Source of the DNA: Janthinobacterium agaricidamnosum | GTDB lineage: Bacteria > Pseudomonadota > Gammaproteobacteria > Burkholderiales > Burkholderiaceae_D | DNA: 64,000 nt | Assembly (NCBI RefSeq): GCF_003667705.1 | Contig: NZ_CP033019.1 | Span: 1,984,001 to 2,048,000, forward strand | Reading direction: 5' to 3' | Shown here: in pieces, positions 1-64,000 of the stretch | Layout: each line of letters begins with the position of its first letter | How positions within the stretch are numbered: the first letter of the stretch is position 1 | Translations under genes and position numbers: made by a program | Notes under the pieces: generated by a model | The model's database searches: none | What the model was told of the DNA's origin: nothing | The model's input: the letters and a program-made list of their open reading frames with translations, nothing else

Positions 1-403
1 TCTCGTGCAGGCGCGGGAACATGGCGTAGGCTTCGGCCAGGCGCGCCGGCATGTGGCTGCGGTGCTCCTTCGGAAACGCGCCCATGATCAGGTTTTCTTC
101 CACGCTCATGTCGCGGAACGTCATGCGCCCCTCGGGGATCATCGTGACCCTCGCATCGCTCATCTTCCAGGTGGGCGTGCCGTTGATGGGTGTGCCGTCG
201 AGCGCGATGCTGCCCGCGCCCACAGGCAGCAAACCCATGATGGCGCGCAGCAGGGTCGTCTTGCCGGCCCCGTTCGGGCCGATGATGGTGGTCAGCTTGC
301 CCTTCTGGATCGAGAGCGACACGTCCCACAGCACATTGATGGCGCCATAGCCGGCGCGCAGATTACTAATTTCAAGCATCGTTTCAAGCATCGTTTCAGG
401 CAT
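1..403 (-). CDS. livF: Branched-chain amino acid-type ABC transporter ATPase LivF (3' end outside window)
   Basis: This is the N-terminal part of the second cytoplasmic ATPase of a HAAT-family importer. About 134 residues are visible, with Walker A GPNGAGKT near residue 43 and the LivF-like stretch IPEGRMTFRDMSVEENL. The start at 403 overlaps the livG stop by 8 bases. Two more in-frame ATGs at 391 and 379 come from a 12-bp tandem duplication, so the N-terminus reads ETML twice. The start could be any of the three. It is the last gene seen of a minus-strand transporter operon; the C-terminus lies beyond the window. Confidence 0.9.
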   Translation of the reverse strand, partial: MPETMLETMLEISNLRAGYGAINVLWDVSLSIQKGKLTTIIGPNGAGKTTLLRAIMGLLPVGAGSIALDGTPINGTPTWKMSDARVTMIPEGRMTFRDMSVEENLIMGAFPKEHRSHMPARLAEAYAMFPRLHE

Positions 404-1109
404 GAGCGGCTCCCGTATAGCTTTCGATGACGGCCGGATCGCGGAAGACGCAATCGGGCGTGCCGTCGGCGATCAGCTGGCCAAAATTGAGCACGGCCAC
501 GCGCTGGCACAGATTGCTGATGGTCTCGATGTCGTGCTCGATCATGACGATGCCCACGCCAAAGGCGGCGTGCAAGTCCTTGAGCATGCCCATGAAGCGG
601 CGCTTGCCGTTCGTTTCCAGGCCCGCCAGCACTTCGTCTAACAGCAGCAGTTTCGGATTGGTGGCCAGCGCCTTGGCCACTTCCAGCGCTTTCAATTCCG
701 TCAGCGCCAGTTCGCTGGCCGCGTCGCGTTGCGCCTTGTCCGCCAGGCTCGTGAAATCGAGGATTTCATCGATCTTGCGCATGTCCACCTTGCCCGTGCC
801 GAAGCGCTGCGCCACGACGAGGTTTTCGCGCACCGTCAATTCATGCATCGGTTGCGGGATCTGGAAGGTGCGGCCCAGCCCCAGGCGGGCGCGCTGGTAC
901 ATGGGCGTGGCCATGATGTCGCGTCCCTCGAAGCGGATGCTGCCGCCGGTGGGGCGCACCAGGCCGGAAATGGCGTTGAACAGGGTGGTCTTGCCGGCGC
1001 CGTTCGCGCCCACAAGGCCGATCACGTCGTGGCTGCCCACTTTTAACGTGACAGAATCGACGGCCGTCAGGCCGCCGAAGCGCACGGACACATTATCGAG
1101 TTCAAGCAT
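396..1109 (-). CDS. livG: Branched-chain amino acid-type ABC transporter ATPase LivG
   Basis: 237-residue cytoplasmic ATPase that pairs with LivF to drive the LivHM permease. Walker A GANGAGKT lies at residues 34-41 and Walker B LLLLDEVLAGL is clear. The ABC signature is unusual: where LSxGQ/E is expected the protein reads LALTELKALEVAKAL. From memory, some HAAT ATPases carry such divergent signatures, so I read it as a subfamily trait rather than damage. It overlaps livM by 8 bases and livF by 8 bases, consistent with translational coupling. Confidence 0.93.
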   Translation of the reverse strand: MLELDNVSVRFGGLTAVDSVTLKVGSHDVIGLVGANGAGKTTLFNAISGLVRPTGGSIRFEGRDIMATPMYQRARLGLGRTFQIPQPMHELTVRENLVVAQRFGTGKVDMRKIDEILDFTSLADKAQRDAASELALTELKALEVAKALATNPKLLLLDEVLAGLETNGKRRFMGMLKDLHAAFGVGIVMIEHDIETISNLCQRVAVLNFGQLIADGTPDCVFRDPAVIESYTGAAHA

Positions 1110-2076
1110 GTTGTTTCTCCTTCGTTTTGAAGGTGTTTTTCAGCCATTTTTGCAGCAGCGGCAGCAAGCCGTTCGGGCTGAAGACGATCATCGCCACCAG
1201 CAGCACGCCCAGCACCAGCTGGTGGCCCGTGGGGATCAGCGACTTGAAAATGAGCTGGTCGACCAGGTAGACCACGACGGCGCCCAGCACGGGGCCGAGT
1301 ATCGTGCGGTAGCCGCCGAAGATGGCCGCCACGATCGGCAAGGTCACCCACAGGCTGTTGAAGGCGTAGTCGGGCTCGAGGAAGTTGATGTAGTGGGCGT
1401 TGAAGGCGCCGAACAGGCCCGCCATGAAGGCCGACACGAGCAGCATCGCGCCTTTCAGCAAGGTGCTGTTGACGCCGACGACGCGCGTGGCGTCCTCGCT
1501 GTCGTGCATGGCGCGCAGGGCGATGCCGTAGTGGCTGGCGCGGATGTGGCTGTAGGCAAAGGCGCACGCCACCACCAGGGTCAGCACCACCAGGTAGGCG
1601 CCCGTCTTGCTGGCCAGATCAAAACCGAAGACGGTGGGTAAAGCCGGGATATTGTTGATGCCGCCGGCGCCGCCCGTCACGGCACTCCATTCCGTGGCCA
1701 GGATGCGGAAGATGTGGGCGTAGGCGAGGATGGCCAGCGCAAAATACGGCCCGCGCAGCCGCAGCACGGGCAGCATGATGACGGCGGCGATGGCCGCGCC
1801 CGCGCCGCCCAGCAGCATGGCGGCAAACACGGGCAAGCCCAGTTTCACGGTGGCCAGCGCGGAGACATACGCCCCCACGCCGAAGAACGCGGCATGGCCG
1901 AAGCTGACCATGCCGCCCAAATTGCCCAGCAGGGCCCAGGACATGGCCACGCCGCCGATGATCAGGGCCGCCACCACCATGCTCATCACATACTGGTTGG
2001 CGCCCAGGGCCAGCGGCACGGCGACATACGCGGCCAGCAGCAGGATTGCCGTGGAAATCAAAGTGGAGCGCTTCAT
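1102..2076 (-). CDS. livM: Branched-chain amino acid-type ABC transporter permease LivM
   Basis: 324-residue inner-membrane permease. The start MKRSTLISTAILLL was chosen because its ATG overlaps the livH stop (ATGA); a longer reading frame upstream only shadows livH. It has multiple hydrophobic helices and the permease signature region GPYFALAILAYAHIFR followed by a conserved cytoplasmic loop around ASHYGIALRAMHDSEDATRVVGVN. With LivH it forms the transmembrane channel for the substrate delivered by the binding protein encoded at 3050-4216. Confidence 0.93.
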   Translation of the reverse strand: MKRSTLISTAILLLAAYVAVPLALGANQYVMSMVVAALIIGGVAMSWALLGNLGGMVSFGHAAFFGVGAYVSALATVKLGLPVFAAMLLGGAGAAIAAVIMLPVLRLRGPYFALAILAYAHIFRILATEWSAVTGGAGGINNIPALPTVFGFDLASKTGAYLVVLTLVVACAFAYSHIRASHYGIALRAMHDSEDATRVVGVNSTLLKGAMLLVSAFMAGLFGAFNAHYINFLEPDYAFNSLWVTLPIVAAIFGGYRTILGPVLGAVVVYLVDQLIFKSLIPTGHQLVLGVLLVAMIVFSPNGLLPLLQKWLKNTFKTKEKQHA

Positions 2077-2945
2077 CCGCGCCTCCGTTGTGCGCCGAAC
2101 AGGCCGTTCGGCATGATGAACAGCACCAGCAGGAACAGCACCATGCCCGACAATTCCTGCAGCGCGGAGCTGGCCAGGGTGACGGTCAAGGCTTCGGCCA
2201 CGCCCAGCAGCACGGCGGCCAGCAGCACGCCCGGTATCGAGCCGATGCCGGCCAGTACCGTGATGATGAAGGCTTTCACCGTCAGCGCGCCGCCGTAGGC
2301 GGGCTGGATCACGCCATAGCTGAACAAGGCGACGCCGGCGAAGGCGGCCAGGATGCCGGCGACCAGAAACGACACCAGTTCCGTGCGGCCCGGATCGATG
2401 CCCATCAGCTTGGCCGCGTCGCGGTTGCTGGACACGGCGCGCACGGCGCGGCCATACCAGCTGGTCGACAGCCAGCGCCACAGGGCCGCCATCAGCACCA
2501 GGCTGACGCCGAAGAAAATCACTTCACTGCGCATGCTGAAAAACGGGCCGATCTCGAAGCCTTCCTGCAGCCAGCTTGACGAGGTCGAGCGGATGTCGGC
2601 CTTCCATACCAGCAAAATGAAATTGGTGAGGATCACGCCGATGCCGTAGGTGAGGATCAGCGAATTGATTTCGCGGTCTTTCTTGATGCGGCTGACGATC
2701 AGGTAGACGCCCACGGACGTCAGGCTGACGATCACCAGCGCGATGGGAATGGCGAACATCGGCCCCAGGCCCAGGCCCGATTCCACGCTGTAGGCGATGT
2801 AGGCGGCCAGCAGCACCAGTTCGCCGTGCGCCAGGTTGATCACTTTCATGGTGCCGAAGACCAGCGCCAGTCCCAGTGCGATCAGGGCGTAGGAGCCGCC
2901 CTGCAGCAAGCCCGAATACAGGGCTTGCAAGATTAATTCTGTCAT
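2073..2945 (-). CDS. livH: Branched-chain amino acid-type ABC transporter permease LivH
   Basis: 290-residue inner-membrane permease of the HAAT importer. The N-terminus reads LQALYSGLLQGGSYALIALGL, followed by the typical GTMKVINLAHGELVLLAAY. A cytoplasmic coupling loop lies near SSNRDAAKLMGIDPGRTELVSF. It overlaps livM by 4 bases and lies about 100 bases downstream of the substrate-binding protein gene. The 104-bp gap between them shows no clear terminator, so co-transcription is likely. Confidence 0.94.
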   Translation of the reverse strand: MTELILQALYSGLLQGGSYALIALGLALVFGTMKVINLAHGELVLLAAYIAYSVESGLGLGPMFAIPIALVIVSLTSVGVYLIVSRIKKDREINSLILTYGIGVILTNFILLVWKADIRSTSSSWLQEGFEIGPFFSMRSEVIFFGVSLVLMAALWRWLSTSWYGRAVRAVSSNRDAAKLMGIDPGRTELVSFLVAGILAAFAGVALFSYGVIQPAYGGALTVKAFIITVLAGIGSIPGVLLAAVLLGVAEALTVTLASSALQELSGMVLFLLVLFIMPNGLFGAQRRRG

Positions 2946-3049
2946 ATCGTCATCCCGTCAGGCGGCCCAGGCGCATCGCGAAGAGGCACCAGGACCGCCG
3001 TTCATCGGTGCACGCCCGGCGGGCGCGCGCGTGTGCAGCGGGAGGCTGC

Positions 3050-4216
3050 TTACCAGGGCAGGGCAGGATAGTTCAGCTTGCCCGTCGCGTGTTCCTTCGG
3101 CCAGACGATCACCACTTTCTTGTCCTGGTGCTGCGCCATGCGGTGCACGAAGTTCTGGTTGTCGCCGTTGGCGGCGAACTGCACGCGGCCGATCAGGGTT
3201 TCGCGGTCCGTCTTGCGCATCTCGTCGGCCACGCCGCCTTTCTTGAGCGTGCCCTTGTCGGCCGCGCGCGCGATCGCTTCGAACAGCAGCATCGACTGCA
3301 CATAGCCGAACTGGCCCAGGTAGTCCGGCTCCTTCTTGTACAGCTGCTTGTAGGCGTCGCTGAAGGCCTTGCCGTCGGCCGTCTTGAATTCCGTCGGGAA
3401 GGGCAGAAGGGCCGTGCCGAAGACGTTCGGCATCAGGTCGGGGAAGTCGGCCGCCATCTTCGGCGTGGCCAGCGACCACACGCCCACCATGGCCTTGATC
3501 TTCGGTTTCAGCACGCGGGCGGCGCGGATGATGCCCACGTAGTCGTTTTCGTAGCCGACCATGGCCACCACTTCCGATTTGTCCTGCAGCTTGATCTTGT
3601 TGATGATGGGCTTGAAGTCGGTAATGGCCGGGTCGAACGAGTGCGTCGTCACCTTCACGCCCTTGGCCGCCAGGGCCTTTTCCACGTCCTTGGCCAGGCC
3701 CGTGGTGGCATCCTTGGTCGAATACACGATGGAGACGGACTTGGCGCCCACATCCTGCAGCAGTCCCAGCATGGCTTTTTCGTAGCCGGCCGTGTTATTG
3801 ATGCGGAAAAAATTCTTGCGTCCGCTGGCCACCAGGCTGTCGTCCACGCCGCCCGAGGTGATGTAGACCAGGCCCAGTTTATTGGCCGTGTCCGAGGCGG
3901 GCGAGATATTGTTCGAGCCATAGCCGCCCGTGATGGCCACCACGCCCTGGCTGGCCAGCTTTTCCACGGCGGCGATGGCCTTGGCGGGCGCCGATTCGTC
4001 GTCGACGGTGATGATCTTGATGGTGTGCTTGCCGTTGGTCTTGTTGAATACCTCGGCCGCGACCATGATCCCTTCCTGCATGCCGGCGCCGACCCGCGCC
4101 AGGTTGCCCGTCAGCGGGATTTCCGCGCCGACCAGGAATTCGTCGGCGCTGGCCTGTGCAATCCAGGCGCTGGCAACCAGCGCTGCCATGGCGATGCGTG
4201 TGTAGGTGCGTTTCAT
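3050..4216 (-). CDS. Periplasmic substrate-binding protein, LivK/HAAT family
   Basis: 388-residue periplasmic binding protein (Peripla_BP_6 type). The Sec signal peptide MKRTYTRIAMAALVASAWIA is followed by a mature start near DEFLVGAEIPLTGNLARVG, the usual first strand of this family. A GGAGGAG ribosome site precedes the ATG. It delivers substrate to LivHM. Because it follows an acyl-CoA ligase and an acyl-CoA dehydrogenase, its ligand is more likely a carboxylic or aromatic acid than leucine; that is inference from context only. No liv gene symbol is given for this reason. Confidence 0.88.
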   Translation of the reverse strand: MKRTYTRIAMAALVASAWIAQASADEFLVGAEIPLTGNLARVGAGMQEGIMVAAEVFNKTNGKHTIKIITVDDESAPAKAIAAVEKLASQGVVAITGGYGSNNISPASDTANKLGLVYITSGGVDDSLVASGRKNFFRINNTAGYEKAMLGLLQDVGAKSVSIVYSTKDATTGLAKDVEKALAAKGVKVTTHSFDPAITDFKPIINKIKLQDKSEVVAMVGYENDYVGIIRAARVLKPKIKAMVGVWSLATPKMAADFPDLMPNVFGTALLPFPTEFKTADGKAFSDAYKQLYKKEPDYLGQFGYVQSMLLFEAIARAADKGTLKKGGVADEMRKTDRETLIGRVQFAANGDNQNFVHRMAQHQDKKVVIVWPKEHATGKLNYPALPW

Positions 4217-4276
4217 CGTGTCTCCTCCGGTGATGTGGCTTGGTTTTATTGTCGGGTCTGCTACTACATGGTCAAC

Positions 4277-5815
4277 TTATCGTGCATTCTGCGCCATTTG
4301 CCGCAGCTGCCCCTTTAAAATCTTGCCTGTGGCCGCTGCCGGCAGCGCTTCCATGACGATGATGGCGGACGGGCACTTGTACGGCGACAGGGTCTGCGCC
4401 AGCCAGGCCTGCAATTCTGCCACGCTGGCGGGCTGGCGCGGGTCCAGCTCCACGTAGGCGATGACGTCCTCGTTGCCATCGGCCAGGGTGCGCCCGACCA
4501 CGGCCGACTGCACCACGGAAGCGTGGGCGTTCAGGGCCGTTTCCACTTCCAGCGGATACACATTGAAGCCGGAGCGGATGATCAATTCCTTGGTGCGGCC
4601 CACGATGAACAGGGCGCCGTCCGTGTCCTGGCGCGCCATGTCGCCCGTATTGAGCCAGCCGCCGTCGCGCATGGTGGCCGCCGTCATGGCCGGTTCGCGG
4701 TAATAGCCGGCCATGATGTTCGGCCCGCGTATCCACAGTTCCCCCGGCTGGCCCGGCGTCACGTCCCGGCCGGTCACGTCGACCACGCGCACTTCCACGC
4801 CGGGAATCGGCGTGCCCACGGAATCGTCGCGGCGCGGCGTTTCCAGGCGCGTCTGGCTGATGGTGGGGGCGCTTTCCGTCATGCCGTAGCCATTGTGCAG
4901 CGCGGTACCCAGCAGCTTTTCCACCTCGTGCTTGAGCGAGGGCGCCAGCGGCGAGCCGCCCGCATACGCAAAGCGCAGCCGCGTGGGCAGCGGCGTATCG
5001 GCGCCGCCCAGGGTTTGCAGCAGCTTGGCGTACATAGCGGGCACGCCCTGCACGATGGTCAGACCGTCGTCCTTCAGTGCCGAGAGCAGGCCGTCGACGG
5101 AAAAGCGCGGCACCAGGTACAGTGCGGCGCCCGCATACAGGGTGCCCAGGGCCACCGAGGCCAGGCCGTACACGTGCGAAATCGGCAGCACGCCATAGGC
5201 GCGGTCGGTGCTGGTCAGGCCGCGCAGGGTGCTGGAGACGGCGGCGATGAACAGCAGGTTGCGGTGCGTGAGCATCACGCCCTTCGACTGCCCGGTGGTG
5301 CCCGTCGTGTAGATCAGCGCGGCAACCTGTTCGTTGCCGGGCACCGTGTCTTCCGCGATGGCCGCCTCGTTCAAGTCGCCCGCCAGCAGCTCGCCCATGC
5401 CGTCGACCGTGGCGCTGGCCGCGCCCAGACGTGCCGCATGCGCGGCCGCTTCCGGCGAGGCGCCGGCCAGGAACAGCATCCTCCGCGCCGAACTGTGCGC
5501 GGCGATGGTGTCGATCTCGCGCGCCGACAGACGCGCATTGACGTTGACGATCCAGGCGTCGATGCTGGCGGCAGCAAAAATCAGCGCCACCTGCAGCGCG
5601 CAGTTCTCGCCCACCACCATCAGGCGGTCGCCGGCGCGCACGTCCAGCTGGCGCAGCAGCTGCGCGGCGCTGTCCACACCGTGCTGCAGCTGGGCGTAGG
5701 TCCAGCTGCGCCCACCTTCATGCAGCGCGGGCGCGTCGGGCGCGCGCGTCGCCCAATAGATGGAGATGGCCGACAGGCGCGCCGGCAAGTGGGCCAGCAG
5801 GGCGGGAATGTCCAT
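4277..5815 (-). CDS. AMP-dependent acyl-CoA synthetase/ligase
   Basis: 512-residue ANL-superfamily enzyme that activates a carboxylic acid to its CoA thioester through an acyl-AMP. Visible motifs: P-loop YTTGTTGQSKGVMLTHRNL (A3), YGMTESAP (A5), NTGDMARQD (A7) and the C-terminal lysine motif SPYKCPSAI...TGKILKGQL. The ATG at 5815 is preferred over the GTG at 5830 because AAGGAGG sits just before it. It begins 11 bases after the dehydrogenase stop, so the two are co-translated. The acid substrate is not evident; medium-chain or aromatic acids are possible. Confidence 0.88.
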   Translation of the reverse strand: MDIPALLAHLPARLSAISIYWATRAPDAPALHEGGRSWTYAQLQHGVDSAAQLLRQLDVRAGDRLMVVGENCALQVALIFAAASIDAWIVNVNARLSAREIDTIAAHSSARRMLFLAGASPEAAAHAARLGAASATVDGMGELLAGDLNEAAIAEDTVPGNEQVAALIYTTGTTGQSKGVMLTHRNLLFIAAVSSTLRGLTSTDRAYGVLPISHVYGLASVALGTLYAGAALYLVPRFSVDGLLSALKDDGLTIVQGVPAMYAKLLQTLGGADTPLPTRLRFAYAGGSPLAPSLKHEVEKLLGTALHNGYGMTESAPTISQTRLETPRRDDSVGTPIPGVEVRVVDVTGRDVTPGQPGELWIRGPNIMAGYYREPAMTAATMRDGGWLNTGDMARQDTDGALFIVGRTKELIIRSGFNVYPLEVETALNAHASVVQSAVVGRTLADGNEDVIAYVELDPRQPASVAELQAWLAQTLSPYKCPSAIIVMEALPAAATGKILKGQLRQMAQNAR

Positions 5816-5826
5816 CGCGGCCTCCT

Positions 5827-6981
5827 TCACTTTTGTGCTGCCTTGATCATGTTGCGGGCGATGACGATCTGCTGGATCTGCGTCGTGCCTTCGTAGATGC
5901 GGAACAGGCGCACGTCGCGGTAGAAGCGCTCGGCCGCGTATTCGCTGATGTAGCCGGCGCCGCCGTGGATCTGCACGGAGCGGTCAGCGACTCTGCCGCA
6001 CATTTCGGAAGCGAACAGCTTGCAGCACGACGCTTCTGTCGAGATGTCTTCCTTGTTGTCGCGCCGCCGCGCGGCGTCGAGCACCATGCTGCGCGCCGCA
6101 TAGATTTCCGCCTTGCTGTCGGCCAGCATGGCCTGGATCAGCTGGAATTCCGCGATGGGCTGGCCGAACTGCTGGCGTTCCATCGCGTAGGCGAGGGCGT
6201 CGGCCAGCATGCGTTCGGCCGCGCCCACGCAGACGGCGGCGATGTGCAGCCGGCCCTTGTCGAGCACCTTCATGGCTGTCTTGAAACCCACGCCTTCCTT
6301 GCCGCCGATGACGTTCGCGGCCGGCACGCGGCAATTTTCAAAGATGACGTCGCAGGTATGCGCGCCTTGCTGGCCCATTTTCTTATCTATTTTGCCCAGC
6401 GAGAGGCCCGGCGTATCCTTTTCCACGATGAAGGCGGAAATGGCCGAGGCGCCCCGCTTGACGGGGTCCGTGCGGGCCATGACGGTAAAGATGCTCGCTT
6501 CGGGCGCGTTGGTGATGTAGCGCTTGCTGCCGTTGAGGATATAGAAGTCGCCGTCGCGCACGGCCGAGGTGCGCAGCGAGGCCGCATCGGAGCCCGATCC
6601 CGCTTCCGTCAGCGCGAAGGAGCCGATGATCTCGCCGGCCGCCAGCTTGGGCAGATAGTATTGTTTTTGCGCTTCCGTGCCGTCAATCACGATGCCTTGC
6701 GAACCGATGCCGTTGTTCGTGCCGATCAGCGAGCGGAAGGCGGGCGAGGTGCGGGCGATTTCAAACGCGACGCGCACTTCCTCTTCCATGCTCAGTTCCA
6801 GGCCGCCGTAGGCTTCCGGAATGGACAGGCCGAACAGGCCCAGTTCGCGCATCTGCGCCACGATGGCGGGCGGGATCGTGTCCGTTTCAGCCACCAGCGC
6901 CTCGTTCGGCACCAGCACTTCGCGGACGAAACGGGCGATGCTGTCGAGCAGAATGTTCAGGGTTTCTTCGTCGCGTATCAT
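5827..6981 (-). CDS. Acyl-CoA dehydrogenase
   Basis: 384-residue FAD-dependent acyl-CoA dehydrogenase that introduces an alpha,beta double bond into an acyl-CoA. Family signatures are ALTEAGSGSDAASLRTSA, the C-terminal QIHGGAGYISEY and RIYEGTTQIQ, whose glutamate is the usual catalytic base position. Length is normal for the family. It is first in the catabolic block after the IclR regulator gene, and its product would act on the CoA ester made by the ligase encoded immediately downstream. Confidence 0.9.
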   Translation of the reverse strand: MIRDEETLNILLDSIARFVREVLVPNEALVAETDTIPPAIVAQMRELGLFGLSIPEAYGGLELSMEEEVRVAFEIARTSPAFRSLIGTNNGIGSQGIVIDGTEAQKQYYLPKLAAGEIIGSFALTEAGSGSDAASLRTSAVRDGDFYILNGSKRYITNAPEASIFTVMARTDPVKRGASAISAFIVEKDTPGLSLGKIDKKMGQQGAHTCDVIFENCRVPAANVIGGKEGVGFKTAMKVLDKGRLHIAAVCVGAAERMLADALAYAMERQQFGQPIAEFQLIQAMLADSKAEIYAARSMVLDAARRRDNKEDISTEASCCKLFASEMCGRVADRSVQIHGGAGYISEYAAERFYRDVRLFRIYEGTTQIQQIVIARNMIKAAQK

Positions 6982-7032
6982 CGGGTTCCTCGGCGCTATG
7001 ATTTGATCTGTTGTTGAGAGGGGGCGCGCAGT

Positions 7033-7869
7033 CTAACCGCGGCCCAGGTTTTTTTCCACTGTCTTGACCAGGGCCACCAGACGCGGACCCAGGTCCGATT
7101 CGAGTTTTTCGCGCGACAGCAAAAAGGCGGGGCCGCCGCAATTGAAGGCCATCACCTGTTCGCCATCGGCGCCCAGCATGGGCACGCCCACGGCATGCAC
7201 GTCGTTCTGCCATTCGCCGGCCGAGATGCAAAAGCCCCGGTCCTGGTAATCCTTGAAGCCTTGCTCGATGCCGGCCTTGATGCGCGGCCAGCGTTCCGTT
7301 TCGTGCACGCGCGCATGGTCCATCAGATAGTCGCGCTCGGCCTGCGGCAGGATGCACAGCAGGGCCTTGCCCATGGCCGTCGTCATCAGGGGAATGCGCG
7401 AGCCGACGTCGAGGCGCAGCGTGACGTTGGCGCTGCTGCGGCAGGTTTCCACGTACACCATGCTGAGGCGGTCGCGCGTGCCCAGCGACACGGACGCCTG
7501 CGCATGTTCGGCCAGTTCCTCCATCAGCGGGCGCGCCATCTTGCGCACGTCCAGGTTCGACAGCATGCGGTAGCCGAGGGCCAGCACGCCGGCGCCCAGC
7601 TGGTACTTGCCCAGGTTGTCCGAGTAATTGAGGTAGCCGAGTTTGGTGAGGGTGTAGGTGAGGCGCGAAATGGTGGGCTTGGGGATGCCCGTGCGCTTGG
7701 CCATGTCCGCATTCGACAGGAACACTTCGCCGGGGCGAAAGCACCGCAGCACTTCGAGGCCGCGCGCCAGCGCGTTGACGAACTGGCGGTCCTTGCCTTC
7801 CTCGTCATCGCTGAAGACGATGATTTCCGGATCTGCTGCGGCCTGAATATTTGTCATATTTGCATTCAT
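7033..7869 (-). CDS. IclR-family transcriptional regulator
   Basis: 278-residue regulator with an N-terminal winged helix-turn-helix (ALARGLEVLRCFRP...NADMAKRTGIPKPTISRLTYTLTKLGYL, about residues 33-80) and a C-terminal effector-binding GAF-like domain. GGGAG precedes the ATG at 7869; a second in-frame ATG is at 7857. It lies 51 bp upstream of the dehydrogenase gene on the same strand and probably controls the acid uptake and activation block. IclR members often sense the pathway substrate; which one is unknown here. Confidence 0.9.
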   Translation of the reverse strand: MNANMTNIQAAADPEIIVFSDDEEGKDRQFVNALARGLEVLRCFRPGEVFLSNADMAKRTGIPKPTISRLTYTLTKLGYLNYSDNLGKYQLGAGVLALGYRMLSNLDVRKMARPLMEELAEHAQASVSLGTRDRLSMVYVETCRSSANVTLRLDVGSRIPLMTTAMGKALLCILPQAERDYLMDHARVHETERWPRIKAGIEQGFKDYQDRGFCISAGEWQNDVHAVGVPMLGADGEQVMAFNCGGPAFLLSREKLESDLGPRLVALVKTVEKNLGRG

Positions 7870-8021
7870 TTGCTGGCTCCCTGGAAATCAGTTTGCCTAG
7901 CCGGCTCCCGCATGTCAACCGTTTTGTGAAACATTCGTTCGCACAGCGAAATGGTGCGGTGCATGAAAAATCGCCGGGAAATTGACTTGCGCGCCCGTTT
8001 TGCCTCTCCCCGCTTGAGCAT

Positions 8022-8045
8022 CGCTATATACGTCTGTATATTGCG
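8022..8045. promoter_or_regulatory. ModE-box-like palindrome, distal copy
   Basis: The 24-bp inverted repeat is CGCTATATA-N6-TATATTGCG with one mismatch between half-sites. It resembles the molybdate-responsive ModE operator as I remember it (CGTTATAT half-sites around a short spacer). It lies 82 bp upstream of the TonB receptor start and 69 bp, centre to centre, from a second copy. No ModE gene is in the window. Confidence 0.6.
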
Positions 8046-8056
8046 CTGTTGGATGA

Positions 8057-8084
8057 CGGCCGCCGCACGAGTGGCCGCTTTTTT
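8057..8084 (+). terminator. Small terminator-like hairpin in the receptor leader
   Basis: CGGCC and GGCCG form a short stem around an 11-nt loop, followed by a run of six T. It sits between the two ModE-like palindromes, upstream of the receptor start. A five-pair stem is weak, so this may be chance or a leader attenuator. Confidence 0.3.
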
Positions 8085-8090
8085 GCATAT

Positions 8091-8114
8091 CGCTATATAA
8101 AACGATATATAACG
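8091..8114. promoter_or_regulatory. ModE-box-like palindrome, proximal copy
   Basis: CGCTATATA-N6-TATATAACG, again 24 bp with six-base spacing and one mismatch. The right half matches the canonical CGTTATATA half-site exactly when read on the other strand. It ends directly at the receptor ribosome site (GGAAGAG), so a bound repressor could block both promoter clearance and initiation. Confidence 0.65.
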
Positions 8115-8126
8115 GAAGAGAACAAG

Positions 8127-10133
8127 ATGACGATGGTGAAACAGGTAATGGCAGGCGCCGTGATGCTGGCGCTGGCGCTGGCGCTGGCGCAGACGGTGCA
8201 GGCGCAGCAGACAGCAGGCAAAGATGAGGCTGCGCCGTTCGTGCTGGGCACGGTGACGGTGATCGGCCCGCGCGAGCAGGCCGGCCAGGTGGAACAGCAA
8301 GTGGGCACGCAAGTGAGCCGTGCCGGGATGCGCCGCTTTAACCGCGACAACGTGGGCGACGCCCTCAATTTGCTGTCCGGCGTGTCGCTGTCGACCAATG
8401 CGCGCAACGAGAAAACCGTCGCCATCCGCGGCTTCGATGCGCGCCAGGTGCCGCTGTACATCGACGGCATTCCCGTCTACGTGCCGTATGACGGCTACGT
8501 CGATTTCAACCGCTTCACGACCAGCGACCTGGCCGCGATCCAGGTGGCCAAGGGCTTCAGTTCCGTGGCCTACGGCGCCAATACCCTGGGCGGCGCCATC
8601 AACCTGGTGTCGCGCAAACCGACGGCTTTGATGGAAGGCGATGCGTCAGTGGGATTCGGTTCGGGCAGCGAGCGCCAGGTGTCGGCCAACGTGGGCACGA
8701 ACCAGGGCCTGTGGTATCTGCAGGCGGGCGTGTCCTACATCGACAGCGACGGCTTTCCCCTGTCGTCCGATTTCCGCCCCACGGCCACGGAAGACGGCGG
8801 CATGCGCAATAACGCCTATCGCAAGGACCATAAGGTGTCGTTCAAGGTGGGTCTGACGCCCGATGGCGCGCACGCGGGCGATGAATATGCGCTCAGCTAC
8901 TACAAGCAGCATGGCGAAAAGGGCCAGCCGCCATCGACGAACCCCGTCGGCGCGCGCTACTGGCAGTGGCCGTACTGGAACAAGGAAAGCGTGTATCTCG
9001 TCTCGCAGACGCGTCTGGGCCAGCAGGAACGCCTGAAACTGCGCCTGTACCACGACAGCTACGACAATGAAATCACCTCCTATACAAACGGCAGCTACGC
9101 GACCCTGAAGACCAGCGGCCAGGGCAGTGTCAGCGGCGGGCGCAGCATCTATAACGACCGCACGAACGGCGGCGCGGTGGAACTCGAATCGTTCCGCCTG
9201 GCCGCGCACAGCCTGCGTTTTGTGGCCAGCTACAAGGCCGACGAGCACCAGGAACTGGGCGCCAGGGGCGTGCGCACCACCTGGTACAAGGATGCCCTGT
9301 GGACTCTGGGCGCGGAAGACAGCATCGCCCTCAATGCGGCGACGGAACTGTCGCTGGGCGTGTCGCGCAATGCACTGCGCCCGGACACCGTCTACAGCGC
9401 CGGCAATGCGTATACCTTGCCCGAGAATCAATCGGCCACCGACCTGCAGGCGGGCCTGTTCCACAAGACCGGTCTTGCATCGCGCGTGTACGCCACCGTG
9501 GCGCGCAAGTCGCGCCTGCCGACCCTGAAGGACCGCTACTCGCAGCGCCTGGGCACATATATTGAAAACCCGGCCTTGCGCGCGGAAGAGGCAATGAATT
9601 ATGAGCTGGGCTACCAGGCAACCGTGCGCGGGCTGGCGCTCGATGCCGCCCTGTTCTACAGCGACGTGAAGGACAAGATCCAGAGCGTGGCGAATGTGGC
9701 GGGCGTGCGTGCGCAGATGCGCAACGCGGGCAGGGAGCACATCAGCGGCGTGGAACTGGGCGTGCGCGGCCGCGCCGGCGCATGGCTCGATTTCGGCGGC
9801 AACTACACGTACACGGACATGAAGAACGTCAGCGACCGTGCCATCCGCCTGACGGACGTGCCGCGCCACAAGCTGACGGCGCACGCCGTGCTGCACGCGG
9901 CGCGCCAGGTCGACGTGGTGGCCATCGCGGAAGCGAACAGCGGCCGCTGGGTCTCGAACACTTTGGCCCTGGGCGGCTTTGCCAGCGTGAACCTGAAGGC
10001 CGTGTACCGCCCCTTGCCGGCCTTGACCCTGGATGCGGGCGTGAACAACCTGGCTGACCGCAACTATGCGCTGGCCGACGGTTTTCCCAGCGCGGGCCGC
10101 ACCTGGCTGGCCAATGCGCAATACCAGTTCTGA
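8127..10133 (+). CDS. TonB-dependent outer-membrane receptor, possibly for molybdate or another metal chelate
   Basis: 668-residue outer-membrane transporter. The start MTMVKQVMAG at 8127 has GGAAGAG six bases upstream; earlier codons in frame lie within the operator region. A signal peptide ends near QTVQAQ, a TonB-box-like LGTVTVIG follows, then the plug domain (GVSLSTNARNEKTVAIRGFDARQ, VAYGANTLGGAINLVSRKP) and a beta-barrel ending in NAQYQF with a terminal aromatic residue. Two ModE-like palindromes precede it and a SUOX-fold periplasmic protein follows after 27 bp. The family is certain; molybdenum-related cargo is inference from the operators. Confidence 0.9.
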   Translation: MTMVKQVMAGAVMLALALALAQTVQAQQTAGKDEAAPFVLGTVTVIGPREQAGQVEQQVGTQVSRAGMRRFNRDNVGDALNLLSGVSLSTNARNEKTVAIRGFDARQVPLYIDGIPVYVPYDGYVDFNRFTTSDLAAIQVAKGFSSVAYGANTLGGAINLVSRKPTALMEGDASVGFGSGSERQVSANVGTNQGLWYLQAGVSYIDSDGFPLSSDFRPTATEDGGMRNNAYRKDHKVSFKVGLTPDGAHAGDEYALSYYKQHGEKGQPPSTNPVGARYWQWPYWNKESVYLVSQTRLGQQERLKLRLYHDSYDNEITSYTNGSYATLKTSGQGSVSGGRSIYNDRTNGGAVELESFRLAAHSLRFVASYKADEHQELGARGVRTTWYKDALWTLGAEDSIALNAATELSLGVSRNALRPDTVYSAGNAYTLPENQSATDLQAGLFHKTGLASRVYATVARKSRLPTLKDRYSQRLGTYIENPALRAEEAMNYELGYQATVRGLALDAALFYSDVKDKIQSVANVAGVRAQMRNAGREHISGVELGVRGRAGAWLDFGGNYTYTDMKNVSDRAIRLTDVPRHKLTAHAVLHAARQVDVVAIAEANSGRWVSNTLALGGFASVNLKAVYRPLPALTLDAGVNNLADRNYALADGFPSAGRTWLANAQYQF

Positions 10134-10160
10134 GTTTTTACTGTCATGAAAGGACACAGC

Positions 10161-10697
10161 ATGTTGAAGAAAATATTCCTTGGTTTGGCTTCGGCCGCAC
10201 TGCTGGCGGCGGCCCCCGCATGGGCCGACCCGGCGCCGGCGCGCGAGAACATGAGCCGCGCGCTCGCCGTCACGGGCAAGGTGGCAACGCCGTTGACCCT
10301 GACGGTAGCCGACCTGCGCCGGCTGCCGCAAGCCAATGGCGGAGACATCGCCGTCACGCGCCACAACGGCGACAAGGCCGAAACCATCACCAGTTACAAG
10401 GGCGTGCGCCTGCGCGACATCCTCGACAAGGCGGCGCTCGATGCGCCCGGCCACAACGACGTCAAGAAGCTCGCGATCATCGCCACTGCCACCGATGGCT
10501 ATGCGGTGGTGTTTTCCTGGGGCGAGCTGTATAACTCGCCGGCCGGCGAGGGCGTGATCGTCTACTACGAAAAGAACGGCAAGGCGCTTGACGACAGCGA
10601 TGGCGAGATCGCCCTCATCTCGGCGAAGGATATCCGCACGGGCCCGCGCCATGTGAAGTGGCTGAACGCCATCGAGGTGCGCAAATTGGTGGAATAG
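10161..10697 (+). CDS. Small periplasmic SUOX/molybdopterin-oxidoreductase-fold protein without cysteine
   Basis: 178-residue secreted protein. The ATG at 10161 is preferred over that at 10146 because AAAGGA sits six bases upstream. The signal peptide MLKKIFLGLASAALLAAAPAWA precedes a domain resembling Oxidored_molyb (LTLTVADLRRLPQ, ITSYKGVRLRDILDKA, ATDGYAVVFSWGELYN, GPRHVKWLNAIEV). The whole protein contains no cysteine, so the molybdenum-ligating Cys of sulfite-oxidase-type enzymes is absent and a catalytic role of that kind is unlikely. Co-transcribed with the TonB receptor, it could bind the imported compound or cofactor; this is inference. Confidence 0.72.
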   Translation: MLKKIFLGLASAALLAAAPAWADPAPARENMSRALAVTGKVATPLTLTVADLRRLPQANGGDIAVTRHNGDKAETITSYKGVRLRDILDKAALDAPGHNDVKKLAIIATATDGYAVVFSWGELYNSPAGEGVIVYYEKNGKALDDSDGEIALISAKDIRTGPRHVKWLNAIEVRKLVE

Positions 10698-10702
10698 AGG
10701 CA

Positions 10703-10742
10703 TGCTGGGGTCTGACCCGCCGGGTCAGACCCCAGCATTTTT
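10703..10742. terminator. Strong hairpin terminator containing a GGGGTCTGACCC repeat
   Basis: A perfect 16-bp inverted repeat (10703-10718 with 10722-10737) around a 3-nt loop is followed by five T. It closes the receptor unit and also faces the end of the minus-strand esterase gene. The core GGGGTCTGACCC recurs at 17741-17781, so it is also a repeated element. Confidence 0.85.
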
Positions 10743-10754
10743 CTAGTGGACTAT

Positions 10755-11684
10755 TTACGCAAACATGGCACTTTTCATTGCTTGGCCCGCCACGTCGAAC
10801 AATCCCCGCGCCTTTGGTGCCAAGCCCGGCATGTGTATCGATGCATGGATCATGCCGTCGAGCTGCACGCATTGCGCCGCCACGCCGTCGTCGCGCAAAT
10901 ACCGCGCATAGGCTTCGCCCTCGTCATGCAGCGGGTCGTACTCGCATACCAGCACCGTCGCCGGCGGCAAGTCCTTGAGCGACGTTGCCCGCAGGGGCGC
11001 CGCGTAGGCGTTTGCGCCGTCGGCCGGCTCGTTCAGGTAGGCGGACCAGCAAAAGCGCATCGCTTCCTGCGTCAGCGAGTGGCCCTCCGCATAGCGCTGG
11101 TAGGACGGCGTGTCGAAGGCAAAATCGAGCGCCGGGTACAGCAGCAGCTGATGCGCCAGCGCGGGACCGGCCTGGTCGCGCGCCATCAGGGCGGCGGCCG
11201 CCGCCAGGTTGCCGCCCGCGCTGTCGCCGCCCACGGCCAGCCGTTTCGCATCGATGCCCAGCATCTCCGCCTGGTCGGCGACCCAGCACAGGGCCCGGTA
11301 AAAATCGTTCAGCGGCACGGGAAACTTGTGCTCGGGCGCCAGCCGGTAGTCGACGGAAACGATCACGCAGCCGGTGGCGTTGGCCAGCGCGCGGCAGGGA
11401 TTGTCGTACAGGTCCAGCGAGCACAGACACCATCCTCCGCCATGCGCAAAGACGATGGCCGGCAGGGGCTTGCTTGTGTCCGCGCCGGCGGGCACGTAGG
11501 CGCGCACGGTCAGCGCATGCTCGCCCGGCAGCACGTAATCGGTGATGGATGCGACGTCTTCCAGGGGGCCATGCAGCTGGCGCAACCCCGTTTCCGTGGC
11601 CGCGCGCAGGTCCGCCAGCGAGGCGGGCGGCGGCGCATCTTTTATCTCTTCCAGCCAGGCGGCAATCAGCGGATCGAGGCTCAT
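10755..11684 (-). CDS. Alpha/beta hydrolase, HSL-type esterase (Aes-like)
   Basis: 309-residue cytoplasmic esterase. The hormone-sensitive-lipase oxyanion motif HGGGW and the nucleophile motif GDSAGG are both present; the acid and base are likely in CEYDPLHDEG and the C-terminal MIHASI. The start at 11684 overlaps the upstream hydrolase stop in ATGA, indicating coupling. It belongs to a three-gene minus-strand unit with another hydrolase and a sugar isomerase-like gene. Substrate not determinable. Confidence 0.88.
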   Translation of the reverse strand: MSLDPLIAAWLEEIKDAPPPASLADLRAATETGLRQLHGPLEDVASITDYVLPGEHALTVRAYVPAGADTSKPLPAIVFAHGGGWCLCSLDLYDNPCRALANATGCVIVSVDYRLAPEHKFPVPLNDFYRALCWVADQAEMLGIDAKRLAVGGDSAGGNLAAAAALMARDQAGPALAHQLLLYPALDFAFDTPSYQRYAEGHSLTQEAMRFCWSAYLNEPADGANAYAAPLRATSLKDLPPATVLVCEYDPLHDEGEAYARYLRDDGVAAQCVQLDGMIHASIHMPGLAPKARGLFDVAGQAMKSAMFA

Positions 11685-12544
11685 GCTGATTTTTCTCCGG
11701 CCAGGAAGGGCAGCAGGTGGGCGATGAACGCTTCCGGCTGTTCTTCCATGATGAAGTGGCCGCATTCGGCAACGATGGCGCCTTTCAAATTGTCCGCCTT
11801 GCCCTGCATGGTCAGCAGCGGCGCGTCGTTGGTCGCATGGTCGGCGCCGATGGCCAGCACCGGCATGGTCAGGCTGCGTTTTGCCCGTTCCAGATTTTGA
11901 CGGATGGTTTCGGGTATGGCGCGGTAGTAGGCAAAACCGGCGCGCAGGGCGCCCGGCGTGGCATAGGCATCCGCATACACGTCGACGGCGACCTTGTCGC
12001 GGCGGTAGGACCAGCGGTCCAGGATGAAGCGGATGTATTCGCGTTCCTTGCCCGCCGTGAGCATCTCCGGCAAATCGAGCACCTGGTTGAACATGAAGTG
12101 CCACAGGAAGATGTTGTCGGACGGGGCGACGAAAATCGGCGGCGCGGGCGCCAGACCGGGAATCACGGCTTCCGTCAGCGCCAGTTTCGTCACGGCCTGC
12201 GGGAAATCGCTGGCCAGCGCATAGCCGACCCACATGCCGATGTCGTGACCGACCACGTCGTATTGCGCGTGGCCCAGGGCCAGCATGGCGCGGTGCAGGG
12301 TGGCGGCAACGGCGCCCGTGTCATAGCCGCCGGCCGGACGTTCCGAATGGCCGCTGCCCGGTGGATCGATGGCGATGGCCTGGTAGCCGCTGGCGGCCAG
12401 CGCCGCCATCACGTGGCGCCAGGCATACCAGGTTTGCGGCCAGCCGGGGATCAGCAGCACGGGTTTGCCGGTGCCGGGACCGGCGATGACGCAATGCAGG
12501 CGCTGGCCGTCGATGCGGACGTAGTCGTGAATGTAGTCGTTCAT
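11681..12544 (-). CDS. Alpha/beta hydrolase, epoxide hydrolase/haloacetate dehalogenase-like
   Basis: 287 residues. The oxyanion segment PGWPQTWYAWR and the nucleophile elbow VVGHDIGMWVGY, with aspartate as nucleophile, place it with epoxide hydrolases and haloalkane or haloacetate dehalogenases rather than serine esterases. The catalytic histidine is probably in CGHFIMEEQPE near the C-terminus. AAGGAAAC precedes the start. It lies 12 bp downstream of the isomerase-like gene and overlaps the esterase by 4 bases, so the three are one operon. Confidence 0.86.
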   Translation of the reverse strand: MNDYIHDYVRIDGQRLHCVIAGPGTGKPVLLIPGWPQTWYAWRHVMAALAASGYQAIAIDPPGSGHSERPAGGYDTGAVAATLHRAMLALGHAQYDVVGHDIGMWVGYALASDFPQAVTKLALTEAVIPGLAPAPPIFVAPSDNIFLWHFMFNQVLDLPEMLTAGKEREYIRFILDRWSYRRDKVAVDVYADAYATPGALRAGFAYYRAIPETIRQNLERAKRSLTMPVLAIGADHATNDAPLLTMQGKADNLKGAIVAECGHFIMEEQPEAFIAHLLPFLAGEKSA

Positions 12545-12556
12545 ATGTTTCCTTGA

Positions 12557-13618
12557 TTAGTGATGCTCGATGCCGAGCAGGGTATTGATCTGTTGTGCGC
12601 TGACGGGTGCGCCGGCGAAGTCGTCGAAGATCTTGTCTGTGACGGGAATGATGTGGGCATTGATGAAGGCCACGCCTTCGCGCGCGCCCACTTCCTGGTC
12701 CTTCAGACAGCATTCCCATTCCAGCGTCGCCCAGCCCGCGTAATCGTTCTGCGCCATCTTCGAGAAGATCGCCTTGAAGTCGACCTGGCCGTCGCCCAGC
12801 GAGCGGAAGCGCCCGGCGCGGTTTTCCCACGACTGGTAGCCGCCGTAAATGCCTTGCCGCCCCGTCGGATTGAATTCCGCATCCTTCACATGGAACATGC
12901 GGATATGGTCCTTGTAGATATCGATGAATTCCAGGTAGTTCAGCTGCTGCAGCACGAAGTGACTGGGGTCGAACAGCATCTTGCAGCGCGGGTGGCGGCC
13001 TACGCGCTCGTAAAACATCTCGAAGCTGATGCCGTCATGCAGGTCTTCGCTCGGGTGGATTTCGTAGCACAGGTTGACGCCCTGTTCCTCGCACACGTCG
13101 AGGATGGGCAGCCAGCGGCGTGCCAGTTCGTCGAAGGCCGCCTCGATCAGGCCGGGCGGGCGCTGCGGGAAAGGGAACAGGTAGGGCCAGGCGAACGAGC
13201 CGGAAAACGTGCCCATGTCGGTCAGGCCCAGGCGTTTCGACGCCATGGCCGCCAGTTTCACTTGCTCGATGGCCCACTCGGTGCGCGCCGCCGGCTGGCC
13301 GTGCAGGTGTGCCGGGGCGAAGCTGTCGCACAGCGCGTCATAGGCCGGGTGCACGGCCACCAGCTGGCCGAGGATGTGCGTCGTCAGTTCGCTGATGACG
13401 AGGCCATGGCTGGCCAGCATGGCAACGAGGTCGTCGCAGTATTGCTGGCTGTGCGCTGCTTGCGCCACGTCGAACAGGCGCGCATCCCAGGCGGGAATCT
13501 GCAGGGCCTTGAAGCCCATGCCGGCCGCCCACTCGGCGATGGCAGGCAGGGTGTTGAAGGGCGCCGTGTCGGCGGCGAATTGTGCCAGGTGCAGGCTTGG
13601 TCCTTGGATGGTTTTCAT
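12557..13618 (-). CDS. Sugar phosphate isomerase/epimerase (xylose isomerase-like TIM barrel)
   Basis: 353 residues of the AP_endonuc_2/xylose-isomerase-like family. Metal-binding positions are suggested by CYEIHPSED, MLFDPSHFVLQQ, MFHVKDAEF and the late ATLEWEC. GGAG sits five bases before the ATG. Members interconvert sugars or inositols, and the substrate is not clear. It heads the operon and is divergent from a TetR regulator with a 16-bp palindrome between them, so substrate-responsive repression is likely. Confidence 0.85.
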   Translation of the reverse strand: MKTIQGPSLHLAQFAADTAPFNTLPAIAEWAAGMGFKALQIPAWDARLFDVAQAAHSQQYCDDLVAMLASHGLVISELTTHILGQLVAVHPAYDALCDSFAPAHLHGQPAARTEWAIEQVKLAAMASKRLGLTDMGTFSGSFAWPYLFPFPQRPPGLIEAAFDELARRWLPILDVCEEQGVNLCYEIHPSEDLHDGISFEMFYERVGRHPRCKMLFDPSHFVLQQLNYLEFIDIYKDHIRMFHVKDAEFNPTGRQGIYGGYQSWENRAGRFRSLGDGQVDFKAIFSKMAQNDYAGWATLEWECCLKDQEVGAREGVAFINAHIIPVTDKIFDDFAGAPVSAQQINTLLGIEHH

Positions 13619-13632
13619 ATCGGCTCCTATTG

Positions 13633-13648
13633 TTTGTCGATCGACAAA
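13633..13648. promoter_or_regulatory. Perfect 16-bp palindrome, probable operator
   Basis: TTTGTCGATCGACAAA is fully self-complementary and lies 15 bp upstream of the isomerase-like gene in the intergenic region shared with the divergent TetR gene. A TATACT box at 13724-13729 could be the -10 of the tetR promoter. TetR dimers bind palindromes of this size, so it is a likely site for the adjacent regulator. Confidence 0.5.
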
Positions 13649-13758
13649 GAATAGGCGAAATTGTTGGCGCGGTCAAGCCCGTGATGCAAAATAAATGGCG
13701 AACGCGGCGCGGGCGCCAGGCGTTATACTGGCCGCCACTTCGCAAGCAGAGGATCAAG

Positions 13759-14367
13759 ATGGCAGGAAGACCGAGGGAATTCGACCGCGCGCTGGCGCTG
13801 GCAAAAGCGCGCGACGCGTTCTGGACGCGCGGCTACGAGGGGGTGTCGATGGCCGACCTGGTGGCGGCGCTGGGCATCGCTTCGGCGCGCATCTATGCGG
13901 CGTTCGGCTCGAAGGAGCAGCTGTTCCGCGAAGCCGTGGAGCTGTATGAAACGGGAGAGGGCGCGTTTGCCGTGCACGCGCTGGCGGCCAGCCTGAACGT
14001 GCGCGATGCGGTGGCGCGCATGCTGGAAGAAGCCGTGCTGCTGTATACGCGCAGCGGCCAGCCGCAAGGCTGCATGGTGGTCACGGCCGCCACCAACACG
14101 AGCGCGGAAAACGCGGGCATCGCCGACTGGCTGGCGCAGCACCGCCGCGCGCGCACGCAAGCCGTCATCGAGCGCCTGCGCGCGGCGCAGCTGGCGGGGG
14201 AATTAAAGGCGGAGGCGGACGTGCAGGCGCTGGGCGACTACTATGCGGCCTTGCTGCATGGCTTGTCGGTGCAGGCGCGCGACGGCATTCCGGCCGAACG
14301 GCTGCTGGCGCTGATTGCGCCGGCGATGGCGCCATTGGCGCTGGAAATGCAAAAGCAAGCTTTCTAA
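13759..14367 (+). CDS. TetR/AcrR-family transcriptional regulator
   Basis: 202-residue regulator. The N-terminal helix-turn-helix reads ALAKARDAFWTRGYEGVSMADLVAALGIASARIYAAFGSKEQLFREAV (about residues 10-57); the rest is a helical ligand-binding domain. It is divergent from the isomerase-hydrolase-esterase operon and is its likely repressor. The C-terminal domain, including GCMVVTAATNTSAEN, resembles the TetR_C group found with many AcrR-like regulators. Confidence 0.9.
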   Translation: MAGRPREFDRALALAKARDAFWTRGYEGVSMADLVAALGIASARIYAAFGSKEQLFREAVELYETGEGAFAVHALAASLNVRDAVARMLEEAVLLYTRSGQPQGCMVVTAATNTSAENAGIADWLAQHRRARTQAVIERLRAAQLAGELKAEADVQALGDYYAALLHGLSVQARDGIPAERLLALIAPAMAPLALEMQKQAF

Positions 14368-14383
14368 GCGCTAGTGACTGTGC

Positions 14384-14755
14384 TTAAGTCTTGACGTCGA
14401 TCAGGCTGCCCAGGGCCTGGTCGGCCGCCTTGACGACGTTCGCCGACAGGTTGAAACCGGCCTTGTAGACGAGGTTATCGGTCAGTTCGGAAGCGAGGCC
14501 CACGCCGTTCGGCCGGCTTTCGGACGCCTTGGCCGCATTGGCATTGGCGCCGCTGACGCTTTCGCTGGCGGCCAGCTTGCGCCCCTCGACGGAGAGGGTG
14601 ACGCCCGTGCCGGCCGGGCTGGCTTCCTGGAATTCGGCTTGCTGCGGCTGGAAGCCCGGCGTATTCGCATTGGCGATATTGTTGGCGGCCACATCCAGCG
14701 CGCGCTGGTTGGCGGTCAGCCCCGAGGTACCGGTGGTGAGGGCGGATATGGACAT
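14384..14755 (-). CDS. Flagellar basal-body rod-like protein (FlgC/FlgG family), stand-alone
   Basis: 123 residues. The N-terminus LTTGTSGLTANQRALDVAANNIANANTPGFQ is the flagellar basal-body rod signature; the C-terminus VYKAGFNLSANVVKAADQALGSLIDVK matches the helical tail of FlgC-type rod proteins. A GGAG site sits before the ATG. No other flagellar gene is nearby, so it is either a relic or a specialised extra rod-like subunit. It is convergent with the TetR gene, whose stop is 16 bp away. Confidence 0.8.
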   Translation of the reverse strand: MSISALTTGTSGLTANQRALDVAANNIANANTPGFQPQQAEFQEASPAGTGVTLSVEGRKLAASESVSGANANAAKASESRPNGVGLASELTDNLVYKAGFNLSANVVKAADQALGSLIDVKT

Positions 14756-14936
14756 GGCGACTCCTTCAGAATACGCCCAGTTTACTCCCGTCAGCGGAAA
14801 AAGTGTGGTGGCGCAAGGCAACAATTTTTCCCGCAGTTGCTTGCCGCAAAAAATATGTGCGTCACGTAATTTTTTTATATTGTTCTGTGGCATTTCACTG
14901 CCTAGACTGGCAGGGAAGTCATCCACGGAGTCCGTC

Positions 14937-16112
14937 ATTTTCCATCTGTTACGCCCCATTTTTCTGGGTTTGCTGCTCAGCCTGCCTTGCCTGCCCCTGA
15001 AAGCCCAGCTTGTTCCCTCCCAGCTACCGCTCGATGCGCGCCTGAACGAGCAAGTCATCATGGTGCCGGCCGGCGACGGCTTGCGCGAGACGCTGGAGAC
15101 GACGGTGTTCCGTCCCCCCGGCTCCGGCCCGTTTCCCTTGCTGCTGATGAACCACGGCAAGCAGGCCGGCCCGGCCCGGCTGCAGCAGCGCGAGCGCTTC
15201 ATCTATATGGCGACCGAGTTCGTGCGCCGCGGCTATGCCGTGATGCTGCCGATGCGCGCCGGCTTTGCGCGCTCCACGGGCGCCTACCGCGATTTCGGCT
15301 GCGACATGCTGGGCAACGCCCAGGGCCAGGCGCGCGACATGCTCGCCGCACTCGCGTATGCGCGCCGCCAGAGCTGGGTCGACCCGCAGCGCATCGTCGT
15401 CGCGGGGCAGTCGTACGGCGGCATGGCGGCGCTGGCGCTGGCCACACGGATGGTGCCCGGCGTGCGCGGCGTGCTCAATTTTGCGGGCGGCTTGCGCGTC
15501 GACATGCCCGGCTGCGACTGGCAAGGGGCGCTGACCAAGACCTTCGCCACCCTGGGCGCCTACAACCACATTCCCAGCCTGTGGCTGTATGGCGCGAATG
15601 ACGCGTACTTTTCGCCGGCGCTGGCGCAGCGGCTGTTCAATTCCTTTACCGGTTCAGGCGGCCGGGCGCAGCTGCTGGCCTATGGCCCGTTCAAGCGCGA
15701 CGCCCACCTGACCCTGGGCAGCCGCGACGGGGTGGCCGTGTGGCTGCCCGCCACCGAGCGCTTCTTGCAGAAAATCGGCATGCCGGTGCGCCAGGTCTAC
15801 CGCGTGGCCGATGCGCCGTCGCCGCCCGCCACGCATTTCGCGCCGCAGGACGATATCGCCGCCGTGCCCTACCTGGAAGAGCAGGGCCGCGCCGCCTACC
15901 GCGTCTTCCTGGAAAAAACCGCGCCACGCGCCTTTGCCTTGTCGGCCAGCGGCGCCTGGGGCTGGGCCGAGGAGGGCGAAAGCCCCGATGTGCGCGCGCT
16001 CGCTTCGTGCCAGCGCCGCAGCAGCCTGCCATGCCAGCTGTATTCGGTCGATGAAAGCGTTGTTTGGCCCGTCGCTGGCGCCAGCGCGAGCGCCGCCGGC
16101 GGCGCGCAATAG
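14937..16112 (+). CDS. Secreted alpha/beta hydrolase (dienelactone hydrolase-like), start uncertain
   Basis: About 391 residues. After a hydrophobic leader (LLRPIFLGLLLSLPCLPLKA) comes an alpha/beta hydrolase core with MNHGKQAG and the nucleophile motif VAGQSYGGMAA. A histidine probably serves in the KRDAHLTL segment. There is no ATG or GTG between an unlikely upstream ATG, which overlaps the divergent rod-like gene, and the core. GGAG at 14927-14930 points to the rare start ATT at 14937; TTG 14880 and CTG 14946 are alternatives. The C-terminal 120 residues show no recognised domain. Confidence 0.72.
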   Translation: MFHLLRPIFLGLLLSLPCLPLKAQLVPSQLPLDARLNEQVIMVPAGDGLRETLETTVFRPPGSGPFPLLLMNHGKQAGPARLQQRERFIYMATEFVRRGYAVMLPMRAGFARSTGAYRDFGCDMLGNAQGQARDMLAALAYARRQSWVDPQRIVVAGQSYGGMAALALATRMVPGVRGVLNFAGGLRVDMPGCDWQGALTKTFATLGAYNHIPSLWLYGANDAYFSPALAQRLFNSFTGSGGRAQLLAYGPFKRDAHLTLGSRDGVAVWLPATERFLQKIGMPVRQVYRVADAPSPPATHFAPQDDIAAVPYLEEQGRAAYRVFLEKTAPRAFALSASGAWGWAEEGESPDVRALASCQRRSSLPCQLYSVDESVVWPVAGASASAAGGAQ

Positions 16113-16223
16113 GCCGCCGCGCACGATAGTTGTCGCCGAAACGGGGGATGGGCGAATATACTAGTCGAAAAGGGAGGCGTTGCGCTTCCCGTCCGCCCTT
16201 ATCATCAGCGAGAATTCACCCTT

Positions 16224-17717
16224 ATGGCGTCATCCCCAGAAAACCTCAGCATGGCCGTGTTTTGCGACTTCGAGAACGTCGCGCTCGGCGTGCGAGATGC
16301 AAATTACGAAAAATTCGATATCAAGCCCATCCTCGAACGCTTGCTGCTCAAGGGCAGCATCGTTGTCAAGAAGGCATATTGCGACTGGGACCGTTATAAA
16401 AGTTTCAAGGGCACCATGCATGAGGCGAACTTCGAACTGATCGAAATTCCCCACGTGCGCCAGTCCGGCAAGAATTCGGCCGACATCCGCCTCGTCGTCG
16501 ATGCACTGGACCTGTGCTACACCAAGGCCCACGTGAACACCTTCGTCATCATCAGCGGCGATTCCGATTTTTCGCCGCTGGTGTCGAAACTGCGCGAAAA
16601 CGCCAAGCAGGTGATCGGCGTGGGCGTCAAGCAGTCGACGTCGGACCTGCTGGTGGCCAACTGCGACGAATTCATTTTCTACGATGACCTGGTGCGCGAG
16701 AGCCGCCGCACGGCCGCCAAGCGCGACGCGCGCGAAACTCCGGCGGCCAAGCGCTCGCCCGACGAGGAAGTGCGCCGCAAGGAAAAATACGAGTCGCGCA
16801 AGACGGAAGCGATCGAAATGGCCGTCGCCACCTTCGACGCGCTGGTCTCGGAGCGCGGCGACAGCGGCAAGATCTGGGCCTCGATGCTGAAGGAAGCGAT
16901 CAAGCGCCGCAAGCCGGACTTCAGCGAATCGTATTACGGTTTCCGCACCTTCGGCAACCTGCTGGAAGAAGCGCAGACGCGCGGCTTGCTGGAATTCGGC
17001 CGCGACGAGAAATCGGGCGCCTATGTCTACCGCAGCAGCGGCCTGGTGCCTGTCGCTGCGCCCGTGAACGGGGAAGTCGCCAGTGACGTCATCGCCAGCG
17101 GCGAAGCCGGCGCGACGGCGGAAGAGGGCAATCACCGCGATGGCGGCAGCCGCCGCGATTCGCGCCGCAATGGCCGTGGCGGCCGCAAGCAGAACGAGCA
17201 GCGCCGCGGCGAGTCCGCGCCACAGGCTTTTGTGCCGGTGGCCGACGTGGAAACGGCCGTCGAGCAGTATGCGCCCGCGCCGCAGCCGGAGATCGTGCAT
17301 GAAGTGGCCGAAGCCGCAGTCGAGGTCGTAGCGGAAGAGGGCAACGCCAAGCGCGGTTCGCGCCGCAATGGCCGTGGCGGCCGCAAGAACGGCGATGGCG
17401 GCCGTGAAGCGCGCGTCGAGGTGGTCGAGGTGGTGGTGGCGGAAGCCATGCCTGCGCCCGTGCCTGAACCGGTAGCCGAAGCGATCGTGGAAGCGGCCGC
17501 CGAAGCGAAGCCGAAGGCCAAGCCGCGCACGCCGGCGCGCAAGACGGCAGCGGCGAAGAAGCCGGCCAAAAAGGCGGCTGAAGCCGTGGCGGAAGCGGCG
17601 CCGGTGATTGAGCTGGCGCCGGTGGACGTGGCTGTCGTGGCGGAAGACAAGCCGGCCAAGGCGCCGCGCAAGACCCCGGCGCGCCGTCCCGCGCGCAAGA
17701 AGGCGGAAGCGGCTTGA
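16224..17717 (+). CDS. NYN-domain (PIN-like nuclease) protein with LOTUS/OST-HTH domain and basic tail
   Basis: 497 residues. Residues 10-155 form a LabA/DUF88-type NYN domain with the acidic residues expected for metal-dependent RNA cleavage (CDFEN at 14-18, DIRLVVDALD from 87, ISGDSDFSPLV from 110). Residues about 195-275 resemble an OST-HTH/LOTUS RNA-binding module. The rest is low complexity, with two RRNGRGGRK segments and a long Ala/Lys/Pro tail, typical of nucleic-acid-binding extensions. It probably acts on RNA. It has no obvious operon partner; a repeat-bearing hairpin follows it. Confidence 0.82.
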   Translation: MASSPENLSMAVFCDFENVALGVRDANYEKFDIKPILERLLLKGSIVVKKAYCDWDRYKSFKGTMHEANFELIEIPHVRQSGKNSADIRLVVDALDLCYTKAHVNTFVIISGDSDFSPLVSKLRENAKQVIGVGVKQSTSDLLVANCDEFIFYDDLVRESRRTAAKRDARETPAAKRSPDEEVRRKEKYESRKTEAIEMAVATFDALVSERGDSGKIWASMLKEAIKRRKPDFSESYYGFRTFGNLLEEAQTRGLLEFGRDEKSGAYVYRSSGLVPVAAPVNGEVASDVIASGEAGATAEEGNHRDGGSRRDSRRNGRGGRKQNEQRRGESAPQAFVPVADVETAVEQYAPAPQPEIVHEVAEAAVEVVAEEGNAKRGSRRNGRGGRKNGDGGREARVEVVEVVVAEAMPAPVPEPVAEAIVEAAAEAKPKAKPRTPARKTAAAKKPAKKAAEAVAEAAPVIELAPVDVAVVAEDKPAKAPRKTPARRPARKKAEAA

Positions 17718-17740
17718 TTGACCGCTCGCAGCGGAAGGCT

Positions 17741-17781
17741 GGGGTCAGACGGGGACGCCGAGTCCCGACGGGTCTGACCCC
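17741..17781. repeat. Nested inverted repeat with GGGGTCAGAC arms
   Basis: Outer arms GGGGTCAGAC and GTCTGACCCC enclose an inner GGGAC/GTCCC stem. It lies between the NYN gene and the hemolysin III gene and shares its core with the terminator at 10703-10742. It may act as a REP-like element; no T run follows, so it is not a classical terminator. Confidence 0.6.
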
Positions 17782-17817
17782 GGGTGTCTGTTGCGTCTTA
17801 GCAAAGCGGTGTTAAGC

Positions 17818-18435
17818 ATGTACCACGGTGAACGGTTCAACAGCATTTCCCATACGGTGGGCGCCGCGCTGGCGGCCATCGGCGGCGTCATCCTGATCGT
17901 CGCGGCGGCCCGCACGGGCGACCCCTGGAAAATCGTCAGCTGCAGCGTGTATGCGGCCATGCTGCTGACCCTGTACCTCACTTCCACCCTGTACCACAGC
18001 GTGCGCGGCAAGGCCAAGGCCGTGCTGCAGCGGCTCGACCATTGCGCCATCTACCTGCTCATCGCGGGCACCTACACGCCCTTCATGCTGGTGACCCTGC
18101 GCGGTCCCTGGGGCTGGTCGCTGTTCGGTGTCGTCTGGGGCTTGGCGCTGTTTGGCATCGTGCAGGAATATGTGTATGCGAAAGGCGCGCGCATCCTGTC
18201 GCTGGTGATTTACGTGGCCATGGGCTGGCTGATCGTCATCGGCATCAAGCCGCTGCTGGCGGCGCTCGAGTGGAACGGTTTCCTGTGGCTGGTGGCGGGC
18301 GGGCTGTGCTACACGGGCGGTATCGCTTTCTATGCCACCGATCACAAGCTGCGCCATGGCCACGGCATCTGGCACCTGTTCGTGCTGGCTGGCAGCAGTT
18401 GCCACTTTATCGCCATTTTGTTCTACGTTGCCTGA
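17818..18435 (+). CDS. Hemolysin III/PAQR-family membrane protein (YqfA-like)
   Basis: 205 residues with about seven hydrophobic helices. Family motifs are FNSISHTVGAALA at the start, STLYHS in the second helix pair and a C-terminal HGIWHLFVLAGSSCHF containing the metal-binding histidines. MYHGERFNSI is taken as the start because it matches where family members begin, though no clear ribosome site is seen. An upstream TTG (17791) is possible but lies too near the repeat. The membrane localisation is certain; physiological role unsettled in the family. Confidence 0.85.
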   Translation: MYHGERFNSISHTVGAALAAIGGVILIVAAARTGDPWKIVSCSVYAAMLLTLYLTSTLYHSVRGKAKAVLQRLDHCAIYLLIAGTYTPFMLVTLRGPWGWSLFGVVWGLALFGIVQEYVYAKGARILSLVIYVAMGWLIVIGIKPLLAALEWNGFLWLVAGGLCYTGGIAFYATDHKLRHGHGIWHLFVLAGSSCHFIAILFYVA

Positions 18436-18461
18436 CGTAGCGCGCAGCCGGGCCACCCTCG

Positions 18462-18489
18462 CTGACTATTGCCTGCAATCCATTATAAT
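18462..18489 (+). promoter_or_regulatory. Probable sigma-70 promoter of the LysR gene
   Basis: A perfect TATAAT at 18484-18489 is preceded by CTGACT (18462-18467, four of six matches to TTGACA) with 16-bp spacing. The LysR ATG is 27 bp downstream. Confidence 0.55.
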
Positions 18490-18516
18490 GCCCTGATCTG
18501 TGAAACAAGGGCAAGA

Positions 18517-19398
18517 ATGGACATCAACTCGGACGACCTGAAAATCTTCGTCACCGTCATCGACAGCGGCACCCTGAGCGCGGCCGCCGTGCACCTGGGA
18601 CAAACCACCTCCGGCGTCAGCCGCGCGCTGTCGCGGCTCGAAGACAAGCTGGCCACCTCGCTGCTGACGCGCACCACGCGGCGCATGGAGCTGACGGAAG
18701 AGGGACAGCTGTTCCTCGACAAGGCGCGCGCCATCCTCGCCTCGATGGAAGACGTGGAAGAGTCGATCCGCATCCGCCGCCAGAAGCCGGCCGGCCGGCT
18801 GTCCGTCGATGCCGCCTCGCCCTTCATGCTCCACTGCGTGGTGCCCCACGTGGCCGAATTTCGCGCCATGTATCCGGAGATCCGCCTGGAGCTGACCAGC
18901 AACGACCAGATCGCCGACCTGCTCGAGCACCGCACCGATATCGCCATCCGCATCGGCGCCCTGGTCGACTCGACCCTGCATGCGCGCGCCCTGACTGCCA
19001 GTCCGCTGCACGTGCTGGCCACGCCCGCCTATCTGGCGCGCCACGGCGAACCGGCCACGCCGGAAGCGCTGGCCGGCCATGCGCTGCTGGGCTTTGCCCA
19101 GTACGACCTGGGGAATAACTGGCCGCTGCGCCACGCAGCGGGCAACAGCCTGCAGATCGTGCCCGCGCTGGCCGCCTCCAGCGGCGAAACCCTGCGCCAG
19201 CTGGCCCTGCACGACCAGGGCATCGTCTGCCTGTCCGACTTCATGACGAAGGACGATATCGCCGCCGGCCGCCTGGTGAAAGTGCTGCAGCCGTTCTACA
19301 CGGGCTACCGCCAGCAGATCCATGCCGTCTACTACCGCAACACGCAGCTGGCGCAGCGCATCAGCTGCTTTCTCGAATTCCTGCAGCACAAGCTGTAG
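18517..19398 (+). CDS. LysR-family transcriptional regulator
   Basis: 293 residues: N-terminal HTH (LKIFVTVIDSGTLSAAAVHLGQTTSGVSRALSRLEDKL) and a periplasmic-binding-type effector domain containing LRHAAGNSLQIVPALAASSGETLRQLALHDQGIVCL. Start MDINSDD follows AAGG and a TATAAT promoter. No divergent target gene is present on its upstream side, where the hemolysin III gene runs in the same direction, so its regulon is unclear. Confidence 0.9.
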   Translation: MDINSDDLKIFVTVIDSGTLSAAAVHLGQTTSGVSRALSRLEDKLATSLLTRTTRRMELTEEGQLFLDKARAILASMEDVEESIRIRRQKPAGRLSVDAASPFMLHCVVPHVAEFRAMYPEIRLELTSNDQIADLLEHRTDIAIRIGALVDSTLHARALTASPLHVLATPAYLARHGEPATPEALAGHALLGFAQYDLGNNWPLRHAAGNSLQIVPALAASSGETLRQLALHDQGIVCLSDFMTKDDIAAGRLVKVLQPFYTGYRQQIHAVYYRNTQLAQRISCFLEFLQHKL

Positions 19399-19420
19399 GC
19401 CGGGCATGAAGGATACGGGC

Positions 19421-19645
19421 ATGCAGTGTCCCACCTGCGGCGAATACGGCGACCTGATCCTTGCGAAAGTCAGAAAGACGGGGCAGGAGGTGGTCGTTTG
19501 CACCGAATGCGACAACCTGTGGGCCGAGCCGGGCAGCGCGCCCGACATCGACGCCAGCGAGGGCGTGGCGGAGTTTCTGGCGGCAGCCGGTCTTGCTGAC
19601 GACTGGGAGGAACTGGCGCTGCTCGCCAGGCTGCCGGCCGGCTAG
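19421..19645 (+). CDS. Small zinc-ribbon protein
   Basis: 74 residues beginning MQCPTCGEYGDLILAKVRKTGQ with a second knuckle CTEC, giving CxxC-(21 residues)-CxxC, a zinc-ribbon pattern. AAGGA sits seven bases before the ATG at 19421; ATG 19406 is an alternative. It follows the LysR gene by 22 bp and is convergent with the GGDEF-EAL gene. The acidic C-terminal half (DDWEELALLARL) has no recognised domain. Confidence 0.7.
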   Translation: MQCPTCGEYGDLILAKVRKTGQEVVVCTECDNLWAEPGSAPDIDASEGVAEFLAAAGLADDWEELALLARLPAG

Positions 19646-19661
19646 CCTGCGCGCACGCGCG

Positions 19662-22547
19662 TCAGGCCGCGGCGTTCGCTTCCTTCGTTTCGGCCCGCAG
19701 CAGCAGTTCCACCTCGTGCGCAGGCAGCGGGTGACTGAAGTAATAGCCTTGCGCCTCGTCGCAGCCGTGCTGACGCAGGTAGTCCAGCTGCTCGGCCGTT
19801 TCCACGCCTTCGGCCACCACGCGCAGTTTCAGATTGTGCGCCAGGGCGATGATGGAGACGACGATGGCTGCGTCGTCCGCGTCGCGCGCCACGTCGCCGA
19901 CGAAACTGCGGTCGATCTTCAGCACGTCGATGGGGAAGGTGCGCAGGTAGGCGAAGCTGGAATAGCCGGTGCCGAAGTCGTCGATCGACAGCTGCACTCC
20001 CAGCGCCTTCATGTCGTGCAGCTGGCTGACGGCCAGCGCCACGTCGTGCATGAACAGGCTTTCCGTCAGTTCCAGTTCCAGGCAGGCGGGCGGCAGGCCC
20101 GTTTCCAGCAGCACTTCGGCGATCGAGGCGACCAGGTTCGGCTCGTTGAACTGGCGCGCCGACAGGTTCACGGCCAGGCGCAGCGGGTCCAGCCCCGCCG
20201 CATGCCAGCGTTTCACCTGCGCGCACGCCTCGCGCATGACCCAGGCGCCGATCGGCACGATCAGGCCCGTATCTTCCGCCAGCGCGATGAAGCGCTGCGG
20301 CGCCACCATGCCCAGGTCCGGATGCTGCCAGCGCAGCAGCGCTTCCACGCCGACGATGCGCCCGCTGGCCAGGTCCAGCTGCGGCTGGTAATGCAGCACG
20401 AACTGTTCGCGCTCCAGGGCGTTGCGCAGCGCCGTCTCGATGCGCAGGCGCTCCAGGGTGGCCTGGTTCATGGCCGTCGTGTAGAACTTGATGTTGTTGC
20501 GGCCCTGTTTCTTGGCGCAGTACATGGCGATGTCGGCCTGCTCGATCAGGTTCTGCGTCTCGCCATTCAGGGTCACGTCGCCGGGAGCGTCGTGGCGCGA
20601 CATGTCGTAGACGGCTACGCCGATGCTGCAGGTGACGAAGAATTCCTTGCCATCCAGCAATACCGGCTGGGCCACGGCATCCATCACGCGCTGCACGATG
20701 GCGGCGCTGAGCGCTTCGTCGGCCTGTTCGCACAGGATGGCGACGAATTCGTCGCCCGACAGGCGCGCCACCGTATCGGTTTCGCGCAGGCTGGCCTGCA
20801 GGCGCGTGGCGATGGTTTTCAGCAGCAGGTCGCCGGCCTTGTGGCCGAGGCTGTCGTTGACGAACTTGAAGCGGTCGAGGTCGATCAACAGCACCCACAG
20901 CGCGCGGTTCTTGCGGCGCGACAGGGCCATCGCTTGCGCCAGGCGGTCGCGCAGCAGGGCGCGGTTGGGCAAGCCCGTCAGCACGTCGTGGTGGGCGATG
21001 TGCTGGATTTGCTGCTCGGCCAGCTTGCGTTCCGTAATTTCGGAACCCGTGCCCCGGTAGCCGCGAAATTCGCCGAACTCGTTGAACAGCGGTTCGCCAT
21101 TGACGCTGAACCAGCGCAGCTGGCCATTGCGGTCGTGCATCGCATATTCGAGGTTGGAAAAGGGCAGGTGGGCTTCCAGATTGGCGATATGCTGCTTGCC
21201 CCAGCGCGAATTGCGCATCTCCGGGTTGTTGTCCCAGCGCGTCATGCCGATGAAGCGTTCCAGCGGCATGTTCGACTTGTCCGTGAAGCCGCTGGTGATG
21301 TGGGTGAAGCAGAAGTTGGCGTCCTGCTCCCAGTACCAGTCCGAGGACAAGGCCAGCAGGCGGCGGAAGCGCTTTTCGCTTTCCTGCAGGGCGCGCTCCG
21401 TGCGCTGGCGCGCGCGCACGTCGGCGCTGAGCAGCTCGTTGCTGCGCTTGAGGTCGGCAGTGCGCTGCTCCACCAGCAGCTGCACGCGGCGCGAGCGCTG
21501 CGTCAGCGATTGCACGAAGGCGGCCGTCAGCAAGCTGAACAGCAAGCCCATGATCACGGTGAACAGCGAGCCCAAGTGGTCGGCCAGGAAGGGCCGCGGA
21601 TGGGCCACCACGCGCACGTGCCAGGGCCGGCCGGCGGAAAAAAAGGCACGGTCATAATGGCTGTGGTAGGCAAAGTGCAGCCAGCGCGGCAGCACCTCCC
21701 AGGTGACGCCCGCTTCGTCGGCAGGCGCCTGGCCGTGCCGGAAGATCAACTGGCGCGGGTCGGCGCCGGCGTCGGCATAGACGCTCAGTTCGAGCTGCGG
21801 GTCGCCCAGCAGGTCGGCGCCGGCGAGGATTTTCTGCACCAGTTCGCCAGCGCGCACGATGGCCGCCGTATCGCCGATCAGCGCCGCGCGCCGCTGCTGC
21901 ACCGTTTGCAGGGGCACGCCGTGGCGGTACACGGGCCGTACGATGACGAAGCCCTGCTGCGGTCCCTGCGCCAGGGTCAGCAGGCCTGTGGCGGTGGTCT
22001 GGCCGCTGATGATCGATTGTTCCAGCGCGCGCGCCAGCATGCCGCTCGGGCTGACGTTCAGGCCGAAGGCGGGGCGGTTGCCCTGCAAGGGTTCGAGATA
22101 GTCGACCACCATGTAGCTGGCCCGCGTCGTCGCGGGCACGATGACGCCGTCGCGCATTTCCATCATGGCGTAGTCGGGCACGATGCGCCGCAGCTCGGCT
22201 TCGAATGCCGCGCGCTGCGCATGCGGCACGATGCGGTGGAAATTGAAGGCCTGGATGAACGGGTGGCGCTGCAGCAGCGGCGTGGTGAAGTCGTGGAACT
22301 GTTCGCGCGTGACGGGCACGACGGCGGCAAACAGCTGGTTCGTCGTGGTCAGCACCTCGACCGCGTCGTCGAGTCCCTGCTCGATGGCGGCCACCCTGGC
22401 GCCGGCGCGTTGCTGCAGGCTCAGGCTCATCTTGTCGTATTCGAGCTGGCTGATGGCGGCGAACAGCACGGCCGTCACGCTGACGCCGCAGGCGAAGGTC
22501 AGCGCGGCCGCGGCGGAAATCGACAATGGCAGGCGGCCACGCAGCAT
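19662..22547 (-). CDS. CHASE-PAS-GGDEF-EAL c-di-GMP sensor protein
   Basis: 961 residues in the inner membrane. A first membrane helix (residues 10-32) and a second (325-347) flank a periplasmic CHASE-like sensor. PAS spans about 385-505, GGDEF about 515-690 and EAL about 700-950. The cyclase motif is SGDEF (597-601), a variant often seen in dual proteins. The EAL domain has EALLRW (735-740), NLSARQF, ELTES, DDFGTGYSSF and VAEGVET, so phosphodiesterase activity is expected. The net direction of c-di-GMP change cannot be read from sequence. Confidence 0.92.
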   Translation of the reverse strand: MLRGRLPLSISAAAALTFACGVSVTAVLFAAISQLEYDKMSLSLQQRAGARVAAIEQGLDDAVEVLTTTNQLFAAVVPVTREQFHDFTTPLLQRHPFIQAFNFHRIVPHAQRAAFEAELRRIVPDYAMMEMRDGVIVPATTRASYMVVDYLEPLQGNRPAFGLNVSPSGMLARALEQSIISGQTTATGLLTLAQGPQQGFVIVRPVYRHGVPLQTVQQRRAALIGDTAAIVRAGELVQKILAGADLLGDPQLELSVYADAGADPRQLIFRHGQAPADEAGVTWEVLPRWLHFAYHSHYDRAFFSAGRPWHVRVVAHPRPFLADHLGSLFTVIMGLLFSLLTAAFVQSLTQRSRRVQLLVEQRTADLKRSNELLSADVRARQRTERALQESEKRFRRLLALSSDWYWEQDANFCFTHITSGFTDKSNMPLERFIGMTRWDNNPEMRNSRWGKQHIANLEAHLPFSNLEYAMHDRNGQLRWFSVNGEPLFNEFGEFRGYRGTGSEITERKLAEQQIQHIAHHDVLTGLPNRALLRDRLAQAMALSRRKNRALWVLLIDLDRFKFVNDSLGHKAGDLLLKTIATRLQASLRETDTVARLSGDEFVAILCEQADEALSAAIVQRVMDAVAQPVLLDGKEFFVTCSIGVAVYDMSRHDAPGDVTLNGETQNLIEQADIAMYCAKKQGRNNIKFYTTAMNQATLERLRIETALRNALEREQFVLHYQPQLDLASGRIVGVEALLRWQHPDLGMVAPQRFIALAEDTGLIVPIGAWVMREACAQVKRWHAAGLDPLRLAVNLSARQFNEPNLVASIAEVLLETGLPPACLELELTESLFMHDVALAVSQLHDMKALGVQLSIDDFGTGYSSFAYLRTFPIDVLKIDRSFVGDVARDADDAAIVVSIIALAHNLKLRVVAEGVETAEQLDYLRQHGCDEAQGYYFSHPLPAHEVELLLRAETKEANAAA

Positions 22548-22700
22548 GGTTTTTCCTATCTCACTTCATGGACACAATTGCTCGGCAGCACCTGCCGGCC
22601 CGCGCAGGCCGTAGTTTGTCATAAACCACATCCATCATGCGAATTTTGTACCAGATCGCTGCTAATAAGCAACAATATAGATGGCCATGGCGGACGACTA

Positions 22701-23477
22701 TCAGTTGTCGCGTGCGCCTGATTGCCGGCGCAAACGCCACAGTTGCCATGCCGGCAGCAGCCGGTTCAGGAAAGCCAGGCCGCATACGCGGCGCCAGCGC
22801 ACCAGGCGCACGACGCGCACGGCGCGGCCGTCGGCGCCTTGGCCTTGCTCAGGCTTGGCGGCGAAGATGATGCGGTTGTTGCCGGCGATGCCGTCGAAGT
22901 GACAGACGGCGCCGCGGAAGGTGAGCATCAGGCGCGCCAGCATGGCGGGATAGTGCTCGTCGTAACTGAACAGGTTGGCCGCCAGCACGCCGCCGGGCAA
23001 CAGGGCGCGCAGGCAGTCCGCATAGAAGCGCGCGCTGCCGAGGGCGGGCGGCAAGCCCGTTTCGTCGTAGCCGTCGAGCAGCAGCACATCGGCGCAGCCC
23101 GGATGCTGGCGGATATAGCTGACGGCATCCGTCTCGATGATGCGCAGGCGCGCGTCGTCGGGCGGCAGCATGAACTGCTCGCGCAGGGCGATCACGTCGG
23201 CGCGCAATTCCAGTACCGTGATGCGCGTGTCGGGCAGGTGGCGGTGGCAGAATTTCAGCAGCGAACCGCCGCCCAGGCCCACCATCAGGATGTGCCGCGG
23301 GCGCGGCACGAACAGGGTAAAGCACATCATGGCGCGCGCATAGCGCAGCAGCAGATGGTCGGGGCGCGACAGCAGCATTTCGCTCTGGATCATGCCGGGC
23401 TGGAATTCCAGGCGGCGCCGGTCGCCACAGGTATGCACCTGCGGGGCAAGTGGGGTGGTGCTTCTGTGTTCCGGCAT
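22701..23477 (-). CDS. Spermidine synthase-like methyltransferase-fold protein
   Basis: 258 residues. The core VGLGGGSLLKFCHRHLPDTRITVLELRADVIALR is a Rossmann nucleotide-binding motif as in SpeE-like proteins, followed by DVLLLDGYDE and LRALLPGGVLAANLFS. The N-terminus with FQPGMIQSEML resembles SpeE-like proteins that often do not make spermidine. Start MPEHRSTTP at 23477 is chosen because earlier in-frame codons encode residues unlike the family. The basic C-terminus is unusual. It is unlinked to other polyamine genes. Confidence 0.8.
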   Translation of the reverse strand: MPEHRSTTPLAPQVHTCGDRRRLEFQPGMIQSEMLLSRPDHLLLRYARAMMCFTLFVPRPRHILMVGLGGGSLLKFCHRHLPDTRITVLELRADVIALREQFMLPPDDARLRIIETDAVSYIRQHPGCADVLLLDGYDETGLPPALGSARFYADCLRALLPGGVLAANLFSYDEHYPAMLARLMLTFRGAVCHFDGIAGNNRIIFAAKPEQGQGADGRAVRVVRLVRWRRVCGLAFLNRLLPAWQLWRLRRQSGARDN

Positions 23478-23640
23478 GGGACGACTTCGCTGAGTGGACT
23501 GGGGAAGATGCTTTGTTGCATTCAGAGAAATCTGATAAGCTCCCGTGAGCATACCCGATTAATCCGCGCCGAGCATGCGTATATGCAGATATACGGCGCG
23601 CGGCGGCACGGCCGCGCAGTCGGGCACCATGGAGACAAGC

Positions 23641-23916
23641 ATGTTTTTGGATCACCCCATCATTACGGCGACGAACAGTTTTACGGAGCCTGACCGCATC
23701 GAGCGGCTGACGCGCGTGTACGGCTACGCGGCGGCGCTGGCGGACCAGGCCGGCAATGTCGGCTTCATTGAAAAAGTGGCGCAGATCCACGACCACAAGG
23801 GCACCCTCATCGTGTTCTGGCACGAAGCGCCCAGCGACGTGGAAAAGCAGTATTTCGTGCAGGCGTGGGCCAGCAAGATCGGCGACGGCAGCACCAATGT
23901 CGAACACGAAATCTGA
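23641..23916 (+). CDS. Hypothetical 91-residue protein
   Basis: I do not recognise a family. The ATG at 23641 follows GGAGACAAGC, a good ribosome site; ATG 23629 is less well placed. The protein MFLDHPIITATNSFTEP... is soluble and of mixed composition, with VFWHEAPSDVEKQYFVQAWASKIGD near the end. It lies 37 bp upstream of a GGDEF gene on the same strand, suggesting co-transcription. Function unknown. Confidence 0.6.
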   Translation: MFLDHPIITATNSFTEPDRIERLTRVYGYAAALADQAGNVGFIEKVAQIHDHKGTLIVFWHEAPSDVEKQYFVQAWASKIGDGSTNVEHEI

Positions 23917-23953
23917 CACAGCGTGCCGCGGATTCGCGGCGATGGCGTAGCCC

Positions 23954-25105
23954 ATGGATATCAAGACCCTGGTACTGGCCCTGGCGCTCGGCAACCTGAG
24001 CCTGTGCGCGGCCCTGTTTTTCTTCGAATACGAGCGCAAAAAGTCGCTCAGCATGTCCACCTGGGCGGTGGCCAAGCAATGCCAGGCCATCGCCTGGTGC
24101 CTGCTGTATTTCCGCGGCGTGCTGCCCGATTTCCTCTCCATCCTGCTCGGCAACAGCCTGCTGTTTGCCGGCATGGCGCTCGATGCGGGCGCGCTGTGGC
24201 AGGCGGCCGGGCGCGGCGGCTGGCGACGTTATGTCTTGCCGGCGCTGGGCCTGTCGGTGGCCCTGTTTGCCGCCTGCTACCTGTTCGACGTGGCGCCGCT
24301 GCTGCGCAGCGCCGGCGGCTCGCTCATCGTGGCCGGCTTTTTCCTCGCCGGCGTGGCCGCCCTGTGCCTGAAATGGCGCGAGGCGAGCATGCTGCGCCGC
24401 TTCCTCGTCGTCAGCATGGGCGTGCTGTCCTTGCTGATCGCCGCGCGCGGCGTGCTTGCCGCCACCGTTCCCGGTTTCGATGCGGAGCTGATGCAGCTGG
24501 CCGGCTTCGGCGCCCTGTACCTGATGATGCTGACGAACGCCTTCGGCTATCTGCTGCTGTCGCGTGAAAAACTGGGCGGCGAGCTGGCGCGCCTGGAAGT
24601 GCTCGACGCGGCCACGGGCGTGCCGAACCGGCGCGGCTTTTACCAGGCGCTGGCGCCGTGGATGGCGCTGGCGCGCCGGCCCGGCTTGCCGACGGCGCTG
24701 GTGGTGCTCAATATCGACCATTTTAAAAGAGTCAACGACAGCTACGGCCATCCGGTCGGCGACGCGGTGCTCAAAACCATCGTCGACACCTGCCGCCAGC
24801 AGCTGCGCGACAGCGACCTGATGGGCCGCCTGGGCGGCGCCGAATTCGCCATCCAGCTGCCGCGCACGACTCTGGCCGATGCGCTGATGGTGGCCGAACG
24901 CATCCGCGCCGCCGTCGAAGCGCTGCCCGTCAAGACGGAGCGTGCCGTGCTGCAGCTGACGGCCAGCCTGGGCGTGACCACCATCCGCGCCGAAGACAGC
25001 ACCGTCAGCCTGTTCAAGCGGGCCGATGAGGCGCTGCAGGCGGCCAAGCAGGCGGGCCGCAACAGGGTGGTGGAAGCGCAGGGCGCCAGCACCCTCGATA
25101 TCTAA
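23954..25105 (+). CDS. Membrane GGDEF protein with degenerate GGAEF motif
   Basis: 383 residues: six or so hydrophobic helices (residues 1-205) then a GGDEF domain (210-375). Asp255 in VLNIDHFKRVND is kept, but the signature reads RLGGAEF (294-298), replacing the central acidic residue that normally binds metal. Cyclase activity is therefore doubtful and it may be a c-di-GMP or GTP sensor. The stop codon forms part of the 8-bp target duplicated by the adjacent insertion sequence, so the gene remains intact. Confidence 0.88.
   Translation: MDIKTLVLALALGNLSLCAALFFFEYERKKSLSMSTWAVAKQCQAIAWCLLYFRGVLPDFLSILLGNSLLFAGMALDAGALWQAAGRGGWRRYVLPALGLSVALFAACYLFDVAPLLRSAGGSLIVAGFFLAGVAALCLKWREASMLRRFLVVSMGVLSLLIAARGVLAATVPGFDAELMQLAGFGALYLMMLTNAFGYLLLSREKLGGELARLEVLDAATGVPNRRGFYQALAPWMALARRPGLPTALVVLNIDHFKRVNDSYGHPVGDAVLKTIVDTCRQQLRDSDLMGRLGGAEFAIQLPRTTLADALMVAERIRAAVEALPVKTERAVLQLTASLGVTTIRAEDSTVSLFKRADEALQAAKQAGRNRVVEAQGASTLDI
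25098..25105. repeat. Target-site duplication, left copy
   Basis: ATATCTAA immediately left of the insertion sequence, identical to 26166-26173. It includes the TAA stop of the GGDEF gene. Confidence 0.93.
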
Positions 25106-26165
25106 GGCTCTGTTCCCGCTAAGTAGGGGAAGTTCAGGAATCTTCCCCAGCCCCGGCTGTCTGACTGTACATATCAGACAAACGGGAGCCTTTCATGCAG
25201 TCAGCCGAATGGAAAACCTTCATCGCCCAGTTCGCCGCACTGAGCCGTCGCCAGCGTTTGGCGAGCACTGCTCTGCTGCGCGGGGCAGGATCGCAGAACG
25301 CCGCCGTGGCACTGATCGAAAGCGTGGCCCGGCAGCGGTTACACTGTCCCGCCTGCAACAGCAGCCATGCGCATCGGCACGGTCATGCGCACGGACTGCA
25401 GCGCTACCGTTGCGTGCCGTGCGGGCGCACCTTCAATGCGCTCACCGGCACGCCGCTGGCGCGCTTGCGCCACAAGACCTTGTGGCTCGACTACGCCGAC
25501 TGCCTGCTCGAATCGGCTTCCGTGCGCAAGGCGGCAGGCCAGCTGGGCGTGCACCGCAACACCGCCTTTCGCTGGCGCCACCGGTTTTTAAGCCTGGCCA
25601 AGACGGACCGGCCCCATTGCCTGCATGGCATCGCCGAAGCGGACGAGCTGTATGTGCTGGAGTCAGAAAAGGGCGCGCGGCATCTGACGCGTCCGGCGCG
25701 CCGCCGTGGCGGCCATGCCCACAAGCGCGGCATTTCCAGTGAGCAGGTCTGCATCCTGGTGGCGCGCGACCGCACGGGGCAGACCCTCGATTTCGTCACC
25801 GGAAAAGGAGCACTGACGAAGGCGCAAGTGCGCCATTATTTGTTGCCCATGATCGACAAGGATATCCTGTTGCTCACCGATGGCCATGCCGCCTATCGCG
25901 CCTTTGCCAAGGAAGCGGGAATCAGCCACCAGGCCGTCAATGTGCGCGCCGGCATCCGCGTGCAGGGCGCCGCCCACGTGCAGAACGTCAACGCGTATCA
26001 CAGCCGCCTGCGGGCATGGCTAGGCCCCTTTCACGGCGTGGCGACGCGCTACCTGCCGAATTACCTGGGCTGGCGCTGGATACTCGACGCCGGGCGCATC
26101 CGCTCCCCAGAAACATTATTGAAGGCAACACTGGGCGAGTTCCCACATTTGACGGTGACATAGCC
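25106..26165 (+). mobile_element. IS1595-family-like insertion sequence, apparently complete
   Basis: The 1060-bp element begins GGCTCTGTTCCCG and ends as the imperfect inverse GGCTATGTCACCG (18 of the first 26 positions match). Perfect 8-bp duplications (ATATCTAA) flank it, the size expected for IS1595 elements. A GGGGAAG/CTTCCCC hairpin lies just inside the left end. It carries one intact transposase gene, whose stop lies within the right inverted repeat. The exact duplications argue for a fairly recent insertion. Confidence 0.92.
25195..26163 (+). CDS. IS1595-family transposase (ISXO2-like DDE with zinc ribbon)
   Basis: 322 residues. An N-terminal zinc ribbon (CPAC...CVPCGRTF) precedes a helix-turn-helix-like segment (RKAAGQLGVHRNTAFRWRHRF) and the DDE/N domain: EADELYVLESEKG, LLLTDGHAAYRAFA and the late HVQNVNAYHSRLRAWLGPFHGVATRYLPNYLGW. 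All core motifs are present, so it is probably active. Its product would recognise the inverted repeats at 25106 and 26165. Confidence 0.92.
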   Translation: MQSAEWKTFIAQFAALSRRQRLASTALLRGAGSQNAAVALIESVARQRLHCPACNSSHAHRHGHAHGLQRYRCVPCGRTFNALTGTPLARLRHKTLWLDYADCLLESASVRKAAGQLGVHRNTAFRWRHRFLSLAKTDRPHCLHGIAEADELYVLESEKGARHLTRPARRRGGHAHKRGISSEQVCILVARDRTGQTLDFVTGKGALTKAQVRHYLLPMIDKDILLLTDGHAAYRAFAKEAGISHQAVNVRAGIRVQGAAHVQNVNAYHSRLRAWLGPFHGVATRYLPNYLGWRWILDAGRIRSPETLLKATLGEFPHLTVT

Positions 26166-26173
26166 ATATCTAA
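26166..26173. repeat. Target-site duplication, right copy
   Basis: ATATCTAA directly after the right end of the insertion sequence, matching 25098-25105. Confidence 0.93.
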
Positions 26174-26179
26174 ACCGGA

Positions 26180-26518
26180 TTATTTTTTGCGCGAGCCCAG
26201 CCAGCTGGGTTCCTTGCCGCATTCTTTGGGCAAGAACAGCGCATCGAGGCCCGGATCGCAGCGCCGGTCAGGCGCCTTCATCGGCTCGACGCTGAGCCAT
26301 TCGCTCTTGGGCAGTATCTTTTCTTCGCGTGGCGCCACGGGCGGCGCGGGCGGCAGGCTGTCTTGCCAGCGTGCCTCCGGGGCAGGCGCGGGCGCGGTGG
26401 CCCAGTTGGCGTCAACCTGCGCTGCCTGCGCCGGCGGTGTGTCCGCGTGCGCGGCGGCGCACAGCAGGCTGCCCGCGAAGAAGAACGCGCGCATGGCTGT
26501 GCTGTTTATGGAAATCAT
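26180..26518 (-). CDS. Secreted proline-rich hypothetical protein
   Basis: 112 residues. AAGGA sits before the ATG at 26518, with a second ATG at 26494. A signal peptide (MRAFFFAGSLLCAAAHA core) is followed by an Ala/Pro-rich linker and a C-terminal part RRCDPGLDALFLPKECGKEPSW with two cysteines that could form a disulfide. No family recognised. It is convergent with the GGDEF gene, from which it was separated by the insertion sequence. Confidence 0.65.
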   Translation of the reverse strand: MISINSTAMRAFFFAGSLLCAAAHADTPPAQAAQVDANWATAPAPAPEARWQDSLPPAPPVAPREEKILPKSEWLSVEPMKAPDRRCDPGLDALFLPKECGKEPSWLGSRKK

Positions 26519-26812
26519 GGTTTGTCCTTGGTCGGTGCCCGGAAGGCGGACCCTGCATTATGACGGCGGCAGCAAGCAAAAAGACAAGAAAATTGCAACG
26601 GCATGTTACCAAAGGGACTATAGTTACTGGTAGCAAGCAGGTGCACTGTTGCAAGGTGATTGAAAGGCGGGTCAGGCGCGGGTCGCCGTCACTCGAGATG
26701 TGTATTCCCTAACTTGCATTTAAGCTAGGCAAGTTATGCTGTGGCATGCACGCCAGGCTGTCCTTTGCCGTCCGCACCGCGCCCCTCTTTTTTTACTCTT
26801 GCCAGGCCCATA
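26519..26812. other. Intergenic region upstream of chaA with an 8-bp inverted repeat
   Basis: No gene seen. TAACTTGC (26710-26717) and GCAAGTTA (26729-26736) form a perfect inverted repeat with an 11-nt loop about 75 bp upstream of the antiporter start; it could be an operator or RNA hairpin. The left part holds the promoter side of the minus-strand secreted protein gene. Confidence 0.45.
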
Positions 26813-27895
26813 ATGAAAATGCTCAAATCCCTGCCTGTATGGCCGCTTGCCGCCCCGCTTGCCGGCTGGCTGTTCCTGTTCGGTTCCACCCTCAATCTCG
26901 GCGGCGCCTATCAGATCCTGCTGGTGGCTGGCCTGATCGGCAGCGTGCTGGCCGCCGTGTACCACGCGGAAGTGGTCGCGCACCGCATCGGCGAACCGTA
27001 TGGCACCCTCGTGCTGGCGCTGGCCGTGACGCTGATCGAGGTGGCGCTGATCGTCTCGCTGATGCTGGCTGGCGGACCGGAAACGACGGGGCTGGCGCGC
27101 GACACCGTGTTTGCCGCCATCATGATCATTTTGAACGGCATCGTCGGCATCTGCCTGCTGCTGGGCGCCGGGCGCCACCGCGAGCAGACCTTCGGCCTGC
27201 TGGGCGTGAGCGCGCCGCTGGCCACCCTGGCGGCCATCGCCATTTTGACGCTGGTGCTGCCGAACTACACGTCGAGCGCCGCCGGCCCGTACTACAACTC
27301 CAGCCAGCTCATTTTCATCGCCGTCATCTCGCTGGTCCTGTACGGCACTTTCGTGCTGGTGCAGACGGTGCGCCACCGCGATTACTTCCTGCCCAAGGAA
27401 GCCGTCGGCGATGAAGAGGTGCATGCGGCGCCGCCCACGCCCACCGTCGCCTGGGTCAGTGCCGGTGCGCTGCTGGTGTGTCTGGGCGCCGTGGTGCTGC
27501 TGGCCAAGTCGCTGGCGCCCGCGCTGGAGACGGCCATTGCCGCCATGGGCGCGCCGAAAACCCTGGTCGGCATCGTCATCGCCGCCATCGTGCTGCTGCC
27601 CGAAGGCCTGGCTGCCGTGCGCGCCGCGCGCGCGAACCGCCTGCAAACGAGCTTGAACCTGGCGCTCGGCTCCGCGCTGGCCAGCATCGGCCTGACGATA
27701 CCGGCCGTGGTGGTGGTGTCGCTGGCCACGGGCCTGACCATTACGCTGGGCCTCGATATCAAGTCGACGGTGCTGTTGCTGCTGTCGCTGATGGTCGCTA
27801 CCCTGTCGCTGGGCACGGGCCGCACCACGGTCATGCAGGGCACGGTGCACCTGGTGATTTTCGCCGTGTACCTGTTTACCACCATCGTCCCATAA
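26813..27895 (+). CDS. chaA: ChaA-type calcium/sodium:proton antiporter
   Basis: 360-residue inner-membrane cation antiporter of the CaCA family, about the length of E. coli ChaA (366). Paired alpha-repeat motifs are visible: TLVLALAVTLIEVALIVSLML in the first half and the related LVGIVIAAIVLLPEGLAAVRAARANRLQTSLNLALGSALASIGLT in the second, with the ion-binding glutamates. It exports Na+, K+ or Ca2+ in exchange for protons and helps at alkaline pH. MKMLKSLP at 26813 is taken as the start; ATG 26819 is possible. Confidence 0.88.
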   Translation: MKMLKSLPVWPLAAPLAGWLFLFGSTLNLGGAYQILLVAGLIGSVLAAVYHAEVVAHRIGEPYGTLVLALAVTLIEVALIVSLMLAGGPETTGLARDTVFAAIMIILNGIVGICLLLGAGRHREQTFGLLGVSAPLATLAAIAILTLVLPNYTSSAAGPYYNSSQLIFIAVISLVLYGTFVLVQTVRHRDYFLPKEAVGDEEVHAAPPTPTVAWVSAGALLVCLGAVVLLAKSLAPALETAIAAMGAPKTLVGIVIAAIVLLPEGLAAVRAARANRLQTSLNLALGSALASIGLTIPAVVVVSLATGLTITLGLDIKSTVLLLLSLMVATLSLGTGRTTVMQGTVHLVIFAVYLFTTIVP

Positions 27896-27916
27896 GCTGC
27901 CGCACGGCTGCCGTTT

Positions 27917-27943
27917 TGTCACAATCCTGTCACGCCGCTGTCA
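27917..27943 (+). promoter_or_regulatory. Pho box: three TGTCA repeats at 11-bp period
   Basis: TGTCA begins at 27917, 27928 and 27939, exactly 11 bp apart, the geometry of PhoB-binding direct repeats. It lies 115 bp upstream of ppx. A TAGTGT or TAGGAT hexamer about 10-20 bp downstream could serve as the -10. This predicts phosphate-starvation induction of ppx. Confidence 0.75.
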
Positions 27944-28058
27944 TACGATGAGGGTAGTGTGGTAGGATTTTTAAATCGTTTAAATGATTTATATAGTTTA
28001 GCAACTGAATTTGCCAACTTTTTCAGTTGGCACAGTCATGACAAGACAAGAGGCCAGT

Positions 28059-29516
28059 ATGTATGCAGCGGTGGACCTGGGGTCCAACAGTTTTCGTTTA
28101 CACGTCGGCAAGCATGATGGCGACACCATCCGCGTGGTCAAGAGCGTGCGCGATCCGATACGCCTGGCCGCCGGCCTGGACGCCAATGGCGACCTGACCG
28201 AAGCGGCCATGCAGGGCGCACTGGCCTGCCTGCAGCGCTTTCGCGCCATTCTCGCCGGCTTCGAACTCGATGCCGTGCGCGTGGTGGCCACGTCGGCCAT
28301 GCGCGTGGCGCGCAACGGCGCCGTCTTCCTGCCGCTGGCCGAGCAAGCCATCGGCTACCCGATCGAAATCATCTCGGGCGAGGAAGAGGGGCGATTGATC
28401 TACATGGGCGTGGCCAATGCGCTGGCCATTCCCGGTGAACGCCGGCTGGTGATGGATATCGGCGGCGGTTCGACCGAACTGATACTGGGGCGCGGCAACG
28501 ATATCGAACGCGTCGAATCCTTCAGCCTGGGCACGGTCAAGCAAAGCCTGTCGTTCTTCATCGGCGGACGCATCGATGCGCCGTCGTTCGAGGCGGCCAT
28601 CCTCTCGGCGCGCAGCCATTTCGAGGATGCCGCGCCGCCGTACCATCCGCAGCACTGGAAGACGGCTTACGGCTCTTCCGGCACCATCCGCACCATCGCC
28701 GACATCATCGCCCGCAACAAGCTCGGTGACGGCTTGCTCACCAGCGTCAGCCTCGATGCGCTGGCGCGCCGCTTCATCGAACTCGGTCACACCAGCCGCA
28801 TCGACATGCCGGGCTTGCGCCCCGACCGCGCCAGCACCATCGTCGGCGGCCTGGCCATCCTGATCGGCTTGTTCCGCGAATTGGCCATTCCCGCCATGAC
28901 GCCGATCGAGGCGGGTTTGCGCATGGGCGTGATGTGGGACCTGTACCTGCGTTCGACCAAGCGCGACCGCCGCGAACAGTCGGTGCAGGGCTGCATGGAG
29001 AAATTCCATATCGACCAGCAGCGCGCCGGCCGGGTGGCCGAGCAGGCGCTGGCCATGTACGCGCAGCTCAAGCCCACGTCCGATGCCCTCGTGAAATGCC
29101 TGCGCTGGAGCAGCCTGCTGCACGAGGTGGGTCTGGCCGTGTCGCAGACGGGTTATCACAAGCATGCATCCTATATCGTGGAAAATGCGGACTTGCCCGG
29201 TTTTACCACGCGCGAACAGAAGACCATGAGCCGGCTGATCCTGGCGCAGAAGGGCAACTTGCGCAAGATCGGCGAAGTGCTGTCCGACCCCGATTTCGCC
29301 AAGGCCGTGCTGGCGCTGCGCCTGTCGATTCTGCTCATGCATGCGCGCATCGAGGCCGATTTCAGCGAACTGCGCCTGCGCATGAAGAGCCGCATCGAAC
29401 TCGACATCAAGCGCGGCTGGGTGGCGCACCATCCCACCGTGTCGTTCTGGATCGAGAAGGAGCAGGAATTCTGGGATGAGGTCGGGGTCGATTTCACCAT
29501 CCGCGCCAGCGCCTAG
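28059..29516 (+). CDS. ppx: Exopolyphosphatase, Ppx/GppA family
   Basis: 485 residues. ASKHA-fold phosphate motifs are AAVDLGSNSFRLHVGKHDG at the start and LVMDIGGGSTELILG near residue 140; the C-terminal third is an HD-like helical domain (LHEVGLAVSQTGYHKHASYIVENADLPGF). It removes terminal phosphates from polyphosphate and perhaps pppGpp. The ATG at 28059 has AGAGG five bases upstream; ATG 28038 lacks a ribosome site. The Pho box upstream links polyphosphate turnover to phosphate supply. Confidence 0.9.
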   Translation: MYAAVDLGSNSFRLHVGKHDGDTIRVVKSVRDPIRLAAGLDANGDLTEAAMQGALACLQRFRAILAGFELDAVRVVATSAMRVARNGAVFLPLAEQAIGYPIEIISGEEEGRLIYMGVANALAIPGERRLVMDIGGGSTELILGRGNDIERVESFSLGTVKQSLSFFIGGRIDAPSFEAAILSARSHFEDAAPPYHPQHWKTAYGSSGTIRTIADIIARNKLGDGLLTSVSLDALARRFIELGHTSRIDMPGLRPDRASTIVGGLAILIGLFRELAIPAMTPIEAGLRMGVMWDLYLRSTKRDRREQSVQGCMEKFHIDQQRAGRVAEQALAMYAQLKPTSDALVKCLRWSSLLHEVGLAVSQTGYHKHASYIVENADLPGFTTREQKTMSRLILAQKGNLRKIGEVLSDPDFAKAVLALRLSILLMHARIEADFSELRLRMKSRIELDIKRGWVAHHPTVSFWIEKEQEFWDEVGVDFTIRASA

Positions 29517-29609
29517 AAGGTCATGGCATGCGCATGACTTGATGTGCAGCAAGCAAGATTTCAAAAAACAGTATATATTGTTTATATTATTTACTAGATT
29601 GGAGAATCC

Positions 29610-30314
29610 ATGACCAAAACCACCCCAGCGAAAAAGGCCGACAGCGCGCCCGTATCGATGTTCCCGACCAGCGCATCGATCAACGCGGCAGCGGCCAAGG
29701 CCGCACCGGCCGCCAAGCCTGCAGTGAAGCCCGCCGCGAAGCCGGCAGCCAAGCCGGTGGCCAAGGCCGCCGTCAAGCCAGTGGCCGCCAAACCGGCCGC
29801 TGCGAAGCCGGCGGCAGCGAAACCGGCTGCCGCCAAGCTCGCCGCCGCCAAGCCGGCGGCCAAGGCCGTCGTGGCCAAGCCCGTTGCCAAACCTGTCGCC
29901 AAGGCCGCTGTCAAGCCTGCCGCCAAGACGGCAGTAAAAACCGTTGCCAAGCCAGCGGCCAAGGTTGCTGCAAAGCCCGCCGCCAAGCCGGCAGCGAAAA
30001 CCGCCGTCAAACCGGCTGCCAAGGCCGCCGCCAAGCCTGCGCCAGCGAAAAAAGCACCGGTCGCCAAGGTCGCCGCCGTCAAGGAAAAAGCCCGCAAGCC
30101 GAAACTGGTGCGTGACAGCTTCACCATGCCCGAAGCGGAATACGAAGTCCTGGGCCAAGTCAAGAAAGCCTGCCTGAAGGCCGGATTCGAGATCAAGAAA
30201 AGCGAATTGCTGCGCATCGGCGTGGCGCTGATCAGCCAGATCGACCTGGCCACGCTGCAAAACGTGCTGGCCGGTTTGCCGCAGCTGAAAACGGGTCGTC
30301 CGAAGAAGGATTGA
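29610..30314 (+). CDS. Histone H1-like (Lys/Ala/Pro-rich) protein with C-terminal RHH-like domain
   Basis: 234 residues. Residues about 25-165 are tandem AKPAAKPA-type repeats, like bacterial H1-like or AlgP-type DNA-binding tails. The last 70 residues are globular: KLVRDSFTMPEAEYEVLGQVKKACLKAGFEIKKSELLRIGVALI, resembling a ribbon-helix-helix pattern with a short strand then two helices. GGAG precedes the ATG. It probably compacts or bridges DNA. The repeats are prone to length variation. It ends on the overlap TGATG, where a possible early fdhD start lies. Confidence 0.75.
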   Translation: MTKTTPAKKADSAPVSMFPTSASINAAAAKAAPAAKPAVKPAAKPAAKPVAKAAVKPVAAKPAAAKPAAAKPAAAKLAAAKPAAKAVVAKPVAKPVAKAAVKPAAKTAVKTVAKPAAKVAAKPAAKPAAKTAVKPAAKAAAKPAPAKKAPVAKVAAVKEKARKPKLVRDSFTMPEAEYEVLGQVKKACLKAGFEIKKSELLRIGVALISQIDLATLQNVLAGLPQLKTGRPKKD

Positions 30315-30382
30315 TGGCGCGGGCAGGGGCCGCCCCCTGCCTGGCTGTTCTGGTTTACCATGGGGCCTGTGATAGTTCCCCC

Positions 30383-31210
30383 ATGGTTGCCATGTCAGAA
30401 GATACAGAGATCGAACGCGCCGGCTTCGTCGAGCGCGCCATCGTCCGCCATCGCGCGGGCCAGTTCACCGATGCCATCGACCACGTCGCCGAGGAAATCC
30501 CCGTCGCGCTGGTCTTCAATGGCATTTCCCACGTCGTCATGATGGCCACCCCGCGCGACCTGGAAGCGTTTGCCTACGGTTTCGCGCTGACGGAAGGCGT
30601 GGTGGCATCGGCTGCCGCCATCTTCGATTGCGAAGTGTTGCTGCGTCCCGATTCCGCCGAAGTGTCCTTGAGCATCGCGCAGGAGGATTTCGTGCGCCTG
30701 AAGGACCGGCGCCGCCAGCTGACGGGCCGCACGGGCTGCGGCGTGTGCGGCATCGACAGCATCGACATGCTCGATTTGCGGCCCGCGGCGCTGCCGCCGT
30801 CCCTGATCCGCGTCGACTTGCCCGCCGCGCTGGCGCGCGCATCGGCCGGCTTGCGCGAGCACCAGGCGCTGATGCGGGAAACGGGCGGCGTGCACGCGGC
30901 CGCGTGGTGCACGCCCGACGGCGACATCGTGCACGTGTTCGAGGATGTCGGCCGGCACAATGGTCTCGACAAGCTGATTGGCTACCTGGCGCTGCACGAT
31001 ATCGACATGCGGCGCGGCTTCGTCTTCCTGTCCAGCCGTGGCAGCTACGAGCTGGCGCGCAAGGCGGCGCGCATGCAGATACCCTTGCTGGCGACGATTT
31101 CCGCCCCCAGTTCGCTGGCCATTTCCATCGCCACGCAGGCCGGCATGAAGCTGGTGGGTTTCTGCCGTCAGGACGCGTACGTGGACTACACGCCAGGCAT
31201 CAGCATCTAA
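30383..31210 (+). CDS. fdhD: Formate dehydrogenase accessory sulfurtransferase FdhD
   Basis: 275 residues, close to E. coli FdhD (277). Family motifs: AEEIPVALVFNG, FAYGFALTEGVV, the sulfur-carrying CxxC in TGRTGCGVCGID, VHAAAWCTPDG, FEDVGRHNGLDKLIGY and FVFLSSRGSYELARKAA. FdhD passes sulfur from IscS to the molybdenum cofactor of formate dehydrogenases. The start is uncertain: ATG 30383, 30392 or 30314, the last overlapping the upstream stop and preceded by AAGGA. It is convergent with and overlaps by 11 bases a gutted FdhF-like gene. Confidence 0.9.
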   Translation: MVAMSEDTEIERAGFVERAIVRHRAGQFTDAIDHVAEEIPVALVFNGISHVVMMATPRDLEAFAYGFALTEGVVASAAAIFDCEVLLRPDSAEVSLSIAQEDFVRLKDRRRQLTGRTGCGVCGIDSIDMLDLRPAALPPSLIRVDLPAALARASAGLREHQALMRETGGVHAAAWCTPDGDIVHVFEDVGRHNGLDKLIGYLALHDIDMRRGFVFLSSRGSYELARKAARMQIPLLATISAPSSLAISIATQAGMKLVGFCRQDAYVDYTPGISI

Positions 31211-31676
31211 ACAGCACCGGCACGGACTTCGACGTCGGCGTGCCGGCGCCGTCGGCCGTGCTGGCCAGCGGCACCAGCGCATTCGTCTCCGGGTAGTAGG
31301 CGCCCAGGCAGCCGCGCGGGATGTCATAGGCGACCAGCCGGAAACCATCGGCCCGGCGTGCCACGCCATCGTCCCAGGCGCCTATCAAATCGATCATGTC
31401 GCCATCCTTAAAACACAGCATGGCGATATCGGCCGCCTTGGCGGCGACGGCCTTGGCGCCGTTTTCGCAAATGGCGAACGTGGACGCGTGGTGGCGGTCG
31501 GGCCAGGCGCAGCCGGGGCAATCGAAACCGTCCGGCTGGTTTTGCGCCAGCAGCGCCTTCAGATTCCCGGGCGCGACGCGCTCCTGGCGCAGGCTGATGG
31601 CCGCGTTTTTCAAGGCGTCCCAGCCGGCGGCAGGCTTGGTGTAGGGCGTGATGTGGACGGCGTCGGTGTCTGTCAT
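31200..31676 (-). pseudogene. FdhF/YdeP-like molybdopterin oxidoreductase with an in-frame internal deletion
   Basis: 158 residues that join the two ends of an enzyme normally about 760 residues long. Residues 1-78 match the N-terminus (ITPYTKPAAGWDALKNAA, QPDGFDCPGCAWPD, FAICENGAKAVA), including the CPGC iron-sulfur cysteines. Residues 80-158 match the extreme C-terminal domain (DGDMIDLIGAWDDG, FRLVAYDIPRGCLGAYYPETNALVPL, GTPTSKSVPV). About 600 central residues holding the Mo-cofactor sites are missing, yet the frame is open. The junction lies near 31430-31445, where GCCAAGGC occurs twice. Neighbouring fdhD fits a former formate dehydrogenase locus. Confidence 0.78.
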
Positions 31677-31736
31677 GGGCTCTTTCGGCCGGGCGAGTGT
31701 GGTAATTATGCACGATCCCCGCATGGCATTGCCTTG

Positions 31737-31774
31737 CGTCATGGAAATGACATTCGGCTGTCATTTTCCTGACA
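31737..31774 (+). promoter_or_regulatory. Pho-box-like repeat array upstream of olsB
   Basis: CGTCA (31737), TGACA (31748), TGTCA (31759) and TGACA (31770) repeat at exact 11-bp steps, resembling a degenerate Pho box. The same stretch also contains a perfect inverted repeat AAATGACA-N6-TGTCATTT (31745-31766), so a different dimeric regulator is possible. The olsB ATG is about 50 bp downstream. Confidence 0.5.
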
Positions 31775-31822
31775 TATTAGGCAAGTACGCTGGAGTCGTC
31801 TTGATCACAGGGGGATGAAACC

Positions 31823-32584
31823 ATGCAAAACATAATCGCATCAAACGAAGCCAAGGCCCGGCCGGTCCAGCTGGTGCTGAGCCAGGCCTCCACGGCGGCG
31901 GAATTGCGCGAAGTCCAGCGTTTGCGTTACAAGGTGTTTATCGAGACGATGGGATTGACGTCGCTGGCCAACGCCGATGGCCTCGACAGCGATGAATTCG
32001 ACGCGCACTGCGATCACCTGATCGTGCGCGACGCCGACACCCTGAAAGTGGTGGGCACCTACCGCGTGCTGAGCGCGGCCAAGGCGGCCAAGATCGGCCG
32101 CCTGTATGCGGAAAACGAGTTCGACCTGAGCCGCCTGAAGAACCTGCGCGGTCGCATGGTCGAAGCGGGCCGCGCCTGCATCCACCCGAAATACCGGGGC
32201 GGCAGCGTGATCATGCTGCTGTGGTCGGGCCTGGCCGAGTACATGCGCCGCGAGCGCTGCGACTACCTGGTCGGCTGCGCCAGCATCAGCCTGGCCGATG
32301 GCGGCCACAACGCCGTCGCCGTGTACCAGGCGCTGGCGGAAAAGCACATGGCCCCAAGCGAGTACCGCGTCACGCCGCACCTGCCTTTCCCCATCCACCA
32401 GGTGGAAGCGGCGCACAAGCCGCAAGTGCCGCCGCTGATCAAGGGCTATCTGCGTTCGGGCGCCTGGATTTGCGGCGAGCCGGCCTGGGATCCTGATTTC
32501 GAAAGCGCCGACATGTTCATGATGATGCCGTTGGCGAATCTGGACGAGCGCTATGCGCGTCATTACGGGGTGGTGCCTGGCTAA
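31823..32584 (+). CDS. olsB: Ornithine N-alpha-acyltransferase OlsB-like (GNAT fold)
   Basis: 253 residues of the OlsB/hemolysin-like acyltransferase family, which transfers a 3-hydroxyacyl group from ACP to ornithine in the first step of ornithine-lipid synthesis. Characteristic segments: QRLRYKVFIETMG, DEFDAHCDHLIVRD, VGTYRVL, RMVEAGRACIHPKYRGGSVIMLLWSGLAEY and YLVGCASISLADG. GGGGATGAAACC precedes the ATG. Ornithine lipids replace phospholipids during phosphate limitation in several bacteria, which fits the Pho-like repeats upstream. The 3' end overlaps the convergent CHAT gene by 68 bp. Confidence 0.85.
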   Translation: MQNIIASNEAKARPVQLVLSQASTAAELREVQRLRYKVFIETMGLTSLANADGLDSDEFDAHCDHLIVRDADTLKVVGTYRVLSAAKAAKIGRLYAENEFDLSRLKNLRGRMVEAGRACIHPKYRGGSVIMLLWSGLAEYMRRERCDYLVGCASISLADGGHNAVAVYQALAEKHMAPSEYRVTPHLPFPIHQVEAAHKPQVPPLIKGYLRSGAWICGEPAWDPDFESADMFMMMPLANLDERYARHYGVVPG

Positions 32585-35500
32585 GGCTGCCAGGGCTCGC
32601 GCCGGGCAGTGAGGCCTGCAGCTGGCTGGCCAGCGCCTGCACGGCGCTGCGCAAGCCGGTCTCCGGGCTGTCGGGCGGCAGCAGTTCGAGCAGGAAGCGC
32701 AGCGGCGCCGTGATCGTTTCGGGTTCGCCGATGCTGCCGTGGCGCCGCACGGCGTCGTGGTACAGGGCCAGGAAGGCGGCGCGCGCGGAAGAGTCGAAGG
32801 ACTGGCCGTCCGGCGCCTGCCACAGGGCCGCCAGCAGGGCGGCGCGCACGGGGGCGCCGGCGTCGATGGCGCGGTGTTCATCCGCGTGGCGCTGGCGCGC
32901 ATAGGCGATGGCGTCGTGCAGCAAGTCGCCCAGCTGCGGATCGAGCGCGCGCCAGGCGCCGCCGTCGCCATGGGCTTTCAGCAGCAGGGCGCCCGCCAGC
33001 GCCTGGAAAATCAGGTCGCAGTCGGCCGCGCCGCTGCGCCGCCGCGCTTCTTCCAGCGCGGCCAGGCAGGCGTCCGTCATGGCGCGCAGGGCCGATGCGC
33101 CGGAGTTTCCTTCGCGGCAGGCCAGGCGCGCCTGCAAGGCCCAGTAGCGTCCCAGCAGGGCCAGGCGCTGCGCCGTGGGCGCCAGCGCCACCAGCAGGTC
33201 GATATGCTGTTTTCCATCCTGCAGCAGCTGGCGTCCCTGGGCCGGGTCGGGCACGGCGGGCACTTCGATGCCGGCACCCGCATCGAGGCCGCACAGGGCC
33301 GCGCCCTGTCGTATCTCCAGTTCCGCCCAGTGCGCGAGCGCGCGCAATCCCACCTTGCCGTCGGCCGCGCTGTGCGCCGCCCGGTAGTGTTCGATGGCGC
33401 GCAGGGTGTTCTCCAGTCCACCGAGACCGGCGCGCGTGGCGGCCATGTTTTCGCGGATGTCGGCGCAGCCGAAGAAGCGCGCGCGCACGGCTTCCTCGAT
33501 GCTGCCCAGCTTTTCCTCGATGGCCGCGCGGCGCGCAGGATCGGCGCCCGCCAGGCGCGCGTGCAGGGTTTCCAGGTCGGCCAGCAAATGGCCGTGGTAG
33601 TGGTAATCGGGCGCTTGCCAGGGCCGGCTCTGCGTGTTCGGAAAGCGGTAGCGGTCGTCGCCGTACGCCTGGTAGGCGCCCCAGGTGTTCGAGGCGGGAA
33701 ATTGCAGATACGCCGCCTCGCGCCCCAGGCGCACGGCGTCGCCGAAGTATTCGCCGCTCAGCATGGCGTGATAAAAGCTGTGCGCGAAGATGCTGGCTGC
33801 CTGGTCGTCGATGCGCCAGCCGGCCGCGATCACCGCCTGCGAGCCCATTTCAATGAAGGCCGTGGCCAGGCTGGCGGCCAGTTTCGACCACGGCGCGATG
33901 GCGTCCGGGCGCATGTCGCCCAGGTGGCAGCAATTGATGAAGACGAATTGCGGCACGCGCTTCAATTTCCCCACCTGCGCCGCCGTCAGCCGCGTCTTCG
34001 GTCCCAGCACCAGGCCCGTATGGGCGATGCCGGGGCCGGCCACTTCGCCATGGCCGGCCAGGTGGATGGCGAAATAGCGCTCGTCGAACAGGTGCACCAG
34101 CACGCGCTGCGCCTGCGGGCGCAGCAGCTCGCGTACCTGGTAGCCGTACGCGCCGAACATGCGCGCCACGTCCTGCGCTTCGGCCTGCGCGGCGGGCAGC
34201 TCGGGCAGGCCGGAATCGGTGTCGCCGATCACCAGCACGCTGTTGCTGGGCGGGCTGACGGCCGGCGGCTGCTCGCGCAGGCTGGCCAGCTGGCGCACCA
34301 TGCCGATGCGCGTCGACAGGGGGCTTTCCTCGCTGCCCGCCTCGTCGCGCATCAGTTCCCACGGGTAGATGGCGGCGCTCTGGTCGACGGCCAGGATCAG
34401 GCCGCGCATCTCGGGGATGGCCGCCTTCAGGCCATTGGGCAGCATCAGTTCGTACAGCGCGCGCGACAGGCCCGGCTGGTCGGTGGTGTTGTCGGTGGCA
34501 TCCATGATCAGGCCATCGACGGCTTGCCGCTGGTTCGGCTCCTCGTCGACGCTGTTGTGGGCGCGGTCCGTCAGCACGGTGAAGCGCAGGGCGCCCGACA
34601 GATCGGCGGCGACGATCTGCACGCGGCGCCAGCCGTTGTCGCCGCTCAGGCTGGGCAGGATGCGCCGGTAGCCGCCGGGGCTGTGGCGGATACGCCGCTC
34701 GAACGTGAAGCTGCCCTGGTAGCGCGCTTCGGCCATGATCTGTTCGATGGCCACGGCGGCGGCGATGGCGCGCGCCTCGGACTGTTCGTAGATGGCGATA
34801 TGGCCGATGCGGCAGGTCATGCCCGCGTCTTCGAGGCGCCGGTTGGCGCTGCGCGCGCCGTCGATCAGGGCCCGCGCGCACAGGGCGATGCTCAAGCCGC
34901 CGTAGCCGGAACCGGACAGCAGGCTGGCCACGCGCAAGCCGTGCTCGCCCATCGGCGGCGTGGCCACATGGCCGGCGGCGCGCACCTGCAGGCAGACGCA
35001 CGCGTATTCGAGCAGGCCGCCGGCAAAGGCGCGCGCCAGTTCGCCCGGCGTCAGCTCGCCCAGCGCGCCCAGGCCGATGACGATGGCGCCGCCGGGCCGG
35101 CGCGCCGCATCGGGCTGCAGCACCACGAGGGCGGAGTCGGGACGCTGCGGGAAGCGCCCGAGCGCGTGGATTTCCTGCAGCTTGCCCGCCAGCAGGCGGT
35201 CGAGAAAACTCATGCTGCCGCGCAGCGATTCGGACGCGTAGCAGCCGCTCATGACGGGCGCATCGGCCGAGGCCATGCTGCCGTGGATGACGGATAAGCT
35301 CAGCTGCGGCGCGCGGCTTTCTGGCGCGCTGGCGGGGCCGGCGGCGCCGATGGCCGCGTCGAGCAATTCCTGCGGCTGCGGGTACAGCGGCGTGGCGTCG
35401 GGCACGTAGGGATGGAAGCGGGGCGGGGCGCCGCCGGGCGCGTGCGGCGGGTGCCGGGGCAGGGCGGCGCCCTGGCCGCCGTCGAGCAGCTGCGCGATGG

Positions 35501-37994
35501 CCGGGTAGTATTCCTTTTGCAGCAGCAGGTCGCCATGCGCCACCGGCAGGTAGCAGGCCGCCACGCCGTCCGGCACCGCGCCTAGCCAGGCCGTGCGGCC
35601 ATCGCCGTCCGGCGACCAGGCCGTCTCGATGGCGCCGTCGCGCAGGCGCAGCGCCACCGGCGTGGCGGCGCAGCCGGCCAGGTAGCTGCAATGGCGCGCG
35701 TCGAGCGGGGCCGCTTCCAGCAGGGTCACGGTGGCGCGCGCGGCGGCCAGCGCCGGCGCCTCGGGCGCCTGCCAGCCGCCGGGCAGGCCCGCTTGCGCGT
35801 CGCCGGCGGCCAGCTGCGCCCAGGCGCCGGCGTCGAAATAATCGATGCCGCCCGCCTGTGGCCACGGCAGCATGTCGAGCACGCCGGGAAAGGCGCGCAC
35901 GAAGCCGAGAAACTGGCGCCGCGTGTGCTTCCAGCCGATCCAGCAGGCCAGCATCTGCACCAGCCGGTCGCGCCCCAGCAGCACTTGCACCATCGCCTGC
36001 GTGCCACGGTTGGCCGTGCCCACCTGCAGCAATCGGCTGCCGGGCAGGGCGCCGAAGCGCTGCCAGCGGTCCTTCAGGGCCAGGCGCGCCACCAGTCCAC
36101 CCATGCCATGGGCGACGATGCGCAACGGTTGGCCGCGCTGTTCGGCGTCGCGCATGGCGTCGTCGAGCACGGGCAGGAAGGCGCGGCACGACTCCTGCAG
36201 CGACAAGCGCCAGTCATAGGTAAAGGGCCGCACTTCCTGGCTTTGCGCGAGAAAGCGGGCGAACGGTTCATAGCAGGACTCGAGCCAGCCGGCGCTGACG
36301 ATGTGCGGCTGGCCCACGGCCAGGCGTTCGATGCGCCCTTCGACCAGATTGACGGGGTCGAACCAGATGCGGTTGCTGCCCACTTGCAGGTGGCTGCCCA
36401 TGATGTCGGGCAGCAGCAGCACGATGGGCGCGTGCGCGCGCCGTTTCGGCACTTCGCCGCCGCGCGCCAGCGGGCCGTGCTCGATGCCCGGCAGCGGCTG
36501 GTAGGCGGTCTCGTCGCCGGCGAGCGCCTGCACGGCGGCCTGGCTCGATGGCGCGCGCTCGAAGTAGTTCAGGTGGTGCGTGTGCGGCCCGCGCAGCAGC
36601 AGTTGCCGCACGGGCGTGCTGCGCGTGGCGCCGCCGGCCATCGAGGCGCAATTGACCACCAGGTCGTTCTGCCCGCCGTACAGCTGGTCGTCGAGGCAGT
36701 CGCCCAGCCAGCCCAGCAGGCCGTCGCCGCTGCACGCGCCGGCCAGCACGTGCAGCGGACTGGCCACGCGCACGTCGGGCGCGTTGAGCAGCGCCACCAG
36801 GGGCGAGTCGGGCATCATCGCTTCCAGTCCCGGCAGGATGCGCGCGTCGCAGCGCTGCTGCACCACGGCCAGCAGGAAAGCCATGGCGCCGTCGGGAACG
36901 CCGCCGTGCAGCAGCAGGTTGAACATCACGCTGGCCCAGCGGTCCAGGCGGCCCGACATCAGGGTGGTGCCGCGCGACGGGCAAGCCACGCGCACGAAAC
37001 GGGCGATGCGGATGGCACGTGTTTTGAGTTCCACGCTCAATTCGCGCAGGCGCACCGCATCCGCGTCGTAGCCGCCGCGTCCGCCCAGCCGCGCCTGCGC
37101 CGTGAAATGCTCGATATCGTGGCTGTTGAACGCTTCGCCGCCCACCGTGTTTTCGCTCAACCGCTCCAGGCCGTCGCCGGCCAGGTCGACGGCGCCGCGG
37201 CTGTCGATGCGCTGCGCCCGGGCCAGCAATTCGCCCACCAGGCCGCCGCGCGAATGGGTCAGCAGGTGCAGCACGGCGCCGTGCGGCAACTGGCGCACGA
37301 GGGCCAGCGCGTTCTCGATGGGACTGTCGCTGAGGCTGCGGTGCTCATAGCCGTAGATGCGGTTGCCGTACTGCGCCGCCAGTTGCGGCGCCAGGCCGTT
37401 GCGCCACAGGCCGGCAAAGCTGCGCTGGGTCGACGAGGCCGTGCCGTGCAACAGCAGCAGCACCGGTTCCGGCCCGGCGGGCAGGCTGGCGACGGCCGTC
37501 ATGCCGCCCGCCTCGATGCCGCAGCGGTACAGGCCCAGCCGTTGTTCCAGCTGGCGGTCCTGGAAGGCGCCGGCCGCCGCCAGCGCCGTCATGGCGGCGG
37601 CGCCGCAGCGGTACACGCGCACGGCCCGCAGCATCCAGGCGCCCAGGCCGTCGCGGCTGGCGCCGGGCGGCGGGCGCGCCGCCTGCGGGCGCAGGGCCAG
37701 CCCCACTTCGATGCTGGCGGGCGCGCCGTCGCGCGCCAGCGTGGCCGGCCCCAGGTAGCGTGGCAGGTCCAGGCTGCCTGCCAGCAGCGAACTGCCGTCG
37801 CACAGCAGCAGCTGCACCACGTCGGCCGGGCCGATATCGAGGGCGATGCGGCAGCTGCCGATGCCGCGCGCGCTCGACAGCACGTGGGTTTCGCTGTGCC
37901 AGCCGGGCGCGGCGGGGCAATCGCCGGCGCTGGCGAGCGGATCGCGCGCGAGCGTCAGGCGCAGCACGGGCGGCGCAAGGGGATTGCTGGACAT
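32517..37994 (-). CDS. Giant multidomain protein: two alpha/beta hydrolase domains plus CHAT caspase-like protease
   Basis: 1825 residues, no signal peptide. Residues 1-165 form an unrecognised N-domain. Residues 175-480 look like an alpha/beta hydrolase with LLLLHGTASSTQRSF and nucleophile Ser248 (THSRGG). Residues 522-830 resemble an LCAT/PGAP1-type lipase (LLLPDIMGSHL, FTYDWRLS), but the elbow reads AHGMGG with Gly630 where serine is expected. Residues 895-1100 contain VIGLGALGELTPGELARAFAGGLLEYA, perhaps an aminopeptidase-N-like module. Residues 1190-1440 are a CHAT domain with His1315 (HLAGHG) and Cys1356 (FINCCHLG). The helical C-terminus (1465-1800) has no clear repeat. It may be a defence or cell-death effector; that is inference. 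Confidence 0.85.
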   Translation of the reverse strand: MSSNPLAPPVLRLTLARDPLASAGDCPAAPGWHSETHVLSSARGIGSCRIALDIGPADVVQLLLCDGSSLLAGSLDLPRYLGPATLARDGAPASIEVGLALRPQAARPPPGASRDGLGAWMLRAVRVYRCGAAAMTALAAAGAFQDRQLEQRLGLYRCGIEAGGMTAVASLPAGPEPVLLLLHGTASSTQRSFAGLWRNGLAPQLAAQYGNRIYGYEHRSLSDSPIENALALVRQLPHGAVLHLLTHSRGGLVGELLARAQRIDSRGAVDLAGDGLERLSENTVGGEAFNSHDIEHFTAQARLGGRGGYDADAVRLRELSVELKTRAIRIARFVRVACPSRGTTLMSGRLDRWASVMFNLLLHGGVPDGAMAFLLAVVQQRCDARILPGLEAMMPDSPLVALLNAPDVRVASPLHVLAGACSGDGLLGWLGDCLDDQLYGGQNDLVVNCASMAGGATRSTPVRQLLLRGPHTHHLNYFERAPSSQAAVQALAGDETAYQPLPGIEHGPLARGGEVPKRRAHAPIVLLLPDIMGSHLQVGSNRIWFDPVNLVEGRIERLAVGQPHIVSAGWLESCYEPFARFLAQSQEVRPFTYDWRLSLQESCRAFLPVLDDAMRDAEQRGQPLRIVAHGMGGLVARLALKDRWQRFGALPGSRLLQVGTANRGTQAMVQVLLGRDRLVQMLACWIGWKHTRRQFLGFVRAFPGVLDMLPWPQAGGIDYFDAGAWAQLAAGDAQAGLPGGWQAPEAPALAAARATVTLLEAAPLDARHCSYLAGCAATPVALRLRDGAIETAWSPDGDGRTAWLGAVPDGVAACYLPVAHGDLLLQKEYYPAIAQLLDGGQGAALPRHPPHAPGGAPPRFHPYVPDATPLYPQPQELLDAAIGAAGPASAPESRAPQLSLSVIHGSMASADAPVMSGCYASESLRGSMSFLDRLLAGKLQEIHALGRFPQRPDSALVVLQPDAARRPGGAIVIGLGALGELTPGELARAFAGGLLEYACVCLQVRAAGHVATPPMGEHGLRVASLLSGSGYGGLSIALCARALIDGARSANRRLEDAGMTCRIGHIAIYEQSEARAIAAAVAIEQIMAEARYQGSFTFERRIRHSPGGYRRILPSLSGDNGWRRVQIVAADLSGALRFTVLTDRAHNSVDEEPNQRQAVDGLIMDATDNTTDQPGLSRALYELMLPNGLKAAIPEMRGLILAVDQSAAIYPWELMRDEAGSEESPLSTRIGMVRQLASLREQPPAVSPPSNSVLVIGDTDSGLPELPAAQAEAQDVARMFGAYGYQVRELLRPQAQRVLVHLFDERYFAIHLAGHGEVAGPGIAHTGLVLGPKTRLTAAQVGKLKRVPQFVFINCCHLGDMRPDAIAPWSKLAASLATAFIEMGSQAVIAAGWRIDDQAASIFAHSFYHAMLSGEYFGDAVRLGREAAYLQFPASNTWGAYQAYGDDRYRFPNTQSRPWQAPDYHYHGHLLADLETLHARLAGADPARRAAIEEKLGSIEEAVRARFFGCADIRENMAATRAGLGGLENTLRAIEHYRAAHSAADGKVGLRALAHWAELEIRQGAALCGLDAGAGIEVPAVPDPAQGRQLLQDGKQHIDLLVALAPTAQRLALLGRYWALQARLACREGNSGASALRAMTDACLAALEEARRRSGAADCDLIFQALAGALLLKAHGDGGAWRALDPQLGDLLHDAIAYARQRHADEHRAIDAGAPVRAALLAALWQAPDGQSFDSSARAAFLALYHDAVRRHGSIGEPETITAPLRFLLELLPPDSPETGLRSAVQALASQLQASLPGASPGSLSQAPPRNDAHSARPDSPTASS

Positions 37995-38011
37995 GCGGTT
38001 GAGATCACTGG

Positions 38012-38059
38012 TTAAAAGCTGACCTTGATGCCTGCGCGGACTATGCGTGTTGTGTCAGA
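38012..38059 (-). pseudogene. Possible outer-membrane protein tail remnant
   Basis: Read on the minus strand, 15 codons before a TAA encode SDTTRIVRAGIKVSF, ending like a porin or TonB-receptor barrel (GIKVSF with terminal Phe). A TGA lies in frame just upstream, so nothing longer remains. It sits in the 266-bp gap between the CHAT gene and the small HTH gene; the rest of that gap shows nothing I can support. Chance cannot be excluded for so short a match. Confidence 0.25.
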
Positions 38060-38260
38060 TCAAGTATGTGTGGAAATGCAGGGGGAGAAGCTGGGAGGGC
38101 TGGCGCGGCAGGGCAGAGAAACGGTCAGCATGGTTTGGGCTGGGTCTCTTCGCTATCGTGCTCGGATGTTGTGCGGTGAGCGAACTACGCGAATTGTATG
38201 GCAAAAGTTCATGGCGCCGGGGACCTGGGTGCCTGGCATGGCATTACAACAGCGGGTGGT

Positions 38261-38548
38261 TCAATGGACTGGTGTGGCGGACAGTTCCTTCAGTTCGCGG
38301 ATGGTGATGTCCGATTTTTCATGCATGCGCAATAAAATCGTTGCACCGACCGACAGTTTGCCGTGCCGAATCTTGCTGATGATGGGAGGCTGAACTTCCA
38401 GGACGCGGCACAGTTCCGCATCATTTTTCAAGTTCAGCTTCTCGATCAGGGTATCGAGCAGCTTGTTGGGCACAAAACTCGATGGTTCGAGCGCACGCGC
38501 CCGGTTCATCGCTTCAATCATTTCCAGCTTCTTTTGTCGAACGTTCAT
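38261..38548 (-). CDS. Small XRE-like helix-turn-helix protein
   Basis: 95 residues with a strong AAGGAGG ribosome site. The segment LLDTLIEKLNLKNDAELCRVLEVQPPIISKIRHGKLSVGATILLRMHE (about 29-76) is a lambda-repressor-like HTH. It is on the same strand as, and 266 bp upstream of, the giant CHAT gene, so it could regulate it. The intergenic region 38549-38729 above it is AT-rich compared with the neighbours and probably holds its promoter. Confidence 0.72.
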   Translation of the reverse strand: MNVRQKKLEMIEAMNRARALEPSSFVPNKLLDTLIEKLNLKNDAELCRVLEVQPPIISKIRHGKLSVGATILLRMHEKSDITIRELKELSATPVH

Positions 38549-38729
38549 TTACTCCTCCTTCAGGTTATGCAAGGGACGAGACCACTTTTTATATGGTCCC
38601 GGCTATGGTTCGTCATCGCAGTACGGCTGTCTGGGTGACGTGACAACATTTGCGTTACAACATTGATAACCAGGCAAGTGTTTTCAATAATACTACGATA
38701 ACAAAACTTGTGACAGATGGTCAGTTAAA

Positions 38730-39422
<693 letters not shown>

Positions 39423-39743
39423 GGTGATCTTGATTAATAACGGCTATCGTAAAGGGAGGCACGCGGGGGAGAGGGGGGCCTGGGAACTGCAAGGGGCGCG
39501 GATTGTTTGGCCGGCAATGTGTAGTATACGACAGCCTTATCATTTTTGCTGGGTAATACCAATTTTATGTGCATGCCGGCTGTTCGACCTTAAGTTACCT
39601 GCCGCACGGCTGGCTTGCGCGGATTCCGCTATGATGGAAAAAAGTCATCGGCAAGGCGCCCGCACACCGCTGCGGCAGGGGCGGCGCGCCCGGTGGCTGA
39701 CCGTGCAAGCCCTTCGTGAACCTCATATTGACGACGCCAGCCC
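39423..39743. other. 321-bp divergent intergenic region between the ABC ATPase gene and egtD
   Basis: No gene seen. It must carry promoters for both neighbours. TATGAT near 39630 with an upstream TTGCGC-type hexamer is a weak candidate for egtD. No strong inverted repeat was noticed. Confidence 0.4.
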
Positions 39744-40736
39744 ATGACCATGCCACTCGCGCAACAGCAGTCCGATTTGTATCCCGCCAGCAACGCCAGC
39801 GCGGCCAGCGCCACTCCTGTCACGATAGCCGAGATCAGCGCAGGCCTGTTGGCGCGCGATGCCTGGACGTCGCCCAAGTACCTGTACGACGCGCTCGGCT
39901 CGAAACTGTTCGAAGCCATCTGCGCCTTGCCCGAGTACTATCCGACGCGTACCGAGGCGGCCATCTTCGCGCGCCACGGCGCCGAGATCGCGCACGCCGT
40001 GGGGCCGGGCAGCACCCTGATCGACCTGGGCGCGGGCAATTGCGCCAAGGCCGCCAGCCTGTTTCCGCTGCTGCATCCGGCGCAATATGTGGCCGTGGAT
40101 ATTTCCTACGATTTTCTCAGTGAATCGCTGAGCCGGCTGCAGCAGCGCTTTCCGCATATCGAGATGACGGGTCTGGGCCTGGATTTCTCCAGCCGCCTGG
40201 ACTTGCCCGACAGCGTGCGCGAGGCGCGGCGATTGTTCTTCTATCCCGGCTCGTCGATCGGCAATTTTGCGCCTGAGCAAGCGACCGCTTTTTTGCGCCG
40301 CCTGCGCGCGAACGCGGACGGCGATGGCGGCCTGCTGATCGGCGTCGACCTGATCAAGGAAGACGCCATCCTCGACGCCGCCTATGACGACGCGCTGGGC
40401 GTCACGGCCGCTTTTAATCTGAACATGCTGCGCCACGTGAACGGCCTGATCGGCGCCGACTTCGACGTGCGCGCGTGGCGGCACCACGGCTTTTTCAACG
40501 CCGACGAGCACCGCGTCGAAATGCACCTGGAAGCGCGCAGCGAACAAGTTGTCCATTGGAAAGGTGGCCAGCGCCGTTTCGCGAAAGGCGAACGCATCCA
40601 TACAGAGGACAGCTATAAATATACGCGCCCGGCCTTCGTCGGCTTGCTGGAGCAGGCGGGGTTTTCCACCGTGCAAGTCTGGACGGACCCGCAGCAGTGG
40701 TTTGCCGTCATTTATGCGCGCATCATCAGGGACTAA
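39744..40736 (+). CDS. egtD: L-histidine N-alpha-methyltransferase EgtD
   Basis: 330 residues. EgtD makes hercynine from histidine using three SAM. SAM-binding motif LIDLGAGNCAKA, histidine-binding region ALPEYYPTRTEAAI and family-specific FFYPGSSIGNF, FNLNMLRHVN and RIHTEDSYKYT are present. It forms an operon with egtB seven bases downstream. No egtA, egtC or egtE is adjacent, so the shorter bacterial route or unlinked genes are implied. The start is ATG 39744 or 39750. Confidence 0.92.
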   Translation: MTMPLAQQQSDLYPASNASAASATPVTIAEISAGLLARDAWTSPKYLYDALGSKLFEAICALPEYYPTRTEAAIFARHGAEIAHAVGPGSTLIDLGAGNCAKAASLFPLLHPAQYVAVDISYDFLSESLSRLQQRFPHIEMTGLGLDFSSRLDLPDSVREARRLFFYPGSSIGNFAPEQATAFLRRLRANADGDGGLLIGVDLIKEDAILDAAYDDALGVTAAFNLNMLRHVNGLIGADFDVRAWRHHGFFNADEHRVEMHLEARSEQVVHWKGGQRRFAKGERIHTEDSYKYTRPAFVGLLEQAGFSTVQVWTDPQQWFAVIYARIIRD

Positions 40737-40743
40737 GAAAAAG

Positions 40744-41976
40744 ATGCTGATCGATCATTACAATACAGTGCGCCAGCACTCGCTGCGGCTGGCCGAACCC
40801 CTGTCCGACGAGGATTGCGGCGCCCAGTCGATGCCGGACGCCAGTCCCGTCAAATGGCACCTCGCGCATACGACCTGGTTTTTCGAAACGTTTATCCTGG
40901 AAAGCATGGAAACGGCGTTCGCGCCATTCCACCCGGCTTTCCGCGTGCTGTTCAACTCGTATTACAACGGCGTGGGCGAGAAGCACCCGCGCGCCCAGCG
41001 GGGCTTGCTGACGCGCCCCGGCATGGCGCAGGTGCGCGCTTACCGGGCCGACGTCGATGCGCGCGTCGCGCGCCTGCTGGCGGGCGAACTGGCGCGCGAC
41101 GAACGCGAACGGCTGACCATGCTGCTGGCGCTGGGCCTGGAACACGAGCAGCAGCACCAGGAATTGCTGTTGACGGACGTCAAACACCTGCTGGCGCAGA
41201 GCGCCCTGTTTCCTGCCTATCTAGACGGCGCGGTGGCGCCGGCGCGGCAAGCCGCGCAGCCCACGGCCTGGCTCGCCTTCGACGGCGGCCTGGCGCAGAT
41301 CGGCCATGCGGGCGACGGCTTTTGTTTTGACAATGAATTGCCGCGCCACCCGCAATACGTGGCGCCGTTCGAACTGGCCAGCGCGCTGGTGACGAATGGG
41401 GAATTTCTCGCCTTTATCGAGGCGGGCGGCTACCGCACGGCGCATTGGTGGCTGGCCGAAGGCTGGGACTGGGTCCGCACGCAACAGCTGTCCTGCCCGT
41501 TGTACTGGCAGTGCGACGAGGCGGGCCGCTGGCAGGAATTCACTTTATCCGGCTTGCGCCCGCTGGACCCGCAGGCGCCGGCCACGCACTTGTCGCTGTT
41601 CGAGGCCGATGCGTATGCGCACTGGGCCGGCGCGCGCCTGCCGACGGAAGCGGAGTGGGAAGTGGCGGCGCAGGGCGTCGACATGCAGGTGGGCCAGCTG
41701 CATCCGGCGGCCGGCGCGCCGGGAACGGGATTGCGGCAGATGTTCGGTCATTGCTGGCAGTGGACCAGCAGCAGCTATGCGCCGTACCCGGGCTACCGCA
41801 CGGCGCCCGGGGCGCTGGGCGAATACAACGGCAAGTTCATGCTGAACCAGTATGTGCTGCGCGGCTCGTCGTGCGCCACGCCGGCCGGCCATGCGCGCGC
41901 CAGCTACCGCAATTTCTTCCCGGCCGGCGCGCGCTGGCAATTTACGGGCATCCGCCTGGCGCGCCAGGTGGAATAA
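40744..41976 (+). CDS. egtB: Ergothioneine sulfoxide synthase EgtB
   Basis: 410 residues. The N-terminal DinB-like domain carries the iron-binding histidines (KWHLAHTTWFFE and LGLEHEQQHQELLL), and the C-terminal FGE-sulfatase domain ends in GSSCATPAGHARASYRNFFPAGARWQFTGIRLAR. It joins hercynine to a thiol and oxidises it. The protein ends inside the first copy of a 15-bp tandem repeat, so its last codons and stop are part of the repeat. Confidence 0.92.
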   Translation: MLIDHYNTVRQHSLRLAEPLSDEDCGAQSMPDASPVKWHLAHTTWFFETFILESMETAFAPFHPAFRVLFNSYYNGVGEKHPRAQRGLLTRPGMAQVRAYRADVDARVARLLAGELARDERERLTMLLALGLEHEQQHQELLLTDVKHLLAQSALFPAYLDGAVAPARQAAQPTAWLAFDGGLAQIGHAGDGFCFDNELPRHPQYVAPFELASALVTNGEFLAFIEAGGYRTAHWWLAEGWDWVRTQQLSCPLYWQCDEAGRWQEFTLSGLRPLDPQAPATHLSLFEADAYAHWAGARLPTEAEWEVAAQGVDMQVGQLHPAAGAPGTGLRQMFGHCWQWTSSSYAPYPGYRTAPGALGEYNGKFMLNQYVLRGSSCATPAGHARASYRNFFPAGARWQFTGIRLARQVE

Positions 41977-42040
41977 GCAAAGGTGGAATAAGCAAAGGTG
42001 GAATAAGCAAAGGTGGAATAAGCAAAGGTGGAATAATCAA
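41966..42040. repeat. Five tandem copies of a 15-bp unit at the egtB stop
   Basis: The unit AGGTGGAATAAGCAA occurs four times exactly and a fifth time with one change (G to T). The egtB stop TAA lies in the first unit, and the chemoreceptor stop (42042) follows the last. Each copy repeats the stop codon, so expansion does not alter either protein. Confidence 0.95.
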
Positions 42041-42041
42041 C

Positions 42042-43646
42042 TTAGTGCAGGCGCGGGACGGCGGGCGCGTCAGGGCGGGGCGGTGCCTTGGCGCTGGCGT
42101 TCTGCTCGAGCTTGAACTGGCTGACGAGGGTTTCCAGGTCGCCCGCCTGTTCATGCATGGCCGCCGCCGCCGCGGCCGCTTCCTCGACCAGGGCCGCGTT
42201 CTGTTGCGTCGTCTGGTCCATCTGCATGATGGCCGCATTGATCTGCTCGATGCCTTCGCTCTGCTCGTGGTTGGCGACGCTGATTTCACCGACGATGGCG
42301 CTGACCCGGCCCACGCTGGCCACCACTTCATCCATCGTGGCGCCCGCCTGGCTGACCAGCTGCGCGCCCTGGCCGACCCGCGTGACGGAGTCGGCAATGA
42401 GTTCCTTGATCTCTTTTGCCGCCGCCGCCGAGCGTTGCGCCAGGTTGCGCACTTCCGACGCCACGACGGCAAAGCCGCGGCCTTGCTCGCCGGCACGCGC
42501 CGCTTCCACGGCCGCATTCAGTGCCAGGATATTCGTCTGGAAAGCGATGCCGTCGATGACGGCGATGATGTCGACGATCTTGCGCGACGAGGCATTGATG
42601 GCGTCCATGGTGCCGATCACTTCCGCCATGGCCGTGCCGCCGCGCTGGGCGATGGCGGAGGCCGAGCGGGCCAGGCTGTCGGCCTGGCGCGCATTGTCGC
42701 TGTTGCTGCGCACGGTGCCCGTCAGTTCGATCATCGACGAGGCCGTTTCTTCCAGCGCGCTGGCCTGCGCTTCCGTGCGGGCCGACAGGTCGGCATTGCC
42801 GCTGGCGATCTGGCTCGACGCCACGGCGATCGTGCCCGTGCCGCCGCGCACCTGGCCTACGAGGGTCGCCAGGTTGCGGTTCATGTCGTGCAGCGCGCGC
42901 AGCAGCTGGGCCATTTCATCGTTGCCCTCGGCCACGATCTTGCTGCTCAAGTCGCCTGCCGCCACGGCTTGCGCCACGCCAAGCGCATAGGCGACGGGCG
43001 CGGTGATCGAGCGCGTGACCCGCCAGGCAAAGAGCACGCCCAGCAGCAAGGCGGCCGTGCCCAGGCTGGCCATCAGCACATTCGCTGCGGAAATATTCTG
43101 CTGGATTTGCTGGCCGCCATGCACGACCACGCCGCGCTGGATTTCATTCAGGCGGTTCACCGTCTTTTGCAACTGATTCAGGGCGGGCAGGGTATCGTCG
43201 CGCACGTGCTTGGCCGCTTCCGCGCGCTGTCCCGCCACCAGCAGCTTGTCTGCCTGGCTGAACGAGACGACATAGGCCTTGCGCTGCTGTTTCAGCGTAG
43301 CCAGCAGTTCCTTGCCTTCAGGCAGCACGATCAGGCGGTCGAGGATGGCCAGCGCATCGGTGATGGTGGCCTTGTTGGCATCGATTTCGCCGTGGATGGC
43401 GCTGGCGCGGGCCGGATCTTCATGGATGAACAGTTCCAGCACGAGTGCCGCGTTCGAGCGCGTGGTGCTGCGGATGGTGGCGATGGCGTCCGCCTTGGCC
43501 CAGTCTTTCTCGATGATGGCTTCGCTGAGCGTGCCGATCTTGTCCAGGCGCAACAGGCCCGTGCCCACCAGCACTGCCATCAGCAGCAGCACCACGCCAA
43601 AACCCGCGCCCAGGCGCGCGCCTATCTTCATGTCCGTCAATTTCAT
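42042..43646 (-). CDS. Methyl-accepting chemotaxis protein
   Basis: 534 residues. A first membrane helix (about 12-32), a periplasmic four-helix-bundle ligand domain (35-185), a second helix (about 188-208), HAMP, and a cytoplasmic signalling domain with the highly conserved hairpin [48 protein letters not shown]. Class and length fit Tsr/Tar-like receptors of betaproteobacteria. The ligand is unknown. The C-terminus lacks a clear NWETF-type CheR-binding pentapeptide. Confidence 0.93.
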
Positions 43647-43750
43647 ACTGATTCCCTCGGTAGCTAATGATCTGTCTCCGGTGGTCTTATTATGAAACGA
43701 TTATACGGTCGGCGATACCTGATTTGCACTACTAATTGCCTTGCAGAAAT

Positions 43751-43788
43751 GAAAAAGCGGCACGGCGATCAAGCCATACCGCTTTTTC
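43751..43788. terminator. Bidirectional hairpin terminator downstream of leuA
   Basis: GAAAAAGCGG (43751-43760) and CCGCTTTTTC (43779-43788) are perfect inverse arms with an inner GGC/GCC pair. On the minus strand the T run ends the leuA transcript 27 bp after its stop. Confidence 0.85.
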
Positions 43789-43814
43789 TCCCTATGGAGC
43801 GTGCCGAAAGGAAC

Positions 43815-45521
43815 TTAGGCGGCGCTGGCAGCCACGTCGGCCGCTGTTGTTTTTTCGGCGTCCGTCTGCTTGATGCGGCGGTTCACGGCCGACAGCACGG
43901 CCTTGAACGAGGCGGTGACGATATTGCTGTCGATGGCGGCGCCGAACAGGGTCGGGCCGTTGTCGAGGCGCAATTCCACATAGCACGCCGCTTGCGCGTT
44001 GGCGCCGGAACCGATCGAGTGCTCATGGTAATCCATCAGCTTGATGTCGAGACCGAGCGCATTGACGAAGGCGTCGATGGGGCCGTTGCCGCCGCCTTGC
44101 AGGGCCAGCGGCGTCTGGCGGTGCGACAGGCTGATGTCGATCTGCACGGATTCGTCGCTGCTGGTGTCTTCCACCATGCGGTGCGCAGCGTAGGCGTACG
44201 GCGCCGTCTGCTCCAGGTATTCCTTCTGGAAGATTTCGTGGATATCCTGCGCGGCGATTTCGCGGCCCGTGGCGTCGGCCACGGCTTGCACGGCGCGCGA
44301 GAATTCGATCTGCAGGCGGCGCGGCAAGACCAGGCCGTATTCCTGTTCCAGCAAATACGCCATGCCGCCCTTGCCGGACTGGCTGTTGACGCGGATCACG
44401 GCGTCATAGCTGCGGCCCAGGTCGGCCGGATCGATGGGCAGGTACGGCACTTCCCAGATGCTGTCCGGTTGTTGCTTGGCGAAACCTTTCTTGATGGCAT
44501 CTTGGTGCGAGCCGGAGAATGCCGTGAACACCAGGTCGCCCGCATACGGGTGGCGCGGGTGGACGGGCAGCTGGTTGCACTCTTCCACGCACTTGCGCAC
44601 GGTGTCGATGTCGGAGAAATCCAGGCCCGGGTGCACGCCCTGCGTGTACAAGTTCATCGCCAAAGTGACGAGGTCGACGTTGCCCGTGCGCTCGCCATTG
44701 CCGAACAAGCAACCTTCGACGCGGTCGGCGCCCGCCATCACGGCCAGCTCGGCCGACGCAACGGCCGTGCCGCGGTCGTTATGCGGGTGCACGCTGATGA
44801 TGATGGAATCGCGGCGCGCCAGCTTGCGCGACATCCATTCGATCTGGTCCGCATACACGTTGGGCGTGCTGCATTCCACGGTCGACGGCAGGTTGATGAT
44901 CATCTTGTTGGCCGGCGTCGGCTTCCAGATGGCGCTGACGGCGTCGCAGATGTGCTTGGAGAAATCGAGTTCCGTGGTGGAGAACGATTCCGGCGTGTAT
45001 TCGAAGCCCCATTCCGTTTCCGGATGCTGGGCCACCAGCTGTTTTACCAAAGTGGTGCCGGTGGTGGCGATATTCGTGATTTCTTCGCGCGACATGCCGA
45101 ACACGACCTTGCGGAACACGGGCGCCACGGAGTTGTACAGGTGGACGATGGCGCGCTTGGCGCCGACGACCGATTCCACCGTGCGGCGGATCAATTCTTC
45201 GCGCGACTGGGTCAGCACGATGATGGTGACGTCGTCCGGAATGCGGCCTTCATCGACAAGCTTGCGCACGAAATCGAAATCCGTCTGCGATGCCGATGGG
45301 AAACCCACTTCGATTTCCTTCAGGCCGATGGCGATCAGCATCTCGAAGAACCGCAGCTTCTTTTCCGCACTCATCGGCTCGATCAGGGACTGATTGCCGT
45401 CGCGCAAGTCGGTGCTCATCCAGATCGGCGGTTTGCTGATGATCTGGTTCGGCCATTGACGGTCGGTCAATTTAACTGGAGGAAAGGCGCGGTATTTGGA
45501 AGCTGGGTTTTGCAACATCAT
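43815..45521 (-). CDS. leuA: 2-isopropylmalate synthase (type 2 LeuA)
   Basis: 568 residues, first committed enzyme of leucine synthesis (2-oxoisovalerate plus acetyl-CoA). Catalytic barrel motifs: [11 protein letters not shown], the metal ligands in [10 protein letters not shown] and [14 protein letters not shown]; the C-terminal regulatory domain (about 430-560) includes [13 protein letters not shown] and ends with an Ala-rich tail. Length matches the type-2 subgroup. AGGAG precedes ATG 45521. A candidate leader peptide and hairpin lie upstream, suggesting attenuation. Confidence 0.94.
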
Positions 45522-45556
45522 GATCGGGTACTCCTGAAGATAGGGGGAAATCAATG

Positions 45557-45590
45557 GTTGTGGCGCAAGCTTGCCGGGCGGCCACGCAAC
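45557..45590 (-). promoter_or_regulatory. Hairpin in the leuA leader
   Basis: On the transcript, GUUG(CG)UGGC pairs with GCCACAAC around a loop containing the palindrome GCAAGCUUGC. It begins one base after the leader-peptide stop and ends 35 bases before the leuA start. There is no U run, so it could act on translation rather than termination. Confidence 0.45.
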
Positions 45591-45591
45591 A

Positions 45592-45696
45592 CTAGGCCAG
45601 GCAAGCGATCGGTAGCGGTAGCAGTGCGGCCGCGATGCCGGCAGGGGCGGTCGCAGCGGGGATTACGTGTACGTATGGGGATGGTGCAAACATCAT
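45592..45696 (-). CDS. Candidate leucine leader peptide of leuA
   Basis: A 34-codon reading frame starting ATG ATG TTT at 45696, with GGAAGG just upstream and a TAG directly before the leader hairpin. Near its end it has Leu codons CTG CTA CCG CTA, then CTG: two of four are CTA, a rare Leu codon in this GC-rich genome, as in classic leu attenuators. The peptide [18 protein letters not shown]... has no known domain. Its position and codon bias support a regulatory role, but conservation is untested. Confidence 0.55.
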
Positions 45697-45873
45697 CAAA
45701 CCTTCCAGGGTTTTTGAAACACGCCGGCGTGTGGCCAGGCGAAGCAATGCGGCAAACTTATGCGCGTGCTAGTAGTAGTCGCGATAGCGACAGCAGGGAA
45801 GGGGAGGAATGTTTGAAGGAGGACATGCACTCAATGTAAGGGATGTCGGGCGGGGCTGTCAAGCGTTTCCGTC
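45697..45873. other. Probable leuA promoter region with a 14-bp palindrome
   Basis: ACACGCCGGCGTGT at 45719-45732 is perfectly palindromic and lies just upstream of the leader peptide on the minus strand. I could not pick a convincing -35/-10 pair. No gene is seen here. Confidence 0.35.
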
Positions 45874-46161
45874 TTACATGTAGTGCACGTGTGATGCCGA
45901 GTCCGGCATTTCCTGCCGCGCGCGTTCCAGGCAGCGCCGCAACAGGGCCGCCTCGCGGGGCAGGCGCGCCGCCAGTCCCTGCCAGCCGCGCAGCTCCAGT
46001 TGTTGCGGCATGTCCACCAGGCCCGTGACGGCATCCCAGAAGGCATCCCAGTTCATGCCGTAGAAGGAAGGGAAATCCAGCGCGGCCGCCAGCGCCGCGT
46101 GCAGCTGGCGCGTGGTGTTGATCTCGCTCAAGTCGATCGTCACCAGGGCAGGTCGATTCAC
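45874..46161 (-). CDS. Barstar-family protein
   Basis: 95 residues with GTG start overlapping the upstream stop as GTGA. The fold signature is VTIDLSEINTTRQLHAALAAALDFPSFYGMNWDAFWDAVTGLVDMPQQLELRGW, typical of barstar-like ribonuclease inhibitors. No barnase-like toxin is encoded nearby, so it may be a free-standing immunity protein or have another partner. AAAGG lies upstream. The tight coupling to the unknown gene before it suggests the products work together. Confidence 0.85.
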   Translation of the reverse strand: MNRPALVTIDLSEINTTRQLHAALAAALDFPSFYGMNWDAFWDAVTGLVDMPQQLELRGWQGLAARLPREAALLRRCLERARQEMPDSASHVHYM

Positions 46162-46820
46162 AATATGCCTTTGAGCAAGTTCTGCAGGTTTTGCCGCATG
46201 CCGCCCACCACAGACGCGTGCTGCACCAAGATGGCGGGCGCATCCTTGAATGGTGCCGGGTCCAGGTACAGGCGCGGCAAGTCGGCCACGGCCACGCCGC
46301 GGGGGCCGCCGCGCAGGATCTCGTCCACGTGCTTGTTGATCGAGTCGATGGCCGCCTGGATGCGCGGCGTGGGAGATGCCGCCAGGCAGGCGGCCAGCGC
46401 GGCGTCGAGTTCGGCGCGCGCTGGCGCTTGCGGCAGCACGGGGGCGGCGATCTGTTCCAGCGGCGACATGTTGACGGCGGGCTTGCGGCACGCGAGCAAG
46501 GCATCGAGCGCCATCAGCCGGTGCGCGCCGCCCCGTTGCAGCCAGTCAACGATTTGCGGCCACGGCGTGCCCAGCAGGGCCGCCGCCACGCCCCATTGCC
46601 CCGCCACGGGCGAGCCGATATTGTTCTCTAGCCAGGCGATTGCGGCCGGGTTGCCCGTGTAGGCCAGCAGGATGGCGTTCGACGAGCGCAGCGCGGGCGC
46701 CTGCGTGGCGAGTACGGTGATCAGCCAGGCGAGGGCGCCGTCGGGCGGCAGCTGCGATAACTGTTGCGCAAATGGGGCGCTCAGGGCGCGGCTGTCGGAA
46801 AATTGATATTCGTTGGACAT
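46158..46820 (-). CDS. Unknown protein coupled to barstar
   Basis: About 220 residues, not recognised. It is Ala/Leu-rich and predicted all-helical, with HEAT-like character (GDALAWLITVLA-type segments, PVAGQWGVAAALLGTPWPQIVDWLQRG, HRLMALDALLACRKP). Cysteines and catalytic motifs are not evident. Start ATG 46820 (MSNEYQFSDS) is preferred; ATG 46865 would add 15 residues. Neither has a clear ribosome site. The 4-base overlap with the barstar gene suggests a two-gene immunity or regulatory unit. Confidence 0.65.
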   Translation of the reverse strand: MSNEYQFSDSRALSAPFAQQLSQLPPDGALAWLITVLATQAPALRSSNAILLAYTGNPAAIAWLENNIGSPVAGQWGVAAALLGTPWPQIVDWLQRGGAHRLMALDALLACRKPAVNMSPLEQIAAPVLPQAPARAELDAALAACLAASPTPRIQAAIDSINKHVDEILRGGPRGVAVADLPRLYLDPAPFKDAPAILVQHASVVGGMRQNLQNLLKGIL

Positions 46821-46918
46821 GTTGACTGATTCGGCGAGTGATAGGCGGTTGGGACGATTCTGCATGCGAGCCAGCTACCCAGCGGGTGCTCTTCGCTTGG
46901 CCCATGGCCCGGACGCTG

Positions 46919-47365
46919 CTATTGCTCCGATTTTTGGCAGCGAGCGGAAAATGGCAAGGCGGTGCTGTTTTCAAACGGGGAATTGAATTCGCCCTTTACT
47001 TGCGTCAAGTTGCCGCTAAAGCGCATGGTCAGCGGGCCGCTGCTTGGCCCTGCGTCATATGTGCAAGACAAGCTGTCGCCGCTTTGCCGGCAATCGTAGA
47101 AATTACTCGCTTTGCCGCGCCCGTCAATGATGTGGGTGCCTTGCGCGCCGTGCCGGTCGGGGACGTCGAAGCTGAGTTCAATCGTGTGCTCCCCCTGATC
47201 ATTGGGAATCTGTATGTTACCCGTGCAGGTAAAGCCCGCCATCCTTTCCGCGATGCTATCTGGGCGCTGCGCCGCGGCGGGGGTGGCGTTGGCGCAGGCT
47301 GCACCGAGCAGGGTGGCAACGAGCAAGCATGGGTGCGCGATGAAGCGGAACAGGTCTGTTTTCAT
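46919..47365 (-). CDS. Secreted hypothetical protein with four cysteines
   Basis: 148 residues. A signal peptide (LFRFIAHPCLLVATLLGAACANA) precedes a mature domain with FTCTGNIQIPN, FYDCRQSGDSLSCTYDAG and a C-terminal SARCQKSEQ; the four mature cysteines could form two disulfides in the periplasm. The domain alternates short strands, resembling small beta-sandwich proteins, but I do not recognise the family. No operon partner. Confidence 0.65.
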   Translation of the reverse strand: MKTDLFRFIAHPCLLVATLLGAACANATPAAAQRPDSIAERMAGFTCTGNIQIPNDQGEHTIELSFDVPDRHGAQGTHIIDGRGKASNFYDCRQSGDSLSCTYDAGPSSGPLTMRFSGNLTQVKGEFNSPFENSTALPFSARCQKSEQ

Positions 47366-47543
47366 AAGCCAGGAGGTGGTGAGGTGGGGAACCAGGCGCC
47401 AGTCTAGCAGCCGGCATGGCGCGCACGGTTCGCAATCTTGTCACTATAAACATTTAAGACCGCCTTCAGTGCGGCCGGCTCCGCTTGCGCTACAATCGGC
47501 TCTCCTTTATTGCCACTGCCGCGCGCGGTTCTCTTCTGCCACC

Positions 47544-48452
47544 ATGTTCCCTAAACGCCTGACCCTGCTTGCCCTGGCCGCCTTCGTGCTGGCCGGCTGC
47601 GATACCACCGCCCCGAAACCTGTACAAGTATTGACGCCGCCCGAACCCGTCGTCGCTCCCCGCAAGATCAAGATCGGCCTGGCGCTGGGCGGCGGCGCGG
47701 CGCGCGGTTTTGCGCACATCGGCGTGATCAAGGCGCTCGAATCGCAGGGTATACATGCCGACATCGTCACCGGCACCAGCGCCGGCAGCGTGGTGGGCGC
47801 CCTGTATGCGGCAGGCAACTCGGGCTTCACCTTGCAAAAGATGGCCTTCGACATGGACGAGGCGGCCATTTCCGACTGGGCCTTGCCCCTGTTCGGCAAG
47901 TCGTCCGGCGTGCTGAAAGGCGAAGCGCTGCAAAGCTATGTCAACAAGGCGGTCGGCGGCGTGTCGCTGGAAAAGCTGAAGATTCCGTTTGGCGTGGTGG
48001 CGACCGACCTCAAAAATGGCCAGCCGATCCTGTTCCAGCGCGGTAACACCGGCATGGCCGTGCGCGCCTCGTCGGCCGTGCCGGGCGTGTTCCAGCCCGT
48101 GACGATCGCCGGCCATACCTATGTCGATGGCGGCCTCGTCGCTCCCGTGCCCGTGCGCTTTGCGCGCGACATGGGTGCCGACTTCATCATCGCCGTGAAT
48201 ATTTCGTCGCAAACGGATACGCAAAAGGCCATCAGTTCGATGGAAGTCATCATGCAGACCTTCGCCATCATGGGGCAGCGCATCAACCAGTTCGAATTGA
48301 AAGATGCGGACGTGGTGATCCAGCCCAGCCTGGGCACCATGAAAGGGAACGATTTCAACAGCCGCAACCAGGCCATCCTGGCGGGCGAGCAGGCGACGTT
48401 TGCCGTCATGGCGCAACTCAAGCAAAAGCTGAAAGCCAAACGCGAGCAGTAG
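47544..48452 (+). CDS. Patatin-like phospholipase lipoprotein
   Basis: 302 residues. A lipoprotein signal ends in LAGC (Cys19), so the mature protein is membrane-anchored. Patatin motifs: oxyanion GLALGGGAARGFAHIGV, nucleophile GTSAGS and the Asp of VDGGLVAPVPV completing the Ser-Asp dyad. It resembles RssA-like patatins and probably hydrolyses acyl lipids at the cell envelope. A TACAAT box at 47491-47496 could be its -10. Confidence 0.88.
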   Translation: MFPKRLTLLALAAFVLAGCDTTAPKPVQVLTPPEPVVAPRKIKIGLALGGGAARGFAHIGVIKALESQGIHADIVTGTSAGSVVGALYAAGNSGFTLQKMAFDMDEAAISDWALPLFGKSSGVLKGEALQSYVNKAVGGVSLEKLKIPFGVVATDLKNGQPILFQRGNTGMAVRASSAVPGVFQPVTIAGHTYVDGGLVAPVPVRFARDMGADFIIAVNISSQTDTQKAISSMEVIMQTFAIMGQRINQFELKDADVVIQPSLGTMKGNDFNSRNQAILAGEQATFAVMAQLKQKLKAKREQ

Positions 48453-48522
48453 GCGATCATGACGCGATCGCGCCGCTGCGCATTTCGTATACAATTTTGC
48501 TTTAACATAACAAGGATGTCTC

Positions 48523-48930
48523 ATGCAATCGAAACCGATTTTGACCCTGGACGACGTAAAGAAAATCGCTGCCGCCGCCGAAGCGGAAGCGGTCAAGAAT
48601 AACTGGGCGGTCACGATCGCCATCGTCGACGACGGCGGCCATCTGGTATGGCTGCAGCGCATGGATGGCGTGGCGCCGATCTCGTCGCACATCGCCCCAT
48701 CGAAAGCCAAGACGGCCGCGCTGGGCCGCCGCGAATCGCGCATCTATGAAGAGATGATCAACGGCGGCCGCGTGTCGTTCCTGAGCGCCCCGGAAATCGA
48801 CGGCTTGCTCGAAGGCGGCGTGCCCATCGTGTTCGACGGCCACTACGTGGGCGCCGTCGGCGTCTCGGGTGTCAAGTCAGCCGAGGACGCGCAAATTGCC
48901 AAAGCGGGCATCGCCGCTTTGACGGCCTAA
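48523..48930 (+). CDS. GlcG/HbpS-family (heme-binding-like) protein
   Basis: 135 residues of the GlcG/HbpS family: LTLDDVKKIAAAAEAEAVKNNWAVTIAIVDDGGHLVWLQRMDGV, SKAKTAALGRRES and GGVPIVFDGHYVGAVGVSGVKSAEDAQIAKAG. Members bind heme or small acids and often sit beside oxidoreductases, but here it is alone between the patatin gene and carA. A hairpin terminator follows directly. Exact function unknown. Confidence 0.85.
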   Translation: MQSKPILTLDDVKKIAAAAEAEAVKNNWAVTIAIVDDGGHLVWLQRMDGVAPISSHIAPSKAKTAALGRRESRIYEEMINGGRVSFLSAPEIDGLLEGGVPIVFDGHYVGAVGVSGVKSAEDAQIAKAGIAALTA

Positions 48931-48952
48931 GTAGTAACCGATATTGCTTTGC

Positions 48953-48984
48953 AAGCCGCTCCGCGCAAGCCGGGCGGCTTTTTT
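48953..48984 (+). terminator. Hairpin terminator after the GlcG-like gene
   Basis: AGCCGC (48954-48959) pairs with GCGGCT (48974-48979), followed by a T run to 48984. Confidence 0.75.
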
Positions 48985-49044
48985 CATGGGGCGCAGGATT
49001 TATGTTGCTGCGCAAAAAATGCCGGGCTTTCTGAATTTTCTTCC

Positions 49045-49073
49045 TTGTGGAAAAGCTTCCTTTTGGTTATAAT
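49045..49073 (+). promoter_or_regulatory. carAB sigma-70 promoter
   Basis: TTGTGG (49045-49050), a 17-bp spacer and a perfect TATAAT (49068-49073). Transcription would begin about 49080, leaving a 5' leader of roughly 145 nt before carA, long enough for regulation. No recognised riboswitch was seen in the leader. Confidence 0.7.
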
Positions 49074-49224
49074 TCAAAGGTTTAGCCAATCACACATATA
49101 CCGTAGCGACTACCCATCCCCTCATTCAAAATGACCGTTGAAACACCCTGAGTGCATCTGGCTCGGGTATCTAGGCGGTCGGTCTGACGTGGCGCAGCTA
49201 CGGTAACTTTATCAGGAGTTGCCC

Positions 49225-50395
49225 TTGCCGCCATTTTTTTCTGGCCCTGCCGTTCCAGCCATATTAGCGCTTGCTGATGGAACGATCTTTAAAGGTTTTT
49301 CGATCGGTGCCGCCGGTCATACCACGGGCGAGGTTGTTTTCAACACCTCGATGACCGGGTATCAGGAAATCCTTACCGACCCAAGCTATTGCCGCCAGAT
49401 GGTCACCCTGACCTATCCGCATATCGGCAATACGGGCGTCAATCCCGAAGACGTCGAGTCTTCCAAGGTACACGCCGCTGGCCTCATCATCCGCGATCTG
49501 CCATTGCTGGCATCCAATTTCCGTTCCACGCTCTCCCTGTCCGATTACCTGAAAGCTGAAAATATCGTCGCCATCGCCGGCATCGATACACGCAAGCTCA
49601 CGCGCATCCTGCGTGAAAAAGGTGCGCAGGGCGGTGCCATCCTCGTCGGTACGCAAGGCAACGAGCCATCTAGCGCCCAAGCGCTGGAGCTGGCCCGCTC
49701 CTTCCCCGGCCTGGCCGGCATGGACCTGGCCAAGGTCGTCTCGGCCAAGGCGCCGTATGAATACCGCGAAACGGAATGGACCCTGGGCGAAGGCTACGGC
49801 CAGCTGGCTGACGCGGACGCGAAATACCACGTGGTCGCCTTCGACTACGGCGTCAAGCGCAACATCCTGCGCATGCTGACGGCGCGCGGCTGCAAAGTCA
49901 CCGTGCTGCCCGCGCAAGCGACGGCGGCCGACGCCCTGGCGCTGAATCCGGACGGCATCTTCCTGTCGAACGGCCCCGGCGACCCGGAACCGTGCGACTA
50001 CGCCATCGCGGCGACCCGCGAGTTGATCGAGAAGGGTATCCCGACCTTCGGCATCTGCCTCGGCCACCAGATCATGGCGCTCGCTTCCGGCGCGAAGACC
50101 TTGAAGATGAAGTTCGGCCACCACGGCGCCAACCACCCGGTGCAAGACCTGGAAACGAAACAGGTCTTGATTACCTCGCAAAACCACGGTTTCGCAGTCG
50201 ACGCGGCAACTCTGCCCGCGAATTGCCGCGTGACCCATGAATCGCTGTTCGACGGCTCCCTGCAAGGCTTTGCCCGCACGGACAAGCCGGCCTTCTGCTT
50301 CCAGGGCCACCCTGAAGCGTCGCCGGGCCCGATGGATGTTGCTTACCTGTTTGACCGCTTCATCAACTTGATGGCTGCGGAGGAGAAAAAGAAAA

Positions 50396-50403
<8 letters not shown>
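49225..50403 (+). CDS. carA: Carbamoyl-phosphate synthase small (glutaminase) subunit
   Basis: 392 residues. It hydrolyses glutamine and passes ammonia to CarB for arginine and pyrimidine synthesis. The class-I amidotransferase triad is visible: Cys in [13 protein letters not shown], His and Glu in the C-terminal [11 protein letters not shown]. The start is taken as TTG at 49225 because AGGAG lies six bases upstream; no ATG is available. E. coli carA also uses TTG, from memory. It overlaps carB by 8 bases. Confidence 0.93.
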
Positions 50404-53626
<3,223 letters not shown>

Positions 53627-53634
53627 GTGCGTTT

Positions 53635-53663
53635 GCAGTGACCGCCGTTAGGCGGTACACTGC
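53635..53663 (+). terminator. Nested hairpin just after carB
   Basis: GCAGTG/CACTGC outer arms enclose CCGCC/GGCGG with a GTTA loop, nine bases after the carB stop. There is no T run, so it probably stabilises the 3' end rather than terminating. Confidence 0.5.
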
Positions 53664-53672
53664 ATGCTTATC

Positions 53673-53717
53673 AACCACAGAGTTCCGTGCAGAGCAGCGC
53701 GCGGCCTCTGTGGTTTT
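53673..53717 (+). terminator. carAB terminator
   Basis: AACCACAGAG (53673-53682) and CTCTGTGGTT (53706-53715) form a perfect 10-bp stem followed by TT. It separates carAB from greA. Confidence 0.7.
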
Positions 53718-53789
53718 CACTTGGTAAGTCCGTTAACCGTGGCAAAACACGGACAACGGCGCCGATAACTAGCAGATAGTAGAGATAAC

Positions 53790-54266
53790 ATGACCTCAGT
53801 CCCATTGACCAAATACGGCGCAGAACTCCTGAAGGAAGAGCTGCATCATTTGAAGACCAAGGAACGCCGCATCGTCATCGATGCGATCGCCGAAGCGCGT
53901 TCGCACGGAGATTTGTCGGAAAACGCCGAGTACGATGCCGCCAAGGAACGCCAGGCCTTCGTCGAAGGCCGCATCGCCGAGCTCGAAGGCAAGCTGGGCG
54001 CAGCGCAAATCATCGACCCGACCGCGCTCGACGCGGAAGGCCGCGTGGTGTTTGCCTCGACCGTGAACCTGGAAGACCTGGAATCGGGCCAGAAAGTCAC
54101 GTACCAGATCGTGGGCCTCGATGAAGCCGACCTGAAAATGAACAAGGTGTCCGTGACGTCCCCGATCGCCCGCGCGCTGATCGGCAAGTACGCCGGCGAC
54201 GTGGTGGAAGTGCAGGCGCCGTCCGGCCCGCGCGAATACGAGATCCTGGAAGTACTGTACATCTGA
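53790..54266 (+). CDS. greA: Transcription elongation factor GreA
   Basis: 158 residues, normal length. The N-terminal coiled coil ([56 protein letters not shown]) carries the acidic tip DLSENAEYD that enters the polymerase channel to stimulate RNA cleavage; the C-terminal FKBP-like domain ends [21 protein letters not shown]. It rescues backtracked RNA polymerase. Its stop overlaps the next start (TGATG). Confidence 0.97.
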
Positions 54267-54709
54267 TGCTGGGCCGCGTGCGCTTCCTCGTTGCCACCCT
54301 GTGGGCGGGCAGCCTGTGGACCATCGGCTTCGTCGTGGCGCCCACCCTGTTCGGCACCCTGAGCGACCGCGTGCTGGCAGGAAACATCGCCGGCAGCATG
54401 TTCCGCGCCGAGGCGTGGCTGTCCATCGTCTGTGCGCTGGTACTGCTGGCCTTGCTGCAATGGGCGCCCGGTGCGCTGGAGCTCAAGCGCCGCCGCCTGC
54501 TGGGTGCGCTGGTGCTGTCCATGCTGGTGTGCGCGCTGCTCAGCCATTTCGGCATCACGCCGCTGATGGCCGAACTCAAGGCGCAAGCGCCGTCGGGCAT
54601 CATGGACGAGGCCATGCGCAGCCGCTTCGGTATGCTGCATGGCGTGTCGACCCTGATCTTTGCCGTGCAGAGCCTGCTGGCGGGCGTATTGATCTGGAAA
54701 CAGCAGTAA
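54266..54709 (+). CDS. DUF4149 membrane protein
   Basis: 147 residues with four hydrophobic helices (about 5-25, 50-68, 80-98, 123-143). The pattern LWAGSLWTIGFVVAPTLFGTL and the C-terminal SRFGMLHGVSTLIFAVQSLL match the DUF4149 family often found between greA and yhbY in betaproteobacteria. It is translationally coupled to greA through TGATG. Function unknown. Confidence 0.85.
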   Translation: MLGRVRFLVATLWAGSLWTIGFVVAPTLFGTLSDRVLAGNIAGSMFRAEAWLSIVCALVLLALLQWAPGALELKRRRLLGALVLSMLVCALLSHFGITPLMAELKAQAPSGIMDEAMRSRFGMLHGVSTLIFAVQSLLAGVLIWKQQ

Positions 54710-54723
54710 TCGGCTGTGGTGTT

Positions 54724-54817
54724 GTCGGATTACGCGCTGCGCGCTAATCCGACCTACATGACTGATGGTCGATATCGTAGGTCGGATTAGCGGCGCCTTG
54801 GCGCCGTGTAATCCGAC
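54724..54817. repeat. REP-like palindrome pair
   Basis: GTCGGATTA-CGCGCTGCGCGC-TAATCCGAC with a CCTAC flank (54724-54757) is followed by an inverted related copy starting GTAGGTCGGATTA (54777-54817). Head-to-head GTCGGATTA/TAATCCGAC palindromes are typical RAYT-associated REP doublets. No RAYT transposase gene is in the window. Confidence 0.75.
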
Positions 54818-54831
54818 AAGCGCAATTGCAA

Positions 54832-54870
54832 TAAAAAAGCGGAGCAGGGGATATCCCGTGCTCCGCTTCT
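54832..54870. terminator. Bidirectional terminator between DUF4149 gene and yhbY
   Basis: AAGCGGAGCA and TGCTCCGCTT arms enclose GGGATATCCC. On the minus strand a T run follows, terminating yhbY. Confidence 0.8.
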
Positions 54871-54912
54871 TGTTTCAAGCCCGGCCGCCTCGCGGTGGCC
54901 GGGTGAACAGGC

Positions 54913-55383
54913 TTACTTGCTGCCCAGTGCGCTTTTCTTGGCGCTTTTCTGACGTGGCTTGGCACGCTTGATGGAACCGCCTTCGGTAACGCGCTCATTG
55001 CCCTTGATCATGACTTTCGTCACGCTCGGGCGCTTGGTGCCGCTGGCGCTGGCCTTGACGATGGTCACTTCGCGCATGCCTTTGCCGGCGCTGACCTTCT
55101 CCTTAACCACTTCTTTTTTCGGACGGTAGATTACCAGCAGTTTGCCAATATGTTGTACCGGGGCGGCGCCGAGATTGCCGCAAATCGTATCGTACATTCC
55201 GACGCGGGCTTCGCGGTCGTCGCCGAACACGCGGACTTTAATCAGGCCGTGCGAATCCAGGCCAAGGTCGATCTCTTTGAGGACAGCAGGTGTCAAGCCC
55301 GCTTCGCCAATGATGACGATAGGCTTCAGCGCGTGTGCTTCGGCGCGCAGTGCGCTGCGCTCTACGGGTGTAAGTTTTAGCAT
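54913..55383 (-). CDS. yhbY: YhbY-family ribosome-associated RNA-binding protein
   Basis: 156 residues. The CRM domain (residues 1-95: LKLTPVERSALRAEAHALKPIVIIGEAGLTPAVLKEIDLGLDSHGLIKVRVFGDDRE) includes the GEAG loop equivalent of GxxG. The family binds pre-50S ribosome particles. A Lys/Ser/Ala-rich tail of about 55 residues extends beyond the E. coli protein (97). It is divergent from rlmE, as in E. coli, with 42 bp between starts. Confidence 0.92.
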   Translation of the reverse strand: MLKLTPVERSALRAEAHALKPIVIIGEAGLTPAVLKEIDLGLDSHGLIKVRVFGDDREARVGMYDTICGNLGAAPVQHIGKLLVIYRPKKEVVKEKVSAGKGMREVTIVKASASGTKRPSVTKVMIKGNERVTEGGSIKRAKPRQKSAKKSALGSK

Positions 55384-55425
55384 AATAATATTTAGTAATT
55401 CCCTTAAAAGCAGTATTCTACGCGA

Positions 55426-56109
55426 ATGGCAAAGAAGAAATTAAACAAAAACTGGTTGCACGACCACATAAATGATCCTTATGTGAAGTTGGCGCAAAAA
55501 GAGGGCTACCGCGCCCGGGCAGCATACAAGCTCAAAGAAATCGATGAAGACGAGAAACTGATCAAACCTGGCCAGGTGATTGTCGACCTTGGTTGTACTC
55601 CCGGCAGCTGGGCCCAGTACACGCGGCGCAAGCTGGCCGGCAAGGATGGCGGCGGGGTCAATGGTACCCTGATTGGCCTGGACATGCTGGAAATGGAGCC
55701 GATCGCCGATTTCCACTTCATCCAGGGCGACTTCCGCGAAGCGCGCGTATTGCGCCAGCTGGAAGTGGTGTTGCAAGGCCGCAAGGTCGATCTGGTCCTG
55801 TCGGACATGGCGCCCAACCTGTCGGGCATTGCCACGGCGGATGCCGCGCGCATGGAACATCTGATCGACCTGGCCATCGAATTTTCGCAATTGCACCTGA
55901 AGCCGTCTGGCGTATTGCTGGTGAAATGCTTTAAAGACATGGGTTTCAGCCAGATCGTGGAGAAATTCCGTGCTGAATTCAAGGTCGTGGTACAGAAAAA
56001 GCCGAAGGCCAGCCGCGATAAATCGTCGGAAATCTTCCTGATGGGCCGTGGAATCAAGAATCCGCTGAAAAATGCCGTAGAAGAAGATGATCCCGCCCTT
56101 GATATTTGA
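55426..56109 (+). CDS. rlmE: 23S rRNA (uridine-2'-O)-methyltransferase RlmE
   Basis: 227 residues of the FtsJ/RrmJ family, which methylates U2552 of 23S rRNA late in 50S assembly. Motifs: [18 protein letters not shown]-binding [28 protein letters not shown] with the catalytic aspartate, and the lysines of [13 protein letters not shown]. An acidic tail ends the protein. ftsH follows after 202 bp. Confidence 0.95.
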
Positions 56110-56311
56110 GCGGGAATCCGCACATGGGAACGAGAAGTGCAGTAGCGTCTGATGGCATAAAAGCCTAAATTGTTTATACTGCATTTTTTTGCGTGAACGC
56201 GGTTTTTTCGCGCGCACGGATCGGCGGGCTTTGGCACGGCCCGCTTATTGCGAGTAAAATCGTGTTTCTAGCTATAGGTAAAGAGATGCGCACTGCATCC
56301 AAGGAGTCTTC

Positions 56312-58192
<1,881 letters not shown>

Positions 58193-58238
58193 TTAGTGCG
58201 GCCCTGACGGGCGGCACGCAAGGGGATGGCAAGAACGA

Positions 58239-58265
58239 GGGTAAGGAGCAATCCTTGCCCTTTTT
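58239..58265 (+). terminator. Hairpin terminator between ftsH and folP
   Basis: GGGTAAGGA (58239-58247) pairs with TCCTTGCCC (58252-58260, one mismatch or wobble), followed by five T. Confidence 0.75.
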
Positions 58266-58307
58266 CGTTGCCGCAGCAGTTTTTTCCTGACGACTACAAA
58301 GATTCAC

Positions 58308-59141
58308 ATGCGACACTATTTGCAATTCGGCCGTTTCGGCTTCAACCTGTCCGGCGCGCAGGCGCTGGTGATGGGCATCCTGAACATCACGCCCGACTCG
58401 TTTTCCGATGCGGGCCAGTATCAGCACCTGGAATTTGCCCTGTCGCGCGCCGAGCAGATGATGCTTGATGGCGCCGACATCATCGATATCGGCGGCGAAT
58501 CGAGCCGCCCCGGCGCGCCGCCGCTGCCGCTGCAGGACGAGCTTGCGCGCGTCATGCCGGTGCTGTACGCCTTGCGCGACTGCGGCAAGCCCTTGTCCGT
58601 CGACACGTACAAGCCGGAAGTCATGCGCGAAGCCATCCTGGCGGGCGCCGACATGATCAACGACATCAACGGTTTTCGCGCGCCAGGCGCCATCGAGGCC
58701 GTGCGGGACAGCGATTGCGCGCTGTGCATCATGCACATGCAAAACGTGCCAGAAACCATGCAAGCCCAGCCGCAGTACGACGACGTGGTGCGCGAAGTCA
58801 TCGACTTCCTGCGCGAACGCATCGACACCATGACGGCGGCCGGCATCGCCCGCGAACGCCTGTGCGTAGATCCCGGCTTCGGCTTTGGCAAAACGGTGGA
58901 GCAGAACTACGCTTTATTGCGCGCCACGCGCCAGCTGCGCAGCGAGCTGGACCTGCCTGTGCTGGCGGGCCTGTCGCGCAAGTCGATGATCGGCGCCGTG
59001 ACGGGACGTCCCGTCGAGCAGCGCCTGGCCGGCAGTGTTGCCGGTGCGCTTGCGGCGGTAGCGCAAGGCGCGGAAATTATTCGTGTGCATGATGTAGCAG
59101 AAACCGTCGATGCCCTGAAGGTCTGGCGCATGGCGCACTGA
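58308..59141 (+). CDS. folP: Dihydropteroate synthase
   Basis: 277 residues. Joins pABA to the pterin diphosphate in folate synthesis and is the sulfonamide target. Motifs: VMGILNITPDSFSDAG, DIIDIGGESSRPGA, SVDTYKPEVMREAI, MINDINGFR and the C-terminal LAGLSRKSMIGAV. Full length. It lies between ftsH and glmM as in E. coli, with 38 bp to glmM, so the two are probably co-transcribed. Confidence 0.96.
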   Translation: MRHYLQFGRFGFNLSGAQALVMGILNITPDSFSDAGQYQHLEFALSRAEQMMLDGADIIDIGGESSRPGAPPLPLQDELARVMPVLYALRDCGKPLSVDTYKPEVMREAILAGADMINDINGFRAPGAIEAVRDSDCALCIMHMQNVPETMQAQPQYDDVVREVIDFLRERIDTMTAAGIARERLCVDPGFGFGKTVEQNYALLRATRQLRSELDLPVLAGLSRKSMIGAVTGRPVEQRLAGSVAGALAAVAQGAEIIRVHDVAETVDALKVWRMAH

Positions 59142-59179
59142 AGCTGTAAGATTCATTATAAACAACAAAAGAGAAATTT

Positions 59180-60517
59180 ATGACGCGTAAATATTTTGGC
59201 ACCGATGGCATCCGCGGCCTGGTGGGCACCGCTCCGATCACCCCCGATTTCGTCATGCGCCTCGGTTATGCGGCCGGCAAGGTGCTGGCCAAGTCGGAGG
59301 GCGGCAAGGCGCGTCCGACGGTACTGATCGGCAAGGACACGCGCATTTCCGGCTACATGCTGGAAGCGGCGCTGGAAGCGGGCCTGTCGGCCGCCGGCGT
59401 GGATGTGATGCTGGCCGGCCCCATGCCGACGCCGGCGATCGCTTACCTGACGCGGGCGCTGCGCCTGTCGGCTGGTGTGGTCATTTCCGCCTCGCACAAT
59501 CCGTATCACGACAATGGCATCAAGTTCTTTTCCGGCCAGGGCACCAAGCTGCCCGACAGCGTGGAACTGGAAATCGAAGCGGCGCTCGACGAGCCCATGG
59601 CTTGCGTGGCGTCGGACAAGCTGGGCCGCGCCAAGCGCCTCGACGATGCCCAGGGCCGCTACATCGAATTTTGCAAGAGTACCTTCCCGAACGAGCTGGA
59701 CTTGCGCGGCCTGAAGATCGTCGTCGATTGCGCGCATGGCGCCGCCTACCATATCGCGCCGCACGTCTTCCATGAACTGGGCGCGGAAGTCATCGCCATC
59801 GGCAACAAGCCCGATGGCTTCAACATCAACGCGGGCTTTGGCGCCACGGCAACCAAGGCCATGGCCGAAGCCGTCGTCGAGCACGGCGCGGACCTGGGCA
59901 TCGCCCTCGACGGCGATGCCGACCGCCTGATCATGTGCGACGCCACGGGCCGCTTGTACAACGGCGACGAATTGTTGTACGTCATGGTCAAGGACCGCCT
60001 GGCGACGGGTCCCGTGGCCGGCGCCGTCGGCACGTTGATGACGAATATGGCGCTGGAAGTGCTGTTCAAGCAGCAGGGCATCGGCTTTGCGCGCGCCAAG
60101 GTGGGCGACCGCTACGTGCTGGAAGTCATGAAGGAAAAGGGCTGGATACTGGGCGGCGAGGGCTCGGGCCATTTGCTGTGCCTGGACCGCCACACGACGG
60201 GCGACGGCATCGTCTCTGCGCTGCAAGTATTGTCCGCGCTCAAGCGCAGCGGCCAAAGCCTGCAGCAATGCCTGGCCGAACTGGTGCTGTTCCCGCAAAC
60301 CCTGATCAATCTGCGCGTGGCGCCCGGTTTCGACTGGCAGAAGAATGCTGCCATGGTGGCCGAGAAGGAACTGGTCGAGGCCGAACTGGGCGACACGGGC
60401 CGCGTGCTGATCCGCGCTTCGGGCACCGAACCGCTGATCCGCGTGATGGTGGAGGCGAAGGACAAGGAGAAGGCCGAGTCGATGGCGCGCCGCATCGCCG
60501 ACAAGGTCGGCAGCTGA
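59180..60517 (+). CDS. glmM: Phosphoglucosamine mutase
   Basis: 445 residues. Converts glucosamine-6-phosphate to glucosamine-1-phosphate for UDP-GlcNAc, peptidoglycan and LPS. Active-site phosphoserine Ser105 in [13 protein letters not shown], metal loop [13 protein letters not shown], sugar loop [11 protein letters not shown] and phosphate loop [14 protein letters not shown] are all intact. CTGAAAACG/CGTTTTCAG arms at 60514-60522 and 60555-60563 may form a 3' structure. Confidence 0.96.
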
Positions 60518-60617
60518 AAACGCCCAAGGCGGCGTTGCACTGCCTTGCCCTGAACGTTTTCAGCAAGCCTCTTCAAGCAGGCGCGATAGTTATTTCCATC
60601 TAATTCGCCTGGGGCAA

Positions 60618-60646
60618 TTGACGAAATTGGGCAGGGGCGTTATTAT
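60618..60646 (+). promoter_or_regulatory. Promoter of tRNA-Pro
   Basis: TTGACG (60618-60623), 17-bp spacer, TATTAT (60641-60646), ending eight bases before the mature tRNA. Confidence 0.8.
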
Positions 60647-60654
60647 CTTGTCTT

Positions 60655-60731
60655 CGGAGTGTGGCGCAGCCCGGTAGCGCACCTGGTTTGGGACCAGGGG
60701 GTCCAAGGTTCGAATCCTTGTACTCCGACCA
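60655..60731 (+). tRNA. tRNA-Pro (UGG)
   Basis: 77 nt with encoded CCA. The acceptor CGGAGTG pairs with TACTCCG (one G-T). Anticodon stem CCTGG/CCAGG holds the loop TTTGGGA, giving anticodon TGG. T-arm GGTTCGAATCC is canonical. It has its own promoter and terminator. Confidence 0.96.
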
Positions 60732-60741
60732 AAGTCATAAG

Positions 60742-60769
60742 CGGGCTGTCAGAAATGACAGCCCGTTTT
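60742..60769 (+). terminator. Terminator of tRNA-Pro
   Basis: CGGGCTGTCA and TGACAGCCCG form a perfect 10-bp stem with a GAAA tetraloop, followed by four T. Confidence 0.93.
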
Positions 60770-60784
60770 CTATTGTGCGACGCC

Positions 60785-60814
60785 TTGGCATTGCTGGCGC
60801 GCATAGACTAAAAT
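60785..60814 (+). promoter_or_regulatory. Promoter of tRNA-Arg
   Basis: TTGGCA (60785-60790), 18-bp spacer, TAAAAT (60809-60814), about 11 bp before the tRNA. Confidence 0.7.
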
Positions 60815-60825
60815 GCTGCACCTTT

Positions 60826-60900
60826 CCGCCCATCGTTCAACGGATAGGACAACGGTCTTCTAAACCGTGAATGGGGGTTCGATTCCCTCTGGGCGGACCA
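60826..60900 (+). tRNA. tRNA-Arg (UCU)
   Basis: 75 nt including CCA. Acceptor CCGCCCA pairs with TGGGCGG. Anticodon stem ACGGT/ACCGT holds loop CTTCTAA, anticodon TCT (reads AGA and AGG). T-arm GGGTTCGATTCCC is canonical. AGA/AGG codons should be rare in such a GC-rich genome. Confidence 0.95.
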
Positions 60901-60971
60901 GTTCATGCTGGTCATGCACGCGACAGCCTGTCGCATTGCCATCACTCTTCATCTTTTGCCTGCCTGCCGTG

Positions 60972-61151
60972 TCACGGCTGCGCAAACAGTACCACGCTCA
61001 GCAAATATAACAGCGGCGCCGCGCACAGCAGCGCGGATAGTAGCGACCCCATTTTCTTGCTGGCCAGCCGGGCCAGGCGCAGCCGTTCCCGCGCGGGCAA
61101 GTGCTGGCGGATCACGCTGCGCGCGCGTGGCTGAAACGGTTGTTCGTGCAT
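60972..61151 (-). CDS. Small membrane protein of 59 residues
   Basis: It starts MHEQPFQPRARSVIRQHLPA with GGGAG six bases before the ATG. An arginine-rich N-terminal half (RERLRLARLASKK) leads to a single hydrophobic helix (about residues 36-56: LLSALLCAAPLLYLLSVVLF), suggesting an inner-membrane protein with a cytoplasmic basic head. No family recognised. The good ribosome site and amphipathic-then-hydrophobic pattern support a real gene. Confidence 0.6.
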   Translation of the reverse strand: MHEQPFQPRARSVIRQHLPARERLRLARLASKKMGSLLSALLCAAPLLYLLSVVLFAQP

Positions 61152-61310
61152 GAGATCTCCCTCGTCGATCAGCAGTGGATGCCGTCGAGCATAGCGAGGG
61201 GGATCTAAAAATGGTGTAAAAAGCGTGCCTGGCGCCGCAAGCGCGGTGTAAAGATGCGGCTGGCATGGAGGCGGCAGCGGGCGATGTTGCGCCGCTGCCG
61301 CTGGTGATGC

Positions 61311-61877
61311 TTACTTTCCCTGGCGGCGGCGTGCCAGGAAGCCCAGCAGGCCCAGGCCGGCGAGCAGCATGGCATAGGTTTCAGGTTCCGGCACGGCGGA
61401 AATGAAGGCCCTGTAGTTGCTCAGGTCCTTGGGCAGGCCCGCCACCGTGAACGTGGTGCCGGCAGCCACTGGCGCGGCCCAGTGGAACACCAGTTCGCCC
61501 TGGCCGAAGTGGATGGCCAGATAGTCATAGGCGGCCGCGCTCGTATAGGAATTGACCCCGCCGCTCAGGCCTGCCGTGGTGCCGGCAGTGCAGCCCGAAG
61601 TGGCGCTGTCGCAATACGAAACGGCGGCGCCCAGGCTGCTGCCGAACACGCCATTGATGTAGCCCTGGATGTCCGAGGGGCTCTGCGGCACCAGATTATC
61701 GTCATAATATTTCACCTCCAATGCCGGTGATGGCGAATAGGTGACGGTGCTGCCGGCAATGACGAAACCGCTGGCCGGCCCCACATCGACCCAGGTGGCC
61801 GCTTGCGCTGCACTTGCCAGTACGGTCATTGCGGCCAGCATGGATGCCTTGACGGCAATGCTTTTTATGCTTTTCAT
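61311..61877 (-). CDS. PEP-CTERM sorting-domain exported protein
   Basis: 188 residues. AGGGGA precedes ATG 61877; a signal peptide (SIAVKASMLAAMTVLASAAQA) leads the mature domain, and the C-terminus VPEPETYAMLLAGLGLLGFLARRR is a classic PEP-CTERM tripartite signal (VPEP, hydrophobic helix, Arg cluster). It should be processed by exosortase and displayed or released with exopolysaccharide. The middle part has two cysteines (YCDSATSGC) and no known domain. Confidence 0.92.
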   Translation of the reverse strand: MKSIKSIAVKASMLAAMTVLASAAQAATWVDVGPASGFVIAGSTVTYSPSPALEVKYYDDNLVPQSPSDIQGYINGVFGSSLGAAVSYCDSATSGCTAGTTAGLSGGVNSYTSAAAYDYLAIHFGQGELVFHWAAPVAAGTTFTVAGLPKDLSNYRAFISAVPEPETYAMLLAGLGLLGFLARRRQGK

Positions 61878-62183
61878 GAAAATCCCCTTGTGCTTGAGAC
61901 AGTTGCTACATCGTGTAGGGATACGCCCCTGCCTGCCGGGGAAGTCATCCCATTGCCCGTTTTTAGCTGCTATTTCCTGCGCGTACTGGGTACGCAAATG
62001 CAAGCTTACTCTTGATGTAAATTAATACAATTTTAATAATTCTATTGGTTTGCTTGACAACATCGCATGCGGCTATGTATGGATGTGCTAGCGATGGCCA
62101 ACATGACGTTAGGAAATAGCGTGACAAGGCGCGCCAGCTTGTGCTAGCGGCGTTAGGACTTGGGAAAAGGGGAGGCGCGTGCT
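61878..62183. other. 306-bp AT-rich intergenic region upstream of the PEP-CTERM gene
   Basis: No gene seen. It holds the promoter side of the PEP-CTERM gene. On the minus strand TTGTCA near 62055 with an AT-rich -10 region about 17 bp downstream is a possible promoter. The A/T-rich block 62015-62050 contrasts with neighbouring GC-rich DNA. Confidence 0.4.
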
Positions 62184-62756
62184 TCAGTCGCTGTTGTTGC
62201 TGACGCCAAACAGGCGATCCTTGGCGTTGAGCAGCTTTTGTACCTTGGCGCCCATTTTCATCAGTTGCGCCATCGATTCGGGCGACAGGCGCTGCAAGTC
62301 GTCGAACCAGGTGTTGGCCAGGTCGACCAGTTCATACATTTCGCGCATGCGCTCCTGGGCATATTGATCCACGGGTTCCGTGGCCGGCGCCAGCAGCGCT
62401 TCGCGCAGCACCGTCAGGGTAGGGGCCACCTCGCGGCGGCGGCGCTCGGCGGCCACCACGCGGAAGATTTGCCACACGTCGCCCAGCGAGGAAAAATATT
62501 CGCGCCGGTCGCCGGGGATGCGCGACTGGCGGATCAAGCCCCAGCCCTGCAATTCCTTCAGGCCGATGCTCACGTTCGAGCGCGAAAAACTCAGGTGCTC
62601 CGCGATTTCATCCGCGTGCAAAGGATGCTCCGCGACAAACAACAAGGCGTACACTTGCCCCACCGTGCGGTTAAAGCCCCAGCGGCTGCCCATCTCGCCG
62701 AAATGGCTGACGAAGGTCAGGATCAGCGGCGTCATTTGGATATTTTGAGTTTTCAT
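62184..62756 (-). CDS. GbsR/MarR-family transcriptional regulator
   Basis: 190 residues. Start MKTQNIQMTP at 62756; upstream in-frame codons lie in the intergenic region. The winged-helix domain (VGQVYALLFVAEHPLHADEIAEHLSFSRSNVSIGLKELQGWGLIRQSRIPGDRREYF, about 35-95) is GbsR-like; the C-terminal part is helical and probably dimerises. It is divergent from cydD, and an inverted repeat overlaps its own start codon, suggesting autoregulation and control of cydD. Confidence 0.88.
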   Translation of the reverse strand: MKTQNIQMTPLILTFVSHFGEMGSRWGFNRTVGQVYALLFVAEHPLHADEIAEHLSFSRSNVSIGLKELQGWGLIRQSRIPGDRREYFSSLGDVWQIFRVVAAERRRREVAPTLTVLREALLAPATEPVDQYAQERMREMYELVDLANTWFDDLQRLSPESMAQLMKMGAKVQKLLNAKDRLFGVSNNSD

Positions 62757-62862
62757 AATTATCTGAATTTTTTCACGCCAAACCGCCAGGGTCAATTGAT
62801 ATATGTCATGTTTCGCAGTATTATACAAAAAATCGAATTTACAGAAAATTCTGAAAACTCAA
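62745..62862. promoter_or_regulatory. Symmetrical 11-bp inverted repeats flanking the regulator-cydD intergenic region
   Basis: TTGAGTTTTCA (62745-62755) overlaps the regulator start codon and TGAAAACTCAA (62852-62862) lies 10 bp before cydD. They are exact inverse complements and 96 bp apart. The region between is AT-rich and holds both promoters. Likely operators for the adjacent regulator. Confidence 0.55.
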
Positions 62863-62872
62863 AAAATATAAG

Positions 62873-64000
62873 ATGACGACCTCGCCACTGTCCTTGCCCC
62901 GCTTTATTCTTCCCCGTGCCGCCAGTCTGGCGCAAGGCGGCGCCGCCTTGCTGTGGCTGCCGCAAGCGGCCTTGCTGGCCTGGGCCGTCCAAGCCATGCT
63001 CGATGGCGCGCCGTGGCGCGCGGCCCTGTTGCCGGCCGCCGGCGTGCTGCTGCTGGGCATGCTGCGCGCCGGCTGCGAAGCGTGGGGCGCGCGGCGCATG
63101 TATGCGGCCGCGCGCGCGCACCTGTCCACCTTGCGCGGGCAAGTGGCGCAGGCGCTGGCGCGCCGTTCGCCGCTGGACCGCCAGCGCGCCCAGTCAGGCC
63201 AGGCGGCCAGCGTCATCGCCGAGCAGGCCGAAGCCATCGTGCCGTATCTGGTGCGCTACAAGCCGGCGCGCTGGAAAGTCATGCTCGTGCCGCTCGTGAT
63301 CCTCGCCGTGGTGACGCCGCTGTCGTGGATCGCCGCCTTGATCCTGCTCATCGCCGCGCCCCTGATTCCCGTCTTCATGGCCCTCGTGGGCATGGGCGCG
63401 CAGGCGGCCAGCCGCGCGCAGATGGTGGAAATGGGCAGCATGAACGCCTTTCTGCTGGACCGCCTGCGCGGCCTGGCCACCTTGCGCGCGCTCGATGCCG
63501 TCGATGCCACGGTCGCGCGGCTGGACGCCTCGTCGCAATCCGTGCGCCGGCGCACGATGGTGGTGCTGCGCATCGCCTTTTTGTCGTCCGCCGTGCTGGA
63601 ACTGTTTTCCGCGCTGGGCGTGGCCATGGTGGCCGCCTTCATCGGCTTCTCGCTGCTGGGCAGCCTCGATTTCGGCACCTGGGGCCGCGAACTGAGCCTG
63701 GGGCAGGGCTTGTTCATCCTGCTGCTGGCGCCCGCGTTCTTCGAGCCGCTGCGCGAGCTGGCCGCCGTCTGGCACGACAAGGCGGCCGGCGAGGCGGGCC
63801 TGGCCGGACTGCACGATCTGGCCGCCGAGGGCGTGCCTTTGCCGGGCTTTGGTGCGGAAGTTGCCGCCGTCTCCGCCGCCGCCATGGCGGTGGCGCCGCC
63901 GCCTGCCATTGACATCCATCAACTGCGCTTTGCCCATCCCGGCGAAGCGCCCGTGTTCGACGGCTTGGACTTGAGCGTGCGCGCCGGCGAACACGTGGCC
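62873..64000 (+). CDS. cydD: Thiol reductant ABC exporter subunit CydD (3' end outside window)
   Basis: About 376 residues are visible of an ABC exporter half with the membrane domain first. Characteristic CydD-like segments: QAMLDG, DRQRAQSGQAASVIAEQAEAIVPYLVRYKPARWKVMLVPLVILA, MVEMGSMNAFLLDRLRGLATLRALDA and GLFILLLAPAFFEPLRELAAVWHDKAAGEAGL; the start of the nucleotide-binding domain follows (FDGLDLSVRAGEHVA). CydDC exports glutathione and cysteine and is needed for cytochrome bd assembly. Walker A lies past the window. It is divergent from a GbsR/MarR-like gene. Confidence 0.9.
   Translation, partial: MTTSPLSLPRFILPRAASLAQGGAALLWLPQAALLAWAVQAMLDGAPWRAALLPAAGVLLLGMLRAGCEAWGARRMYAAARAHLSTLRGQVAQALARRSPLDRQRAQSGQAASVIAEQAEAIVPYLVRYKPARWKVMLVPLVILAVVTPLSWIAALILLIAAPLIPVFMALVGMGAQAASRAQMVEMGSMNAFLLDRLRGLATLRALDAVDATVARLDASSQSVRRRTMVVLRIAFLSSAVLELFSALGVAMVAAFIGFSLLGSLDFGTWGRELSLGQGLFILLLAPAFFEPLRELAAVWHDKAAGEAGLAGLHDLAAEGVPLPGFGAEVAAVSAAAMAVAPPPAIDIHQLRFAHPGEAPVFDGLDLSVRAGEHVA

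What the first reader, a model, noticed from the sequence alone, without database searches (positions are those of the whole stretch)
8022..10697. Paired ModE-like operators control a TonB receptor plus a cysteine-free SUOX-fold protein
Seen directly: two 24-bp palindromes (CGCTATATA-N6-TATATTGCG and CGCTATATA-N6-TATATAACG) upstream of a TonB-dependent receptor, followed after 27 bp by a 178-residue periplasmic protein of molybdopterin-oxidoreductase fold without a single cysteine. From memory, ModE operators have CGTTATAT-type half-sites. Inference: a molybdenum-responsive outer-membrane uptake system in which a fold normally holding the Mo cofactor has been repurposed as a binding protein.
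Basis: partly seen in the sequence, partly recalled or inferred. Interest (0 to 1): 0.82.

Follow-up and report, generated by a model that had tools for sequence, protein, structure and literature searches.

The report
Molybdenum-switched outer-membrane receptor and partner protein
This soil bacterium carries a two-gene unit, an outer-membrane gate plus a small helper protein shaped like the part of an enzyme that holds molybdenum cofactor, and its DNA switches are the same as those in front of the cell's own molybdenum transporter, so it is probably a way of catching molybdenum when the metal is scarce.

Summary
In detail: two 24-bp palindromes (8022-8045, 8091-8114), a TonB-dependent receptor (8127-10133), a 27-bp gap, and a cysteine-free 178-residue SUOX-fold protein (10161-10697). 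Each palindrome matches the ModE consensus in 18 of 20 letters. In the 6.36-Mb genome the only other perfect match precedes modABC-modE; among 72 TonB-barrel matches only this one has it. At 37 of 38 loci with a related receptor at least one site is kept (outside the genus 21 of 22). In some relatives the genes sit inside modABC-nifQ-modE clusters. All 42 family genomes with a close receptor also encode the SUOX-fold protein.

Two corrections. The missing cysteine is a lineage trait: that position is Cys in 58 of 119 homologue rows, Arg in 35. And a small cysteine-less SUOX-fold binder has a precedent: PruR, a periplasmic pterin binder, is among the closest solved folds.

Best reading: a ModE-repressed molybdenum-acquisition operon whose SUOX-fold protein is the receptor's periplasmic binding partner; ligand unknown (molybdate chelate, or pterin/molybdopterin species). 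New variant of a known kind. Also found: a terminator-like hairpin between the operators.

The parts
8014..8042 (+). sigma-70-like promoter TTGAGC-17-TATATT whose -10 hexamer lies inside operator 1
   Evidence: 1 found in 2.9 kb, 0.7 expected in shuffles, so weak alone; position is the argument; TTGAG kept in all 16 rows of the same-genus alignment
8022..8045 (.). ModE-type operator 1, 18 of 20 consensus letters (consensus start ATCG at 8020)
   Evidence: consensus quoted from PMC545781 (passages)
8057..8084 (+). terminator-like hairpin (8057-8077) and T-run (8079-8084) between the two operators
8091..8114 (.). ModE-type operator 2, 18 of 20 consensus letters, ends 12 bp before the receptor start
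8127..10133 (+). TonB-dependent receptor, 668 aa (Plug 61-157, barrel 269-642)
   Evidence: relatives
10161..10697 (+). small SUOX-fold protein, 178 aa, signal-peptide-like N-terminus, no cysteine
10702..10738 (+). intrinsic-terminator-like hairpin (17 pairs) plus T-run closing the two-gene unit
   Evidence: terminator-like: 3 found in the region, 2.4 expected in shuffles; this one has by far the longest stem

Best explanation
A two-gene molybdenum-acquisition operon repressed by molybdate-loaded ModE. When molybdate is scarce, ModE leaves the two operators, the receptor and the SUOX-fold protein are made, the receptor imports a molybdenum-bearing ligand by TonB energy, and the SUOX-fold protein binds it (or its pterin or chelate part) in the periplasm, from where the molybdenum reaches ModABC. 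Shown: the parts, the operator shared with modA, its conservation, the mod-cluster context in relatives, the fold. Inferred: repression, TonB-driven import of a Mo ligand, binding by the SUOX-fold protein, hand-over to ModABC. Not known: the ligand.
For: The only three perfect operator matches in the genome are these two and one 32 bp before modA of modA-modB-modC-modE; that ModE has an HTH and two TOBE stretches. Of 38 loci with a related receptor, 37 have a site (<=2 mismatches) within 300 bp upstream or just inside the estimated start, 28 have two; outside the genus 21 of 22, 12 with two; chance from the control is about 0.0003 per such stretch. Relatives place the genes in molybdenum clusters: L089 modABC-receptor-SUOX-nifQ-modE; L050 modA-receptor-SUOX-cytc/SUOX-nifQ-modE; L097 modABC-SUOX-nifQ-modE. 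All 42 of 371 family genomes with a receptor of 59% identity or more also have the SUOX protein. Other ModE-site-preceded receptors are followed by periplasmic solute-binding proteins (ModA-like in L126 and L128; SBP_bac_6 in L180 and L181), so the SUOX protein fills a binding-protein slot. Tyr114 and Trp167 are kept in 117 and 116 of 119 rows.
Against: No expression, binding or uptake data. The ligand cannot be read from sequence. Cysteine in about half of the homologue rows and cytochrome c fusions fit a redox role as well. 12 of 22 loci with the SUOX gene but no related receptor have no site upstream (two of them are cut by a contig end, several are distant relatives at 36-39%), among them 2 of the 5 same-genus SUOX-only genomes (L120, L121). 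One receptor locus has no site (L112). A receptor clade at 43-47% identity occurs without the SUOX protein (9 genomes).
Confidence: 0.6

Rival explanations
1. The SUOX-fold protein is a redox processor, not a carrier: it reduces or oxidises the imported molybdenum complex (or its pterin) so that the metal is released, with electrons from c-type haem partners; the Janthinobacterium form is a simplified version.
For: Homologues fused to cytochrome c (PF00174+PF00034: P0081, P0096, P0111, P0118), one inside the mod cluster of L050; Cys within one residue of the SUOX metal-ligand register in 58 of 119 rows; sister receptor operons carry a di-haem oxidoreductase (L173, L181).
Against: The residue class at that position changes at least 17 times on a tree of 109 rows, to Arg, Gly, Leu or Ala; no haem gene is beside the pair in the window; a molybdoenzyme induced by lack of molybdenum would be paradoxical.
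Confidence: 0.2
2. The receptor imports a catechol or other iron siderophore; ModE control offsets or exploits molybdate binding by the siderophore, and the SUOX protein is incidental.
For: Receptor scores best against haem and siderophore receptor models, all far below cut-off, and against BtuB, haem and colicin receptors; catechol siderophores that bind molybdate are known from Azotobacter (recalled).
Against: Constant pairing with the SUOX protein (42 of 42 genomes) and location in mod clusters of relatives.
Confidence: 0.1
3. The SUOX protein is a PruR-type pterin sensor subunit that reports cofactor status to a signalling partner.
Against: PruR genes form a two-gene operon with dcpA or DTB genes; here the unit ends in a terminator-like hairpin and the next gene is an alpha/beta hydrolase on the other strand. 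The two GGDEF-EAL proteins are not adjacent and their sensor domains scored as CHASE and PAS. I did not search all loci for dcpA.
Confidence: 0.08
4. ModE activates the operon when molybdenum is plentiful, and the SUOX protein is a small molybdoenzyme using an imported substrate.
For: ModE activates some molybdoenzyme genes in E. coli (recalled); PF00174 annotation.
Against: Operator 1 covers the likely -10 box and operator 2 lies 12 bp before the start codon, the layout of a repressor; no cysteine, and PF00174 is the only Pfam match.
Confidence: 0.05

Closest known systems
ModE regulon (E. coli-type, modABC control)
   Same: Operator sequence (18 of 20 consensus letters), full-length ModE with HTH and two TOBE stretches in the genome, same site before modA
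   Different: Target is a TonB receptor plus a SUOX-fold protein, with two operators and a hairpin between them; not seen in the search listings and passages looked at
PruR, periplasmic pterin-binding protein (review PMC13259868: abstract, passages, sections 7 and 8 read)
   Same: About 170 aa, SUOX fold, no metal-ligand cysteine, secretion-type N-terminus; a D/N-x-Y motif and a Trp conserved
   Different: No DcpA/DTB gene beside it; paired with a receptor under ModE; Arg/His (Cys/Gln in many relatives) instead of the PruR Trp around the cysteine position
SUOX-family molybdoenzymes (sulfite dehydrogenase, SoxC, MsrP)
   Different: No second domain found, no cysteine, 178 aa
[quoted passage not shown]
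   Same: TonB receptor beside ABC-transporter and mod genes, proposed for molybdate
   Different: A genome-paper annotation; no operator analysis and no SUOX-fold partner in the passages seen
MorABC of Rhodobacter capsulatus (PMC6925177, passages read)
   Same: Extra transport genes repressed by ModE-like regulators when Mo is present
   Different: ABC-transporter components, not an outer-membrane receptor

Membership tests
ModE regulon | Full-length ModE encoded in the genome | tested here: met
   TIGR00637 over cut-off at G000:C1:5915316-5915573; HTH_1 and two TOBE stretches
ModE regulon | Operator ATCGNTATATA-N6-TATATANCGAT | tested here: met
   18 of 20 letters for each site, 16 of 20 for the modA site; consensus from PMC545781
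ModE regulon | Operator conserved before orthologues | tested here: met
   37 of 38 receptor loci with at least one site, 28 with two; outside the genus 21 of 22 and 12
ModE regulon | Molybdate-dependent binding and expression | not testable with these tools
   needs experiment
TonB-dependent receptors | Plug plus barrel domains | tested here: met
   PF07715 69.1 bits and PF00593 100 bits, both over cut-off
PruR pterin-binding proteins | Small SUOX-fold protein, about 170 aa | tested here: met
   178 aa
PruR pterin-binding proteins | Trp in place of the metal-ligand Cys | tested here: not met
   Cys is absent in the window protein, but the place reads Arg67-His68, not Trp; 58 of 119 rows have Cys
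PruR pterin-binding proteins | Pterin-contact Tyr104 and Trp160 (A. tumefaciens numbers) | tested here: inconclusive
   Tyr114 and Trp167 kept in 117 and 116 of 119 rows, spacing alike (53 against 56), but no PruR sequence was aligned
PruR pterin-binding proteins | Operon with a dcpA or DTB gene | tested here: not met
   Downstream: terminator-like hairpin, then a hydrolase on the other strand; upstream: the receptor
SUOX-family molybdoenzymes | Cysteine ligand of molybdenum | tested here: not met
   no cysteine in 178 aa
SUOX-family molybdoenzymes | C-terminal dimerisation domain | tested here: not met
   PF00174, residues 32-175 of 178, is the only Pfam match

The most novel reading that the evidence does not exclude
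The receptor takes up a pterin-bound molybdenum species, molybdopterin/Moco released by other cells or a secreted pterin that chelates molybdate, and the SUOX-fold protein is its dedicated periplasmic carrier: a cofactor-salvage or 'pterin molybdophore' route, the molybdenum counterpart of haem or B12 uptake, with an extra premature-termination layer (a leader hairpin between two ModE roadblocks).
Probability: 0.18. Interest if true: 0.88.

Novelty: new variant of a known kind. Interest (0 to 1): 0.62.

Why it matters
Molybdate is usually described as crossing the outer membrane by diffusion through porins and then being taken up by ModABC (recalled). A ModE-controlled TonB receptor with its own binding protein would mean that some bacteria actively fetch a molybdenum complex from outside, as they do iron, B12 and lanthanides. 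The SUOX-fold partner gives a concrete, purifiable handle for finding the ligand, and would extend SUOX-fold ligand binding from pterin signalling (PruR) to nutrient uptake.

Tried and rejected
Riboswitch or other Rfam element in 7700-10800: one chance-level match only, E 0.95, inside the receptor gene. Sequence match of the SUOX protein to solved structures: weak only (plant sulfite oxidase, profile E 3e-5; single sequences no better); PruR was reached only by fold. Identity of the homologues' cysteine with the SUOX metal-ligand cysteine: in the alignment with the genome's own sulfite-oxidase-type protein (L129) it is off by one residue, so not claimed. Two other own-genome PF00174 proteins (L130, L131) were read in a wrong frame by my script and not used. 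Covariation of the leader hairpin: all 7 pairs vary, on one side only, 98% of cells pair, but shuffles do as well: no support. Helical phasing of the operator spacing: considered, not tested. The class-wide search for the SUOX family (3 of 370 genomes) gave few loci; the family-wide one was used instead. A class-wide PF00174 search (39 of 77 genomes) listed no match that I could take for a PruR; none was opened. The genome-wide count of <=2-mismatch sites is no higher than its backward-read control and is not used by itself; used are the 0-mismatch sites in this genome and <=2-mismatch sites at receptor starts.

Full report
What is there. The window lies in a single-contig 6.36-Mb genome (G000) whose nearest named relatives are Janthinobacterium. 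Behind a divergent IclR-type regulator (7033-7869, minus strand) come two 24-bp palindromes at 8022-8045 and 8091-8114, a 668-aa TonB-dependent receptor with Plug and barrel domains over cut-off (8127-10133), 27 bp, and a 178-aa protein with PF00174 (10161-10697, E 8e-11), no cysteine and a signal-peptide-like start. A terminator-like hairpin of 17 pairs at 10702-10738 closes the unit; the next gene, an alpha/beta hydrolase, is on the other strand.

The palindromes are ModE operators by the tests that sequence allows. Extended by two bases on each side they match 18 of 20 letters of the E. coli-type consensus quoted in PMC545781 (passages read). In the genome the pattern has three places, each with 0 mismatches on at least one strand, against 0.0009 expected from base composition. 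At 2 mismatches the backward-read control finds as many, and so it does in the 40 same-genus genomes, so I rely on perfect matches and on position. The third place is 32 bp before modA of a modA-modB-modC-modE cluster (L005), and that ModE has the HTH and two TOBE stretches. The genome has 72 TonB-barrel matches (PF00593); only the window's one has such a site.

Conservation. A scan of genome contigs with the SUOX protein gave 22 loci, a family-wide search 63 of 371 genomes (E <= 1e-20), a class-wide one 3 of 370 (E <= 1e-15). I took stretches for all 32 matches outside the genus, 4 of the genus and the 2 further class genomes and scored 60 loci together with the 22. Of 38 loci with a receptor of 45% identity or more in the stretch, 37 have at least one site with up to 2 mismatches from 300 bp upstream to 60 bp past the estimated start, and 28 have two; outside the genus it is 21 of 22, and 12 with two. 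In L111 the site overlaps the estimated start, and in L122 the receptor is about 5 kb from the SUOX gene on the other strand. Of 22 loci without such a receptor, 10 have a site before the SUOX gene. Random windows in the same loci, true sites included, hit 51 of 1200; the backward-read control predicts about 0.0003 per stretch. Of the 371 family genomes, 42 have a receptor of 59% identity or more, and all 42 have the SUOX protein; the 9 with a receptor of 43-47% have none; 21 have the SUOX protein without a receptor at E <= 1e-140.

Context. In L089 the order is modABC, site, receptor, SUOX, NifQ-type gene, modE. L050 has modA, site, receptor, SUOX, a cytochrome c-SUOX fusion, NifQ and modE. 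L097 has modABC, SUOX, NifQ and modE without receptor. Two same-genus relatives have another TonB receptor (only a short weak match to this one; 61% identical to each other) with a ModE site and a ModA-like binding protein (L126, L128). Two more genomes have a receptor distantly related to this one with a site and an SBP_bac_6 protein (L180, L181). So ModE-site receptors recur with different periplasmic binding proteins, and here the SUOX-fold protein holds that slot.

Likely mechanism. The one promoter-like match puts its -10 box inside operator 1 (0.7 expected by chance), and operator 2 ends 12 bp before the start codon; modA has its site 32 bp before its start. That layout fits repression by molybdate-loaded ModE, by occlusion at operator 1 and as a roadblock at operator 2. 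Between the operators lies a hairpin with a T-run. Such an element occurs in 20 of 39 related leaders against 83 of 1950 shuffled ones, and before 2 of 39 other receptors of this genome. 13 of the 20 are close same-genus leaders apart from the window, so the cases are not independent. The hairpin's 7 pairs all vary in 15 such leaders, on one side only, without covariation support. Premature termination helped by bound ModE is a possible extra layer; it is speculation.

Literature. Ten searches listed no paper whose title or abstract start is about a ModE-controlled TonB receptor with a SUOX-fold partner. I saw listings, often only the best of more hits, and opened five papers; most subscription papers are not held, among them the original PruR paper. 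[quoted passage not shown] The idea of TonB-linked molybdate uptake is thus in print as an annotation.

Verdict. The operators and their ModE assignment are close to certain; a molybdenum-acquisition role is likely; the SUOX protein as binding partner is the best of several readings; the ligand is open. New variant of a known kind.

Noticed in passing
window 8057-8084: Terminator-like hairpin plus T-run between the two ModE operators; in 20 of 39 related receptor leaders (83 of 1950 shuffles) and before 2 of 39 other TonB receptors of the genome.
   Followed up: partly
L126:1971-5024 and L128:5001-8033: Second kind of ModE-site TonB receptor (711/717 aa, only a short weak match to the window's receptor) followed directly by a ModA-like binding protein, in two same-genus relatives.
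   Followed up: partly
L180:912-4350, L181:1248-5955: Third kind: receptor 43-47% identical to this one with a ModE site and an SBP_bac_6 protein, in L181 also a di-haem oxidoreductase. A sister group (L173-L179) has no site before the receptor; SBP_bac_6 was confirmed in L173 and L176, the di-haem oxidoreductase in L173; the others were judged by eye.
   Followed up: partly
L104-L110: In 7 loci of two related genera the SUOX gene stands without a close receptor and with one or two ModE sites before it; in the 3 loci scanned (L104, L106, L107) a DUF2325 gene (PF10087) lies beside it.
   Followed up: partly
   Followed up: partly
L182 (G008); G007:C77:61206-63182: Receptor frame is split in G008 and has an in-frame stop in G007, while the SUOX gene and operators remain: the receptor may decay before the SUOX gene is lost.
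   Followed up: no
L089:5509-6144, L097:4381-4968, L050:5191-5808: NifQ-family gene (PF04891) between the SUOX gene and modE.
   Followed up: partly
window 19662-22547 (minus strand): CHASE-GGDEF-EAL protein about 9 kb from the SUOX gene; no sign of a link, but noted because PruR works with a c-di-GMP enzyme.
   Followed up: partly
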